Of a stretch of DNA of 64,000 nt, positions 1-64,000 are shown in pieces. Each line of letters opens with the position of its first letter. The stretch's first letter is position 1. The notes below the pieces were generated by a model. The model did not search any database and had not been told where the DNA came from. It saw only the letters and a list, made by a program, of their open reading frames with translations. The stretch lies in contig JAACJP010000022.1 in NCBI GenBank assembly GCA_013368375.1, positions 558,001 through 622,000 on the forward strand, given 5' to 3'. The position numbers were made by a program, and so were the translations under genes. The DNA comes from Tricholomella constricta. Its lineage: Eukaryota > Basidiomycota > Agaricomycetes > Agaricales > Lyophyllaceae.

Positions 1-3000
1 GGTCATCTAGAAGCAGCGTCGGGGGCAGCTGGGCTTGCAAAGCTTCTCCTCATGCTCGAGCATAAACGCATCCCGCGCCAAATCTCACTAAAGCTCCTCA
101 ACCCACGGATCGCACCCCTTGATTCTGACCATACTGTCATCGATACGATAAATGTCCCTTGGTCTCCCTCTCACAAAGGCATGACTAGGCTAGCATTACT
201 GAACAATTTCGGAGCTGCTGGATCCAATACAGCCCTCTTACTCGAGGAGCATCCGAAAGCTCGTGCTCAGGACGTACCACACGAGATGTCCTACGTTTTC
301 GGGCTATCAGCCAAGGATGACACCACGCTCGACATACTCCGTTCGAAGTTCCTGCATTATCTGGAAGGGGGGGAGGAAGTCTCGCTTGCTGATACTGCTT
401 ATACGTCGACGGCGCGCAGACAGATCTATGACCACCGATTGGCTGTTTCTGCGAACACCGTTCAAGATCTCATGGAGAAACTGCGAAAGGCCCTCGCGGT
501 CCAAACATCAGCTAAGGATGCGCGACTAATATTCGTGTTTTCTGGTCAAGGTGGCCAATACCTAGGGATGGGTCGCTCTCTCTATCAAACATCAGCGCTC
601 TTCAGAAAGCACATTGACGAGTGCCATGAAATACTTATGACAGCCGGCTTTCCTGGCGTCCTTGCAATCATTACTGCGGATGCTCAGAACAGCGGCTTGT
701 CTACTTCTGAAGAGTTTGAAGCGTATCAAGCGTCCATTCTTTCCCTTCAATACGCGCTGGCAAAATTATGGACTTCATGGGGTCTATCACCTGCAGCCGT
801 TGTGGGACACAGGTAAGCCGTCGTTTTCTGACATTCATATGAGTATCTCAATTTATATACTATAGTCTCGGGGAATACGCCGCATTGGTCATCGCGAACG
901 TCATGTCCCTGAAGGATGCGTTGCTTATCGTCGCTAACCGCGTCCGACTTATGGTGCAAAAGTGCGCCCTCAGCACAACGGGCATGGTGGCGGTGAACTT
1001 GGGACCAGCCGCCTTGCAAGAAGCACTACAATCTTCTCCCGATTTCTCTGTGCTCTCTATCGCATGCTTCAATAGCCCGATCGACTGCGTTGTTTCCGGG
1101 CCATTAGTCGAGTTAAAAGCATTCAAAGCGTACCTCGATGCCCAGATCCGTTGCAAGAACGTTCTCCTCGCGGTCCCCTTTGGGTACCACAGCCCAGCGA
1201 TGGCTCCGCTTCTGGATGACCTCACTGCAATAGCTCGGCGCGCCTCGTTCAAGGCACCGACAATTCCTGTCGTATCCAATGTTCTTGGAGAGGTCGTTTT
1301 ACCTGGTGATTCCTCCGTGTTCAAAGCAGCATATTTCGCTCGACATTGTGCAGAGCCTGTTCAGTTCGATAAGGGCATCCAAACGTTGGTTGCCAGTTCA
1401 TCGAAAGCGTCAATAGATGCGTGGATCGAAATCGGTCCTCACACCACGACACTTCCCATGCTGAAGGCCAACAGCAGTCTTCCCCGAAGCAGTATGCTCC
1501 TCGGGTCCCTTCGGAAACAGCAGGATCCTTGGGCAACGCTCACGACAAGTCTTTCTCAATTGTACACCGCTGGCGTGAACGTTCGCTGGCGGGCCACATT
1601 TGCGCACGTTCCCGTCAGCTGCATCAGCCTTCCCTCGTATCCGTTCTCTCCCAAGAAGTTCTGGGTCGAATACAAGGAACCGAAAGCGGCGATCGATGAT
1701 GAAACTTCCCAATCCTCTCTATCGCCATCAATGTCCACCCAGTACTCCATCCTAGATCGCTGGACGCAGCGCCCATCCCCGGAAAACGGCGGAGTTGCTA
1801 TCTTTGCGACACCCATCGGAAGTCTCGCGGGTTGGATCAGCGGCCACAAAGTGGGGGGCCTGTCTCTTTGTCCGGCGTCAATTTATATCGAACAGGCTCT
1901 CGCCGGTATTCGCCTTGCCTGCGATCACCTCGGGATTACACTTCAAGATACACATACAATCATTCGTCAGTTGATTTTCGCGAAGCCTTTGGTCTATAAC
2001 GAATCCGTTGCGCGAGTTGTTATCACAACGATTACCGTCCAGGACAGATCCGGCACCTTCAGCATCAGCTCGCTCGTCCATCCATCCCGCGAGGAGACTA
2101 TCCATGCACACGGCGAATACCGACTACAGTCGACGCTACAGACTGTCACCAAGTTCAGTCGAACTCTGCCGACAATCTCGCGCTACATGGCGGCCGTCGT
2201 TAGACCAAGCACCGGACAACCGCCCGAGGTCTTCTCGACTCGGACTGCTTATGAGGTCATCTTTCCTAGGGTAGTCGACTACTCGAAGAAGTATCACACC
2301 ATGCGTTCAATCACCGTGGACGCCAGTAGCATGGAAGGATGCGCGGATGTCTGCCTCCCTAGCGATTATGACCGTGGAAAATTTGTCGTCCATCCTGTTT
2401 TCATGGACACACTGCTTCATGTTGCAGGTTTTGTTGCCAATCTTCAAGGTGGCCCGAACGATGCATTCATTTGCAGCGAGGTCGGCACCGTCAAGGTCAT
2501 TCCTCACCTGGTCAGCAACGACGCGTCATATAAAATATATTGCAGCAACGCGTGGGTTCCGGAGGACGGCATGGTGCTTGCGGATGCCTATGCAGTGCTT
2601 TCTGCGGAGCCGAAGAAGATTGTCGCACACATGAAAGGCATGCAATTCCGTCGAGTCCGCCTTGATAGACTCAAACGAGGACTCTCCCTCGCATCTGGGA
2701 AGGTTACGGAACCTCAACCAACGATCTCCTCCAAACATGAACAAGTCAAGGCCTCCCGCTCTTCTCCCGCCACCACTACCATGGCTTCGAGCTTGCAAGA
2801 CACCATCATCGATATAATGTCACAGACCTGCGACCTCAAACCACAGGAAATGGATCTTAACACGGATCTAACTTCTCTTGGTGTCGATTCCCTGATGTCT
2901 ATCGAAGTCTTTGGCAGACTGGCTCATGCTTTCCCAGACGCAAACCTGAACGCTCACACGCTATCGTTCTGCACGACTGTCGCGGATATCATCCGGGAAG

Positions 3001-4282
3001 TTTCGACGAAGTTGAAATCGAGAACTTCTGTAGGAAGCGAGTCTCCGACAACAACTTTTAGTGGGACCTCTACACCGAGGACTTTGGTACCGGATGATGT
3101 ACTGTCGGAACCCACTCACTCATTGGTCGACGGAGAACCTGATGTCAAACGAATCCTTGCCTCAATCCTTGACGTCGCCATCCATGATATCGAGGATGAC
3201 ATTGATTTTGAACTTTTGGGCTTGGATTCCCTCACATCGATCGAGGCTCTTCATGCATTAAAGGCGGAGTTCGGCTTGGAGCTGCCGAGTAATCTTTTCA
3301 CGACATTCCCCACCCTGCGGGCGCTCCAGTCTCACCTAGCCTCTCAACTCGTAAAGCCTTCGGAAACACGCCCACATGTTGCCAGGAAGACGACCAAGGC
3401 TACGTCGACGAACTTTAGTACTATGATCAACTTCATGCGACTCGATACGGTCCCACTCCCCATACAACATTCTGACACTGGACGCCTTCCATTATTTCTC
3501 ATTCACGATGGAAGTGGTCTAGTAAATTATCTTGAGCGCCTTTCTCAGGTGGGGCGGCCTCTTTGGGGGATCCATAACCCAAACTTCCCAACTGCTCGTC
3601 CTTGGGATAGCGTTACTCAGATGGCAAAGGCGTATGCGGGTTACATTGCAGGCGTCGCTACTGGACCTGTCTTGCTCGGCGGTGAGTCCTTTTGGATGTC
3701 GAGATATACTTTGCTGACGTTTGCATAATAGGCTGGTCCTTCGGAGGCGTAGCTGCGTATGAGGTCGCTGGACATCTTGAAAAACTGGGCACACACGTTC
3801 AAGGAATCCTCTTGATTGACTCGCCCAGCCCCATCAATCATGTACCGCTCACCGACTCGTTGATCGAATCCGTCCTTGACCTCGACGACCGGAGCTCCAA
3901 CTCTGAGCTCGGAAGGTTGGTGAAGGCTCAGTTCTCCATGAACGCGCGCCTGCTGGGGAAGTTCAAGCCCGAACCCGCAGTCGGTCGTTGCCCACCCTTA
4001 GTGCTACTTCGTTCCAAAGAAGGCTTTAGCCCCGCAGGTGTTCAAGTTCCTGCTTGGTTGTCAAATCGCACCGACCCAAGTATGGCCACAGCAGGATGGG
4101 ACACTTTGTCTGGTGGTCTAGTAAAAATCATAGACATCCCCGGACACCATTTCCAGCCTTTCCATCCCTCGAACGTGCGTTCCTATTAGAATATTCCTTT
4201 TTTCTAAGGCTCACAAAAATTATAGGTCCAGGACGTTTCAATGCGTATAATCGAAGGTTGTGATTATCTCGAACGGCAGTAG
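1..4282 (+). CDS. Non-reducing polyketide synthase, 5' truncated by window (KS end-AT-PT-ACP-ACP-TE)
   Basis: Iterative type I PKS that should make an aromatic, orsellinate-like polyketide. The frame is open from base 1 and begins in the KS C-terminus with GHLEAASG, which holds a KS catalytic histidine. The AT active-site motif GHSLGEYAAL is split by intron 813-865: GH+AG joins T+LGEY. The PT domain (about 1790-2680) shows GHKVGGLSLCPASIY and HPVFMDTLLH, its catalytic His and Asp regions. Two carrier domains have LGVDSLMSIE (about 2880) and LGLDSLTSIE (about 3220). The TE nucleophile motif GWSFGG is assembled across intron 3682-3731. A last intron, 4175-4225, leads to the C-terminus ending LERQ and a TAG stop at 4280-4282. 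Every expected catalytic motif in the visible part is intact. Twin ACPs before a TE are common in basidiomycete orsellinic-acid-type synthases. The SAT domain and most of the KS lie upstream, outside the window. Confidence 0.95.
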
Positions 4283-4654
4283 GAGGGTGGCCGTGGTTTA
4301 TTTATTGTCGTAGAGCCGTGGACGGACCAGAGCCCTCTTATAATATACAGTGTACTTCTACCCTTCCTAGTTTACGGAGTTCAGTCTACCCTTCCTACTT
4401 CACGGAGTTCAGCTATTTATCCATCGACATCAGTCGCAGTAGAGCTAATGCCTTTAACCGATTCAGAGCTTTGTCTAGCTATAATTTACCGTGTATCTCG
4501 TTTTTCCCACTTGAAGTGAATACGTTCCAATCTCCTGCCGTAATGTCATAAACTATATTATAAAGATCTAGCATAGTGCAATGGTGCATAGCGGGGTATC
4601 ATGAAAAGGGAACGAAAAAGGAGTTAACGAGCAAGACCTTAATCCAATTCGTCA
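4283..4654. other. Intergenic with a short tandem duplication
   Basis: No gene seen between the PKS stop and the convergent DUF2235 stop. A 28-bp unit (CTACCCTTCCTA...GGAGTTCAG) occurs twice head to tail at 4358-4385 and 4386-4413 with a few mismatches. The rest is AT-rich 3' flank. Confidence 0.7.
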
Positions 4655-6929
4655 TCACGCGATCCACGTCGGCTCAACAGAAAAGTGGGCCTTAGGCTTG
4701 TACTTTTTCTTTTTCTTTGACTCCTCAGGAGGGTTGGCGTCCATGCGAAGTCGAACCGTCCTGTGAACATTGACACCATTTCTTTTCTGCTTAGGGATGA
4801 ACCTTGGGCGTGCAAGATTCGAACTGCAGTCGAGTCAAGTAAATAGAACAGAGTCCACGACATGCGACGGGACAAACACACGCACCTGAAGTACGTTATC
4901 CATTCGTTATTCCCATTTTGATAGCGCAAGTTCAAAGGAAGAATTTCCAAAACCCACCAGCTGCGCTTGATTTTGAGCTGGTCATATATAGGCGACAGAG
5001 CATCCCGCAGATCCTCCAGCTCCTCGTCTATGTGCTCGATGTTCCCGTTCGCGGGGGCCGTGACGGTCACTGCATACTCGGCCTTGGCCTCCCTCCTGAG
5101 GCTAGAAAGTAATTGTCGAAAGAAAGAAGGTTTCTTCAGCATTTGATAAGCCTCAGAGCCGACAGGCAATGGAGGACGTCTCGGAGTAACGTATGGGAAC
5201 AGAGTCGATGGGTCGAGGCCGATTGTCCTTAGTGCTTGCGAGTCGAACATGATTCCCGAATTTGTCTTGAAACACTCCCGTACCATCCAACGAAGGGAGA
5301 TACGAGCGAGCGAATGCCGAGTTTTGTTAGTAACGGATCCTCCACCAACATCTGAAAAAGAAACCGTCAGATGAAGGACGGAGGTAGTACGATGAGAAAA
5401 CAGACCACAATGGCAACCCTGACGGAGACAAATAATATGTGACCACGAAACTTCATTGAATGAGGTTTTGGAACGCACCGAAAACCAGACCTCCTGAATG
5501 TCAGTCACATGCTTCTCCTTCTGAGAATAGATTCGCTCGAAATTACTTAGCCTCCGTTCCTCTTCCGATTCCTTCGGCGTTCTCAAGGTGGAAGACTGAT
5601 ATGACAGACTGCCTTTTCGATCCTTCTCCTTAAGAGGCTGGGGTGAACTCGTGACGACAGGTTGTGTTTGTACGCCTAGGTGTTGTTCCTCGACGGTAGG
5701 CCGGTTCCACAGGTTGGCTTTGAACTTTGCGCGGCGCTCATCGAGGGCAATCGCATGCCGAAAATTGCGGACGATTGTGTTGGATGTCGTGAAAGGTAAT
5801 CTTTTCGGAATGATGCCAACCGAGTCAACCGTGTCCCTGCATGTAGAGATTAGATCACGGAAGCTATTCTTGGTTTCACGACGCACCAAACCCCGAGAAA
5901 CTCGATGTCGACATCCACGGAGAAGGCTAGCATGAAAGCGTTGGACTGTTCCCATCCGACATCGTCGGCGCGTGTGTACATCTTGTAGGCGAACGGAACT
6001 TGTTGATGATTATCGGCAGGAAGGAGGCCGACCTTGTGAATCATTCCTGCAAGGCTGTAGCATCGTTAGACCTAACTTTTAGTCTCCTTGCCGTTTGACC
6101 AACCTTCGAGCCGTGTATGCCCCCCGGGAGAATCCTGTCAAATTGTGGCGATTAAAGAAATTGCATTGAGTGAAAACTGTCTTGACAAACCGAAAATGCA
6201 GATCTTGTCTCCTTCGACGTCTATGTTGCACTAAGTTGAGCGGAGGTGGCTGCAAGGCAGAATTGGGAACATACAGTTCTGCATCAAAAATTCGTAACCA
6301 CCTTTCAAACGCGATCAATAACCAGATACTAGAGTCAAGGAGTCGGATGATAGGTACTCATCACATGTGCATGTAGATTCCATGCAAACATCTCGTCCAA
6401 AGTCTGGTTAAAAATGTCGGATTGATCGACTCGGCGAGGGGAGGAAATGACCAGACCTTGTGTATTTTCGACGTGAATGGGGTTGCGACTTTCGGTGACA
6501 TGTACGTTCCGATGCCAGCCTATGGAGAAATCGTTCGTAAAAATGAAAGAATATGCAGCTGCAGGCGTTAATCACCTGGTAATAAACCATCTGCTTTGAG
6601 CGGTCATTTTTCTTGAGTAACGACACGAGTTGGACAATGTTGGAATTATCGCCGTCAAATTGATCTCCAGTTCCATCGAAGCAAAGTACGAGCGTTCGAT
6701 TCGGATGCTCCGGCGGTATCGTTGGTGGTGTTAAACGTGGATCTATTGTCATTTCCTTGCGCATAGGCTGGCGTGTATCGAAGTTTGAAATGGGCTCCGA
6801 ATTTGTTGTCGTAAGGGTGATCCCAGAGAAGGCAGAAGTGAGGGTGGGACGCCCCGAATTGTCGCCGTGGTCGACGACGGTGTCTGTCAATGAGAAAGCT
6901 GTCCCTTCTTGAGCGTGTTGGATCGACAT
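4655..6929 (-). CDS. DUF2235 (Tle1-like alpha/beta hydrolase) family protein
   Basis: Fungal member of the DUF2235 family, which is related to the catalytic domain of Tle1 phospholipase effectors; substrate unknown here. The ATG at 6929 opens an exon ending at 6576 with LVLCFDGTGDQFDGDNSNIV, the family's N-terminal strand and Asp motif. Later exons read, in order, YQAGIGTYMSP, KTLDEMFAWNLHAHVM, SGYEFLMQN, VEGDKICIFG+FSRGAYTAR (nucleophile elbow GFSRGAY), SLAGMIHKVGLLP, DIEFLGVWDTVDSVG and HCDVGGGS. The C-terminal exon ends PTWIA with TGA at 4655-4657. I count about ten short introns. One donor, GTCTGG just after the SKIHK codons (around 6450), is weak, so that junction is less certain. All family motifs can be joined in frame, so the gene looks intact. 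It is convergent with the PKS; nothing shows a joint pathway. Confidence 0.85.
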
Positions 6930-7602
6930 GTCCTTTTAAATATGAGGGGGAGTGTGAACAAGATGGGAGGTCGCTTGGGGCCACAGCCACGCTCCTTATG
7001 CACCTCTCTGGAGACGGAGCGAAGCGAATAACACGGAGGCTGCTTCGAGGAGGCGCTTGTCTGTAAGGGCACATCTGATGTCGCCTAACCAAAAGAGTAT
7101 AGAGCAGCTGATCGACTTGTCAAAGTGATGATGGATTTCGAACAACACCACCTAAGCACAGTATGGTCTCTCGGTACTCACGCATTATAAACGTTCACTT
7201 CAAAGCTATTCCAGTCATTAATTGTTCTCGAATCATTGAATTCAGAAAGGTGCCCTACAACGTTGACGCGAACTTGTATACTCATCTTTAAATACCTTTC
7301 TAGAATGGGCTTCGGGCTCATCGATCAACGTTTCACTCCACTCTTCTGTGAGTTGAACAGTTTCGTAAATATGTCCTGAATGTACTTACTAGCATGAATA
7401 GTACATCCTTGCGTCGATTGGCGACATTCTTCCGAAGCTGCGGAGATGATGATCGTCGGTAAAAGCCGGCTCAGGGTTGTAATTGAGCATTTGTTCCGCA
7501 TCACTCGTGGCCGCATATGGATAATCCACGAGAACCATTTCGAGGTTTCTATTCTCTCCAAACCACCAATTCATATTCTATTGGCCTCGACATCGTGACC
7601 AC
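6930..7602. other. Intergenic, one weak ORF
   Basis: Shared space between two minus-strand genes. A 61-codon minus-strand ORF at 7389-7574 starts MNWWFGENRN and has plausible codon use plus a nearby GTAAGT donor, but no recognisable domain and no convincing continuation. I do not call it a gene. Confidence 0.4.
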
Positions 7603-9266
7603 CTAATTATCTGCGACTTTGATGACAGCTTTAGCTTTATTCGTTCCCTTCTGAACCGCAAGAATGACATCTCCAACTTTGTCCAAGCCGTTCGAAATTT
7701 CTTCAGTGTACTTGAGCTCGCCGTTTGCCAGTTTTGCAGGAACGGTGGCGTAGAATTCGGCGTCGTATTTGGGTTGCAGTCTGGTCACAATGAAGCCGTT
7801 AATGGACAGCGACTTGCCAACCACGAGCATCATGTTCTGGTATTCCAGTTCATTGGTGAGTTGCCCGAATATTACAGGACACGATCACTTACCTGGATAG
7901 GTTTCCCTCCAGTGTTGTAACCTGAGAAAAGTCAGAATATACTTCAGCACTTGAAAAGAAGCGCTTTACCGGATATCATTCCACATTCCTGTCACATTGG
8001 AATATATCAGAGGCATTTGAAGGTAAGAGAAAGTGAATACGAACGATGAACCGGGCCCCAGTGTTGGCAGCAACGAGCGCCTGGTCCAAAACCTCTCCAC
8101 CGACATTGTCCCAGTATCTGATTCCTCCTTGGTGAGCTTTTTCGATGCAATCATTAGAAATTGACTTACACATCGATGGGGCCGTGCTTCTCCAGAACTT
8201 CGGCCGTGTTCGTCGTCTTGTAATTGAAAGCTACATCGGCGCCGATGGATTCCATGAACTTGACCTTCTCATCGGAACCTGCGGATGCGATGACCTTGAG
8301 CCCGTCGAGCTTGGCTAATTGAATAACGAGTCTGAGATGGGATGGGTAAGCAGAGAGGAGTAAGGTCGGACTGCTAGCGACTTACGATCCAACGGGCCCT
8401 ATACAAAGGGTCAGTATAAAAGAATATGGTACAGTACTGGGATATACACACCTCCACCGGTGGTGACAAAAGCAGTCTCTCCCTTGATTCGCGGTCTGTA
8501 AGTAAGTTAAGACCTGTTGACGGGATGCGGCTGACATTGTTCGCTTTCGAATACTCCTTCCAGGCCATATATGCAGTCTTGCCTACAACAGTCTCCTGGT
8601 CAGTCCTGATGTACTTTTCAACATGCACTGTTATGTACCTGGCATCCCCGCAGCACCGACGTACACAGACCAAGGGAGGTTGTGTTCATTCTTGATGGTG
8701 GTCAGCCCCTCAAGGTTCTTCCTTACACTGTATTCTTCATGAGCTGGAAGCATATAATGTCAGTGACACTCTCGTGTAAACGAATCAAAGGGCCTCACAT
8801 AGTAATCCATAGATGTGGTCTCCCTGTTTGACCTCCGGAAGCTCCGAACGCACAACGACGCCGACGCCATGGCTAGCTATTCTATGAACGTGATTTCAGT
8901 ATTGTCTCCGACGCCTCAGACAAATAAACTCACGGTTCGCCGAGAGTGAAAGGTGGCTAACGACATGTCTGTTAGACGGAAAGCATCCCATGCTGCTGAA
9001 TCCACTCACCGAATATGATTTAGCTTCGGGTGCCCGCATCCTTCCCCTCATATATGGGTCAATCGAGAGAACTAGAGTCTTCACGAGGAATCCGCCATCC
9101 AGACTGACGTTATCGACGTCGATCGTCTTTGTGTCATCGTAAACAGTTGTCTTTCCAGGCTCAGGGAAACCTAAGAAATTACGTTAGACCCAGTAATGCT
9201 TGTCCAGTCCCTCTTACCTGTTGGGACTGAGTTGAAGAGTACTCGAGCGTTTCTGGTGGGTGACAT
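7603..9266 (-). CDS. MDR-family NAD(P)-dependent oxidoreductase (alkenal/one reductase-like)
   Basis: Medium-chain dehydrogenase/reductase of the zinc-free prostaglandin/leukotriene reductase type, expected to reduce conjugated enals or enones with NAD(P)H in the cytosol. The ATG at 9266 gives MSPTRNARVLFNSVPTG. The next exons carry IDPYMRGRMR, a hallmark of this subfamily, then FTLGEP and HGVGVVVRSELPEV. Then come AAGMPGKTAYMAW and the nucleotide-binding stretch TTGGGPVGSLVIQLAKLDG with YWDNVGGEVLD. The last exon, 7603-7833, ends KAVIKVADN. About eight short introns are used; exon joins around 8480-8530 are less certain. No zinc-ligand cysteines are seen, as expected for this branch. A TATATATA box lies about 70 nt upstream of the ATG. 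The protein could tailor the nearby polyketide or detoxify enals; the sequence does not decide. Confidence 0.88.
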
Positions 9267-11549
9267 TGTAGAGGTTGGATAGTATAGATGCTTCGAGACA
9301 AGTTTGTAATCATCATTGTCGAGGAGAGGTCTATATATATACGCCCTTCGCTGATCCGGGCATCAACGTAGCCGGACGATCACCAACTTAGTAAGATTTT
9401 TGAGCCTTGCTTGGCCAAGGCTTTACTGATTATGAAGCTATAAGCTATCTCAGCAACTTACGCAGCCACTGTTCCTCGAGGGACGGTAGCGAGACTTCTG
9501 CGCTCTTCTGTCCAATGTGGTTACACAGCAGCATGGTGAGTTTGACACTTGAAGTTGACTTGAAGGCCAAATCAAACGTGTTGCTAACATGACATCTGAC
9601 GGAAAGGGGCTCAATCAATCACAATCGTCGAGCATACGATTAGTCCAGAACCCAAGTTCGTTACTGACTTCGGGTGGACTACTTACTCTGCGAGTAGGTC
9701 GGTGTGTGCTAAATCGTTTCGACAGGGAATGACGAATCATTAGAAGTCGAAAACTCCATAGCCCCGGATCCTTACATACATGCCAAGGCCAGTACTCAAG
9801 CGCATTCGACGGTACGTATATCCTCGCTGAGATCCCGTTTTCTCTCAATGTCATGTGTGGCACAATCAAGAATTTTCCATTCATGCATGAAAGGTTATTA
9901 TCTGTGTTCACAACAACGTCGACATGCCATATACCAGCAGCGGGTCATCTACGGCCGACCGGCGACCGCCATACCGTGGTCATGCCGTGTATGTAGCGAC
10001 GGACATCGCCTGTTCATGTTAAGATTCCGGCAGGCTAATTTACGTCCTCAAGGTGTGTACGAATTGCTTATAATTGTGGTGCAAAAGGTCTTGAACACGG
10101 CTTGGCAATTTGAACGAGGAACACAGCTTACTGCTCAGATAGATAGAGGTCTTTGGGAGTGGCTACACGCCCTCAGTGACTCAATGTAGACAGACGTTGA
10201 TAATGACGGTGACTCAACGTAGACCAGGCATTGATAATGACGAAACAATCTTCAGGTCGTCTTCCCGTATCGGATTACGCCACAGTTCTGCCCACAGTGT
10301 TGCTATTTTGAGGTTGCGTGCCGTATCCAGAAATATACCTAGATCGCTTGGAGTCACATATGTGATCTCCCCGCACTCATTAATCTATGGTCAATTCCCA
10401 CAACCTCCGTATCAGATGAGATTGGGCACTATAAAACCGACTGACACTGTGACGAGAGCAGCTTGTTAATTTCAAAAAGCGGTGCTCGACCGGTGCCGTG
10501 AAGATATCGAGAGCCTGAGAGAATCATTAATGATCATCATTCTGATCTTTAATTTCATAGAATGTAGAGAGGCCTGGACAGTCATACTGATGTAGATTCC
10601 ATCGAATTAAACTCGAAGAAAGAGGGTGTAAACCGAGAGATTGACACTCACTGAAAGGTGATCCTGACACACATGGACGCATGCACCATTGCTTCGTATC
10701 CCTCAATTCGAAAATGAAAGATTCTGTCAAGCTGCGGAGGAGATGGACGGTAAAAGGCTACCGTTATACTGGAAGAACACTGAGAAGCGTTTGAAGGGTG
10801 AATAAAGTGTGATAATGATCACTGGGATAGAAGCAGACAAGTTGACAACCAGTGCGCTCAGACTTGGGTTGTCCGACATCACGGCACAGCAGCACTGCCT
10901 CAAGAGAAAGCAATTAAGTGGCAGCAAGAAAGCCCTGAACGGGGTGGGAGCGCAGCGGGGATTTATCGGCTGAGCTTGCTCAAGGCTGCATTCGTCAAGC
11001 ATTCGGCGCGAGAGGCAGCGCGGCAGCGGCAGGGCGGCGCTTATCCAAAAATTAGGCGCGGCGGTATTACTATTTGGGCTCAAGGGCCCAGCCAACTGCA
11101 TATAAACACCATCAATGAGCGACTGCCGCGTCTTTTATCGGCATCATTGCTCTCCTCCTTGGTTCCGTCTCCGTACCTTTCCATGCTATAGGAACAGGGT
11201 CATCTTCGGTTCTATGTACATCACGGCCTTCGGAAGCCTTTTCTGTCGTTATCGGCACACTCAATCTTTCATTGCCCGTTAAACGGTTATCACCGGTGTT
11301 TGCAGATGAAGTGACTCTCCTTATGCGATATCGAACTGAGCTCTAGAACGACGGAGATTGTTACTCTGCCGCCGTATGTTACTACTCGCTGAGCATCTCT
11401 GTGAGAACTTGTTCAACTGGAGTCTATAATCACAAGTATATCGATTTTTCGAACACAGTTCTTAATGTGATACTTTGGGACAAGCAAATATGTAATTCGG
11501 AGACTTTTGACCGCGCGCAACGATCGTGAGGACTCTTTGTTTCTTGCCA
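9267..11549. other. Long intergenic region, no convincing gene
   Basis: No complete gene seen. A 33/34-bp tandem duplication sits at 10176-10208 and 10209-10242 (units begin GTGACTCAA and end GATAATGACG). The minus-strand frame 9615-9911 contains a protein-like stretch (FLIVPHMTLRENG, ISARIYVPSNALEYWPWHV) followed by a possible GTATGT donor, but no family can be named and no ATG-started gene can be built. Near 11110-11330 a plus-strand frame reads like a secretion signal (SFIGIIALLLGSVSV) but lacks an in-frame ATG. These may be gene relics. Confidence 0.45.
9332..9341 (-). promoter_or_regulatory. Candidate TATA box of the MDR reductase gene
   Basis: TATATATAG on the minus strand about 70 nt upstream of the ATG at 9266; position fits a fungal core promoter. 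Confidence 0.4.
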
Positions 11550-11840
11550 TTAGGATCTACTGCGCAGTTGGCACTGTCGGGTCTGCAGTTTGACTATCAG
11601 AAGTGAATGTGAGTTCAATCCATCAGGTATCCTGGTGATCCACTCACATCCAGATGATAGTAGTGGTCTTGTCAACAAGGTAGCGTGCTTCACCGATGAT
11701 GGTATGGAAAATGTGTTTCGCTGTGAGTACTTCCGAGTCCGGTGTCTCGGGCACAATCTGTTCAATTGGCGGTAACGAATACTCACAGCCGCAAGGACAC
11801 TGGCGAAGGCAGAAAAGACAAAGAGGACTCGAAAGTACAT
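11550..11840 (-). CDS. Putative small secreted peptide
   Basis: The ATG at 11840 opens MYFRVLFVFSAFASVLAA, a good N-terminal signal peptide. A GTGAGT...CTCACAG intron follows directly after the signal and joins in frame to RNTFSIPSSVKHATLL. A second optional intron beginning GTGAGTGGATC keeps the same TAA stop at 11550-11552, so the mature peptide would be only about 45-65 residues. It has no hydrophobin cysteine pattern and no domain I recognise. A TTATAAG box lies about 55 nt upstream. Without expression evidence it remains a modest call. Confidence 0.4.
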   Translation of the reverse strand: MYFRVLFVFSAFASVLAAVSIRYRQLNRLCPRHRTRKYSQRNTFSIPSSVKHATLLTRPLLSSGCEWITRIPDGLNSHSLLIVKLQTRQCQLRSRS

Positions 11841-12893
11841 GTTCAGATTCGGGGGTGCTATGAAGTGTGCAACTGCGTAAGTCCAGGAGCGGCCGAGCTT
11901 ATAACCTATTCCCTATGACACTGACCTGATTTTGCCATTTGGTACCGTCCTTCTTCTCATCACATTCCCTTCCGTCTTCTCAGGAACATATGCGATTGTA
12001 CCTGCCCAGGCTTTCTTAGCCTTCAGTACTTCGTAAGAACTCCTTCAAGAGGGGGATATCACATCTAGGGTCAGGCTGCACAGGCTGCGTTTGTCGTCTG
12101 TTCTGCTTCCCACACATCTTTCGGCGCAGAACCACAAAGGAAATATCTCCCCTTTACCTTGCGTTTCACATCCAGAAACGGCGGAAACCCTATTCTGCAA
12201 GGACTGTGAAGGGACTCACGGCCACATTGCCTTCATTTCACAGGCTTGATGCTCGCGAGACTCTGGTTAGCGTAGTCTCCTATCCCATTCTGGACGCAAA
12301 CTCGGACATGGGAGATATATGAAGGGGTGAGAAGGATATCATCAACCCATTGCCGGCGATGTCGGGTGGTACCAACACAATGCACTTTTCTGCCCTGATC
12401 TACCTCTCCATGCTGCTCTCGACAGTCTATGGTGGGGTTGGCCCAAGCACAGACTTGCACATTGTGAACAAGGTCGTTGCCCCTGATGGCTTTTCTCGAT
12501 TGTACATTGTCGCCGCCCTATGTGAAGTTCTGCATTTTAACCCATGACACTGCTAGGGCTGTTGTAGCTGGCAGCACCGCTGGTAATGCTGATTACCCCG
12601 GACCTCTCATCACGGCGACAAAGGTTACCCATGGAATATGAGCGGTCTGTGAAGCCATCTAACCATCATGCAGGGAGACACCTTTAATCTCAATGTCATT
12701 GATTCTCTTACCGATCCCACCATGTTGCGGGCCACGAGTACCGTGTGTGCTTCTCATTGTACGAGGCTTACGCCGTCCTTACATTATTGTTCACACAGCA
12801 TTGGCACGGTTTCTTCCAGGCAGGTTCTAGCTGGGCTGACAGCCCAGCTAATGTGACCCAATGTCCAATCTCTCCGGGGCACTCTTTCTTGTA

Positions 12894-14390
12894 CAGTTGC
12901 GGACAGCCAAACACGACAAAATTATTGGTCGAATTATCAGCACCGCCGCAAACAACTGAGAGCTTCAAAAACAGTCAGAACACGTACCTAGAAGCTACCT
13001 GAAGACGTTTGTACGAGCCGTTTTGCCCAATTCAAATTTTTTTTTGAAAAACCCTCAAAAATTTGGCCACCCTCAAAAAAATTGGCTAAAATAATGAAAA
13101 AAAGCGGAATCGAGAGAACTCGGTCCGTAGCGCATGAATCCGAAAGAAAAGAACACCACAGATTGTAATTGATCCGCAAAATAAATCAACATTTTTGCCT
13201 CTCAAGTGTTGTCTCCAGCTCAGTTAAACCTCATATGGCACGCGGCCGGCCTCCTAAACGTCCCAGACACACTGGAGGACTTCGAAATCAGCAACCCCAC
13301 GATATTCGCGACCTTGAGAAACATGTCGAGCGATGATGCGAGCCTCGATCCTGAGTCCGAAAATGAGGTGACTGATGCCGAGCTCCTTTGGGAAATAGCG
13401 GAGGTGGAAAATGGAGAACAGATGGCTGATGGGCCGGACTCAGATGGGTGGGAGGATGAGGAGCTTCAGGAAAAACTGGCTGCCCTTGCTGAAAATGAAG
13501 GAGATGACCTCAAGGATGAACCATGGCTGCCATTCCATGTCAGAAGGAAGAAATTGAAAACAGGTAAAGTACATCACCAGAGAAGGAATACACATTGAAG
13601 AAAACACCCAGGACGACCTAAAGAATATGTTAAGGGCCCGGATGTCATGAGCAAGTCGGAACGCACGAGGAGGCGATATCGCAAGTCCACGCGAGGCCAA
13701 ATGCTCACATGTGTGTGCAGCCGACAGTGTCAACTGTTGCATGGCTCGCCTTCTTAGCCAGCAGGATGACTTCAAACACCAAAAATCTCAGCTTGAGATG
13801 TTGATCAAGGAAGCGGGACACGAGTGTATTTTTCTCCCAAAATTTCACTGTGAACTGAATCCAATTGAAATGGTGCGTGTTCAACAAATCAAACTTTGAA
13901 ATTAATTCTAATGTAATTTATCAAGTACTGGGGCTGGGTCAAATATCGCTACAGAAAAGTTCCCAAGAAGACCTTCGCAGAGGCAAAGGAGCTGGAGGAG
14001 ACGAACCTTAATGCATGCCCGGACATCGTGATTCGGTGTTTCATCAATCGTCTTGGAGATTTATGAGCGCGTATCGGATAGGTCTCACGGGACAGGCAGC
14101 TGTGTGGGCCGTACGCAAGCAGAAGCAGCATCGGCAAATCTCTCAGCAGGCGTTGATGTCTATCGAGGCTGTTCTAAACTGATTGAGTGTACCTTAGGCC
14201 TCACAGAGGTACATAGAATTCGAAAATTTTCTGCCAAAAATTTGGCCACCTTAAAAAGTCATAATTTTCGTGAAGTAAGACCGTTTTTGGGCATTTCTCA
14301 ACTCTCTGAGTCCGATTCTGAAGTCAGTTTCAGGCCAAACAAAGCTGTTCAACCACAATCAAAATTGTCGTGTTTGGCTGTCCACAACTG
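12894..14390. mobile_element. Tc1/mariner-type DNA transposon, internally deleted copy inside the laccase
   Basis: The element starts CAGTTGCGGACAGCC and ends GGCTGTCCACAACTG, inverted repeats that match for about 26 bp with one mismatch. TA is present on both sides (12892-12893 and 14391-14392), the target duplication of Tc1/mariner elements. Removing the 1,497 bp with one TA restores the laccase frame exactly. It carries transposase remnants on the plus strand. Confidence 0.92.
13206..14190 (+). pseudogene. Remnant Tc1-like DDE transposase
   Basis: Two coding remnants remain. The first (13206-13690) is an acidic N-terminal region, followed in another frame by a basic GRPKEYVKG / SKSERTRRRYRKSTRGQ segment. 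The second, from about 13720, is the C-terminal DDE part: NCCMARLLSQQDD, AGHECIFLPKFHCELNPIEM, then across an intron (13873-13925) YWGWVKYRYRKVPKK. It contains the last acidic residue of the triad (LNPIE). The middle of the catalytic domain is missing, so the copy is an internal-deletion derivative. A further one-base loss near 14050 (expected NRSWRFMSAYR) shifts frame before the KQKQHRQISQQALMSI tail. It cannot encode an active enzyme and would need mobilisation in trans. Confidence 0.85.
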
Positions 14391-16185
14391 TATACGTTCC
14401 AAAGTGCTAATCAGGCCGGAACATTCTGGTACCATTCGCATCTGTGTAAGTGCTCGCAAAACTGTTGTATCTTGGACTAAATCTCCCACCAACGTCTAGC
14501 AACTCAACGTTGTGATGGCCTGAGAGGTGCTATGGTGGTGTACAACCCGTCAGACCCTCATTTATTGCTGTAAGCATCTTGTTGGATTCCTCCCCATGGA
14601 GATGCTGATTTTACCAATGTTAGCTATGACGAAGACAATGACAAGTTACGCTCTTGTTGGAACCTTTTTAAGTTGATCTCATGAGTATCTCAGATGATAT
14701 GGTCATCACTTTGGGTGACTGGTACATGCGCTCGCCTCTGCATGAACGTCATTTTGATCAGATAACTTTGTAGGTACCATGTCCCAGCCCCCTCGGCAGG
14801 TCGTGTTCCAACCCCCACTTCAACTCTCATCAATGGTAAAGGTCGCTACGCTGGCGGGCGTGCCTTGGCCCTCTCAATCATCAATGTTGTTAGCGGAAAG
14901 CGATACAGATTCCGTCTTGTCTCCCTCTCATGTGATCCTAATTATTTGTTCTCGATTGATAGCCATATAATGATAGTAATCGTTCTCTGTGGTCAGATGA
15001 ATTGCTGACCTGTCTCCCAGACAATCATTGAAGTGGACGGTGTCGACATTACACCTCTCACCGTTGTTGACAACCTCCGAATCTTTGCTAGCCAATGTTA
15101 CTCGTTCGTCCTCACCGCCAACCAGCCTGTCAACAACTACTGGATGCGCGCAGAACCTAATCTCGGCACTACCGGCTTCATTGGTGGGCTGAACTCCGCT
15201 ATCCTTCGCTACGCAGGCGCCCCATCACAGACCCCATGACATCTCGAACACCCTTTGTCAACCCAATGTTCGAGACCAACCTCCACCCGCTTGTCAACCT
15301 TGCAGCTAACAGATTGCCCGTCAAGGGTGGTGTGGATTACGCTAACCACTTCGCTATCACGTTTGCGGGTGGGAAGTTCAACGTCAACAGCACGTCTTTT
15401 GTCCTGCCCACTGTCCCGGTTCTCCTTCAGATCATGAGCGGCGCAATGACACCGGGCTCTATCCTGCCCGCGGGAAGTATGTACTACCTTCCTGCGAACC
15501 AGGACATTGAACTCTCCTTCTCTGGAGGTGGACCTGGTTTCCCCGTAAGTTCTATTTTTCATGGTGCATTACCAATGAAGTGGCTGTCGTTGTTCAATAG
15601 CATCCCCTCCATTTGCACGGTGTAAGCTACCACTTGTTTTCAATGAAAACTCTTCTAACACACACCTTGCCAGCATACTTTCTCTGTTGTGCGCAGTGCC
15701 AGAAGCTCTGTATACAACTACGACAATCCGGTGTGCCTCTCTCTCCTTCACCCAGCATAGAGAAATGTCTGACAGTAAATATAGGTCCGCCGTGATGTTG
15801 TCTCGGCTGGAGCTGTCGGGGACAATGTGACCATTCGTTTCAGGACAGATAACCCCGGACCTTGGATTCTCCACTGGTACACCCCTTCTTGCCTCACATG
15901 GTGTATACAAGTCAACTAAAGAAATCATTGTTATAGCCACATTGACTGGCACTTTGAGATGTATGTTCAATGTTTCATTTATCGTGTGTTCTCTTCTAAA
16001 TCAACTGCATGAAATCAGCGGTCTCGCCATTGTCTTTGCTGAGGACACCCTTACCGTCAACATCGCCGACCCGCCTGGTAAGTCTTACCTTGTTAGAAAT
16101 GTACTATTGGCATGCTGAACGTGTCTTAGCCGCGTGGGACGATCTGTGTCCCATTTATAACGCAATGGATCCGGGTGACCTTTAA

Positions 16186-16436
16186 GTGGAGATCTGGATG
16201 GAGAGCAGCCATAAAGAAAGGTTCCGCAACTAATTCTGGTAGCACTGGGAAATTTATTTTTGGGCTATATTATTTATGTCAATACCATCAAAATGCAGTT
16301 CCAGTTGTAAAGGGAATTTGGTTCGCAAGACCCCATCGGATACAGGCGGCTTGGAATTGGAATGTATTACAGTTGACTATGTTACGTAAGTAACTCAGGT
16401 ACGCCAAGCGGACCTCGTCAACCAGTGGGTACATAG
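16186..16436. other. Laccase 3' flank
   Basis: AT-rich 3' flank between the laccase stop and the end of the retrotransposon; no gene seen. Confidence 0.6.
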
Positions 16437-19400
16437 TTAGATAAAGGAAACGGTAAATTTGTTGGAAGGGGAAACGGAGATAGAGTGTGAAAGATGCGAG
16501 GGAAGGGATATGTGATGAGGGGGAGGGTGTGAGGGTAGCAATACCCTTTCACGCTGCGAACGCTTGACGATGCCCCAAATACGGCCAGCAAGACGGATAC
16601 ACGCGGTGTGCCAGAGTGTCGATATGCGGAGTCGCAGACGTTGAACCTGTAGAGCCGTTAAGGATGCATCATTTACGTCGCGTGAGATGTCGTCGAGTTC
16701 AGGGATAAGACCATAATAGTACATGGTGCAGCCCAGAGGCCAACTCTCGGAGTCACACGACAGTTTCCTGGCATGTTCGAGAGTGCGTACCTGGCGTGGG
16801 CGGGGAACCCGAAAGACATCGAACAACGTTGTGGTGGCCTGGACAAGGGTTTCATCCATCTCCCGACGATGGGTAGCAAATCGTGGGCAGTGGACGAAGA
16901 TGTGGCGAGCATCTTCGATGGTTGGGCATCCAAAGCGACAGTACAGCTGTTCGCCTGATCGCATACGGGAGGATAGGCGTGCAGCGGTATCGAGCTGATC
17001 CGCACGGAGGTAAAGCTGCACGACCGCGGAGTAAGAAGAGCATGCGTTGGTGTACGGGTGGTCTGGAGGGGGGCGAGAATCGTAAAGAGGGAGGTAAATA
17101 GAGGAGAAAGAAGGAATGTGGGGAATACGTAGCCGGCGGGCCTGGAGGAAATCAGAAAGGTTGGATTCGACCCAACCGTCCGTAGCGGAAAGTAGGGTGT
17201 AGTCGTCCATAAAGAAGGTGGGGACTGGGGCCGGGGGTGGAGGAGGCAAGCAGTGGTGAGAGGAGGAGGCAATTTTGTCGACGAGGCGGTTGAGGTTGGC
17301 TGGGGTGGCGGAAGAAGAGGTGTGGGCTCGAACATGTTGGACTTGGAGGGCATTTGTTGGTGTAGCGGAGGATCGCCGGGAGAGGTCCTGAATCCATCGG
17401 TACAGGGACCGAGCGGGATTGGACGCAAGGCGGAAGTTTTCTAGAGGGAAGGAGTTAACGAGATTGACCGAATTTAGATGGTCAGTAAAAAGGGATTGCG
17501 GGTTAGGGGATGGAGAGGAGAGAGCGAGAATGTGGGCGGCGGCGACGCCGTAGGCTTCCCCCCGGAGTATTGATGCAGAGCCGTGAAAATTGTCAAGGGT
17601 GGCAGTGAGCACGTTCCCAAGAGCAACCACAGCAAAGATAACGGAAGGGCGGCTGTCAGGCGGGCGGGTGATGTAGGAAGCATCGGAGGCCATGAGGTTG
17701 GGGTCGAGAGGGGTGTGGGCGTATGGAAGGGGGCGGTTTTGGTGTAGTGAGCAGATTGTATGCTCAGCAAGGTGCTGGCGGGTGCGGCGCGGGAGGAGTA
17801 GAAGGGGGTCAGCATGAGAGAGGTCGTAAAGGATAGCAGGAAGAAGTTGAAACCAAGAAGTAAAGAGAGGCCAGTCGCGGCGAAGAGAAGTGGGGCAAGA
17901 AAGAGGTAAAAAGGTAGGAGAGAAAGAAATCGGGAGATTGGTATCCGGGTCGAAAACCCACGAACCAAAATGAGATAAGGTGGTCATATCATGACGCTGG
18001 AAATTATTAAAGGTCCGGGAAGGAATAAGGTCATGGGGAAGAGTAAAGCTGGGGGTAGTGCAAGACAGTGAATAGAGGTGACGGATGTTTACGGAACCGG
18101 AAGGGATAAAACTGAGGTCAGTTTGAGCAAGGGTGAGAGACGTGTCGCGGAGGGCGGCCTGGGCGGTTGGCCACGAGTGGGGGATGTGCCGATAAAGGTT
18201 GGTGGCATTCCGAGAAATACCCGGGGCAGAGAGAGGCGATGAGCAGTGGTTATACTGACACGACCAGTCTGCCAGGGTTACCTGGGCCATGTGACGGAAA
18301 ATAGGAATGTGGTGGTTGAGGTCACGATGGAGACCGGAGACGGCGACGGCGTCATTGAGTGTTGAGAAGCACGGGAAGGCGAAACCGCGGTGAGCAGTGG
18401 GAAGAGAGAGAATGTCGGACTTGAAGATGAACGGAAAGCCAAGGTACTTATGTACCTTGAGGGCGATTAATTGATCCAGGCGATGAGCGAGGGGGCGGGA
18501 GATGGGCTGAAAGGTCAGTAGGGGACGGATTTTAGAGAGCAGGCATTGGGAAATTATCCGCCGAAGGGCGGTGAGGGGTAGACGTTTGTGTAGGACTGGA
18601 AAATCGAAATTCTCAATGAGGTCCGCAATGTGGGCGTAGTGGATCTCAGGTTGGTCGATGGGCACTCGCAGGAACACGGTGTGGCTGGTCACTACATCAA
18701 CGTCGTTGTGAAAGGTCACGGGAGAGGAGGGATCTTGGTAGTCGACTGATGGGATCGAGATAGTGGTGGAGGACGCAGACGGGAAGAGCGGGGAATTGTA
18801 AGCGTATAATGCGCTCTTTTTCCACGCAGTTTCCCAGCCATACGTAGCCTGGAAGCGGTCAGCATTGCGAGCAATATGAAGGAGGAGAGGTAGAGAAGAG
18901 TAGATGAGAAGACTGTCATCCATGGCTTCGATCATGGAGACCCGGATTGGTGGAGGTTCATATGGGGTGTGAGGCGTGCCATGACGAGCCGCATTGACGG
19001 AGGCAATAGAGAGCTCCCCCCGCTGGCCTGACTGGAGGTCGGTGAGCCAACGGTTGCAGAGGCTGGTGGTCAGCGTGCATTTCAGGGGAGAAAGGGAGCC
19101 TCCTTGCTTGGTGACGCCGTTGACGTTCTGTGAAGCCGTAAGCGGTTTTGACACGATACGGGACGTCGGCCTGAGAGGATACGTCTAACTGGACGATGGA
19201 TTGTGGGAGGCCGTAGGCGTGGACCGCGTCGTGGAAGCCTTGGGGTTCGAGCATATCGAAACCCTTCTTTTGGTCGCGTTGAAGGATGTAGAGGGGGGTG
19301 CGGGTCCGGGATGCCCACTTTTGTATTTGGGCGATGAGGGAGATCAGATCACGGCCTTGAACGCCGGGTTGGGTGGCGATCTGAGTGTGGGGGATGATGC

Positions 19401-19743
19401 TGTGTTTAGAAACATATGGGGTGAGCAGTGAATTAAGCCAAGCGAAGGGAAGGTTCAGGAGGAAATTATTACACGTGATCCCCCGATAATTGCTGAGGAA
19501 AATGGGGGAGCCGCGCTTGTGTATGGTGGAAATGTTAGTTTCTTTGACGGAGGGAGGGAAATGAGATGTCATGATAGTGAAATTGGCAAGGCGGAGGACA
19601 ATGAGAAGGGCACGGTCGGGGAGCTTGCAGATCATCCACTTCTCCCAGCCATCAGGCCCGGGAGTCGGACGGGTGTTGCCTTTGCCGAGGAGTTGGCGTA
19701 GGCCCAGCAGGTCCAGGGGGCGTGGCCACTGGACGCGATCCAA
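16437..19743 (-). mobile_element. 5'-truncated, frameshifted non-LTR retrotransposon (RT + RNase H)
   Basis: Intronless minus-strand reading frames of a LINE-like element. The upstream frame (19743 down to about 19140) has RT landmarks: TPGPDGWEKW, PPSVKETNISTIHKRG, LSNYRGIT, and motif A as RDQKKGFDML. A frameshift near 19130 moves the RT into the 905-codon frame ending at 16437. That frame continues NVNGVTKQGGSLSPLK, the catalytic MDDSLL box, then an RNase H domain (LMASDASY, GSASILRGEAYGV, LFTDHLNSV, LVDKIAS) and a CRFGC...HIFVHC zinc-knuckle-like tail. The endonuclease part is missing, and the sequence upstream of 19743 has an in-frame stop, so the copy is 5' truncated. No clear poly-A tail or target duplication was seen. 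It lies about 110 bp upstream of the PEX30-like start codon, in the opposite orientation. Confidence 0.88.
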
Positions 19744-19853
19744 TCACGTGTTAGGGCGTCGCCAATCATGTGAAACCTCCTGCACTGCTCCAGACATTGG
19801 ACTTGCTCTCTCTGCACCATCTTGAGCGTCGGGGTCTTGTCATAGTTGTAAGG

Positions 19854-22395
19854 ATGGCAAGCCTTGCATATATCACTGTACCTGCCTCCGCGACCCGGCT
19901 TCAAGGGGATCCCACCTCGCCCACAATCCAGCGAGCAAAAAGGGTCCTCACCTCGCTCCCATCTCCCTCACCAGCATCCTCGCCAGCTCCTGGTTCAAAT
20001 GCAAGGACATCGTCATCGTCGGCCTCGATTCCGACGAGTCTTACCTCTCCAACCACCGCCGCTTTCTCCCTGCTCCCACAGATGCTTCTCTCATCGACTT
20101 TCCAGCCCTCATCGCTAGGCCCCAAGGAGAAGGATAAGAACTCGACAGGTAGCTCAAACGCCCCCCTACTGTTGACGACGCGAGATCCACTTTCATTGCC
20201 TACGACTTCCGCAAATTTCAAGCGATTTGTAGCCAAGGCGGGTCCGATATTTTGGTTTCAGGACCGTGTTGAGGAGGTGGTCATGTGGCGGCGCGGATGG
20301 CGCGTCACTGGCGTGTGGATGGCGATATATGCGTTTTTTTGTAAGTACCGCCTTTTTTAGTAGCGCGCGGAACGTCAAGTGTGGACTTATACTGTCTCCT
20401 GTTTTAGGCTATTTCCCGAAAATGGTATTCGCAATACCACATGTGGTACTCATCGGGATCATGCTTGCATCCTACCCTTACCCAGATGCTAGCTCGCCCA
20501 CGTCGACGACAACGTCGACGTCGGCATCACCACCTACACCGTCATCCGAATCTGTTAATTGGCAAGGAAATCTGCAAGCAATCCAAAATCTCATGGGATT
20601 AGTGTAAGTCTAGGTTGCAACAATTTTGCACTTTCCAAGAAAAGAAAGGAACCTTAGACTTCTTTTACAGTGCAGACATCCATGACCTCATTCAACCACA
20701 CACACATCTCCTTCTCCTTTCCCCTGCCCATATCTCCTCCGCAAATTCTACCCCAAGCACCCACCCTCCTTCACCATACCCACCCTACATTCTTCTGGCC
20801 CTGCTACTCAGCTTCCCTCCTCTCATCTTCCTACTTTCCTCCCCATTCTTTCCGACCCGCATTGTCTGCCTTGTCGCAGGCCTTGTCCCCCTCTTCGCGA
20901 CCCATCCACGCGTGCGACCCTTCTTCCTGCCACTCTCGCATCTTGTCAGCGCCAGCAGCATGGAATTGTGCCAAAAGGGCATCACTATCCTCACGCAACG
21001 GTATAAACAGATCCGACACGCATATATGCGCCTTTCAAGCAGACTTGGACTTTTAAGGACACAGACGGAGTTCACGAATGAGAAAGGTTTGGATGAGGTG
21101 ATGCTGTTTCCGTTGCAGACGATTTTGGAACGGCTGAGAGATGATGATAAACTTGATGATGTGTGTTGGCGCGCTGAGATGCGCGAAGTCGAGTTGTGGG
21201 AGAATGAACGCTATGCGCGCTCGCGCGTGGGCGCAGGAGGTATGTGGATGTCCTTTCCCCCGTCCTCTTTCGCTTTGTCCCTATCTTCAAGAGATGCGGA
21301 AAACTTTCAGCTTCTGCGGTTGAGAGGAACGAGAGGATGGTGTGCATGACTGCGCCAGAGGCACTTGCTGTACTTGTCATCATTGCACGAACTAATATTT
21401 GGACGACTTGACAACCCCCAAATCCGCTTTCTTTGTTTATCAGTCTCAATTTACTTTAACCATATAACTAACTTCTTCTTTTCAAGCTACTTCCTCCCCC
21501 CGTACAAGCATCGATAGCAGCTTCAGCGCGCCAGCCTATCCAGATGGTCATGGCGTCGACGTCAACAACATATCTGGTCTCCCCACCCGATCCTCCTCTG
21601 ATACTCCTGATCCTGCAATCATGAGCAAGTCAACCTCAGACGCAATGACGGACTTTCATCGCCCCTCAACCATATCCCTTCCCGCCCATTCATCAATCCT
21701 GACGCATCTCGTCCCTCACCCAGCGGATGCGGGCTGGAGCAAAGCGAATTTGCGTCCGGGGGAGAGGCGGGCGTGGACACGGGGGAGGGATGGGTGGGGT
21801 GGTATATTGCCGAGAACAAGGGCGGGGAGCGACGGGCATGGGGTACCAGAGAAGAAGGAGCGGGAGCGGGAGGGAGCAGAAAGAAGAGAGGAGGGACAGG
21901 AGGCTGAGGGGGTTGTCAGGTCTGTGTCGAGTCTGCTTGCTTGCTCTCTTTTTTGTCTCTCTTTCTTTCGCATATTGTCTCGTTCCAGATCCCCTGGCTT
22001 CGATCGTTCCAGATCCCCTGGCTTCGATTGTATCGTTTTTTTTCCATTTAGCCATCTTTTCTCATGTCAAGCTCATCAAGACTAATCCTGTTCCCAACAG
22101 CAGCAATCTGACATTCTCACTTGCGCCGGGGTGGGCGTTCGTGCGCACCGAGGGCTGGCGCCGCGATCGCACACGGGCATGGGCTAGCCTCGACTTTGTA
22201 TCTCCGCACAGTATGTCCGCTTCCGCAGCAGCTTCTACTGTGCTTGCAGGTACGGACATGAGCGGGTGGGTGTATACTAACGATGTCTGGGGCGAAGCTC
22301 ACCCCGCACCGTATCCGGGGAGTGTGACGCGTCGCCGGAGGTGGGTGAGACGTGTGTGGTTTGACGGGTCTGGGAAGGGAGTGACTCGGGCTTGA
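19854..22395 (+). CDS. PEX30-like integral peroxisomal membrane protein (dysferlin-motif peroxin)
   Basis: Member of the Pex24/Pex30-32 peroxin family, which sits in ER and peroxisome membranes and controls peroxisome number and size. The ATG at 19854 gives MASLAYITVPASA. Exon 1 (to 20340) is a low-complexity Ser/Pro region, then WFQDRVEEVVMWRRGWRV. Exons 20408-20603 and from 20671 hold hydrophobic segments (MVFAIPHVVLIGIMLAS; YILLALLLSFPPLIFLL) and a Tyr/Arg-rich linker. DysF-type motifs follow: EVELWENERYA, GWSKANLRPGERRAWTRGRD, and C-terminal GWAFVRTEGW, WVYTNDVW and TRRRRWVRRVWF. The intron after the ENERYA motif would be about 244 nt, long for this genome, and may hide an exon. The last intron (about 21919-22101) contains a perfect 24-bp tandem duplication (21981-22028). 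A dead LINE sits just upstream and may affect its promoter. Confidence 0.82.
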
Positions 22396-22740
22396 GGACA
22401 CTGTAAGTCTTTGGTCTTCTTTGCAGACGTCTTTCTTTCTTAACACCGGTTTGGAAGGATATACGTATGTATGTACTGTGTACTGTAAGACGTGTGGATT
22501 AGGAGGATCGCCCTCGGACTGCAGTCTTCATGATTGACATCAAGGCCATCATCGAGGCTTGTTTTCGGCCTCAATAAGTTGTTGTGCTGTTTACAAAGAC
22601 TGTTCAATCAAGAATGTACATGAGGGATACCAAAATGTGCTACTATGAGTACATGTAGTATGTCATAGTAATGAACCTGTGGTAACTCAATCAAGGAATA
22701 CTCAGAGCAACAGGGTAAAGACCGTCATAAACAACGAGGG
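22396..22740. other. Intergenic, convergent 3' ends
   Basis: AT-rich 3' flanks of two convergent genes; nothing else seen. Confidence 0.6.
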
Positions 22741-25700
22741 CTACAGTCTGATGTTGTTCCCAATCCTCTCTGTGGCGTATTGCCATGCATCAATAATTGT
22801 CGGTCCGCACAGTGCCCGGAAAGGCACTTTTTGTGTTCCCTGTGTCTCTTTTTTTCATGTAGATTTGACCGTCTATGCACATCAGCCAAACCCAAAAAAC
22901 AGTCTTCCACGGGAAATGCACCTTTTGAGACACAAATGATCATCTGACCCCCTGTCAGGCTGACGAAGTTTCCGTGGCCAGACAAATCTTTGAATATCTC
23001 TTTACTGGAATGGTCGGGCTGCATTTGAACGCGAAGGTACGGTTGACTTGAGCGAAAAAGTGACAAGGTCCACAATTTGGGAGGGGCCTGGGTAAAATGC
23101 ACATCGTCAAGATGCAGAACATGTTGAGGAACGAAAGCTAACCTCTGTGCTGGACTCCAGCAGTACATCGAACGTAGTCGGTTCCGAATTTATGGAGGAT
23201 TTTCGTGCTAGCGACACATAGCGAATTGCGCCCCATAAGGTGGTGGTACTTCGCGTAGTTAACCCAGATTACTCTCTGAAAAGCCTGCATGAAGAGGCAT
23301 AGTGACGTACCTAAGACGCTTCCTTTCTTTGATGTCATACACTGTGTGTGAAGTGTTGGCAACAGATCCAAGAACGTGGACGGGATGGGACATACATACT
23401 AGTTGATGGACAAATCTGCCCTTGGTTGGCGCAATTATCTCCACATCGTCTTCCGATTTTCCCGCGTCGCGTGCCGCATCGCCGAGCTCGCCGCGCCACC
23501 TTGCCAACGTGTTGCCTTCCACATCGACATTTTCTTTGCGTGATATCCTCGTTGTTACCCTGCGTAATGCATTATCGTTGGGTAAAACCTTGGTCTCCGT
23601 CGAAACCTGGGCGAGGATCAGCACCAGGTTGGGCTCGCCGGGTACCACCGCTAGATTCTGTAGATAAAGATTATGGAATGTGTGGAGTTTCATTTTAGGA
23701 GAGCCCTTCGAGTCGGGCTCGGAGGAAGGACTGGTGGTCTAGGATATAATCAATGTATTGCTTGGATTGAGTGTTTCTGGAGGTACCAGTTTATACAGGC
23801 TGTCTCCTTGGGCGCAGAGAAGATCGGCTACCGTTGTTGATCCAGAACTGTCACCTGGATGACACCAGACCACAGACTGGATGAACCGATATTTGAATCT
23901 GACACAAGTTATATCTGGAGGAGATCCTTTCTTTACGAGTGGCTCTAACTTTTCGCCGGCAAAGGATAGCACCAGAAGACGCACTTTCTTCGAGACACTA
24001 AAAATGTCGATCTTGTCCTCGAACCTCACGAAGAACTTACACCCGTCCTTCGACCTCCGGTCACGGATTAGAGCGATCAAAGGTCAGAAAATTGATGCCC
24101 ATGCGCACCATGCAAGCGCCGTAGACCTCCCAGCATGTGCGTATTGATATATGGCGTCGTATAGCTGCATTCAGATATTCAGAATCTTATGATTTGACAA
24201 GAGCCAGGATCTGACTTCGTCGTCCGCTTCATAACAGATAGTATGCGACTTCTTGATATCTTCATTGTAACTGCACCAAACTTAGATTATTTACATTAGA
24301 GAGACCGCTCACTCACTATGTCACCGCCAACAGCGACCCATCCGGAGAATACTCGAGATCCCGAACTGGCCCGTAAATATTCAAAGTGTCGAAGCACACA
24401 ATATCGTCAATTTCAGGAATCTTGATCCTCTTTCGAGAGGACCGTTTGGGGGCAGCAGGCGAGGACACGTGAGTGTACCACGACCAAAGAGCGTACACGG
24501 CGAAGGTGATGACCGGAAGATATGTGAATACCGTCACGAAGACTGTAGAATCTGAGGTGAATTTTTCCTGGGAGGAAGAACATGTTAGCGGTGGTCACAC
24601 AATAGCCAGATATGCGGAAACCTGTGAGGAGCCATATGCAAAAGCCACCAGACCGATAGAGAAACAAAGGATTGAAAAGGCCATAAATAGAGGGCCTGAA
24701 GTACCAATCCATGCTCTAACCCAATGCCGGCGCTCGCCGTATGTAAGGTCGCTGTGATTGGAATATCGTCAGCCGCGTATCTTCAATATTTTCAGGACTT
24801 ACGGCATTATAAGTTTCCGCGACTGATCTAAGAAGCCATTCATTGCAGCTCCGATGGCAAAGGCAAGAGACCAAAACCAAAGCATGTTCACGCGGGCCAT
24901 GAATGGGTTACTATCCGGAATGCTTAGAGACATCTGCAGTGTAGTTGCTGTGACGCCAGCAAAGAGTGTCGCCATCGTGGTTACAACCCTGATTCTGAAA
25001 TTTTCAGAATTTTGTTTGCGTTTAATGGCCGGGAGACCTATATGCTGGTGAGCACAATAATCTGACATCAGATGAGTGGAACCCGACCGGAGGTGATCAA
25101 TGATCCAAAGGCGTTGTTCAGCTCTTTGATCTCGTCCCCCAGCGTGATCGGGAGTCCATGAATGAAGATGAGATTTTCACGATTGTCAGTCGCTTATCAT
25201 GACGATCAACGGCGCACGAAAAGGCGAAACACATGTACCTACGAATATTATCGTCAACCCTGAGATACAAAGCTCGGTTCTATATCGACAGGCGTGATAG
25301 GATGTGAACAATCAAACATAAGCTAGTGATCGAATACGCACCCGAAGCCCCAATTGAAACAGCTCAATTGTAGATTTGAAGTACTCGAAGACCTCCTAAT
25401 CGTAACAGTCAGCGGAAGGTCGATTTTAGCGAATGTAATTGACACATACAATTTTTGCGGCGAGGTACTCAAGGTTTTCGAGAAATCTCTGGAGCTCCCC
25501 ATCAAGGTCCGTGAACCTGTCGGCGATCAATTTGCAGTGGTCAAATTTGCTTTTACTCCACCCCGGTAGCGACGATGGTGGTTCACGGATTGTCTGGAAC
25601 GAATTGGGCGTGCTCTTGAGAAGCTTTGTGAGATCCAGAGAAGCGACGATGAGTCCTTCGATACCATCCTCCTTCAGTTCACGGCATCCCTGTGTAAATT

Positions 25701-26110
25701 CCCCGATCTTCGAACATCAATCAGGCCTGAGTGAATAAAATTGAACTATGGCCAACCTTTCCAATGAGGGTGTCAACAACCCTGAGCGATAAGCGATTAA
25801 TGAATACAAGGGATTCAACAGAGCAGAAAGATTACTCTTGTAAGGCTTCAGGTATCGGCACGTTGCAAATTGGTTGAGCTCGTTCGAGATCGATATTTAA
25901 GCAGGTTGGAAAACGCCAACACACCTTTCACCTGCTCTGAAAGCTCAGCTGGGATGACAATTGAAATTTGTTAGAGCCCCTTGACGTTGGAGTTCTTTCG
26001 ACACTGACGCACCCGGCACCTGAGTCAAGGAGGAGAGTTGCGTTCCACTTCTTTCTCTATTCATTGCGATACCTTGAGGGGTGAAGACAGAAACCGCATC
26101 AACAATGCTC
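22741..26110 (-). CDS. Diverged helical / membrane / beta-propeller protein, boundaries uncertain
   Basis: A chain of minus-strand exons reads as one large fungal protein, but both ends are guesses. The first clear exon group (about 25710-25370) is helical: ELKEDGIEGLIVASLDLTK, RFTDLDGELQRFLENLEYL, EVFEYFKSTIELFQLGLR. Next comes ENLIFIHGLP...DEIKELNNAFGSLITS. A membrane module follows (about 25030-24450): VVTTMATLFAGVTATTLQM, MLWFWSLAFAIGAAM, GPLFMAFSILCFSIGLVAF, VFVTVFTYLPVITFAVYAL. After that are propeller-like strands: VRDLEYSPDGSLLAVT, KFFVRFEDKIDIFS, LCAQGDSLYKL, FHNLYLQNLAVVPGEPNLV. It resembles basidiomycete proteins with a DUF6535-like membrane region plus WD repeats. The join across 24180-24060 and everything below about 23280 is unclear; I could not find an unbroken frame, so it may be a decaying gene. 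Confidence 0.45.
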
Positions 26111-27729
26111 TGTGGGGATCAATCAACACCGACGGACCTGGCGCCTGAGACCCGATGCCTTGCGATATGGCCTTTGCTCTGTGCAGATCTGCATTTCGAG
26201 GTCCTGACGTGACAATCGCACGGTATATAAGTACGCCCTTGGGAATCCAATAATAAAAATGCACCTGACACTTGAGGCCATGGGGCGCCTTGCGGTACAG
26301 GTCCTTCTCCGCGGGTATCTGTACAAGTCGGACTGCATATGAGTGCAACATTAGAGATCTGACAACACCAACACACCAGCCATCTGTTTAGAGGTTTGGG
26401 TAAGCAAGGGATGGCCGACGCTGAAGTTACGAGTGGGTTAAAGGTATGTCGGAACTTGCATCCGGTCCGCACAGCAGAAGAAGTCGAAAGAACTTCCTAT
26501 AATTAACCTGACGTGAGATGTGACAGGCTAGAAATAATTTGGGGTGACCTTGTCTGATAGCAGATGTGCGACAAAGTATGTGTTTGTCACTGAAGCTCGA
26601 GGCGAGGGTGAGGACGCATCTCGTAAGGAATAAGTGAAAGGGCATACATGTACATAGTAGCAAGAAGAAGGATTGACGTTGACGAGGTGATAGGGTGTGG
26701 AAAAATTACGGCACCTGCTCGGCTTACAACACTGTCGAGCTCCCAGGAGAGCGGTTGCACGAATGCGTCGGAACAAACCCTCCGTGGGTCATTGACATCC
26801 AGGGGTCTCTATCGAGGGTAGACGCGAGCCATTGAATCATGACATGATGCATGCAAGATTCAAGACAAGCAGCAGCGCCTATATTCATTCAATTCATTCA
26901 ACGAGGGCAAGAAGTTCCACGGACGCCGGCAATTTTGGATATCAAACACCGCAGCCGCAGCGATGCCACTCCACGCATGGATCACGAATGACAGGGAAGT
27001 AACAATGAGGCGCTTCGACGAGGGTGACGTGAGCAAATGACAAATGCCGGTATGGCGCGCGGCATGTGCCAACATAGCGGAGGAACATAGGGCATTTGGT
27101 ATCTCGGAACCAACGAAGAAACAGGGGCGAAGGCTGAATGAGTCGTCAGCCCGAAGTCATAGCATACATATCTCATACCTCCAGATTTTGAAGGGATCAT
27201 TTGATCAGGTTGAAGGAGAACGAATGGAGTTTCACTCACCAAGAATCCAAGTTATCTATAATGGGGCCCATTCGAGTCGACATCTTTGTTCTTCATGGCA
27301 CGTAGGCCTGGATACGCACGACGATCGATCAAAGCAGCCTGCAGGAATCCGGGGGTGCGTATATTATTATACACCCGGTGGCAACGACATCGGGCGTCTG
27401 AATTAGTGCACAAAGAGTTATTTGACAAACATCTGGAAAATGGCACTGGCTCGGTAGCACAAGGGAGGGATGTGTAGTCGTGTAGTCACAGAGGCACGTA
27501 CCCCCTCTATCAGGTGCGCTGTAGTGAGTCATTGCTATGGGACTTTCCAGAGGGCTGTAGGGCCATAGCCAGCGAGCCCTATAGATGACTATGTGGAACG
27601 ACGTGGGCTCAGCGACGCCAGCCAGATTAGGTACAAATTCTGGTTATATAATAATTATTGGAATGGGTATATTCACTTCGAGAGACGGTGCATATAGAAT
27701 ATTGGTTGATCTACACACGACACGAAAAA
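26111..27729. other. Intergenic, no gene supported
   Basis: Several open frames exist on both strands, but none shows a domain, good splice structure or an ATG-led product that I can support. Confidence 0.5.
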
Positions 27730-30144
27730 CTACTCTGCCACAGAACTGATACGGGAAACAGACTGGTTGGCCTTGAAAAGGGCAAGCATGGCTTCTGATT
27801 CATCATGTGGGGTATCTTCGTCTTCATTCGAGTCGTCATCATCGTATGCCAGCGAGCACTCCCTGCATGACGTGTAAGAGCCTGATACATTCATTTCGAG
27901 ATCGAGACAGGGAGCACATACCGGGCATTGGAAAGTAGATCTTCCTGGAGTTTCACGGTGAGGTTTTCACTTTCTTGGGCTGAGAACGTCTCCCAGGATT
28001 TAAGGATGGTGAGGTGACGCTGATAAATTCGTCGGTATTTGGCTCCTTCGAATTTGACAACTACATGGCGGCCCGTTTTCCATTCATGGATAGCACATTC
28101 AACCTGCTGTGCATATGTATAAAGGTTTGAATTAACATGAAAAAAAAGCGCACTGCAGTGAGGATGAAGGCAATGGTCTCCAAGGGCACCTTCGTTTGTT
28201 TCGAAAACCATCGAGGCCGGTAGTGGGTTGCTCGACCAAACCAGCACTTGTTAAACATCTGTGAAATGATTTCGTGGCCAAATAGTGAATTTTCGGTGGA
28301 GGGAGTCGCATTTCGTGGGTCCTGGCATTGTTAGTTCACTCCCAGCGACGTAAGGCAAGTTAAATGGCTCACCGAGTTCCAGAAAGATCCCGATATTTCT
28401 TCCACAGTCTTGCGGTTCTGCTCGCAAATCCCATTGACAGCTGCAGATGTGGCCTTTGTGAGGGAGGAGGGATCCTTGAAACCGTAAGCAGCGACGACAA
28501 GCGGCCGTGCTTGGTCCTTAATCTGCCCACGGTATTGCGAAAATCGATCGCGGATCTGTTAGGCACAATATAAGTACCATAAAATGAGATCGGACAAGGA
28601 CATACACGCTTAATGTTCTCCAACGACGGTACTTGCGAAGTTGTCAACTTTTTGCATGCATTTTCCCATGCATCAAAAGCCATTCGGTAGCTTGCGTCGA
28701 GGCTATCAAGTGATTTGGTTGATTCATCGCTGATTTGGGGGAATGGTTGTACCAAGGCAATTTCGCATCGTAAAAATTCAGCGGCGACATTGATAATGTC
28801 TTGAACGGGCGTATCGAAATGGGCAATGCTGCGTGATGGCCGTTTCTTCTTCTTTGCAGCGTGATTCACTGGCGTAGCATCTTCCTCGCCACTGGACAGA
28901 TCGACGACATCACCAGCCAAAGTGTTAGCATCCGGGCACTATGAGAATGGAATTTTTTTAGAATATATCGCTTGAGATAGGAAGATAAAATCACCGACCT
29001 GCGTGAATATAGTCCGTGAGGCATCTGTCCGCTTCTTTGAAAAGCGACGCAGGGTATCCACATGGCGGATGTTCACCTATCACAAAATTAAAAGAGTTCC
29101 GTTGAGACAAATGCACTTACATTGAGTGCAGGCTGAGCCAGGTCGTCGGTTGGTTCCTCCTCGGGCTGGTCTCGAGCATGCGGCACTGTCCATGGCTCAT
29201 CCACTTCTTGAACACTTTCATTGTCTTCTTCGGGTGTTTGTGAGTTGTTGAACGATATAAGGCGCCTTACTATAGGGGAAAAGGTTAGACATTACTGCAA
29301 GATCCGCCGCTACAATCACGTACCATCGAAGTCATGTCCGAAGCTGGTTTCGGTGTGTGGCAGGCCCTCAGATTGCCCTATGTCGAAGTCTCCAGAATCT
29401 GGTTGCACGAGGCTTGTATATCCTGGTTTGTTTGAATACAGTTCACTCAGGATCGAATTTCCTTTGAGATTGTCAGACCAGATGGGCGTAAAAAGGTGCC
29501 AAATAAAGTTAAATACCTTGGTGGTCGAGATCGTGTATCTGAGACTCGGATCTGGAGTTCCAAGCCATAGAAAATTCTGCTGGTTGATCAAGTTGATTTT
29601 CTTGGGTTGGTGAGCGATATGGCAGCGCGGGAGCACTCGGAAGGTGATGCAACACTTGAGAAGTTTGCGTCGTTGAAGCTTCAAAAGGCTGCAACGAGAA
29701 CCCTTGTTGCCTTTGTCGCAGAGGCCCTGATATGGGGGTAAGTATACGAGCAGTAGTATCAGGATACCGCTGGGCTGGCCCTGGTGGAGTTTGTATAACA
29801 GGTGGGACAGGTCGGGGCTGAATCGTTGGTGTGGGTGCCGGCTGAGAGAGTCTTCCAGAGCCGGCTGCATTAGTCTCTGCAGTTCGCCTCTGTTTCGTAG
29901 CGAGAGACTTTGCAGCAGTCGCGGCATTTTTTACCAGCTGATTTCCTAATGTTCTTTCAGTTCTCAACCCAAGAGATAGTCGAGAAAAGAAAAACTTACT
30001 ATGGTATTGCAGTCTTTCATTTTCTTTAGCTTCTCGTCGTCCACGGCCAAGGTGCTGGGGCTGATTTGAAGCAAAAAGAGCAAGTTGCTCTAGTTCCAAA
30101 GGGCTGTACCTCACGCTGGTGCGATGAATGGGTTCTGGAGGCAT
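27730..30144 (-). CDS. DUF6532-type protein, likely Plavaka-associated
   Basis: The ATG at 30144 starts MPPEPIHRTSVRYSPLELEQ. The N-terminal half is basic and low-complexity (Pro/Gln/Ser-rich), followed by acidic linkers (VVDLSSGEEDATPV) and a KKKKRPSR nuclear-signal-like stretch. The C-terminal half is the fungal DUF6532-like region. It reads IINVAAEFLRCEIALVQPFP, AFDAWENACKKL, IRDRFSQYRGQIKDQARPLV, then FNKCWFGRATHYRPRWF, TKVPLETIAFILTAV and CAIHEWKTGRHVVVKFEG. An acidic tail runs SLAYDDDDSNEDED...SSVAE to TAG at 27730-27732. About ten short introns join in frame. It is divergent from the Plavaka transposase with only 126 bp between the start codons, so they probably share a bidirectional promoter. 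By analogy with the two-protein CACTA elements it may be the transposon's accessory or DNA-binding factor; that is inference. Confidence 0.78.
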
Positions 30145-30270
30145 CGTTCGAGTGGTTTATGACCAGGAAAAGGCAAAAAAAAAAGCCCACGTGCACGAGA
30201 AGCCTGAAACAAAAGTTTGTCTAAGTTAGATCTCGTCCTCTAACTCCCAGTAATTCCCAAAACACTTACC
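30145..30270. promoter_or_regulatory. Short divergent promoter region of the Plavaka module
   Basis: The 126 bp between the two opposite start codons must hold both promoters. It contains an A-rich run next to CACGTGC and no obvious TATA on the plus side. Confidence 0.5.
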
Positions 30271-33200
30271 ATGGCACGATGTCAATTCTGCAAGGGCCCT
30301 TTCAGCACTCCTGCAGATGTTCGGCGACACCAACAACAGGCACCAGCCTGCCGAAAGAAGTTTCAGTATCATTTTGCATCTATGTTCGAATCTCGACGAC
30401 GGCGAGAAAAGGAGGCGGTCCAGACGGAGCCCACACCAGAGTCCATCGAAGGCACCGTTCATGAAATGGTCGTTGACCCTCTTGATGAACCCACAGATCT
30501 CAGTAGGGACATCTCAACTCCCGAAGACGACATCACAGAGGATGTCGATGCTATACCTCCACGGATCATCGAGGTTGAGGACGTTGATGCACCCAGAAAA
30601 TATTGGAAGGAATCCTTACCGTCATCACATGCAGCAGGACATGCGGGCGCAGCTGGGAAGACACCGTTTGAATCGATACGAGATGATCAAATTTTGCACG
30701 GCGTAGACATCCTGGGCCCATTTGAGGATGATGCCGAGTGGGAGCTGGCAAAATGGCTGATAAAAAATGTTGGGCATAACCAGGCCGAAGCATTTCTAAA
30801 GCTGAAGATTGTGAGCAACAAAATTATGTGAAGAGAGCGTGGACTTACATACATGACATGTTTTGCTAGATTTCGGAACGCTCAAAGCCATCGTACTCAA
30901 ATAAAAGGCAATTTCTGGACAAGATAGATAGTCTACCTGGCGGGGTCAACTGGACATGCATCGATATCAATGTTGAAGGTGATTTACCTGACTACGAGAG
31001 GGACCCATCTGGATCAACAATGCGTCGCGAAGCTGTCGAGCTATGGTTTCGGGATCCTGTGGAATGTGTCAAGGAATTGATGAGCAACCCAGCCTTTCGC
31101 GAGGTGATGAAATACGCACCAGAGCGCATTTTTCTTGATGAAAATGGGGAAATTCAGGTGACCAATGAGATGTGGACTGCGAAATGGTGGTGGGAGATAC
31201 AAGTCAGTTCTCATCAAGGATTCAGGAAGCGGAATAAGCGAACTGACTTTCTGATATGTAGAAGCGGCTTCCCAATGGGGTGACCATCGCACCACTCATC
31301 ATCTCCTCGGATAAAACACATCTGTCCAATTTCCGTGGTGACCAGTCAGCGTGGCCCATATACTTGACCATTGGGAATATATCGAAGGATACTCGCCGTG
31401 AAGTTTCCTCTGGAGCGACCGTCTTGATTGGCTACCTCCCAATTCCCAAATTTGATTGCTTTAGCAAAGATTCACGGTCGCTCGCCAAGTATCGCCTATT
31501 CCATACGTGCATGGGCCTTGTCATGAGGTCGGTGGCTGAGGCAGGTAAAGCTGGCATAGATATGGTCTGCTCTGATGGTCTTGTGCGGAACGTCTGGCCG
31601 ATTTTTGCAGTGTATATTGCGGACTATCCCGAACAGTGTCTTGTGGCATGTTGTATGGAAAATCGGTGCCCGAAGTGTCCTATTCGTCCTAAAGAAAGAG
31701 GATCCCATCGAACCGAACCTGCACGCAATGTCAACGAAACCCTCTTCTATCTGCGGCGACGAGCTGAAGGAGAGAATGACACCGTTTTCAAAGACCATGG
31801 AATGCGCGCTGTCTATCCACCATTCTGGGCCCAACTGCCTCATTCCGACATCTTCCAGTCTTTTACACCCGACCTGCTCCACCAACTACACAAGGGAGTT
31901 TTCAAGGACCACCTTGTAAAGTGGTGTACAGAAATAATTGGAAAAGAAGAGGTAGACGCACGTTTTCGAGGCATGCCATCTCATCCGGGTCTTCGCCACT
32001 TCAAGAATGGGATATCTAATGTCTCGCAATGGACTGGGACGGAGCACAAGGAAATGGAGAAAGTGTTTCTGGGGCTCGTCGCAATTGGGGTGAACGAACA
32101 AGTTGTGAGGGCAGTGCGCGCCATCATTGACTTTGTTTATTTTGCATCACTTCAGTCACACACCACCCTTACTCTCACCGCCCTTCGCAATGCCCTCGAC
32201 AACTTCCACACCAATAAACAGATTTTTCTTGACCTTGGTGGCCGGTCCTCGGACCATTTCAATATTCCAAAAATTCACTCTCTCGAACACTACGAGGAGG
32301 CCATCACTCTCTTTGGCAGTGCCGATGGATTCAACACCGAGTCTCCCGAACGTCTCCATATTGACTTTGCGAAAAATGCCTACCGTGCCAGCAACCGAAA
32401 GGATTACATTGCGCAGATGACCCGTTGGCTTGAGAGACAGGAAGACGTGAATCGATTCTCTGCTTACCTCGAATGGATTCGGGCTGCACCACCCGCACCT
32501 GAGCAAGCGAATAATGAGGACCTCGTGGTCACACAAACAACTTCCTACCTGTTCACCCTCGCAAAACGACCCCCACCTTCCTCCAGGACCCTTGCCAGCC
32601 ACATCATCAGCCCCGACGGTCACAATGCATCCAGGTTTCTTGACGCTCTTGCCATCTTCATCACCCAGCGCCATCACTTACACTTTGTTCCCCGCGAATT
32701 TGACGTATTCCCTCTGTGGAAACGTCTAATCTTTCATCTACCACAGATCCCCGAGGTTGGTTTTCGACACAACAAAAGTATTATACGAGCCATTCCCCCG
32801 ACACCTCCGCATGAAGGTACAGGCCGACGCAGCATACCCGAGGCTGCACACTTGGACTATGCCTTCATTCGGACAGGTGAAGTTAACGAGCATACTAAGG
32901 GGACTGCAATTCAGGGTACGTTGCTTCTATTGGCCGTTATGTACATCGAACTGACGCCCACTTTGTAGGCCTTCGAGTTGCTCAAGTGCATGCTATCTTT
33001 CAACTGCCGTCACATTATCCTGTCAAGTCTCCAATCCCGCTTGCCTACATTGAGTGGTTCACACCCTTACAGAGTCCCGATCCTGTTACAGGATATTATC
33101 ATCTCGGGAGATCGAGCAGGAAAAGGAGGGGTCACAACGGGCCTTATGGAGAAATCATTACGATTGACCGAATAGTCCGCAACGTGATGCTCATTCCATG

Positions 33201-33300
33201 GACGAGAGGTCAAGGAACTAAGTATATGTTGAATACCCATATCGACAGCCACTTATTTTGTACGCTTAAACTCGATTTGAAGGATTCACTACCCCATTAA
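30271..33300 (+). CDS. Plavaka-family transposase
   Basis: Transposase of the fungal Plavaka superfamily (CACTA-like cut-and-paste DNA transposons). The ATG at 30271 gives MARCQFCKGPFSTPADVRRH, an N-terminal zinc-finger-like motif, then an acidic linker. The core is intact: EMWTAKWWWEIQ+KRLPNGVTIAPLIISSDKT, LSNFRGDQSAWPIYLTIGNI, ATVLIGYLPIPK, DGLVRNVWPIFAVYIADYPEQ with a CRPKCP-like cysteine pair (NRCPKCP). Then come FTPDLLHQLHKGVFKDH, FRGMPSHPGLRHFKNGIS, WTGTEHKEMEKVFLGL, HFNIPKIHSLEHYEE and ADGFNTESPERLHIDFAKNAYRA. Three introns (after LKLKI, after WWWEIQ, after TAIQ) splice in frame. The C-terminus ends THIDSHLFCTLKLDLKDSLPH. No inactivating lesion was found, so this copy may still be functional. 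I could not locate its terminal inverted repeats. Confidence 0.93.
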
Positions 33301-33520
33301 CAATAATGATACACATTCAGTTACTACATGAGCATACTCTACCACCGTCTCTGAATTCAGGCCCTAATTTCATCGGAATGCGAAATTCGGTGGTGTCTGC
33401 GGTCAATGTGAACTTTGCTGTTGCTGTTATATCGAACAACGTGAGGGGCCGCAGCATTGAATGGGTTGTTGAAGCCAAACTGCCGATGAACAGATTAGGT
33501 ATTGACGTGATTCTAAAGGG

Positions 33521-34242
33521 CTATTTCTGACTCACCGTGCATGAACATGGCTGTGAGTAGTGTCCCTCGATACTCTGAAACTGAGTGATGGCCCGGGTCT
33601 CCTCGTTCTCGGGCAGGTTGCCATGATCGGCGGTAGGTGAGGGTGACGTCGAGGTAATGTTGAAGCCAGAATCATGGGCGTAAGTTCTCGGTACTGTTGC
33701 AGGCAAGTTTGATATTGCGGTCACGTTGGTTCCAGAAAATTGGGTCGCAGGATTTCTCGCGCACCACTCTTTGAAAGCCGGGAACTGCTCGAACAGTTCA
33801 TCATATCCTGAGAGTTCAAGAAAGGCCTCTTCATCAGAAGGGGGCTTCGTAGGCGGAGACTTGTCGAAGTCGAAAATGGTGATGGAGCCGCAAGCTAGGT
33901 GAGGAGAGAGCGTGGATTCGACGGATGGGGCGAACTCGGGGGGCAAAGCGGCATAGATACCCATCTGTTTTTCATTGAGAACATCATCCCAATAGGTAAG
34001 ATAGAGGGCCGACTTACTTTCAAAACACCCTCTGTCGATGTTCCAGGAATATCTTCATGCATTTTGGCTGCAGCCTGCCGAGCCTTCGAGGCCAATCCAT
34101 TTGACTGAAAGATGAAGTTGGTAGGAGAGGTGTGTACGGCGTCCAGTCGACGATCCTTGTTGGGCTGAAGATAGGGAGTGGGGGCAGGCAACACGTTAGA
34201 TCTTTGGGGTGCATTCGGGCGTGACCTGGAAACCGTGGTCAT
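33521..34242 (-). CDS. Small two-exon protein of unknown function, tail of the Plavaka module
   Basis: Exon 1 (34242-34018) starts MTTVSRSRPNAPQRSNVLP and reads DRRLDAVHTSPTNFIFQSNG, ASKARQAAAKMHEDIPGTS. It splices at GTAAGT to exon 2 (33964-33521), MGIYAALPPEFAPSVE, DEEAFLELSGYDELFEQFP, ending CSCTVSQK. The protein is about 220 residues with a basic N-terminus and an acidic middle; no known domain was recognised. It points toward the end of the transposase gene, only about 220 bp from its stop, so it may be a third passenger ORF of the Plavaka element. An in-frame upstream exon at 34374 does not splice cleanly, which is why the ATG at 34242 was chosen. Confidence 0.55.
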
Positions 34243-35448
34243 TATGGTTGTAGTTAGAAATAAGAACTGATGAAAGGCAGGACATACGGTAGCGCTAGGT
34301 GCCTCTTCCTCCATAGTCTGATGGTGCTCTCTGACTCCACAGGAGGAACCAGGTGCTATGCGGGGACAGTCCATTATGAAGGGCTACAGAGAAAGTCTCG
34401 ACTACATTGCACTACCGAGAATGGTGGTTCCTACACTGGTCTATGTAAGCAGGTCACACGCTACTGAAATGGACGACCTCTATGAAAGAAAAACATGTTT
34501 CCAGATGAAGAGTAACTTTCAAGTCCGATGACTCTGAAAGTGAGAAGCACATCGATAATCGAGATAAAGACTATCGGACGCAGTGATTACCTTCGTTCTT
34601 GCGCTATTCCGTAACTGGTCCATGATATGAATAGACAGGTTCCGGCACATAGGTCGAATTGTAGAAAATTATCAAGAGTATCTGTGTATAAAGGACCCAG
34701 CCCGCGAAAGTGAATAGTAAAGAGACTTCGACCTGAGTCGCTGACAGTGTTGAACGTATAGGGTGGCGAAGAGGGAGGATGGCTAGAGACCGCCGATCAC
34801 AGAGACACAGACGCGCAGAATGGACCACACTGATAGATATGTGGACGCCGGTAAAGAGCCAAGTATGACTCGTACAAGGGCGTGTTTGTACGTATTAGGA
34901 TTGGGGGTGGGTCACGGCACCAAAACGGCAAGGCTTCGGCTGATGTCGAAATCAAGCCGCCTTCATCAGTTCATCTTCATGGCTATCGAGTCTGCAATTC
35001 TCGTAGGTCACATCCAAGCCTAGTACGTCGTGGACCATGGCGTGCGGTGTTTTGCTGAGCGCCCACATGCTACGACTTCTGCCACCTTCGCATTCGCAGA
35101 TGAAAAAACTTTGAAGATCTGGTCGAAAGATCTGGACAATCGTGCAACCTGGTGAACAAAGCGAGGCCCCGAAATTAGCAGCGCATAGACACACGCAAGA
35201 TCACGCCAATAGACCAATGCCGGAATCATGGTCAACTTTGGAAACCGCTGTGACCTCCGACGAACTTGTCCCATTAGTGGGCACCGTCCCGATGATATGT
35301 CATTTCCTCACAAAACCCCCCTCCGCTTCATATGAAGTCCCTTGAACATTTTCTTTTGCAGCAGTTACAGGAGTTACTGCTTTCAAGCGCGCACCCTTAA
35401 ACTCAGGGAAATATTTAAACTGCAGACATGGTAAAGCATGTATTAATG
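34243..35448. other. Intergenic, no gene supported
   Basis: Scattered short frames only. This stretch may contain the outer end of the Plavaka element, but no inverted repeat was identified with confidence. Confidence 0.5.
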
Positions 35449-36267
35449 TTACATACGGACCGATACTGGACCAGTCTCGTACTTCTCCAACCCCTTGATG
35501 AACGCCTCCCACCTCCCCTCATTCCAGCTCATGATGTCCTTCCACTGAGAGCTATCGGGGCCCCAAATTTTCTTGCACCATAGGATGAACGATGCGACGA
35601 CGAAGTCGGCAAAGGTGGGCTCCTTCCCAAGGAAATACGGGCCGTCCGCCTTGCCTTTCTGTAGCCAGCCGTCAATAGCACCGAATCCAGCCTTCACCTT
35701 TGCCCACTCCATCTCCATCGCGCTTCCAGTTGGGGCAATGTCCTCGATCTTTTTTCCGAACGTTTTCTCGCGAGAGCGTCTGAAGTAAGCTTCGCTCGAA
35801 GGGTTAAGAATGGTATTCGAGGCAGGTAAGGCGAACTGCCAGAGTGCGCCGAGTTTGGACATGAAGGCGTCCACGAAGGCATGTTGTAGAGCGCGAGTTC
35901 CGGGCGGGAAGAGCTTTGGGGTATCAGGATATGTAGTGTCAAGGTATTCTGCGATCAATGCAGATTCAACCAGAGTGGTGTTGGTGTTGGGATCGTGGAT
36001 CGCAGGGAGCGAATAGTAAGGAAGACCGCCCTTCGTATCGGTGGGCAGAGTACCAATTTTCTTGGAGACCTTTTCGATATCAGGGAATTCAACCCAGACT
36101 GTCTGGTAGGGGAGGCCTTTGAAATTCAAAGAGTATCTTGTATGATATAAGTCAATGTATAGAAATGATGATCCAAAATTTACATACCTGGTCTTCCAGG
36201 TGTTGGGTGACCAGGCTTGGCCTGGGATGACCGAAGGGATGTCATAGAATTTGATGGGTTTCAACAT
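35449..36267 (-). CDS. Glutathione S-transferase (basidiomycete GSTFuA-like)
   Basis: Cytosolic GST that would conjugate or bind xenobiotics and wood extractives. Exon 1 (36267-36190) reads MLKPIKFYDIPSVIPGQAWSPNTWKTR, and a 50-nt intron joins in the Arg codon to YSLNFKGLPYQTVWVE. The thioredoxin-fold signature YSLPAIHDPNT...LVESALIAEYLD binds glutathione. The helical C-terminal domain has GPYFLGKEPTFADFVVASF and ends ETGPVSVRM with TAA at 35449-35451. Total length is about 256 residues, usual for the family. The same family occurs again at 55978-56816, and a relic lies just upstream. Intact. The exact class is inferred from overall pattern only. Confidence 0.92.
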   Translation of the reverse strand: MLKPIKFYDIPSVIPGQAWSPNTWKTRYVNFGSSFLYIDLYHTRYSLNFKGLPYQTVWVEFPDIEKVSKKIGTLPTDTKGGLPYYSLPAIHDPNTNTTLVESALIAEYLDTTYPDTPKLFPPGTRALQHAFVDAFMSKLGALWQFALPASNTILNPSSEAYFRRSREKTFGKKIEDIAPTGSAMEMEWAKVKAGFGAIDGWLQKGKADGPYFLGKEPTFADFVVASFILWCKKIWGPDSSQWKDIMSWNEGRWEAFIKGLEKYETGPVSVRM

Positions 36268-36314
36268 TGAGAATGCAAGTGAGCTCACTCATCTTCGCCG
36301 TACAGAGCTGGCGC

Positions 36315-36322
36315 CTTATATA
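36315..36322 (-). promoter_or_regulatory. TATA box of the first GST gene
   Basis: TATATAAG on the minus strand about 50 nt upstream of the ATG at 36267. Confidence 0.5.
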
Positions 36323-36760
36323 CATGCCGGAATAAAGCCAAGAGCTTGGGGAAATGATGACATATAACCTGGATATCGAAATCACACAGCTAGCTTTCAA
36401 GCGCTGATTCATGAATAAGCCATGTCCTCCAGAAGCTTGGGATGGCTCACAGACGGCAAAAACGATGTAGAGATTGCGTATCATGGACAGCGATACCTGC
36501 TGCCGGAGGCCCGGAATAAGGACTTGAGCGTTTGAGCGCGATTCAGAGAATGTCGAAAGCTAAACAACCGTCTCGTTCTTTCTCAATCTCGTCAAGAACG
36601 CGTCCCATCGCCCATGGCGCCAACTCTCCATTATGCGCTCTCTACACCCCAAATGAATCTCAGCCAGATGATTTATGCAGCGACGTCCGCGGGAGCAGAG
36701 TTTGGTATCCTTGGGCTGAATTTGAAATGCCTATAATAGGCTTCGCTTGGCGGATTTAGG

Positions 36761-36918
36761 ATGAGTGATGGTCCGGCAACGCAAATTGCCAGAGGAACAC
36801 GAAGCAATACGCCGCGAGAGGATGATGTTCAACTGTCGTCGAACCAGGAGTAAATGCCATGCTTGCTGAATACTTGGAGGCCCCAGTCGACGGGTCATGA
36901 ATCGCCGGCAGCGTGTCC
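36761..36918 (-). pseudogene. Glutathione S-transferase relic
   Basis: One minus-strand frame contains LPAIHDPSTG, identical to the glutathione-binding signature of the second GST in this window, and about 30 codons later LWQFALPD, matching the LWQFALP/MWQFILP segment of both GST genes. The spacing is too short and the sequence between does not align in one frame. No start or stop belongs to it. It looks like the decayed remains of a tandem GST copy beside the intact gene. Confidence 0.5.
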
Positions 36919-37120
36919 TTCGGTGCTCCGTCTTACCCTGTCTCCGTGCATGCTGTGCCAAATCATTTGCATGCCCTGTATGAACTGTCAGCCTTTTTAT
37001 TGCTTGAAATCCACAATATTCTTAGTCATCGAAGCCGGACCTTGTAAGCCATTTAAACATGTCAGCCATCGTTTATGGTATCGACCTAGAGACCACTCGA
37101 CACACCAGACCCTGGGGCTA

Positions 37121-38130
37121 TGATGCATTATCTACCCTAACCAGTGTTGCTTAGTGATGCATCGCACACCCTTGTTAGCATTGATTGGTTATGCATTACA
37201 TTACCATTCAGTGCCGCTACTTACCTGCCGCCCCTCCCTCGCCTATCCTTCTCCTCCTGTTAGTTGATAATGCATTAATGACTCCATCCATGTTAACCTA
37301 CTAGTATGCGGCCACGGCTGATGCATCACAAGGACAACGATGCATCACCACCGTTCACTTGCACACATCTGCTCACGCCCCCAGGGTGATGCATCAGCTG
37401 ATATATAGGTACGCCCTCCACTCGTAATGCATCACTAGAACTCGCGCGGGAAGCTATGGCCAGAGCTAATGCATCAAGAGCTCACCCATGCATCACTGCT
37501 GACTCGCAAGCAGACATCGCTCGCCCTCCCTTCGGTCATGCATTAGTTCAGTCATGCATTATCTTTGCTGTCGACGTCCGCTTCCCCTCCGTGGACAGGT
37601 AATGCATCATTGAAGTTCCTCGTCGAAGCTTCGTGGAAGGACCACCCGCCCTATGGCGCATGTAGATGCCACTCCTCCAGGTGATGCATCACAGCACGGT
37701 GCCCGCTCGCCTATCGAAGAGTGATGCATCAATTGGTAAGTAATGCATTCCTATGGTTCGTGGCATGGCTTCCGCTGGGACCGTGGCGTGGCTCCCGCTA
37801 CCACACCCGTAATGCATCATCAGTCCAGGCCTGATGCACCACAGCACGTTGCGCAGACCGTCTGTCTGGATGATGCACTGTGCCCCAGTAATGCATCACA
37901 CGGCGGGGTGCCATGGCTTCCGCTACAACATAGGTAATGCATCATCGTGCGCTTCTGGATGCCCCTGATGCATCGCAACCCGTCTACGAAACCGGTGATG
38001 CAATGCACGGTTCCCGTAGTTGGTCGGTAGAACAGTATGCGTGATGCATTACAGAACAACCAATGCATTATCCAGGTTCTCGTGTATGCTATTCTACGAA
38101 TATGCGTGATGCATCACTCATGCATTAAAT
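37121..38130. repeat. Left subterminal array of TRATGCATYA palindromes
   Basis: About 24 copies of ATGCAT in 1.0 kb (hand count), most extended to TGATGCATCA, TAATGCATTA or the hybrid forms, spaced irregularly by 15-110 bp. Degenerate copies such as CTGATGCACC also occur. Outside the element ATGCAT is rare in this window. Confidence 0.93.
37762..37852 (+). repeat. Left arm of the 91-bp inverted repeat
   Basis: Begins GGCATGGCTTCCGCT and ends CAGCACGTTGC. It matches the reverse complement of 49766-49856 over 91 bp with five mismatches and no gaps, by eye. Confidence 0.93.
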
Positions 38131-38506
38131 ATCCCTAGGTTCGCTACCAGTGCTTCTTTTGCAAGCTGGATACATTACCGAGTGGGCGGTGTGAGGCCTG
38201 ATGCTGTAAAAGATTGACTTGTTTGTTGCCTCGTCGTACATATTAAACAGATGATATTGTATGTGCATCAAGAATACAAGATATGTAGCGTTAGATAGAG
38301 ATCAAGAAAGCAAGATATACGACACTAGATAGCGAGCAAGACAAAGCGGACACGTGATAAAAGCAAAGTTACAATGCAAGAACGAAGACGAGGGACAAGA
38401 TCAGCAGATAGATTAGCGACGGACAAGATTAGCGACCGAAAACAAAGGTTGAAATTGACGAGAAATAAAACATCACCAACGGGCAGGCTCACCATGAAAG
38501 CGAAGA

Positions 38507-41459
38507 TTAGGAACGAGCTTTCTTGGCCCTGATTGTCATGTTAACTGAGGTTCAGGAAAGAAGGCAAAAGAAAGCTCACCGTTTCGATGGACCTGATTCA
38601 TTTTCCTTAGCGCGGCTTGCACGCTTCCGGCTGGGCGCTTCTGGCTTCATTTTCTCCAAGCATTGACGGACATCGTCAACACATGCACGCCAATGCGGCT
38701 CTGAGCTCTCCTGCCACTGCGAGCCCGACTTCATGCATTGGCCCCACCACACCAGAACGGTGAGCACTGACACCAGGCCATTCGGACCGCCCTTCCGCAA
38801 CGCAGCCCACTCATCTACGCTCGACACACTGAGCTCGGGGGGGTTGTACACTGGCTTCGGCATCAATCCGGACTCGCTTTGACGGAAGGGGGGCTGCATA
38901 CTCTTCCACCAAGCCATGACGGCGTATCCGAAGTCGAGCGGATCCGTGATAGTCGGTGTTGCGTTATAGGCACGAACTCCATGGCGACCCTTAGCAACCC
39001 ATTTGGTCCATTCCTCGGGCCGAGACTTCGTGGAAGGCAGCACTCCCTTCGCATTTGGACCCATTGCCTTCTCGAATACGACCCACGCATTCACGCACGC
39101 GGTCCACCCATCTCCGAGATCCCGTGTTGTTAGATGGGCTTCGGCCGCCAACTCCCAGGCTGATCGCTCGTGTTCCAAGCCGGGCGGGATGTTCTCCTTG
39201 TTCGATGGGTCGGTGGACCGTTTCTGGAACGAGCCAATCTTGTTCATCGCATCTGCCCTGGTCGATGGAATGATGTGGCGGCCGGACCGTGAGCGAGACT
39301 GCAGGGACGATGATGCATCAGTGCTGTCATCAGCTTCGTTGGCTGATGCATTAGTGGGTAACGCGAGCTGAAGACGGCTTGTGACAGTCGTGTTATTTAA
39401 CTGAGGTTCCGGAGTGCCAGAAGATGAATGGTGATGGGCAGGAGGAGGTAAGGGAATATCGGGAAGGAGGGAAGGATCGGCAGGGAGAAGAGCGGGCGCA
39501 ACGGCGGAAGGATTGGGGAGAGGGACGGCGGGCTGAAGGGGTGGGAAAGCACTGTTTTGGGGCGCACTTGATTCCATGGGAATGTCAAAGCCAGGCATTG
39601 CGATGCTAGCAAAGGGTACATTGTCTGGAGGAAGACCAAATGTGCCTGGCAGCTGCGGCGCGGCAGTCAGGCCGGACATGTTGAAACCCGGAAAATTGAA
39701 CGTGTTGAGCCACGAGAGGTCAGGGCCGAACTCAGGCTGGAATTGATAATTGTCTGGCCCCATATCGGCCCCGTCTACCTTGTCACCAATGTCGAGCAAC
39801 GTAGATAAGAGGTCTTGGTCGTCGTTGAGGAAGGAAAGTTCAGTCCCATCTGGTACCTGAGGTGCAGGAGCGTTAGAAGTGGGAGCGGCAGAGGAAGGAG
39901 TGAAGGGATTCGGTGGCTGATCCAAATCTGGCACGGCGGGCAATGGGGGCGGAGTGGGAGAGGTCGAAGGGAAAGGTACCGGTGTCGTTGGTACCGGAGA
40001 TATGGGGGAGCTAATGCCTGATACCAATACCGGACAGGGGGGACTGGGCTGAGCGGAAGCCGGTGGTGTCTGCGGAACGGGGAGGGCGGGGACAATGGTT
40101 GACACCGGTACCAGATGGGAAGGCAGTGCCGTCACTGGAACAGGGGCGGGGGTGGATCCGGTTGATGCATCACCCACAGGAGTACCTGGACACGATGCTT
40201 CCAGAGTGATACAAGATGTTAATGCATGAAGGCTCACCTGACGATTTGGATAATGCATCAACAGTCGATTGGAGTGCTCCGATATCAGACTCCTTAAGTA
40301 ACTCTAAACCTTCGCCTATGTTCTCCTCAACGCCATCCAAACTCATACCGACCATTTCCTGGGGATTCGCATTCAAGGCTCGAGATTGACGAAGAGCGGG
40401 CGCTGGATATTCCAAGGTCAGTCAGTCAAAAAGTTATTGGATACCTACACGCCACTTACGATACACATGCGTCAGGAAGTCAGTAAACGGCTCCATGTAA
40501 GACTTCTCGAAGTCCGGATGAGCTTGCCAAAATAGCTTCCCGGTGCTGGTCTCGCCAACATGGTAACTGGCAGAAGAGGTTGGCTCATTGGAACACTGTC
40601 GAAGTACGTGTCTAGACTTACCTTGCCACAGTGACATCACCGCCTACTGACGGATTGGGACCACCCATGAGAACAGAGAAAGACCATCCCGTTTTATCAG
40701 CGAGTGCGGTCAGGAGACGACCAAGGGTTGCGGCGCAGTCCTGAATTGCGCTGCGAGAATAATTGAAGATCAGTGTGAGTTTATTTCACATCACCGGCCG
40801 CCGACTTACTCCATATACTGCTCATTTGTCCGTGGTCCGAGTTCTGGCGCTAAGCCCCGCGCGTGAATAAGTTCTGCTAGCCGCGCTTCGACCTTTGCTT
40901 TGGTTTCCTCGTCTTCTTCTTCGTACATCTTCCGCGTGATACTGTTGCTCAACTTTAGCTTGTCACGGCCCTTGATATTCAAGTTCATGGCCTCATTGGT
41001 GACAACGGGTTTGATCTTGTCATCATAGCATAACTTGGAATATATCTCGGACTTCTGCGGCAGACGCTTTGAACGCGTGAAAAGTTCATTAAGGATCTTC
41101 GGCTGTTTTGTAACCGTACGACCATTCGATGATGCTCTCCATCGGAACCATGATTGTAGTTGCTAATCAAATAAACATTCAGTCATCACACGAGACGACC
41201 AGGACCAGAGTGATGCATCACGAACCTGGCGTCGCACTTGAATCGCGGCCTTGAGCTTTTCTGTGTCATCAGGCGTATTGTCGGATAGCGGTCTTCCGGG
41301 GAAGAGGACTTCATTCTCAGGCCATTGGCAACCCCAGTCCCCATACAGCAGAGGCCAAAATTTGGAAAAATCTTCAAGTGCCTTGGCCTCGAGATAATCA
41401 TTGAACCGCGACTGAAGAAATTCACGCTGCGGCTCTGTGGTCCATGGGCGTGCAGGCAT
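38507..41459 (-). CDS. KDZ cargo protein A, unknown function, Pro-rich with conserved Trp-rich C-terminal domain
   Basis: The ATG at 41459 gives MPARPWTTEPQREFLQSRFN. The N-terminal part is helical and charged (NELFTRSKRLPQKSEIYSKL, YEEEDEETKAKVEARLAEL, NEQYM), then SYHVGETSTGKLFWQAHPDF and MEPFTDFLTHVY. The centre is a long Pro/Ser/Val-rich disordered region. The C-terminal domain is Trp-rich: GDGWTACVNAWVVFEKAMG, SRPEEWTKWVAKGR, DFGYAVMAWWKSMQPPFR, WAALRKGGPNGLVSVLTVL. The end, PSKRAKKARS with TAA at 38507-38509, looks like a nuclear signal. About six introns splice in frame. Related proteins recur in mushroom genomes beside KDZ transposases as far as I recall, but have no named function. 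The transposon motif occurs both in its introns and inside its codons. Confidence 0.75.
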
Positions 41460-41762
41460 CTACACAGGAATCATTATTAAGCACTCCAGAAAGTTAAAAA
41501 TGACACACGATCGAGCCAATCTCCTGGAACCTGATGTCGAGCACGATTACTCGTGAAATTTCCCCGATTGTGCTGTTCCTGGAGCGGCAGTCGATGCCGA
41601 GAGATGCCGAGGTGAATGAACTGGCAAGCTCACAAGGTCTTCAGCCAATCACGCTCTTCCCATCAATCATTGGCATCAAGCCACCATAACCGTAATCAAA
41701 GCCCATCAGGACCCATCTGCACTTGAACCTTTAACCTCATCCCCACTCTATATTCTCCAGTG

Positions 41763-42784
41763 ATGACCCGCATGACCAGCACCAGTGACAAGGTGAACGG
41801 AGCTGCCGAAGCGCCGTCCCCCCTGACACTGTCCCAGTTGTTGGAAGTCCTCGCTTTAAGTGGCCGTAAGTGCCAGGTCCTTTGTTTATATGTTTTTGAC
41901 ATGATGTTTCAGGTGTCCGCGGACCTGTGGAGGCGCCGTCGACCCTGGGACATGATCAGCTGTTGGAACTCATGGCCCAGGGAGGCAGTAAGTGCCCAGT
42001 CCTTTGTTTATATCACTTTTTGTTGACATCATATTCTAGGTGTGTCTTTACATGTGGGCGACGCGACTTCTGCGACGACGTTGCACGCCACCGCAACCCT
42101 TCCGCCCGTCGCCCCAGCCTCCAGCCTCAGTGGGGTCACTGCTTCCCCCCCCAGCCCCATCACATCTGGTGGTGCCAGCGGCAGTGGTGGTGCAGCAGTG
42201 GTTGCCGCCGCAGGTAAACTATTCAATACCTATGTTGGATTCCCCGACGCTCATCATTTTCCCTTCACCTTAGCGGGCGCAGCGACCATTCCAGTGCCCC
42301 CCGTCAGGACTAAGGTCATGTGGGCTGATGCTTTTGCCGCCGCTGCGAGCCCCCCAGCAGAAGGCAGTGCGCTTCCTGGCGCACTGACTCCGCGTGAGCC
42401 CATCATCGTTAGCGATAGCGGAAGCGAAAGCGAGGAGGAGGAGCAGGAGGCGGTTCAGAATGAGGAGGAGGAGAATGGTAAGCACTTCTTTCATTGCCTT
42501 GCCACGCCCACTTACAGGTCTATGTAGTAGCTATTGACGTCCCTGGCAGGCGGTGGTATGTAGTTACGAAGGGCAGAGAAGTTGGCGTCTTTGCCGGCTG
42601 GTGAGTTGTGGAAACCGTTCCTGATGTACAGTGTTATCGCTCAACTTAACTCCACAGGTACGCTACCGCCCCTCTTGTTGTGTCCGTGAGTGGCGCTTGT
42701 TATGCCTGCGCCAACTCCCGCAGCCAAGCTATCGCCGATTTCGCGGCTGCTCTCAACGCTGGACTTGTTTCACGCATACCCTAA
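41763..42784 (+). CDS. KDZ cargo protein B: viroplasmin / RNase H1 N-domain-like protein
   Basis: The ATG at 41763 gives MTRMTSTSDKVNGAAEAPSP. The first two small exons are tandem copies (122-bp period, introns included): LTLSQLLEVLALSGR and STLGHDQLLELMAQGGS. Next is an Ala/Ser/Pro-rich region and an acidic stretch (SDSGSESEEEEQEAVQNEEEE). The last two exons give RRWYVVTKGREVGVFAGW and YATAPLVVSVSGACYACANS...AIADFAAALNAGL, the fold known as Caulimovirus viroplasmin / RNase H1 N-terminal domain, which binds RNA-DNA hybrids or dsRNA in RNase H1. No RNase H catalytic domain follows. TAA is at 42782-42784. Introns: 41866-41912, one after each of exons 2-5; the acceptor TATGTAG before AIDVPG was chosen because it alone keeps the domain in frame. 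Confidence 0.78.
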
Positions 42785-43709
42785 ATCTGCACGTTATCAT
42801 TTTTTTGGACATTTTCGCAGCCTCGTGTACATTATCATCCCACCTTCTTCGCTGCCGTACTCCCACCTGCCTCTGCTGTCTGTTGTGTTGTGTTTGTCTG
42901 CTATCATGCATATCTGTCGTCATTGTATCTATGTCTTGTTGTTCACCACCATCACCCATCACCCATAACGCATTCCCATCCACCATAATTGTAATACACG
43001 CCTACAACCTCTCCTTACCCCCCTACACCCGTACCTAGCTTCATAATATATAAAAATATCTTGGAAAATACGTGCGTGAAACACAAATTTGATTGAAATA
43101 TAATCAATGGTGAAACCAATGAGGCCTGCGGCGATGGCGAAACACGAGGAAGGAGAGAAGTAAAGAAGTGACTCGATCATGATCGGAAGAACTTATTTCT
43201 GGAAATAGACGTATCACGGTTAAAAGTAGGCTCGGACCGCAACCCAAGAGGTGGGGCAGCCAATCAGCGATCGAATAAATAGGTACTGAAATAAATCACA
43301 GAATCATAATATAAGCATACGAGATGTTAGAGGCGATTCTGACCTTTATAGAGTATCTCAAAGACTTCTTTACATTCATACCTTGTTCCAAGTACCACTT
43401 TGAATAACTAATGATCATTCCCCAAGTTATGAAACTGGACGAAGTAGATGTGGGGTTGGGACCGAAACCAACCCCATCTTTGGCACATATTCATGACCGG
43501 TGCTGAACAAATCTCTATTTTCGCCATGTTCGAAGTCAGTTTGTCTATCTTAAAGCTATCAAGTAGCCATGGGCGGGTGGCAGATGTCGGTTACCGACTC
43601 TGAAACCCCTTTTATCAGAAGTTTCCATATTGTGGGTCAGAGGTTTAGACTCTTTGAGGGCACGATTTGACCGCCCACTGTCTGTAATATATATGTATAT
43701 GAAGGGTAG
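42785..43709. other. Internal spacer of the KDZ element
   Basis: AT-rich spacer between convergent cargo genes; no gene seen and, notably, hardly any ATGCAT motif. Confidence 0.55.
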
Positions 43710-44453
43710 CTACGTCCAGCGGTCTAAATACAGTAATAGAAAAGCATCCGACCCCTTCTGAAGTGACGCGAGATCCTTCTGTAAGTGACATACACGCCGT
43801 GCTTGCCACTGTAACAACCCCATGCCCAAATGACTGTGAATGCTGTTATTGATGATACGTCGCATCACCAATCGCAGTTCCTTCCATTCATTGTGCTGAT
43901 GTACGAGTTCCGCATGCACTTGAGTTGCAAAAGTATCGGGTGATTCGGTCTTGTATCGATGCAAGCGTAGATCTTCCTGTTCTCGTTGGAGACGGAGGCG
44001 GTAGCCGTGAAGAGCGTCCGAGAGACGGTTGGGGTCCTGTCGAGAAGGATAGGTGTGAGGATATGGTGGAGGACAATCCCACTTCGCGAGTTCTGTGTCG
44101 GAGTAGTCGGTATCGTCGAGCGCTTCACGACTCTGTGCTGCTGAGCGAAAAAGGGCTGAATGCGGAATGGGAAACTCGGCCAGCGCAACGAGCTCAGGAG
44201 TGATGGATGGGACTGAGAACTTGGGCAGGGTCACTTTCGGTGGCTTCGGCGGTGCCAAAGCTTTGCGTATTTCATAGGCTCGTTGATTCTGGGCTTTGCG
44301 TAAAAGTTGACCACTAGACTCGTAGATCAGATGAGGCCCATGATTGTTATCGGAAAATGTAACGCACTGTGCTGTTCCGCTGGATGCCTTCTTACAGCGC
44401 CGTGCCCCTGCGTCCTGCTCGGCCTGTGTGAGGTACTTCGCACGCCGACCCAT
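43710..44453 (-). CDS. KDZ cargo protein C, small basic protein
   Basis: The ATG at 44453 gives MGRRAKYLTQAEQDAGARRC, a 247-codon single frame ending FLLLYLDRWT. The Lys/Arg-rich start followed by RKAQNQRAYEIRKALAPP resembles short basic-region proteins that I recall near KDZ transposases in mushroom genomes. The rest is helical and charged (RLSDALHGYRLRLQREQEDLRL, HQHNEWKELRLVMRRIINNS). It may have an intron after RRC (a GTAAGAAG donor is present), but the frame is open either way. It starts about 220 bp from the transposase start, on the opposite strand, so the two likely share a promoter region. A DNA-binding role is a guess from charge and position. Confidence 0.6.
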   Translation of the reverse strand: MGRRAKYLTQAEQDAGARRCKKASSGTAQCVTFSDNNHGPHLIYESSGQLLRKAQNQRAYEIRKALAPPKPPKVTLPKFSVPSITPELVALAEFPIPHSALFRSAAQSREALDDTDYSDTELAKWDCPPPYPHTYPSRQDPNRLSDALHGYRLRLQREQEDLRLHRYKTESPDTFATQVHAELVHQHNEWKELRLVMRRIINNSIHSHLGMGLLQWQARRVCHLQKDLASLQKGSDAFLLLYLDRWT

Positions 44454-44677
44454 GGAGCTGCAGTAATGTAAGCGATCTAAGAAACAGAGCCCAGCAGTGG
44501 AAGAGACAAATGATCCAAAAGACTAGATCAGAGCTGAGTCGCTTGGTCGGGAATTTATTCAAGTCGTCGTGATGGGTGAGTTCAACCCTTCTGACGATGC
44601 AGACACATTTCCGAAAATGGGCTGTTTGGTGGTGTTTCATTCAGAACGGTTTTACCTCGCCTTTCAGCTCCCGAGCT

Positions 44678-47600
44678 ATGAATCTAAAAAACACGAAGCA
44701 AAAGAAATACAAGTTGACTTTTCATAAAAGTCTTACCGTACGCGCCGACGATTCTCAGCAACTTCGACACAAAAGCACTCGTTTTTCAGCCACCAAGAGT
44801 GGGGTCCATGTCTCTACCTCATTTATCACGACAACACAAAAATCTGAAGTCTCACTGTCCCTGCTTAATTCTGATCGCGAGACTCGCAAAGACATTGGGA
44901 CATCTGATCCCTTGGACGAGACAGACGCCCTATTCGATCAAGCGTATATCGATTACCTGGACCAGGTCTCTGTGGAGCCAGAGTCAGTGCGAGCACCTCG
45001 AAAGCGCACACCAGGGGTAAGTGTTACCGTTGTTTTTTTTTGGGAATTACTGGTTTGACTGAACAATCGTAGGATGAACCACTACTCCTTTGGATGCCCG
45101 AACGTGAGAGATTCCTTGAGGAACTGATCACCCTTGAAGGCCGGGGACATGGCGCATCACATATCTGTCGCATCTGTCTTTCGGAGAACAGGGATGCCGT
45201 GTACGAATGCCTAGACTGCTTCAGCAGCCGGGGGCTGCAATGTAAAGACTGCCTGCTTCTGGAGCACGCCGTCAATCCACTGCATCGGATCCAAGTGAGT
45301 GATTTTCACGACTTAAAGACAACTCACGAGTCTGATGCATCATCTCAGGAATGGAACGGGGCCTTTTTTGTCAAACAGAAGTTGAAGGACCTGGGTCTAC
45401 GGGTTCAGTTAGGGCACGCGCGTGGGACGCAATGTCCCAACCCTGAAAGGTGCCCGGGTGATGATTTCACCGTGATCGACACACATGGGATACACAGCAT
45501 TGGCATAGACTTTTGTGGCTGTGGGCAGTCCAATCAGCTTCACACAGTCCAACTCCTTCGTCACCGCCTGTACCCTGCAACGACACAGTATCCAAGGACC
45601 GCGACGACATTCAGAGCTCTCGAGGTCTTCGAGCTCTTGTCATACGTCTCCAAAGTATCGTCATTTGAGTACTATCAAGCATTGGCTCGGCTCTCCGACA
45701 ATACGGGCACAGCGTCACCTCCTGTGAGTCTCCAATTGATTCACTATCATGCTATTTTACTCATTTGTCGGTGGCAGGATCGGTATCCAAATTTCTTGCT
45801 CAGCATCCGTCAATGGCGCCATCTCAAGATGATGAAGCGCTCTGCTCGAGGACATGACCCGGAAGGTCCTGTGGCCGCAACGAAGGAAGGCGACTGTGCT
45901 GTGCTTTGTCCTGCTTGTCCCCAACCCGACAAGAACCTACCGGACGGCTGGGAGGATGCGCCTGCAAAAATAAGGTACATTCACACTCATTACTAGTGGT
46001 ACCGTCACTGACGCTTCTGGTAGATTTCTATATGCTCTGTTTCTCGCGATTGACGCCAACTTTCGGCTCAAGCGCAAGCACGTCTCTAACGACAGAGTTG
46101 ATCCTGACCTGGGGCAAGGCTCGGCATACTTTGTGGAGCAGAAAGGGTATACCGTTCACCTCGAGAAGCATAAGGATGAAACTGAACCGGTTCGTGCTTC
46201 CCTTCTGCTATTTATGCCCTATCTGATCCAATTCTCTACAGAAGTCTAATTGTTCGAGGCATGACGCGGTGAACCTCTCGAATGCCAAGCCTGGTCAATC
46301 TCATGCAGCCACCGGTGTCGGAACCATCGAGTGTGCCCGCCATAATATGAAAAGGCCCAATGCGGTCGGAGACCTCCAATTTGGCGAAAGGTGGGTGCTC
46401 GTCTTTGTTCCGTCTTACGAGTACTTACTGACATGGGTGATAAGATATTGTAATATGGACTACCTCTTTTACCGAAGCCTCTTCACTTCGAAGGTCAAGG
46501 TCGTCTATGTCTCTTATGACATCGCGTGCCAGTGGTCAATCAACCTCCGAAAGCGCATGTTCGACATGGACCACGAATTCTTCATCTACAATGGCCGGAC
46601 ATTTGTGAAGTTCCTTGTGCCGAAGTTCCATCTACCCGCACATGTTTCGGGATGCCGCAACAGGTTCTCGTTCAACCTGACCATCGGCGTCGGCCGGACC
46701 GACGGTGAGGCCCCGGAGCGTGGCTGGGCAGAGGTCAACCCCCTGGCTGCGAGCACCAAGGAGATGGGACCTGGCTCTCGGCGAGACACGCTCGATGCTC
46801 ATTTCGGCGACTATAATTGGCGGAAGGTTGTGGGAATGGGTAAGCAAATTTATATCTGCTTCGTCGTTGTTGAATGATGTAAGTGCTATATTTAGGTCCC
46901 ACCCTCCTACGCAAGTTTCGAGCTGCTACAAATGACATGGCTACTCATACCATTGCTCATGAGGAGCTCACCGCGTCCCTCCCGCCTGCCACTGTTCTCG
47001 AGTGGACAAACGAAGTGGAAACATGGGAGAATGACCCGAAACCAGACCCGAAGCAGCCGACCCCTTACGATGTCAAGGTCGCAGGTCAGTATTATATTTC
47101 CATGGCTTCTTGCCCCCGGCTAACGTGCCATGCAAAGTTCCTACCCAAGCTGCAGTGCGCCGTCGAATGACAGAATCGGAGGCCGCAGATCTGGCGTCAG
47201 GGAACGATTCCGCACTGGATGTACATATCACGCCCAGTGTTCTCATCGCAACTGGGCTCGATTTAGAGGCTGAGCAGTGAGTATCATCCTATTAGTTATT
47301 GCATCACGGTCTTTTTCTACGGTGCCAATGCATCAGTGATGCATGGGCATCGAGTGCGAACGCATCGGCCATGGCCCTTACACTGATGCATCGCCGATGC
47401 TTCGTTGGCGATGCCTTGTACCCTCTATCTGCTGTGACACTGATTCTAATATATTTCTGGGTAGACGTTCTATCAAAGCCGAGACTGCCAAGGTATGGGA
47501 CCATGCGCAAGATCGTCAAAAAACCCGACTTCAGCTTCGAAATAATGCATTATCCCGTAAGATTACCATCTGGACCTCACGGCAACAACTCTATATTCCC

Positions 47601-48536
47601 GCCGTTGTAGTCTTACGGCGGATGGAAGCCCATGCAGCCCAAACAAGGAAGACGGCCATCCCCGTCCACGAATACACATTATGGCTCCCCTCCCAGATCA
47701 AATCGAAGATCTCTTTCGACACAAACCTCGCGGAGATAGAGTGGGAGTTACGCAAAGCCCAAGCAGACGAGGCTCTTGAAGGGCTCCGTCGTAATCTGCA
47801 GATTCGATCATACCTCTTCAGGTTCAAAGACCAGAACGTTCGGGGCCAGCATGCGAACACGCGAGCCCGGAACGTCATTGCGACTGTACAAGCCAGAATC
47901 AATACCTGTGCGGAAGAGTACCGAGCAGCTCATACTGCATTAGTGGCGCTTTCGGTCCTTCTGACCAAGGTGGGCTGGCAGGACCAGCTGTTAGTTTTAG
48001 CCAACGAGGACATTCGCGAGATCTCGGGAGAGGAAGGTGTTGGTCAAGGGAAGTTTGTCATGTCATGGATATGGACGACGAAGGGTGTAGCAGGCATGGG
48101 CGCGGACGATGAGATGTTTCAAGATGGTATGTTGTGATATCTATCAAATCCGGGTATGCGCTGATCGATTGATGCATCAGCCCTTCGAATCGAATGGTGT
48201 AAATCCAGGGCGCGTGCCATGCGATTTACCGAGGAAGTCGCGCTTTTATCAGAGGAGATGCAGCGCGTTCTCCGATTCTTCAAGTGGCAGCGGGAGTGGT
48301 GGAAGGCCAAGGGTCAGTATTGGACGGACAGCGTTATGGGCGAGACTCCACGCGGCGAAGGCTTGCGAGCATATGCTGAGCGTCAGGCTGCAATTCGGGA
48401 CGCTCTTGCAGCACGGTTCACCATGCTGTGGCTACCAGTGCCAAGCTGCATCCAGCAGGCACGCGAACGTATAGCGAACGCAGTCTCGGGTACCGCAGAG
48501 GTTTCGTCAGGCACCCCAGACCAAACTATGTCTTAG
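44678..48536 (+). CDS. KDZ transposase with CxC2-like cysteine cluster
   Basis: Cut-and-paste transposase. From the ATG at 44678: MNLKNTKQKKYKLTFHKSL, a basic N-terminus; an upstream in-frame ATG at 44597 is possible. Exons splice to DEPLLLWMPERERFLEEL and the cysteine cluster CRICLSENRDAVYECLDC...CKDCLLLEH (CxC2-like, known from KDZ proteins), then HGIHSIGIDFCGCGQ, NFLLSIRQWRHLKMMKR and CPACPQP. The catalytic region has FLAIDANFRLKRK (first Asp), VVYVSYDIACQWSINLRK (second Asp) and GEAPERGWAEVNPLA (Glu), all present. The C-terminal half is helical (ALRIEWCKSRARAMRFTEEV) and ends GTPDQTMS with TAG at 48534-48536. About ten introns, several holding TGATGCATCA copies. No lesion found, so it may be active. 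Confidence 0.93.
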
Positions 48537-49040
48537 TATTACCACATGCACGTTCTTGTCGTACTTATCAATTGTATTTTGTTCCAGAAAGGTATCATCG
48601 ACAGTGATTTGCTTAAGAGAAGTACTACAGCTATAAGTAGAAAGGTAAATGTAATGCATGACTGATGCATGACAGGCATGGATAGGGGAGGAGGGTAATG
48701 CATCGCTCGCTTGCAGAAGGTTGTCAGTGCGATGATGCATGATTCATGTTCAAACTAAGAGCAGCAGCAGCAGGCAGAATGTCGTATTATATAATGCATT
48801 GATTTGGTCCATATACAAGTATTGTACTATCAGTATCCTCGGAACAAGGCGAAGAGCAGGAACCGCAGGATACCTGATCCAATTACGCCGGGGGAGGGGA
48901 GAGCGGGCAGACGTCGAGGCTGGAACCATAGGAATGCATTACTTACTACTTGATGCATCACTCTTCAATAGACAAGCGGCCTGCATGGTCACCATGGGGC
49001 GCGTCGCCTTTTCCGTAATGCTTCGACAACACCCTTCGAT

Positions 49041-49650
49041 GATGCATTACCTGTCCGGGGAGCGGGAGCGGGAGCAGACGCCGAGAGGGGCTACAATAAT
49101 GCATTACTCATGTCGAGGCTCGAACGGTAGGAATGCATTACTTACCAATTAATGCATCACTCCTCTTCGACGAGGCTCTCCGATGATGCATTACCTGTCC
49201 GGGGAGAGGGAGCAGGAGCGGACGTCGAGAGGGGCTATAATAATGCATTACTCATGTCGAGGCTCGAACGGTAGGAATGCATTACTTACCAATTAATGCA
49301 TCACTCCTCTTCGACGAGGCTCTCCGATGATGCATTACCTGTCCGGGGAGAGGGAGCGGGAGCAGACGTCGAGAGGGGCTATAACAATGCATTACTCATG
49401 TCGAGGCTCGAACGGTAGGAATGCATTACTTACCAATTAATGCATCACTCCTCTTCGACGAGGCTCTCCGATGATGCATTACCTGTCCGGGGAGAGGGAG
49501 CGGGAGCAGACGTCGAGAGGGGCTATAATAATGCATTACTCATGTCGAGGCTCGAACGGTAGGAATGCATTACTTACCAATTAATGCATCACTCCTCTTT
49601 GACGAGGCTCTCCGATGATGCATTACCTATCCGGGGAGGAAGAGGGAGCG
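49041..49650. repeat. 144-bp tandem repeat, about 4.2 copies
   Basis: GATGCATTAC followed by CTGTCCGGGG or a close variant recurs at 49041, 49185, 49329, 49473 and 49617, exactly 144 bp apart. Each unit contains four ATGCAT motifs and differs from its neighbours by only a few bases. Confidence 0.95.
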
Positions 49651-49765
49651 GGAGCGGACGTCGAACCGCTGTGTGATGCATTCAAGTTATCGGTGAATGC
49701 GCCTGGGCTCTGCAACGTGCTGTGATGCATTGTCTGATGCATTATCGGTGAATGGCCTGGGCTCT

Positions 49766-49856
49766 GCAACGTGCTGTGATGCATCAGGCCTGGACTGATG
49801 ATGCATTACGGGTGTGGTAGCGGAAGCCTCGCCACAGTCCTAGCGGAAGCCATGCC
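49766..49856 (-). repeat. Right arm of the 91-bp inverted repeat
   Basis: Reverse complement of 37762-37852 with five mismatches in 91 bp. It proves that the two arrays belong to one element or at least one family. Confidence 0.93.
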
Positions 49857-50060
49857 AGTGGATCCCGCTGCGTGATGCATTATTGGTGATCACACCTGGG
49901 GCATATTGCATTATTCAGGAGCACAGGGATTTCGTGGTAGGGGGAACAGATATATCACCATGGTAGGCGACCCACGGTACTTTTATGCATTACTGTTGAT
50001 TGTCATTACTGGGCATGATGCAACACATGTCCACACTCATCACTGCACGATAATGCATCA

Positions 50061-50394
50061 AAGTATCTCTATAGGCTGCTCGACACGCATATATAAGGAG
50101 TCACATTCTATAACCCAAACTCCCCTGCAACTCCCGTTAGACGGTTGCCCTTTAAACAAGAGGAGTTGGATGATTCAATCCAGCTACTGACGAGATTGAA
50201 ATTTGGGGTATAGATATATTTCGCCAGTCAAATCATTGAAAATGTGGGGCCCTTGGAACTGAGTTCTCATAGGCTTGACAAGCCTAGGCAATTGTGAACC
50301 AATGCTACTTCTAATAAATTTATTACAAGAAAATATCTACTGATCCAAGGGAGTGTGGAGTGTTCGTACTAGGTATATAGGGTATATAGAAAGT
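50061..50394. other. Intergenic beside the KDZ right end
   Basis: A plus-strand ATATATAAGG box at about 50089 has no supported gene behind it; nothing else seen. Confidence 0.5.
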
Positions 50395-50903
50395 TCAAAC
50401 GCTGACGTTGATGGGAGTGCAGCCAATGGCGACGACGCCGTTCTTGGATGAATCCGTTAGCATCATGCAATGCGGATGTTCGTATTTTCGCAAGTACTCA
50501 CGAAGTTGTTGTTCTCGCAGCAGACGGTCTGAGTGTTGCAGGAGGTGCCGGCGACGCCGAAAGCGGAGACGGGAATGCAGTTTACTACGCGGAAGGTATC
50601 ATATCCGAGTAAGCAAATATACTCAGCGCAATTCCTAGGGATGACACTCACTGCCAATGGGAACGTTGACATCCTGGATGGGAATGCTGAGACTGCTGAG
50701 CAATGCAGCGACGTTCGCATCGTCCGCCTGTTCGTAGAGCGATCGATGGTAAGTGACAGTGTTGATCTCATGATTGTAAAGGGCCGTACGCTTTGGACGC
50801 TGTTGCAGCACTGCTGGTTACCGGAGCTGCACTGGGAAACGGGAGTGGCAGCCACCAGGAGGGGCAGAGCGATGAGGAGAGCAGCGGAGAGACGAGCGAA
50901 CAT
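50395..50903 (-). CDS. Class I hydrophobin
   Basis: Small secreted surface-active protein that coats hyphae and fruit bodies. The ATG at 50903 gives MFARLSAALLIALPLLVAAT, a signal peptide. The eight hydrophobin cysteines are all there across four exons: QCSSGNQQCCNSVQ (C1-C3), INCIPV (C4), TSCNTQTVCC (C5-C7) and IGCTPI (C8). Introns lie after VQS, after IPIG and after NNNF; splicing uses GTACGG, GTGAGT and GTGAGT donors. TGA is at 50395-50397. Spacing between C3 and C4 is about 30 residues, normal for class I. An in-frame upstream ATG (50957) would put the signal peptide internally, so 50903 is the likely start. A TATAAAAG box lies about 70 nt upstream. The KDZ right end is only about 335 bp beyond its stop. 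Confidence 0.95.
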
Positions 50904-50971
50904 TATGAAGCTGGGAGGTTTAGTAGAACGGTGCGTGTCGTTGAACTGAGTGTCCATCGTCTCTTCGCTGA

Positions 50972-50979
50972 CCTTTTAT
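50972..50979 (-). promoter_or_regulatory. TATA box of the hydrophobin gene
   Basis: TATAAAAG on the minus strand, about 70 nt upstream of the ATG, as in many strongly expressed hydrophobin genes. Confidence 0.55.
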
Positions 50980-52517
50980 ACGTTTTGTCGCCCTGGTTTT
51001 GTAAAGCATTTCTTTAAGCTTGCCATTCACAGCTTAGAGCTTCCCGGTACGTTGGCGTGCAATTAGCGTGTCATGTCAACGTTCTGGAAGCGTTCTGGCA
51101 CCACCTCCTTGCGATTAGGCAAGTAATTCGGAACAGATCACGAAAACATAACGTTAGGTCGCACTAGTCTGCCTTGCTCGCCCCATTTTTCTCTCTATAC
51201 AGCGTAACACAGTGAGTTAAAGACTCACTATGCGATATTCGAGCACCGTTCAGTAGTCTGCTATGCGACTTTCCAGCCAGTGCTTCATAGCAAGAGTCGA
51301 CGTCGCGCAAATATCAGAGCAAACTTAGTGTAAAGGAACCCAATCAGAGAAGCATGTTGGTTCTGTATAACTATTAATAGCCTTTTCGAAGATACCATGG
51401 AACAACTTCCTGAAATTTTGAAGTCCAGATTAGAACGCATGTCGTGATGCGAGGTGGCGCTAGTCATCTAAACTGAAAGCGTGCCAGCGCGGTGGTTAGA
51501 TGGTGGTTGAACTCGTTCGGCTTGGAGAAAATTTGCATTCTATCCAATTGGAGAATGGCTTAGCCTCGGTGATTAGACGAAGAGCTCGATCTGGGTAAGT
51601 CTTTCCTAGTCCTCCTCAAATGCGACAGGCCGGACTAGCTAGGCTGGTAATTGATAGAAATGCTCCAACTCTGATCTTCGAGGCATGTAGTCCTAATCCT
51701 ATACGATGCAATCAGGCTGGAGGTACCTCGCATCGCGAGCCTCATTGATGGAGAAAGCCCCTCAAGAGATTGGTGTGAAGTCCGCTGGGTCGTCCAAAGA
51801 TCGCCAGTATACCTGTCTACAGACGCGGTACTGTTGCAGATATACAGGGAGATTGACTACGTCCGTATTTCCGTTCGCGAACGTGAAGATTGAGCCGAGC
51901 AGTTCTGGTACAAAAACGCATCTGGTGAGAGTTCGCGATCGCCAGGTTCTTCAAATTTAAAGTGGTGGCAGTTCATCGCGCCAACAATTACATCAAAATA
52001 GACTGACCGACATGCTTCCTCAAGGAATACCGCGCCAAGGGCTTTATAAAGTTTCAAGCCGTGGGGTTGCTTCATGGAAGAGATTGCCTGTGCACGAGGA
52101 AAGTCTAAGCGTTTTGGATGGGGCTATATTTTCTCACAGTCACAAATACTTTCCCACGGTCATTAAGTATAGCTCGAAAAACTGTATTTCTGGCCCTTCC
52201 GTACCTACTTCTGCCTCAGAATGCTGTCGCCTTGTTTAAATTTCTGGCATCCCTATCTCCACCCTCTAACCTCGGATACTAAAATATATGAGATTCTTGT
52301 GGTACTCACTCTTGTTCTGAGTGGTTCACCCGAGAATTCTCCCACCCGACGACACATTGTGGAAGTGCTGATTCAGACAGCTGACTGATCTCGCAGCGGT
52401 GAGATAAATACTTGGATAAACATCGAAGTGAGCCAATCCATGTTCCATAACTTAAACAGAGTGCCGATAATCTATCTGCAAGCCAGCTTTATCCTTTCAG
52501 CACTCTTCCAAGTTACT
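50980..52517. other. Intergenic, no gene seen
   Basis: Short frames only; this holds the upstream regions of the divergent hydrophobin and flavoprotein genes. Confidence 0.55.
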
Positions 52518-54583
52518 ATGGCGCTCAACGGATGGCACCGCGGCGAACAGCTCGTTCATAAGAAACTTGGACATGAGGACGACTACAACGTCATGTCGCT
52601 TTATCAGAGTATCGAGGGCGATCTTTCAGGCGATGACGCAGTGTTCCACACGACGAGGCTGCCGTTCATACCTGTGGCGACCCTAGATAAGTCTGGTCGT
52701 CCCTGGGGTTCGATTTTTGCGGGGAGCGAGGGAAAACCCGGGTTTGTGCGGAATTCCCGGTACAGCATTTTGTCGGTGGATGCCAAGGTTTGGCCTGGGG
52801 AGCCGCTGATTGAGAATGCGAAGGAGTTTCGAGGTGACGGGTCGATGCTTGTGGCGGGTATTGGGATTGAGTTTCCGACGCGCAGGAGGAACAAGTTTGC
52901 TGGGAACGTGAAGAAGTTGGAGAAAGACGGCGACGTCTTTCATATGGATCTTTTTGTGAACGAAGCGTTAGGGTGCGTTGTTCATGGTCTCATTACGCCT
53001 CTTTATGATGTCTGAGCTTCAAATTAGGAACTGTCCAAAGTATATAAACCTTCGGGACCTAATTCCTCACCCCAACACTTCTCCGAAAGTGGTTCACAAT
53101 GTGCAAAACTTGGATACAAGCGAACGCCTCCCGGACGACGTTATCTCCTTTATCAAAGAATCCGACACAGTATTTCTAGGCACTACTTACAAGGCCAGAG
53201 ACGATGAAGCGGCGCGTTATCCGTCTCATCTTGGCATGAATCAACGAGGAGGACGGAAGGGTTTCATTCGTGTCATGCCTTCCGATGGGAGAACCGTCGT
53301 TCTGCCTGACTTTTCAGGTTTGTGCAGTCGCTGGTATCCTTGATTTTCTGACTGACGAGTTCTCCAAAGGAAATCGCTTTATGACTTCGCTTGGGAATAT
53401 TGAGGCCACGCCACTGGCTTCCCTCACATTCGTCTCTTTCACCACTGGCGACATCCTCTACCTCACAGGAAAGGCAACGAACCTCTTCAATTTCGACGCC
53501 CAGCTGATAATGCCATTGCAAAACGGGCTCACGGCTGTGTATGTCACCGGCTACGTTTACGTCTCAGACGCCCTCCCGGTGCGCCAGCGACCTAACACCA
53601 CCGCCAAGACCAGCCCCTACAGCCCACCCATCCGCCTCCTCGCCGAAGAGGAAACCAAGTCCACCCTATTCACCTTATCCACACACTCCAAAGCCATTAC
53701 CGCACTTCTCACGCGTATCGTCCTTCACAGCCCCACCATCGCCACCTTCACCTGGGACGCCTCCGCGCAACTCCCCGTCGTACCTGGGCAGGCCGCCATC
53801 CTGGACTTCTCTCCCCTCCTCGGAGCGCGCAGGTACCAGCACATGGCTCCAATGAAGCCGACCTCCGTCAACGACGACTACATACGCACCTGGACCGTCT
53901 CCTCGAACTCCTCCACGGCCACGCATACATCATTCTCGCTTACGATGCGCGAGAAGCAAGGCGGAGCCGTGACAGGCGCCCTGTTCTCCGTTGTGCGCAA
54001 GCTGGCGCAGGCGAAGCCGGAGCTGCTCAGCGACGCGCGGCCGCTTGGCTTGAAAGTTGGTGTGGTGGGCGTGACCGGGGAATTCACCCTGCCTGCGCCC
54101 CCTGAGGCGGACGTAGCGGACGACGAGCTCGGGATTGTTGTGCCACATGCGGTGGGGGGCCGAGCGCATCCTGCGATCCGGCTGTTGTGGGTTGCGGGTG
54201 GGATTGGGGTGACGCCTTTCTTGGCGATGCTTCGTGGATTGGAAGGCTCGGACTATGATATCAGGCTTGTGCTATCCACGCGCGAGCCGGAGGTACTGGT
54301 TCCTCTGTTGGAGGATGCGCTTCGTGGGCGGAAAGAAAAACCTCGTCTTGTGATCGACCTGTTCTCGGGAAAGCCAAATCCGGACCTTGTTCTTGAGGGC
54401 GCTGAGTTAAGAAGGCATACGGGTCGTGTCACGAAGGCGGTGTTTGAGTATGGAGGAGACCAAGCTAAGATGAGGGAGGTTTATGTCTGCGGGCCTGAAA
54501 CGTTTGAGAAGTCGGTCATGGCTGCGTTGGAGGATTTGGGTGTTGAAAAAGGGAAAATTAAAAGAGAGGGATTCGAATACTGA
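52518..54583 (+). CDS. PNPOx-like FMN-binding / ferredoxin-reductase-type flavoprotein
   Basis: Two-module oxidoreductase. The ATG at 52518 gives MALNGWHRGEQLVHKKLG. The N-terminal half is a pyridoxamine-5'-phosphate-oxidase-like split barrel: FIPVATLDKSGRPWGSIF, then after the first intron SDTVFLGTTYKARD, FIRVMPSDGRTVVLPDFSG, NRFMTSLGNIEATPLASLTF. The C-terminal half is an FNR-type FAD/NAD(P) module: PVVPGQAAILDFS, YIRTWTVSS (the FAD-binding RxYS/T-like motif as RTWTVSS), LLWVAGGIGVTPFLAMLRGL (pyridine-nucleotide site) and EVYVCGPETFEKSV near the end. Introns are at about 52973-53029 and 53317-53367, both in frame. TGA at 54581-54583. Related fungal proteins are uncharacterised oxidoreductases; substrate unknown. 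No iron-sulphur cysteine cluster is seen. Confidence 0.88.
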
Positions 54584-54705
54584 AGCTATCGATCTGGGGG
54601 GCTGTAAATAATGTATAGTAATACTCTGTTAGCTGTTGTCTTTGTAGATACATGAGAGTCGAGGTCATCATGGTGTTTCCGCCGCGTTCGCTCACATGTT
54701 TGTGA

Positions 54706-55782
<1,077 letters not shown>

Positions 55783-55977
55783 GATCTAGAGGAAGGACTA
55801 TAAGAATAGACAAAAGAATTACGTGTATCAGAGATTTTTATTGGGTGCTGAGATTGTCTTCGGCATACCAGCAAACCTGAAAGAACCCGTTATAACTAGT
55901 GAACGTGTTCCATTGAACAGAGCAGCAACCCGGTAACTTGCTGTCTTGCTCGCAAACATTGTTATGTACTTGGACAA

Positions 55978-56816
55978 TCAAGTGATTATCTTGAAGCTTT
56001 CGAAGCGCTGTAGGTAAGCCTCCCATCTCCCCTCGCTCCATGCATTAATATCAGTCCACTCGGGGCTTACTTCGCCCAGAATTTGCCGAAAGAAAAGCAA
56101 GAAGGAGGCGACGACGATATCAGCAAAGGCGATGTTCGCGCCGAGCAGATACGGGCCACCCTCCGTGTTCGCTTTCTTGAACCACGTATCGATCGCGTCA
56201 AACCCCACCTTCACCTTGGCCCATTCCTCCTCGCGCTTCTGCCCAGTGGGGACGATATCCTCCAGCTTCTTCCCAAACCATGCCTCCCTTGTTTTTCTAT
56301 AAAATTCTTGGCTCCTGGGACTCAGATAAGGATAACCGAGCGGCAAAATGAATTGCCACATGGAGCCAAGTTTGGACATGAAGGCGTCGATGAAGGCGAG
56401 CTGTAAAGCACGAGTTCCAGGGGGGAAGAGCTTTGGAGTGTCGGGGTACGTGTCGTCCAAGTACTCTGTGATGAGTGCTGATTCTGCGAGTATTGTGCCG
56501 GTGGAGGGGTCATGGATGGCGGGGAGTGTGTAATACGGGCCCCATGACGCATTCAGATTACCAGTGGGCAAGGCGCCGATCTCCTTACAGACGGCTTCAA
56601 TATCTGGATATTCGACCCATACTGTTTGGTAAGGAATCCCTTTGTAATTCAAGCACATTCTTTCGAAGGGAGGAAGATCAGTGATCGGAGTAGACGCTAT
56701 AAGGAACAAATACTGTTTTGAATTCACCTTGTCTTTAAAGTATTTGGCGACGATCCCTTGCCGAGGATGGCAGGGGCGACTGTGATGTCGTAGAACTTGA
56801 TAGTAGAGTTCGACAT
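55978..56816 (-). CDS. Glutathione S-transferase, second copy
   Basis: Paralogue of the GST at 35449. Exon 1 starts MSNSTIKFYDITVAPAILG and ends in the Arg codon after PNTLKT. The intron is about 64 nt, and exon 2 begins MCLNYKGIPYQTVWVEYPD. The GSH-binding signature is YYTLPAIHDPSTGT...AESALITEYLDD. The C-terminal helical domain has KLGSMWQFILP, GPYLLGANIAFADIVVASF and ends RFESFKIIT with TGA at 55978-55980. Compared with the first GST, the start region has the shorter SPNTLKTR rather than SPNTWKTR. Intact; exact substrate unknown. A longer upstream frame exists but would skip the splice and lose the normal N-terminus. Confidence 0.92.
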
Positions 56817-56865
56817 GCTGATCAAGTATAATGCCGGGATTCATCTTCCTTTCGTTCGACAATCA

Positions 56866-56873
56866 ATATATAC
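56866..56873 (-). promoter_or_regulatory. Candidate TATA box of the second GST gene
   Basis: TATATATT on the minus strand about 50 nt upstream of the ATG at 56816. Confidence 0.4.
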
Positions 56874-59294
56874 TCCCAGACTAGCCCTCGTGTATACTGA
56901 GCCGGCGCTGTCAGATACATTTAGCTGTTGTCCTTGATCATCGGAACTAGGAACGCATAACTTAACTGCTATCGCAAGCTTTTGTTCAAATCATGTTCAC
57001 AGCCCCCTGTAAATCTATGTACTTATCTGGATTTAGCTTGGTCAAATAACAGATGCTGATAGTTCGGAACTGCCTAGTTTGGCGGAGAAAAACCAGATTC
57101 CTGGCCCTCGCTACGTTATAGCTATAGATGTTCTCGAGCGCTGGGAGTTGTTGTTGTCGAAAGAAAAACGCTCATTTCTGATATCTGCAAATTGACGACG
57201 AACGTGAGCAAGTTCCCTGTATTGTCATTTCCGTTGCTGCCATCCTCGCCACTCGACAATAGCTTCCTCCCCGAAAGCCGAAGTTGGGAAATTCCAGCGT
57301 GGTCATAACGATAGTCAGAGCATGAGGGAATTCCAGCACAAGACATGCATGGTTCGTTGAGTCCATCAGAAAGTAAGTCCATTAGAAAGTAAGCTCTTCA
57401 GCGAGAGAAGCTGATGAAAAAATGTCGCTGAAGAGCTTTATACATTCCGTAAGCCGAAAAGCTCAGAAGTTCTGAGAAAAAGGCGCGGTCAAGGTTTATT
57501 GACAGATTACTCCGGAGGTTGTGTTCTCCTAAAGCCAAGTGTCTCCATGAGGCGAGAAGTTCCCAGGACCGTGGCGCAGAGTCAACTCGTGAAGGGGGGG
57601 AAAGAGGTATCGCCGGTGCCTAGGACTGTATAAAGACATTCGACAAGACTCTCGAGGGAGCGGCTTGTGCGGTATTAGCGAGATGACTATTTTTACTCGA
57701 ATGGTTTCTCTTTAATCGCCCTAGCCCGGGCTGTGGCCTTGAATCCTCTCCTGCCACTGGTATCCGCTATCATTTTTGGCATGCACAGGTTCAAGAATTC
57801 GGAGGATTTAGTGAGCACAAAGCCTAGCAGCGTACCAGAAGAAAGGCAGCGCATAGACGAGCAATCGGTCTCAAGGAAAAGAATTTGGTAGTCAAGGATA
57901 ATTCCTATGAGCCACAGTGTACATGCCAGTCCGAACGGTGATGAGTTGGTGATGAGGGTAATAAACAGCTGAGCCAGCTGCTTCTCAATCAAATAACGCC
58001 AACCAAGGTATCACCGCCACCGATACAACCCCAGCACTTACCCTTACTTACCACAGTGAGTGATTTTAGAATTCCAAAAGGCGACGATCACTGTGCGACG
58101 TTTACATTTCTCAAATGTGGGCAGATATAGCGACAGTCACGGATTTTTTATTTAAGGGGTACCATTCTGGCTCCGGCTCTTTTAATCGCTACTAATTTTG
58201 TTATTTTGAGCAAAGGCGTCCATTGCGTAAGTTGTAAGTCAATATTGTCGCGACCTTATTTACGCCCAGATATAATAGGACGTGGCATCAATTCAAGCCA
58301 TCGGCGGTGGCCCCGCCTTGTTTACTTCCAGCAGAGATGATCCAGCCGTGATGCGTAACGGAGGCAAATTTGTGATAACTATCATCAAATGATCAAGTTC
58401 CTGTCTTTTCGGAGGGCCATATCACACTCCATGTTCTCTGTGCCATCAAGCTCTTCATTCGCTACACAAATTTAGGTCAAGATTGTTTCAGTTCAAGATG
58501 GAATACCCTTCTCTTCCAGAAAATCCAAAGACAAACATCTTCATCCTTGTCTTCAGAGTATCAACAGGCAAATATCTTCGTTTAATGTGCATCGCGCTGA
58601 TGTTTAGTACCACATGTCTCTTCAGACAATAGGCCACCCCTCGGCCTCATCAACCCGCTTGATCTTTTATTTCCACTAGGCAGTGTATCCGACGATGGAG
58701 TCGTGTAACGGCAGGATGAAGAATCATGATTATCACACGAGTGTATATCAATTACGTCCCTGAGCAATGATTAAACCGCGTGTTGACCTCACGTCAATGT
58801 CTTGTTCTTGGACAGCGCTCTGTCAATGTATATGTAGAATTTCCTCACCCAGGACCGTTCAGTGAAAGAAGTCGTTGAAGTTTTTCCGGCCTTGTTCCCC
58901 CGAGAACGATGGTGAAAACTAAAAACACGATGGGCTTTTTTGAGTAGAATGCGACAAATGCGCCCGAGTCCCTGGACCGGCATTGATGTAGACCTTAAAA
59001 TGTAAATACTTTCTTTCCCTTCTACGCTGATATCTGAAAATTACATACTGATGATGGATAGGGAGTAAATAAGTTGGCGTCACGATTTCTCAGTGCAGTG
59101 ACATTCGGTCAGCGTTTCGGCGAGGAAACGCGTATTCGGGAGTCGGAGTTACGCGTTGAGCCTGGAGCTTGGCTCCCCCTTCTTCTCTTCCATCACCCAT
59201 GCGGTCCCCCTCGGCCCGAAGGCGATATGGGCGTGAGCTCCTCTGAACGTGTTGAGCCCTCGCCTGGCCCCCAGGTTCCCTTCGTTCGACGACA
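56874..59294. other. Long intergenic region, one hydrophobic ORF fragment
   Basis: No complete gene supported. The minus-strand frame 57693-57992 encodes a hydrophobic, protein-like stretch (GLACTLWLIGIILDYQILFLE) that could be one exon of a membrane protein, but it has no ATG, no clear splice partners and no known family. Confidence 0.45.
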
Positions 59295-61683
59295 ATGAAC
59301 TCGCTGTTTAAAGCATGGGGGCAGCACGGTCACCGCCAAATTTATCTTCACTCTGGGCGGCATCTCCTTACACCACGGAGCTTACTTGTACACTCTGGGA
59401 TCGCACGACGTCTGCATTCCTCGCCTTCCTTGGGAGAACACGATGTTCAATCTCGGGCGGGCGCAAACAACACCTCTGGAATATCCTCTTCTCATATTCT
59501 CTTACTAGCGACCTCAATTCTCAGTGGAATAGTTGGTTTCGCCGTCGCAAGTGGTTTGGAGAGCTCAACGTCCGTGAAAGGCGGAAGCTCTCAGGATCAA
59601 CAGTTCGGAACTCCGGGCGACTTTAAGCAGGCTATAGAGGAGCTCAGGCAGGCATTTCCGAGCTCAGATGCTGTGTCGACTGATCCTGAAGACCTTCGTA
59701 CACATGGGTTCTCGGATTATGACTATCGGCCAGGTAAATATTGCTCGAGTTCTGTATTTGGATGACTGGGATGTAAAACGTGAACCAGGACGTCTGCACA
59801 GCGTCGTCTTCTACCCCGCTTCCACGGAGGACGTCGTTCGCATGGTCAAGATTGCCACCAAGTACAAGATGCCCGTCATCCCTTATTCTGGTGCCACGAG
59901 CTTAGAAGGACATATACGCAGCGTAAAAATATTATAGCGCTTTTTGTGCAGCTAGGCCACTGACGAATCTCATCAGCACGCCGTAGGAGGTATTTGCGTG
60001 GATATATCAGGCATGGACCGAATTTTGGAGATACACGGTATGGCACCCTGGGATTTGCGTCTACCAAGGATTTAAACCGACGGTTCTAGAGGCCGACTCG
60101 GATCTGGTTTGCCAACCGGGAGCGAAATGGATGGATATCAACGCAACTTTGAAAGAAAAAGGCAGGATAATCTAACCGTTGTGTACATTCCTTAGTGACC
60201 TTGCCACCTTATTAGGTATACCTTTGTTCTTTCCGGTACGTCGCCAGTTCCATTTCCCTTCATTCAGGGATAATCGATCACGAGATAGCTCGATCCCGCA
60301 CCTGGTGCCACCATCGGCGGCATGCTAAGCACGGGTTGTTCTGGAAGTACGTCATCTGTGCATCGCGTTGCACAATGTTTATAACCTTGCTGCCAGCAAA
60401 TGCAGTGCGCTATGGGACGGCCAAGGCTGAATGGTTCCTCAATGCAGTAGGCTCCTAAGGAACCTCATATGTGTTCGAGCCCTGATTTTTGCAGACGGTC
60501 GTCCTTCCGTCTGGAGAAGTGATCAAGACTCGTCGGAGGTCGAGGAAGTCGTCTGCAGGATTTGATACCACGAAGCTTTTCATCGGGGCTGAAGGGACTC
60601 TTGGAATTGTAACGGAAGGTTAGTCGCGTGCTCGCCTTGGAATGGAATAATTATTGAAGCAGCCCAGTGACGATTCGTCTGGCACCTCTTCTCCCTACCA
60701 CGGTCGCCGTCGTCCAATTCCCGGATCTTCGCAAGGCCACAGAAGCTGTGATTGAAGTTATGAACCAGGGAGTCGGTATCCGTAAGTCTTCGATCAGAAC
60801 ACGCTCTCATATCACTCCTTTAACCACAACCGCCCTTCAAGAATGCGTAGAGGCAGTAGACGACGTTTTCATGGCCGCCACCAACAAGTTCGGCATGTCG
60901 GCGCGGAAATGGCCCGAAAAGGACAGCCTCTTTCTCAAGTTCCAGGGTCCCACGCAGGCATCAATACAAGAGACGGCCAAGATTGTTAAAAAGATCGTCG
61001 AGAAGCACGGCGCGACTGGGTTCGAGCTCGCGCGGAATGCGAAGGAGGCCGACGACCTCTGGGCCGATCGCAAGAACGCAAACTACTCGGGGATGGCGCT
61101 GCTCGAGGGCGCCAAGGGGTGGGGCACGGACGTCTGGTGAGTTATTCACATCTAGAGAGTGTGAGAGTGGATTCTGACGGTTCCGCGCTGTTGAATAGCG
61201 TGCCGGTCTCGAAATTACCGGAGCTCGTTTACGAGACGAAGAAGGATCTCGCGCAAATTGGCATTACCTCGACAATTGTAGGACACGTCGGCGATGGGAA
61301 TTTCCATGCGCTGCTATTGTTCCGCAACGAGAAGGAGTATAGAATAGCCAAGGAAGCGGTGCATCGCATGGTTCATCGGGCAATCGCCCTTGATGGTACA
61401 TGTGAGCACTCCTGAGTCAGTTGTATTATGAGCCAAGAGCTGAATATCGTAGGCACCGGAGAACACGGCGTTGGCGTCGGCAAGAAGAAATATCTCGTTG
61501 AAGAACTAGGTGCAGGCACTGTGGAGCTTATGAAGACCATAAAGCGCGCGATCGATCCTCTTGGGCTTTTCAATCCTGGAAAGGTCACAAATGATTTCAG
61601 CCCTGAGGCGAACAATGCGCTAATATCCAATGTTGTAGCTGTATCCAGACGACGACGAAACGGATAACAAGCCGGGCGTTTAA
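59295..61683 (+). CDS. Mitochondrial D-lactate dehydrogenase (cytochrome), FAD-linked
   Basis: Oxidises D-lactate to pyruvate and passes electrons to cytochrome c. The ATG at 59295 gives [18 protein letters not shown], an Arg/Ser-rich mitochondrial presequence, followed by a membrane segment ([20 protein letters not shown]). FAD-binding PCMH motifs are [49 protein letters not shown] and [13 protein letters not shown]. The C-terminal cap carries [28 protein letters not shown] and GTGEHGVG. The last intron (GTCACA...TTGTAG) joins FNPGK to LYPDDDE; the stop TAA is at 61681-61683. About eleven introns join in frame; one (after LKEKG, about 60163-60217) appears to use a GC donor. Intact. Confidence 0.95.
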
Positions 61684-61813
61684 ATGGCGCCCACTCGCAG
61701 TCGCTAGCGGCTCAGATTTTTCTAAATTTTGGGTGGAGCGTTTCAAATGGTGGTTCTCAGGTTATTTAGGCAAAATCGAATGTTATACACACATCCGTCT
61801 ATACACAAAAAAA

Positions 61814-63449
61814 TCACTTGACAGCAACTGTCTGTGCCTGAGCCTCGGGTTTGGCCACGGTACCATTTTGCTGGCCCGTCCGAGTCGCAGCCGCGCCAAC
61901 GGCCTGCGTCCGCAATGCAAGCCCGCGGGTCTTTTCGATGACAGTCTGGTAGATAGGCAATGGCGGACGGTTGATCTCGATAACATTCTGAACGAATTAG
62001 ATCAGGTCCGAGAATTGGTAGTCCAAAGCTGGAATTATACCGCACCTTCTCAAGATCAATTTTAGCATCTGCACCCATCCGTGTCTCCCGAATGAGGTTG
62101 ACAATCCATTTTTCGCCCTCGTCGCGCGAGAGGTTCAGGCGTTCAGAAAGATCGCTACAGAAAAAACTTGAGACGCGTACACCTCGGAAACAAATAAAAA
62201 CGCCAGACTCACCCGATGTCGATCTTCTGATGAATCCGGCAGTACGCCTCACTGATCAGATACCGCGCGTTGTCCAAGAACTCTTCCCTGAACTCTCCCA
62301 AGAAGAAATCATCACCTACGACCTTTTCCGCGAGCGTCAGCTCCCGCTGTGCCGCCTCAAAGTCGAATTCGATGTACAGCTCCTTCAAGAACGACGTGAC
62401 GGGGTCCTGGTACTGGTACTCCTCCGTCTGGATAACCTTGACGACTTCCCGGATGGCGTTGCGTACGCGCGGGGACACGGGTGCGGAGGCAGATGCGGGG
62501 AGGGAGGAGGACTTCCGCGATAGGATGGCGGCGGCAGCTAGGTAACGGAGGATCCACGGGCAGGATGTCTGGATGGTGTTGAGGTAGGTCGGCGAGAGGA
62601 AGGTCTCGAGAAGGAGTGTGCGGCCCTGTGGGTGGTTGAAGTAGACGAATAGAGACCAGTGTGCGAGCCATGTGCGCGAGTGCAGCTGGACAAGCGCGGG
62701 TTCAGGGGCGCTCGTTGCGCCGGAAGCAGAAGGGACGAGAATGGATGATGGGGAACGCGAGTCGATGGCGTCGCGGAGGGTGTTGAGTTCCTCGAGGGCA
62801 ATATCCCAACGTCCTGTTAGGATGTCGGAGGCAAGCTTTCCCCAGTGTGCGGATGTGTTAAGGTCGTTGTCGGTGGAGAGCACCCGGAAATGGTATAGGT
62901 AGTCCGCGGCGCCGCTGTAGTTTCCGTACGAGTATTGGAACTGGCCAAAATTGTAGAGAGCAGTAATTTGGTCTAGTGTAAGCTAGAAAAGTGGTCAGAT
63001 AGAGTCAAGTCCACAAAACTACACATTGCTCACATTGTAATTTTCCTTGAGATATTGCAAGTTTTGATTCTTGTCCTGTCGTAAGGCTTGTGCAACATCT
63101 GGGTTCTCTATGACGTCCAAGACAGCCTGCGCCTCTTGTTGAAGGCGCTCGTGTGTTGAAACGGCATTTTTACGCTTTTCGTCAAATTCTGATGATTATT
63201 AGAGCGCTTCCACGAAACGATGCGGGCTATCTGTAACTCACCTGTTGGGACCTTTTCATCCGGATGTATCTGCTCAAACAGATTGACAGCATAGTCAAAC
63301 ATGTTCGTCCCTTTCGCCAGTTCATACTGGGCAGCCTGGACCTCCTCGACCGGGAAAAGCGACGTTTCCACGAGATGAGCGAGGAGAGGGAACGATAGAT
63401 GGCGATCCAGGTAAGGAATGATGGTTTTTGAGAGATCGTGTTCCGCCAT
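61814..63449 (-). CDS. INT6: Translation initiation factor 3 subunit E (eIF3e/INT6)
   Basis: Subunit of the eIF3 complex, cytoplasmic translation initiation. The ATG at 63449 gives [21 protein letters not shown], the conserved eIF3e N-terminus, continuing [21 protein letters not shown]. Next exons: [69 protein letters not shown]. The large exon 62209-62980 holds the helical repeat region ([40 protein letters not shown]). The PCI-domain winged helix follows: [29 protein letters not shown] and the last exon ...[19 protein letters not shown]. It ends QTVAVK with TGA at 61814-61816. A Ser/Ala-rich insert ([16 protein letters not shown]) is a fungal variation. Convergent with the D-lactate dehydrogenase, 130 bp apart. 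Confidence 0.95.
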
Positions 63450-63612
63450 GTTGAAGCTGGCCGCAGTCAGTGGTCAGTATTAGGCGATGAGCTGAGGTCT
63501 GTCGTCGACGTCCACAACGGTGAGGGAACAAAACTTTCTGTAGCACAGCCACAGGCACGTGCTCACGCCTAGTTTTAGAGTCATGGATTTTGGGGCCTAT
63601 TGTTTTTCATCC

Positions 63613-63708
63613 TCCGGTATGGTGTAACGGCTAACATTGCCGCCTTTCATTCACACGTTCGTACGTGTACGTGCGCGGCAGCTCGGGGTTCGATTCCCCG
63701 TACCGGAA
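63613..63708 (+). tRNA. tRNA-Glu (UUC) with a 24-nt intron
   Basis: Acceptor stem TCCGGTA pairs with TACCGGA; A is the discriminator base. The D-arm region is GGTGTAACGGCTAAC, anticodon stem GCCGC pairs with GCGGC, loop CTTTCA-C with anticodon TTC at positions 34-36, and the T-arm is CGGGGTTCGATTCCCCG. A 24-nt intron follows position 37, the canonical place. The intron contains the inverted repeat ACACG/CGTGT. A T-run (GTTTTTCTC) just downstream fits Pol III termination. Confidence 0.93.
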
Positions 63709-64000
63709 GCTCTGTTTTTCTCATATTTTTGTTGAACCTCCAGTAGAGTCTGTCAAGTTCTGGGAGCCTGAATTGGGCTCTGATAAAAGGGAGTTTAAGT
63801 AGTCCCCACTTGGTCAAAAGATTTTTCATTCACACAAGGCATCACTATCAAGGCGTGGTCCCCGCTCTCTCCACCAAATTGCAGGTAGATGATCACGGGC
63901 CAGAAAGATGTACCGAACATCGCGATATATAGGCTTCACTTGTATTGTACCTCGTTCCCGATACCCGAATATACTTTTTGCACTCTTTCAAGTCGTCGCG
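63709..64000. other. Window end, no gene seen
   Basis: Flank of the tRNA; no supported frame. Confidence 0.5.

Follow-up and report, generated by a model that had tools for sequence, protein, structure and literature searches.

The window, a 64,000-nucleotide stretch of a Tricholomella constricta contig, contains a complete Kyakuja-type KDZ transposon with four genes between two arrays of ATGCAT palindromes (Table 1). The transposase has both a CxC2 domain (PF18803; Pfam E=1.6e-41) and a full-length KDZ domain (PF18758; E=3.1e-57, profile positions 1-217 of 217) in its predicted nine-exon model. This agrees with the sequence-only reading of the window, in which the transposase was described as apparently intact. 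Residues D382, D502, E565 and E568 (P0007 numbering) are invariant across 30 aligned proteins, including the window model, and are presumably the catalytic residues. The three other genes of that reading are also present and conserved, gene B weakly. Gene A is conserved in C16, C33 and C43, and its relatives occur in Lyophyllum, Hypsizygus, Tricholoma and Tephrocybe, and weakly in Suillus. Its gene model is poor, and no recognised domain was found in Pfam. Over the main part of the alignment, gene C is 41-51% identical to its counterparts in three related elements. No informative match came from the structure models.

Table 1. Features of the transposon and its borders in the window (positions in the 64,000-nucleotide stretch)
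Feature	Position	Strand	Remarks
Left target-site duplication CTCGACA	37096..37102		Same letters as 50079-50085
Complete Kyakuja-type KDZ transposon	37103..50078	+	12,976 bp; based on second copy and 7-bp duplications
Left palindrome array	37123..38125		24 ATGCAT, of which the outermost three lie at offsets 20, 54 and 88 from end
Gene A	38576..41459	-	Multi-exon; model approximate, middle exons uncertain; no recognised domain
Gene B	41745..42781	+	Small exons; weakly conserved
Gene C	43710..44453	-	247 aa; no match in Pfam
KDZ transposase gene	44597..48536	+	About 1164 aa from nine predicted exons, start uncertain; CxC2 followed by KDZ
Right palindrome array	48654..50058		32 ATGCAT; outermost site 20 bp inside right end
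Right target-site duplication CTCGACA	50079..50085		Same letters as 37096..37102

The ends of the element are fixed by a second copy at C22:144566-157541, 450 kb away, whose boundaries are identical to the base. The sequence-only reading had placed a transposon at 37121..50060; the transposon stands, and its ends are corrected to 37103 and 50078. That reading would have been contradicted by copies ending elsewhere, and the second copy stops at the same place. The two copies differ by 11 mismatches and no gaps. All 11 differences are transitions and 8 are at CpG (P about 0.0007). The left end reads CACCAGACCCTGGGG and the right end, in reverse complement, CAGCCTATA.

All element comparisons are within one genome. 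Among the elements with ATGCAT arrays (the array group), eight have both ends readable. In each of these the 7-bp duplication is perfect and different from the others, and the termini are CACCAG at the left and ...GGCTG at the right (CA..TG). An 8-bp target duplication fits none of the eight. No long terminal inverted repeat was found when left and right ends of array-group elements were compared. The two ends have 9-11 of the first 20 bases in common, which leaves room for a weak, residual inverted repeat as the end signal; past the first palindrome, 10-17 of 53 bases are shared.

The element is assigned to the Kyakuja type because it agrees with published Kyakuja (KDZ) elements of Agaricomycetes in duplication length, in its CA..TG termini and in having no long terminal inverted repeats; those elements likewise encode a KDZ transposase (Kojima 2025; PMC12730594). 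The published families (PMC12730594) differ in carrying TET/JBP genes, for which they were chosen and which are not required, whereas no TET gene is detected in the array group. In the available part of that text, the word "subterminal" does not occur and the single instance of "palindrom" refers to gene borders. Cryptococcus KDZ1-3 also encode a transposase of the KDZ superfamily that includes a cysteine-cluster domain, but have CxC1, terminal inverted repeats of 139-241 bp, and duplications of 8 bp (KDZ1) or 4-8 bp (KDZ2 and KDZ3), as far as described in the sections available (PMC12810828). The window element has CxC2, a 7-bp duplication and no long inverted repeat. The element does not fit the Zisupton or Cryptococcus KDZ type, since it has neither long terminal inverted repeats nor an 8-bp duplication.

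The element contains 70 ATGCAT sites, compared with 15 across the remaining 51 kb of the window. The first 1.6 kb holds 24 of these, the last 1.6 kb holds 32, and 14 lie between. This bears out the earlier count of more than 50 in two terminal arrays, as 56 of the 70 are terminal. In second-order Markov simulations (200 per composition), the mean is 3.8 and the maximum 11 with background composition, and 8.9 and 17 with the element's own composition. No other palindromic hexamer occurs more than 6 times in the ends of the element. Extension of ATGCAT to 10 bp does exist, but it had been said that most sites extend to TGATGCATCA or TAATGCATTA, and strictly this is true of 17 of 70; the looser TRATGCATYA is matched by 40 of 70. 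The arrays sit 3' of gene A and of the KDZ gene, and the two divergent promoter gaps contain no ATGCAT.

The right array includes a 144-bp unit repeated 4.3 times in tandem (49037-49664), as expected if the arrays had grown passively by tandem duplication, as functionless satellites. This explanation is very improbable. No long tandem repeats were seen in the left array, and the 70 sites of the window element represent 45 independent flank contexts (22-45 per element among those compared). Passive growth also does not account for non-homologous ends that keep their sites in the same register.

In the five full elements measured, two of which are near-identical copies, an ATGCAT starts at offset 20 from both ends. 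With 26 spacings permitted, offset 20 is found in 14 of 16 right-type and 10 of 12 left-type pattern matches; two right matches with other spacing (C2 and C27) were left out of the base-level layout. The second site is an exact ATGCAT at 54 in 8 of 10 left ends and at 55 in 12 of 13 right ends. A third site is regular at the left, at 88 (8 of 9 ends long enough), and occurs in only 5 of 13 right ends. Among independent neighbouring sites, the commonest spacing is 33-35 bp (17 of 107; mean 3-bp bin 2.95). The sample of ends includes kin: C56, C91 and C105 have one common flank, and C38/C43 and C15/C33 are near copies. The outermost palindrome beginning exactly 20 bp from either end, with the next at 54-55, looks new.

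The KDZ genes at 69-100% identity all (10 of 10) have an ATGCAT left or right terminus, or both. Apart from two lone pairs (C2 and C6), there are 14 loci with paired palindromes, and 9 of these have an array-group KDZ gene. In C15 the KDZ gene is 15 kb from the right end, and the left end was not found. The remaining five loci (C56, C58, C59, C91 and C105) have a diagnostic left or right terminus and no array-group KDZ match, and look like remnants. Arrays found widely without a KDZ gene nearby would have argued against the sequence-only reading; this is largely not the case, the five loci excepted.

A second group of KDZ genes is associated with TET. This group contains 12 KDZ genes with 54-61% identity. 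In all four right ends read, from which base by base the register of this group is taken, a TGCA palindrome is found at 20 and 54 (TTGCAA type, TTGCAG once). Seven elements of 12-23 kb have TTGCAA-type pairs on either side and enclose both KDZ and TET. All 12 KDZ genes with a TTGCAA-type terminus have a TET match within 14 kb; the PF12851 matches beside them score 26-32 bits, below the cut-off of the model. With the same model, none of the 23 TET/JBP matches falls inside an array element. Of the 54 TTGCAA-pair matches, 12 lie away from any TET-group KDZ. Six further KDZ genes with 55-63% identity (C37, C19, C4, C6 twice and C14:711k) adjoin neither terminus, so the register cannot be claimed as a general feature; over 5 kb read on the right side of C19 and C6:1402k, no repeated palindrome was found.

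Judged by sequence, the type of motif appears to follow the transposase, with ATGCAT in the 69-100% group and TTGCAA in the TET group. The number of palindromes had been proposed to define the ends. Their position, with the outermost 20 bp from the end, fits better, since the TET-carrying group holds the register with merely four or five sites in the right-end region. The palindromes could be sites for a host DNA-binding protein (a chromatin, replication or transcription factor) exploited by the element. ATGCAT is short and palindromic, and 7 of the 14 interior sites are outside predicted exons, some in introns. A host factor is nevertheless improbable: it does not predict the fixed 20-bp offset, and two groups in one genome place different palindromes at matching distances from the cut.

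It is fairly probable that the whole is a recently active Kyakuja cut-and-paste transposon whose transposase reads phased palindromes, with the arrays adding sites. The palindromes are candidate targets of a protein that the element itself encodes; for the proximal ones this is most likely the KDZ transposase. It would probably read these proximal sites as dimers formed through its cysteine-rich N-terminal part and cut at a distance of 20 bp, outward from the first palindrome. The palindromes would thereby provide the symmetry normally given by terminal inverted repeats. We know of no account of how a transposase finds its ends without such repeats. In the array group, where no TET gene is detected, the palindromes are multiplied to dozens per end. 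These would be added sites, occupied either by the transposase or, much as TNPA does in En/Spm, by the product of gene A; they would increase occupancy, bring the ends together in synapsis or protect them from silencing. The palindrome ends of the earlier proposal are thus retained, and its cooperative binding by an element-encoded protein is plausible.

En/Spm (CACTA) elements with TNPA are similar in having many short end motifs, asymmetric and family-specific, and a second, non-transposase protein, according to the portions consulted of PMC2613891. In the soybean CACTA element Tgmt, the inverted repeats measure 13 bp and the duplications 3 bp (same portions). The window element differs in its unrelated transposase and in TGCA palindromes phased to the cut. 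CACTA (En/Spm) is ruled out by the lack of CACTA terminal inverted repeats and of a 3-bp duplication. VANDALs are Mutator-like elements. In Arabidopsis, VANDAL elements with VANC likewise combine arrays of short motifs, differing between related families and enlarged through tandem repeats, with a co-encoded protein; their arrays are in introns and upstream regions, unlike those of the window element (excerpts of PMC5735166 and PMC10398659).

The gene A product may be an array-binding protein. It is possible, though rather unlikely, that this product docks on the long arrays as a sequence-specific anti-silencing factor (like VANC on VANDAL and TnpA on Spm) that replaces TET, with only the proximal sites serving transposition. 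All 11 genome matches of gene A are inside array elements, and TET is distributed between the two groups as this predicts. The CpG-biased transitions between the two copies are expected if the element is methylated, and the VANC targets are non-coding tandem arrays of short motifs that differ between related families (same excerpts). Against this, gene A has no recognisable domain, its model is poor and it has no recognised relation to VANC; its function is putative. Gene A has no match in the C15 array element, the arrays are downstream of genes rather than in promoters, and the absence of TET depends on a weak Pfam model.

The phased-palindrome transposon may further be an example of a switchable address, in which the register is fixed, the outer letters change with the transposase and terminal inverted repeats are replaced, one lineage having swapped its TET dioxygenase, an enzymatic way around silencing, for the array and gene A as its dedicated binding protein, in a fungal parallel to Spm TnpA and VANC. 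This extension is unlikely as a whole. The common register with different palindromes makes the co-evolution of end recognition and transposase directly testable, and a lineage that seems to have given up TET in favour of arrays and gene A provides a natural comparison of two ways of resisting silencing. The T. constricta genome contains at least 157 KDZ domain matches.

In the genome searched (44.1 Mb in 118 contigs, with the window at 558001-622000 of contig 22, C22), each end of the window element, a Kyakuja-type KDZ transposon, retrieves a second full copy on the same contig and strand, 450 kb away. The sequence-only reading named copies ending elsewhere as evidence against an element; the second copy has the same boundaries, and homology breaks off at identical bases on either side. 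When further elements are compared, the ends come out at 37103 and 50078, flanked by the 7-bp duplication CTCGACA, so the transposon proposed at 37121/50060 stands with corrected coordinates. Both ends can be read in eight elements (two on C22 and one each on C5, C16, C21, C33, C38 and C43); every one of them has a perfect 7-bp duplication, and no two of the duplications are the same. The left (L) ends are CACCAGACCCTG, with the variant CACCAGGCCCTG in C21, and the right (R) ends, read inward, are CAGCCTATA. At 55.2 kb, the C5 element is enlarged by an insertion of 22,174 bp within its array; about 33 kb remain after subtraction. At its ends the insertion carries two direct repeats of 220 bp (TG..CA) that are identical to each other, and it has a 5-bp duplication, CCTCG.

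The window element contains 70 ATGCAT sites versus 15 in the other 51 kb of the window, with 24 in its first 1.6 kb and 32 in its last 1.6 kb. Markov simulations reach at most 11 sites with background composition and 17 with the element's own composition, and never 70, which bears out the proposed excess over chance. Extension of most sites to 10-bp palindromes holds for the looser form TRATGCATYA (40 of 70); the strict forms originally named account for only 17 of 70. At 186 array sites from four elements, the favoured flanks are G/A-T-G/A before ATGCAT and the mirror image after it, and T is found at -5 in 81%. The most frequent distance within independent pairs of neighbouring array sites is 33-35 bp (17 of 107; runner-up 9; mean 3-bp bin 2.95).

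The outermost palindromes keep a fixed register from the cut. Five full elements were measured, two of them near-identical, and in all five exactly 20 bp separate each end from the start of the nearest ATGCAT. In pattern searches permitting 5-30 bases between terminus and ATGCAT, 14 of 16 R-type matches (exceptions C2 and C27) and 10 of 12 L-type matches have this same spacing; the remaining two L-type matches, C15:360k and C53, are without the CACCAGACCCTG terminus. Counting from the cut in 23 ends, which include related copies but not C2 and C27, the second palindrome lies, as exact ATGCAT, at offset 54 in 8/10 L ends and 55 in 12/13 R ends. TGCA is kept in the exceptions C33 L and C22 R, not in C38b L. 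A third palindrome (any NTGCAN) is found at 88 in 8/9 L ends of sufficient length, and at 88-90 in only 5/13 R ends. All counts are from one genome and are inflated by related copies.

At least 157 KDZ domain matches are present genome-wide. With the window KDZ segment as query there are 112, and an ATGCAT terminus, L and/or R, is present at each of the ten best places (69-100% identity). The R end lies about 3.2-3.6 kb from KDZ in the window, C16, C21, C33, C38 and C43 elements; the loosest case is C15, with an R end alone, 15 kb from KDZ. Subsequent matches have 63% identity or less, save a 56-residue C10 piece (68%; the gene's main piece has 46%). A paired-palindrome scan gives 58 matches versus 0 in the reversed control, forming 14 loci, of which nine contain a KDZ gene of this array group, and two lone pairs (C2, C6). 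Arrays without a KDZ gene of this group, which were looked for as counter-evidence, occur at the other five (C56, C91, C105, C58 and C59), yet all five bear the element's own terminus and look like remnants. The C59 terminus sits 2 kb outside a KDZ gene of the TET-carrying group. The R ends at C56:10456, C91:16684 and C105:9069, where no array-group KDZ is hit, share an identical 14-bp flank and are therefore probably a single insertion that three contigs share, through duplication or as assembly haplotypes.

The related TET-carrying group has TTGCAA-type palindromes. For six further KDZ genes, 5 kb of flank was read on the R side; five of them have 54-62% identity and C27:326k has 39%. The C5:1002k, C50 and C33:245k flanks contain palindromes of TTTGCAAA type together with the CACCTGATGCTG terminus; both are absent from the C19, C6:1402k and C27:326k flanks. 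With C59 as a fourth R end, the core (TTGCAA, once TTGCAG) is at offsets 20 and 54 in 4/4, and a third core is at 88 or 90 in 3/3 of sufficient length. Where readable, the spacing and TGCA core are the same in the two groups and the outer letters differ. The terminus pattern occurs 15 times: among the 18 KDZ genes with 54-63% identity, 12 account for 13 occurrences, and the remaining two occurrences (C5:591k, C19:407k) are away from these genes. Terminus-to-KDZ distance is 1.8-2.2 kb in ten of the 12, 7.5 kb in C27:163k and 15 kb in C5:823k. The pattern search finds no such terminus at the other six (C37, C19, C4, C6 twice, C14:711k), which also lack the ATGCAT type. Paired TTGCAA patterns number 54 versus 2 in the control. 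Pairs flank both sides of seven elements enclosing KDZ and TET (C14, C27, C29, C33, C42, C56, C59), with L termini inferred from patterns; no TET-group KDZ is near 12 of the 54 matches, five of which are copies of one C11 sequence. A TET/JBP hit lies within 14 kb of 12/12 KDZ genes with a TTGCAA-type terminus, and the C10 KDZ is a 13th TET/JBP-associated gene. None of the 23 TET/JBP hits genome-wide is inside an array element.

Features of the window, of the C5 element and of the two KDZ groups
Feature	Location	Remark
Plavaka transposase ORF	31280-32968	PF18759, E=5.3e-91
Hydrophobin gene	50463-50957	PF01185
C5 insertion	L037:6264 to L038:5437 (C5:914264-936437)	inside array of C5 element; ends only observed
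Gene A hits	C22 twice, C16, C17, C38, C43, C5, C58, C33 twice, C21	
Top ten KDZ places	C22 twice, C5:958k, C17:4k, C15:215k, C16:183k, C33:156k, C21:153k, C38:306k, C43:43k	
TET/JBP tracking TTGCAA-type terminus	C5, C14, C22, C27, C29, C33, C42, C50, C56, C59, C67	

Gene order in the C16, C33 and C43 elements is the same as in the window: array, gene A (-), gene B (+), gene C (-), KDZ (+), array. The predicted window KDZ gene model is intact; the gene A exon model is uncertain in the middle. The C-terminal part of gene A, searched genome-wide, has 11 hits, 11/11 within array elements, and none in the C15 array element. The closest protein relatives found are in Lyophyllum, Crassisporium, Tricholoma and Hypsizygus; together with the hydrophobin gene beside the element, they suggest an agaric mushroom. 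Tricholoma furcatifolium has relatives of both gene A and KDZ whose locus tags are neighbours (H0H92_009670/009673 and 013032/013029) and whose contigs are equally long.

The arrays sit downstream of gene A and KDZ, past their 3' ends, and ATGCAT is missing from both divergent promoter gaps (41460-41744 and 44454-44596). Such a layout speaks more for end recognition or a chromatin role than for simple control of promoters. Since no protein other than the transposase is shown here to be common to both groups, the transposase would be the first candidate for reading the phased proximal palindromes. The gene A product would be the first candidate for binding the extended arrays, because the additional sites occur together with this gene. 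Models for such reading are En/Spm, where TNPA reads subterminal repeats (available part of PMC2613891), and, from partial accounts, VANDAL, where VANC reads arrays. The two C22 copies differ by 11 substitutions and no gaps across 12,978 positions compared. All 11 (37592-47170) are transitions and eight are at CpG, which holds 23% of C/G positions (binomial P about 0.0007). This bias suggests CpG methylation of the element and points to deamination at CpG in an element that has moved recently.

In the available part of Kojima 2025 (PMC12730594), Kyakuja elements have 7-bp duplications, CA..TG termini and no terminal inverted repeats, all of which apply to the window element. The word "subterminal" is absent from that available text, supplementary figures aside. 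No paper combines "Kyakuja" with "subterminal" in the literature searched, whose journal coverage was partial. Cryptococcus KDZ elements, from partial descriptions, differ from the window element.

The Plavaka ORF, a second kind of DNA transposon, is about 4 kb left of the window element, and the hydrophobin coding end is about 385 bp from its right end. R ends of CAGCCTATACGG type without ATGCAT adjoin KDZ genes of 39% identity at L049:160 (C38:316009, minus strand) and in L075. The C38 array element is 81 bp from a CAGCCTATACGG-type R end and may be nested in the element with that end. Downstream of a KDZ gene, L072:1892-5001 (C6:1404.7-1407.8k) contains direct repeats that recur about every 1.38 kb.
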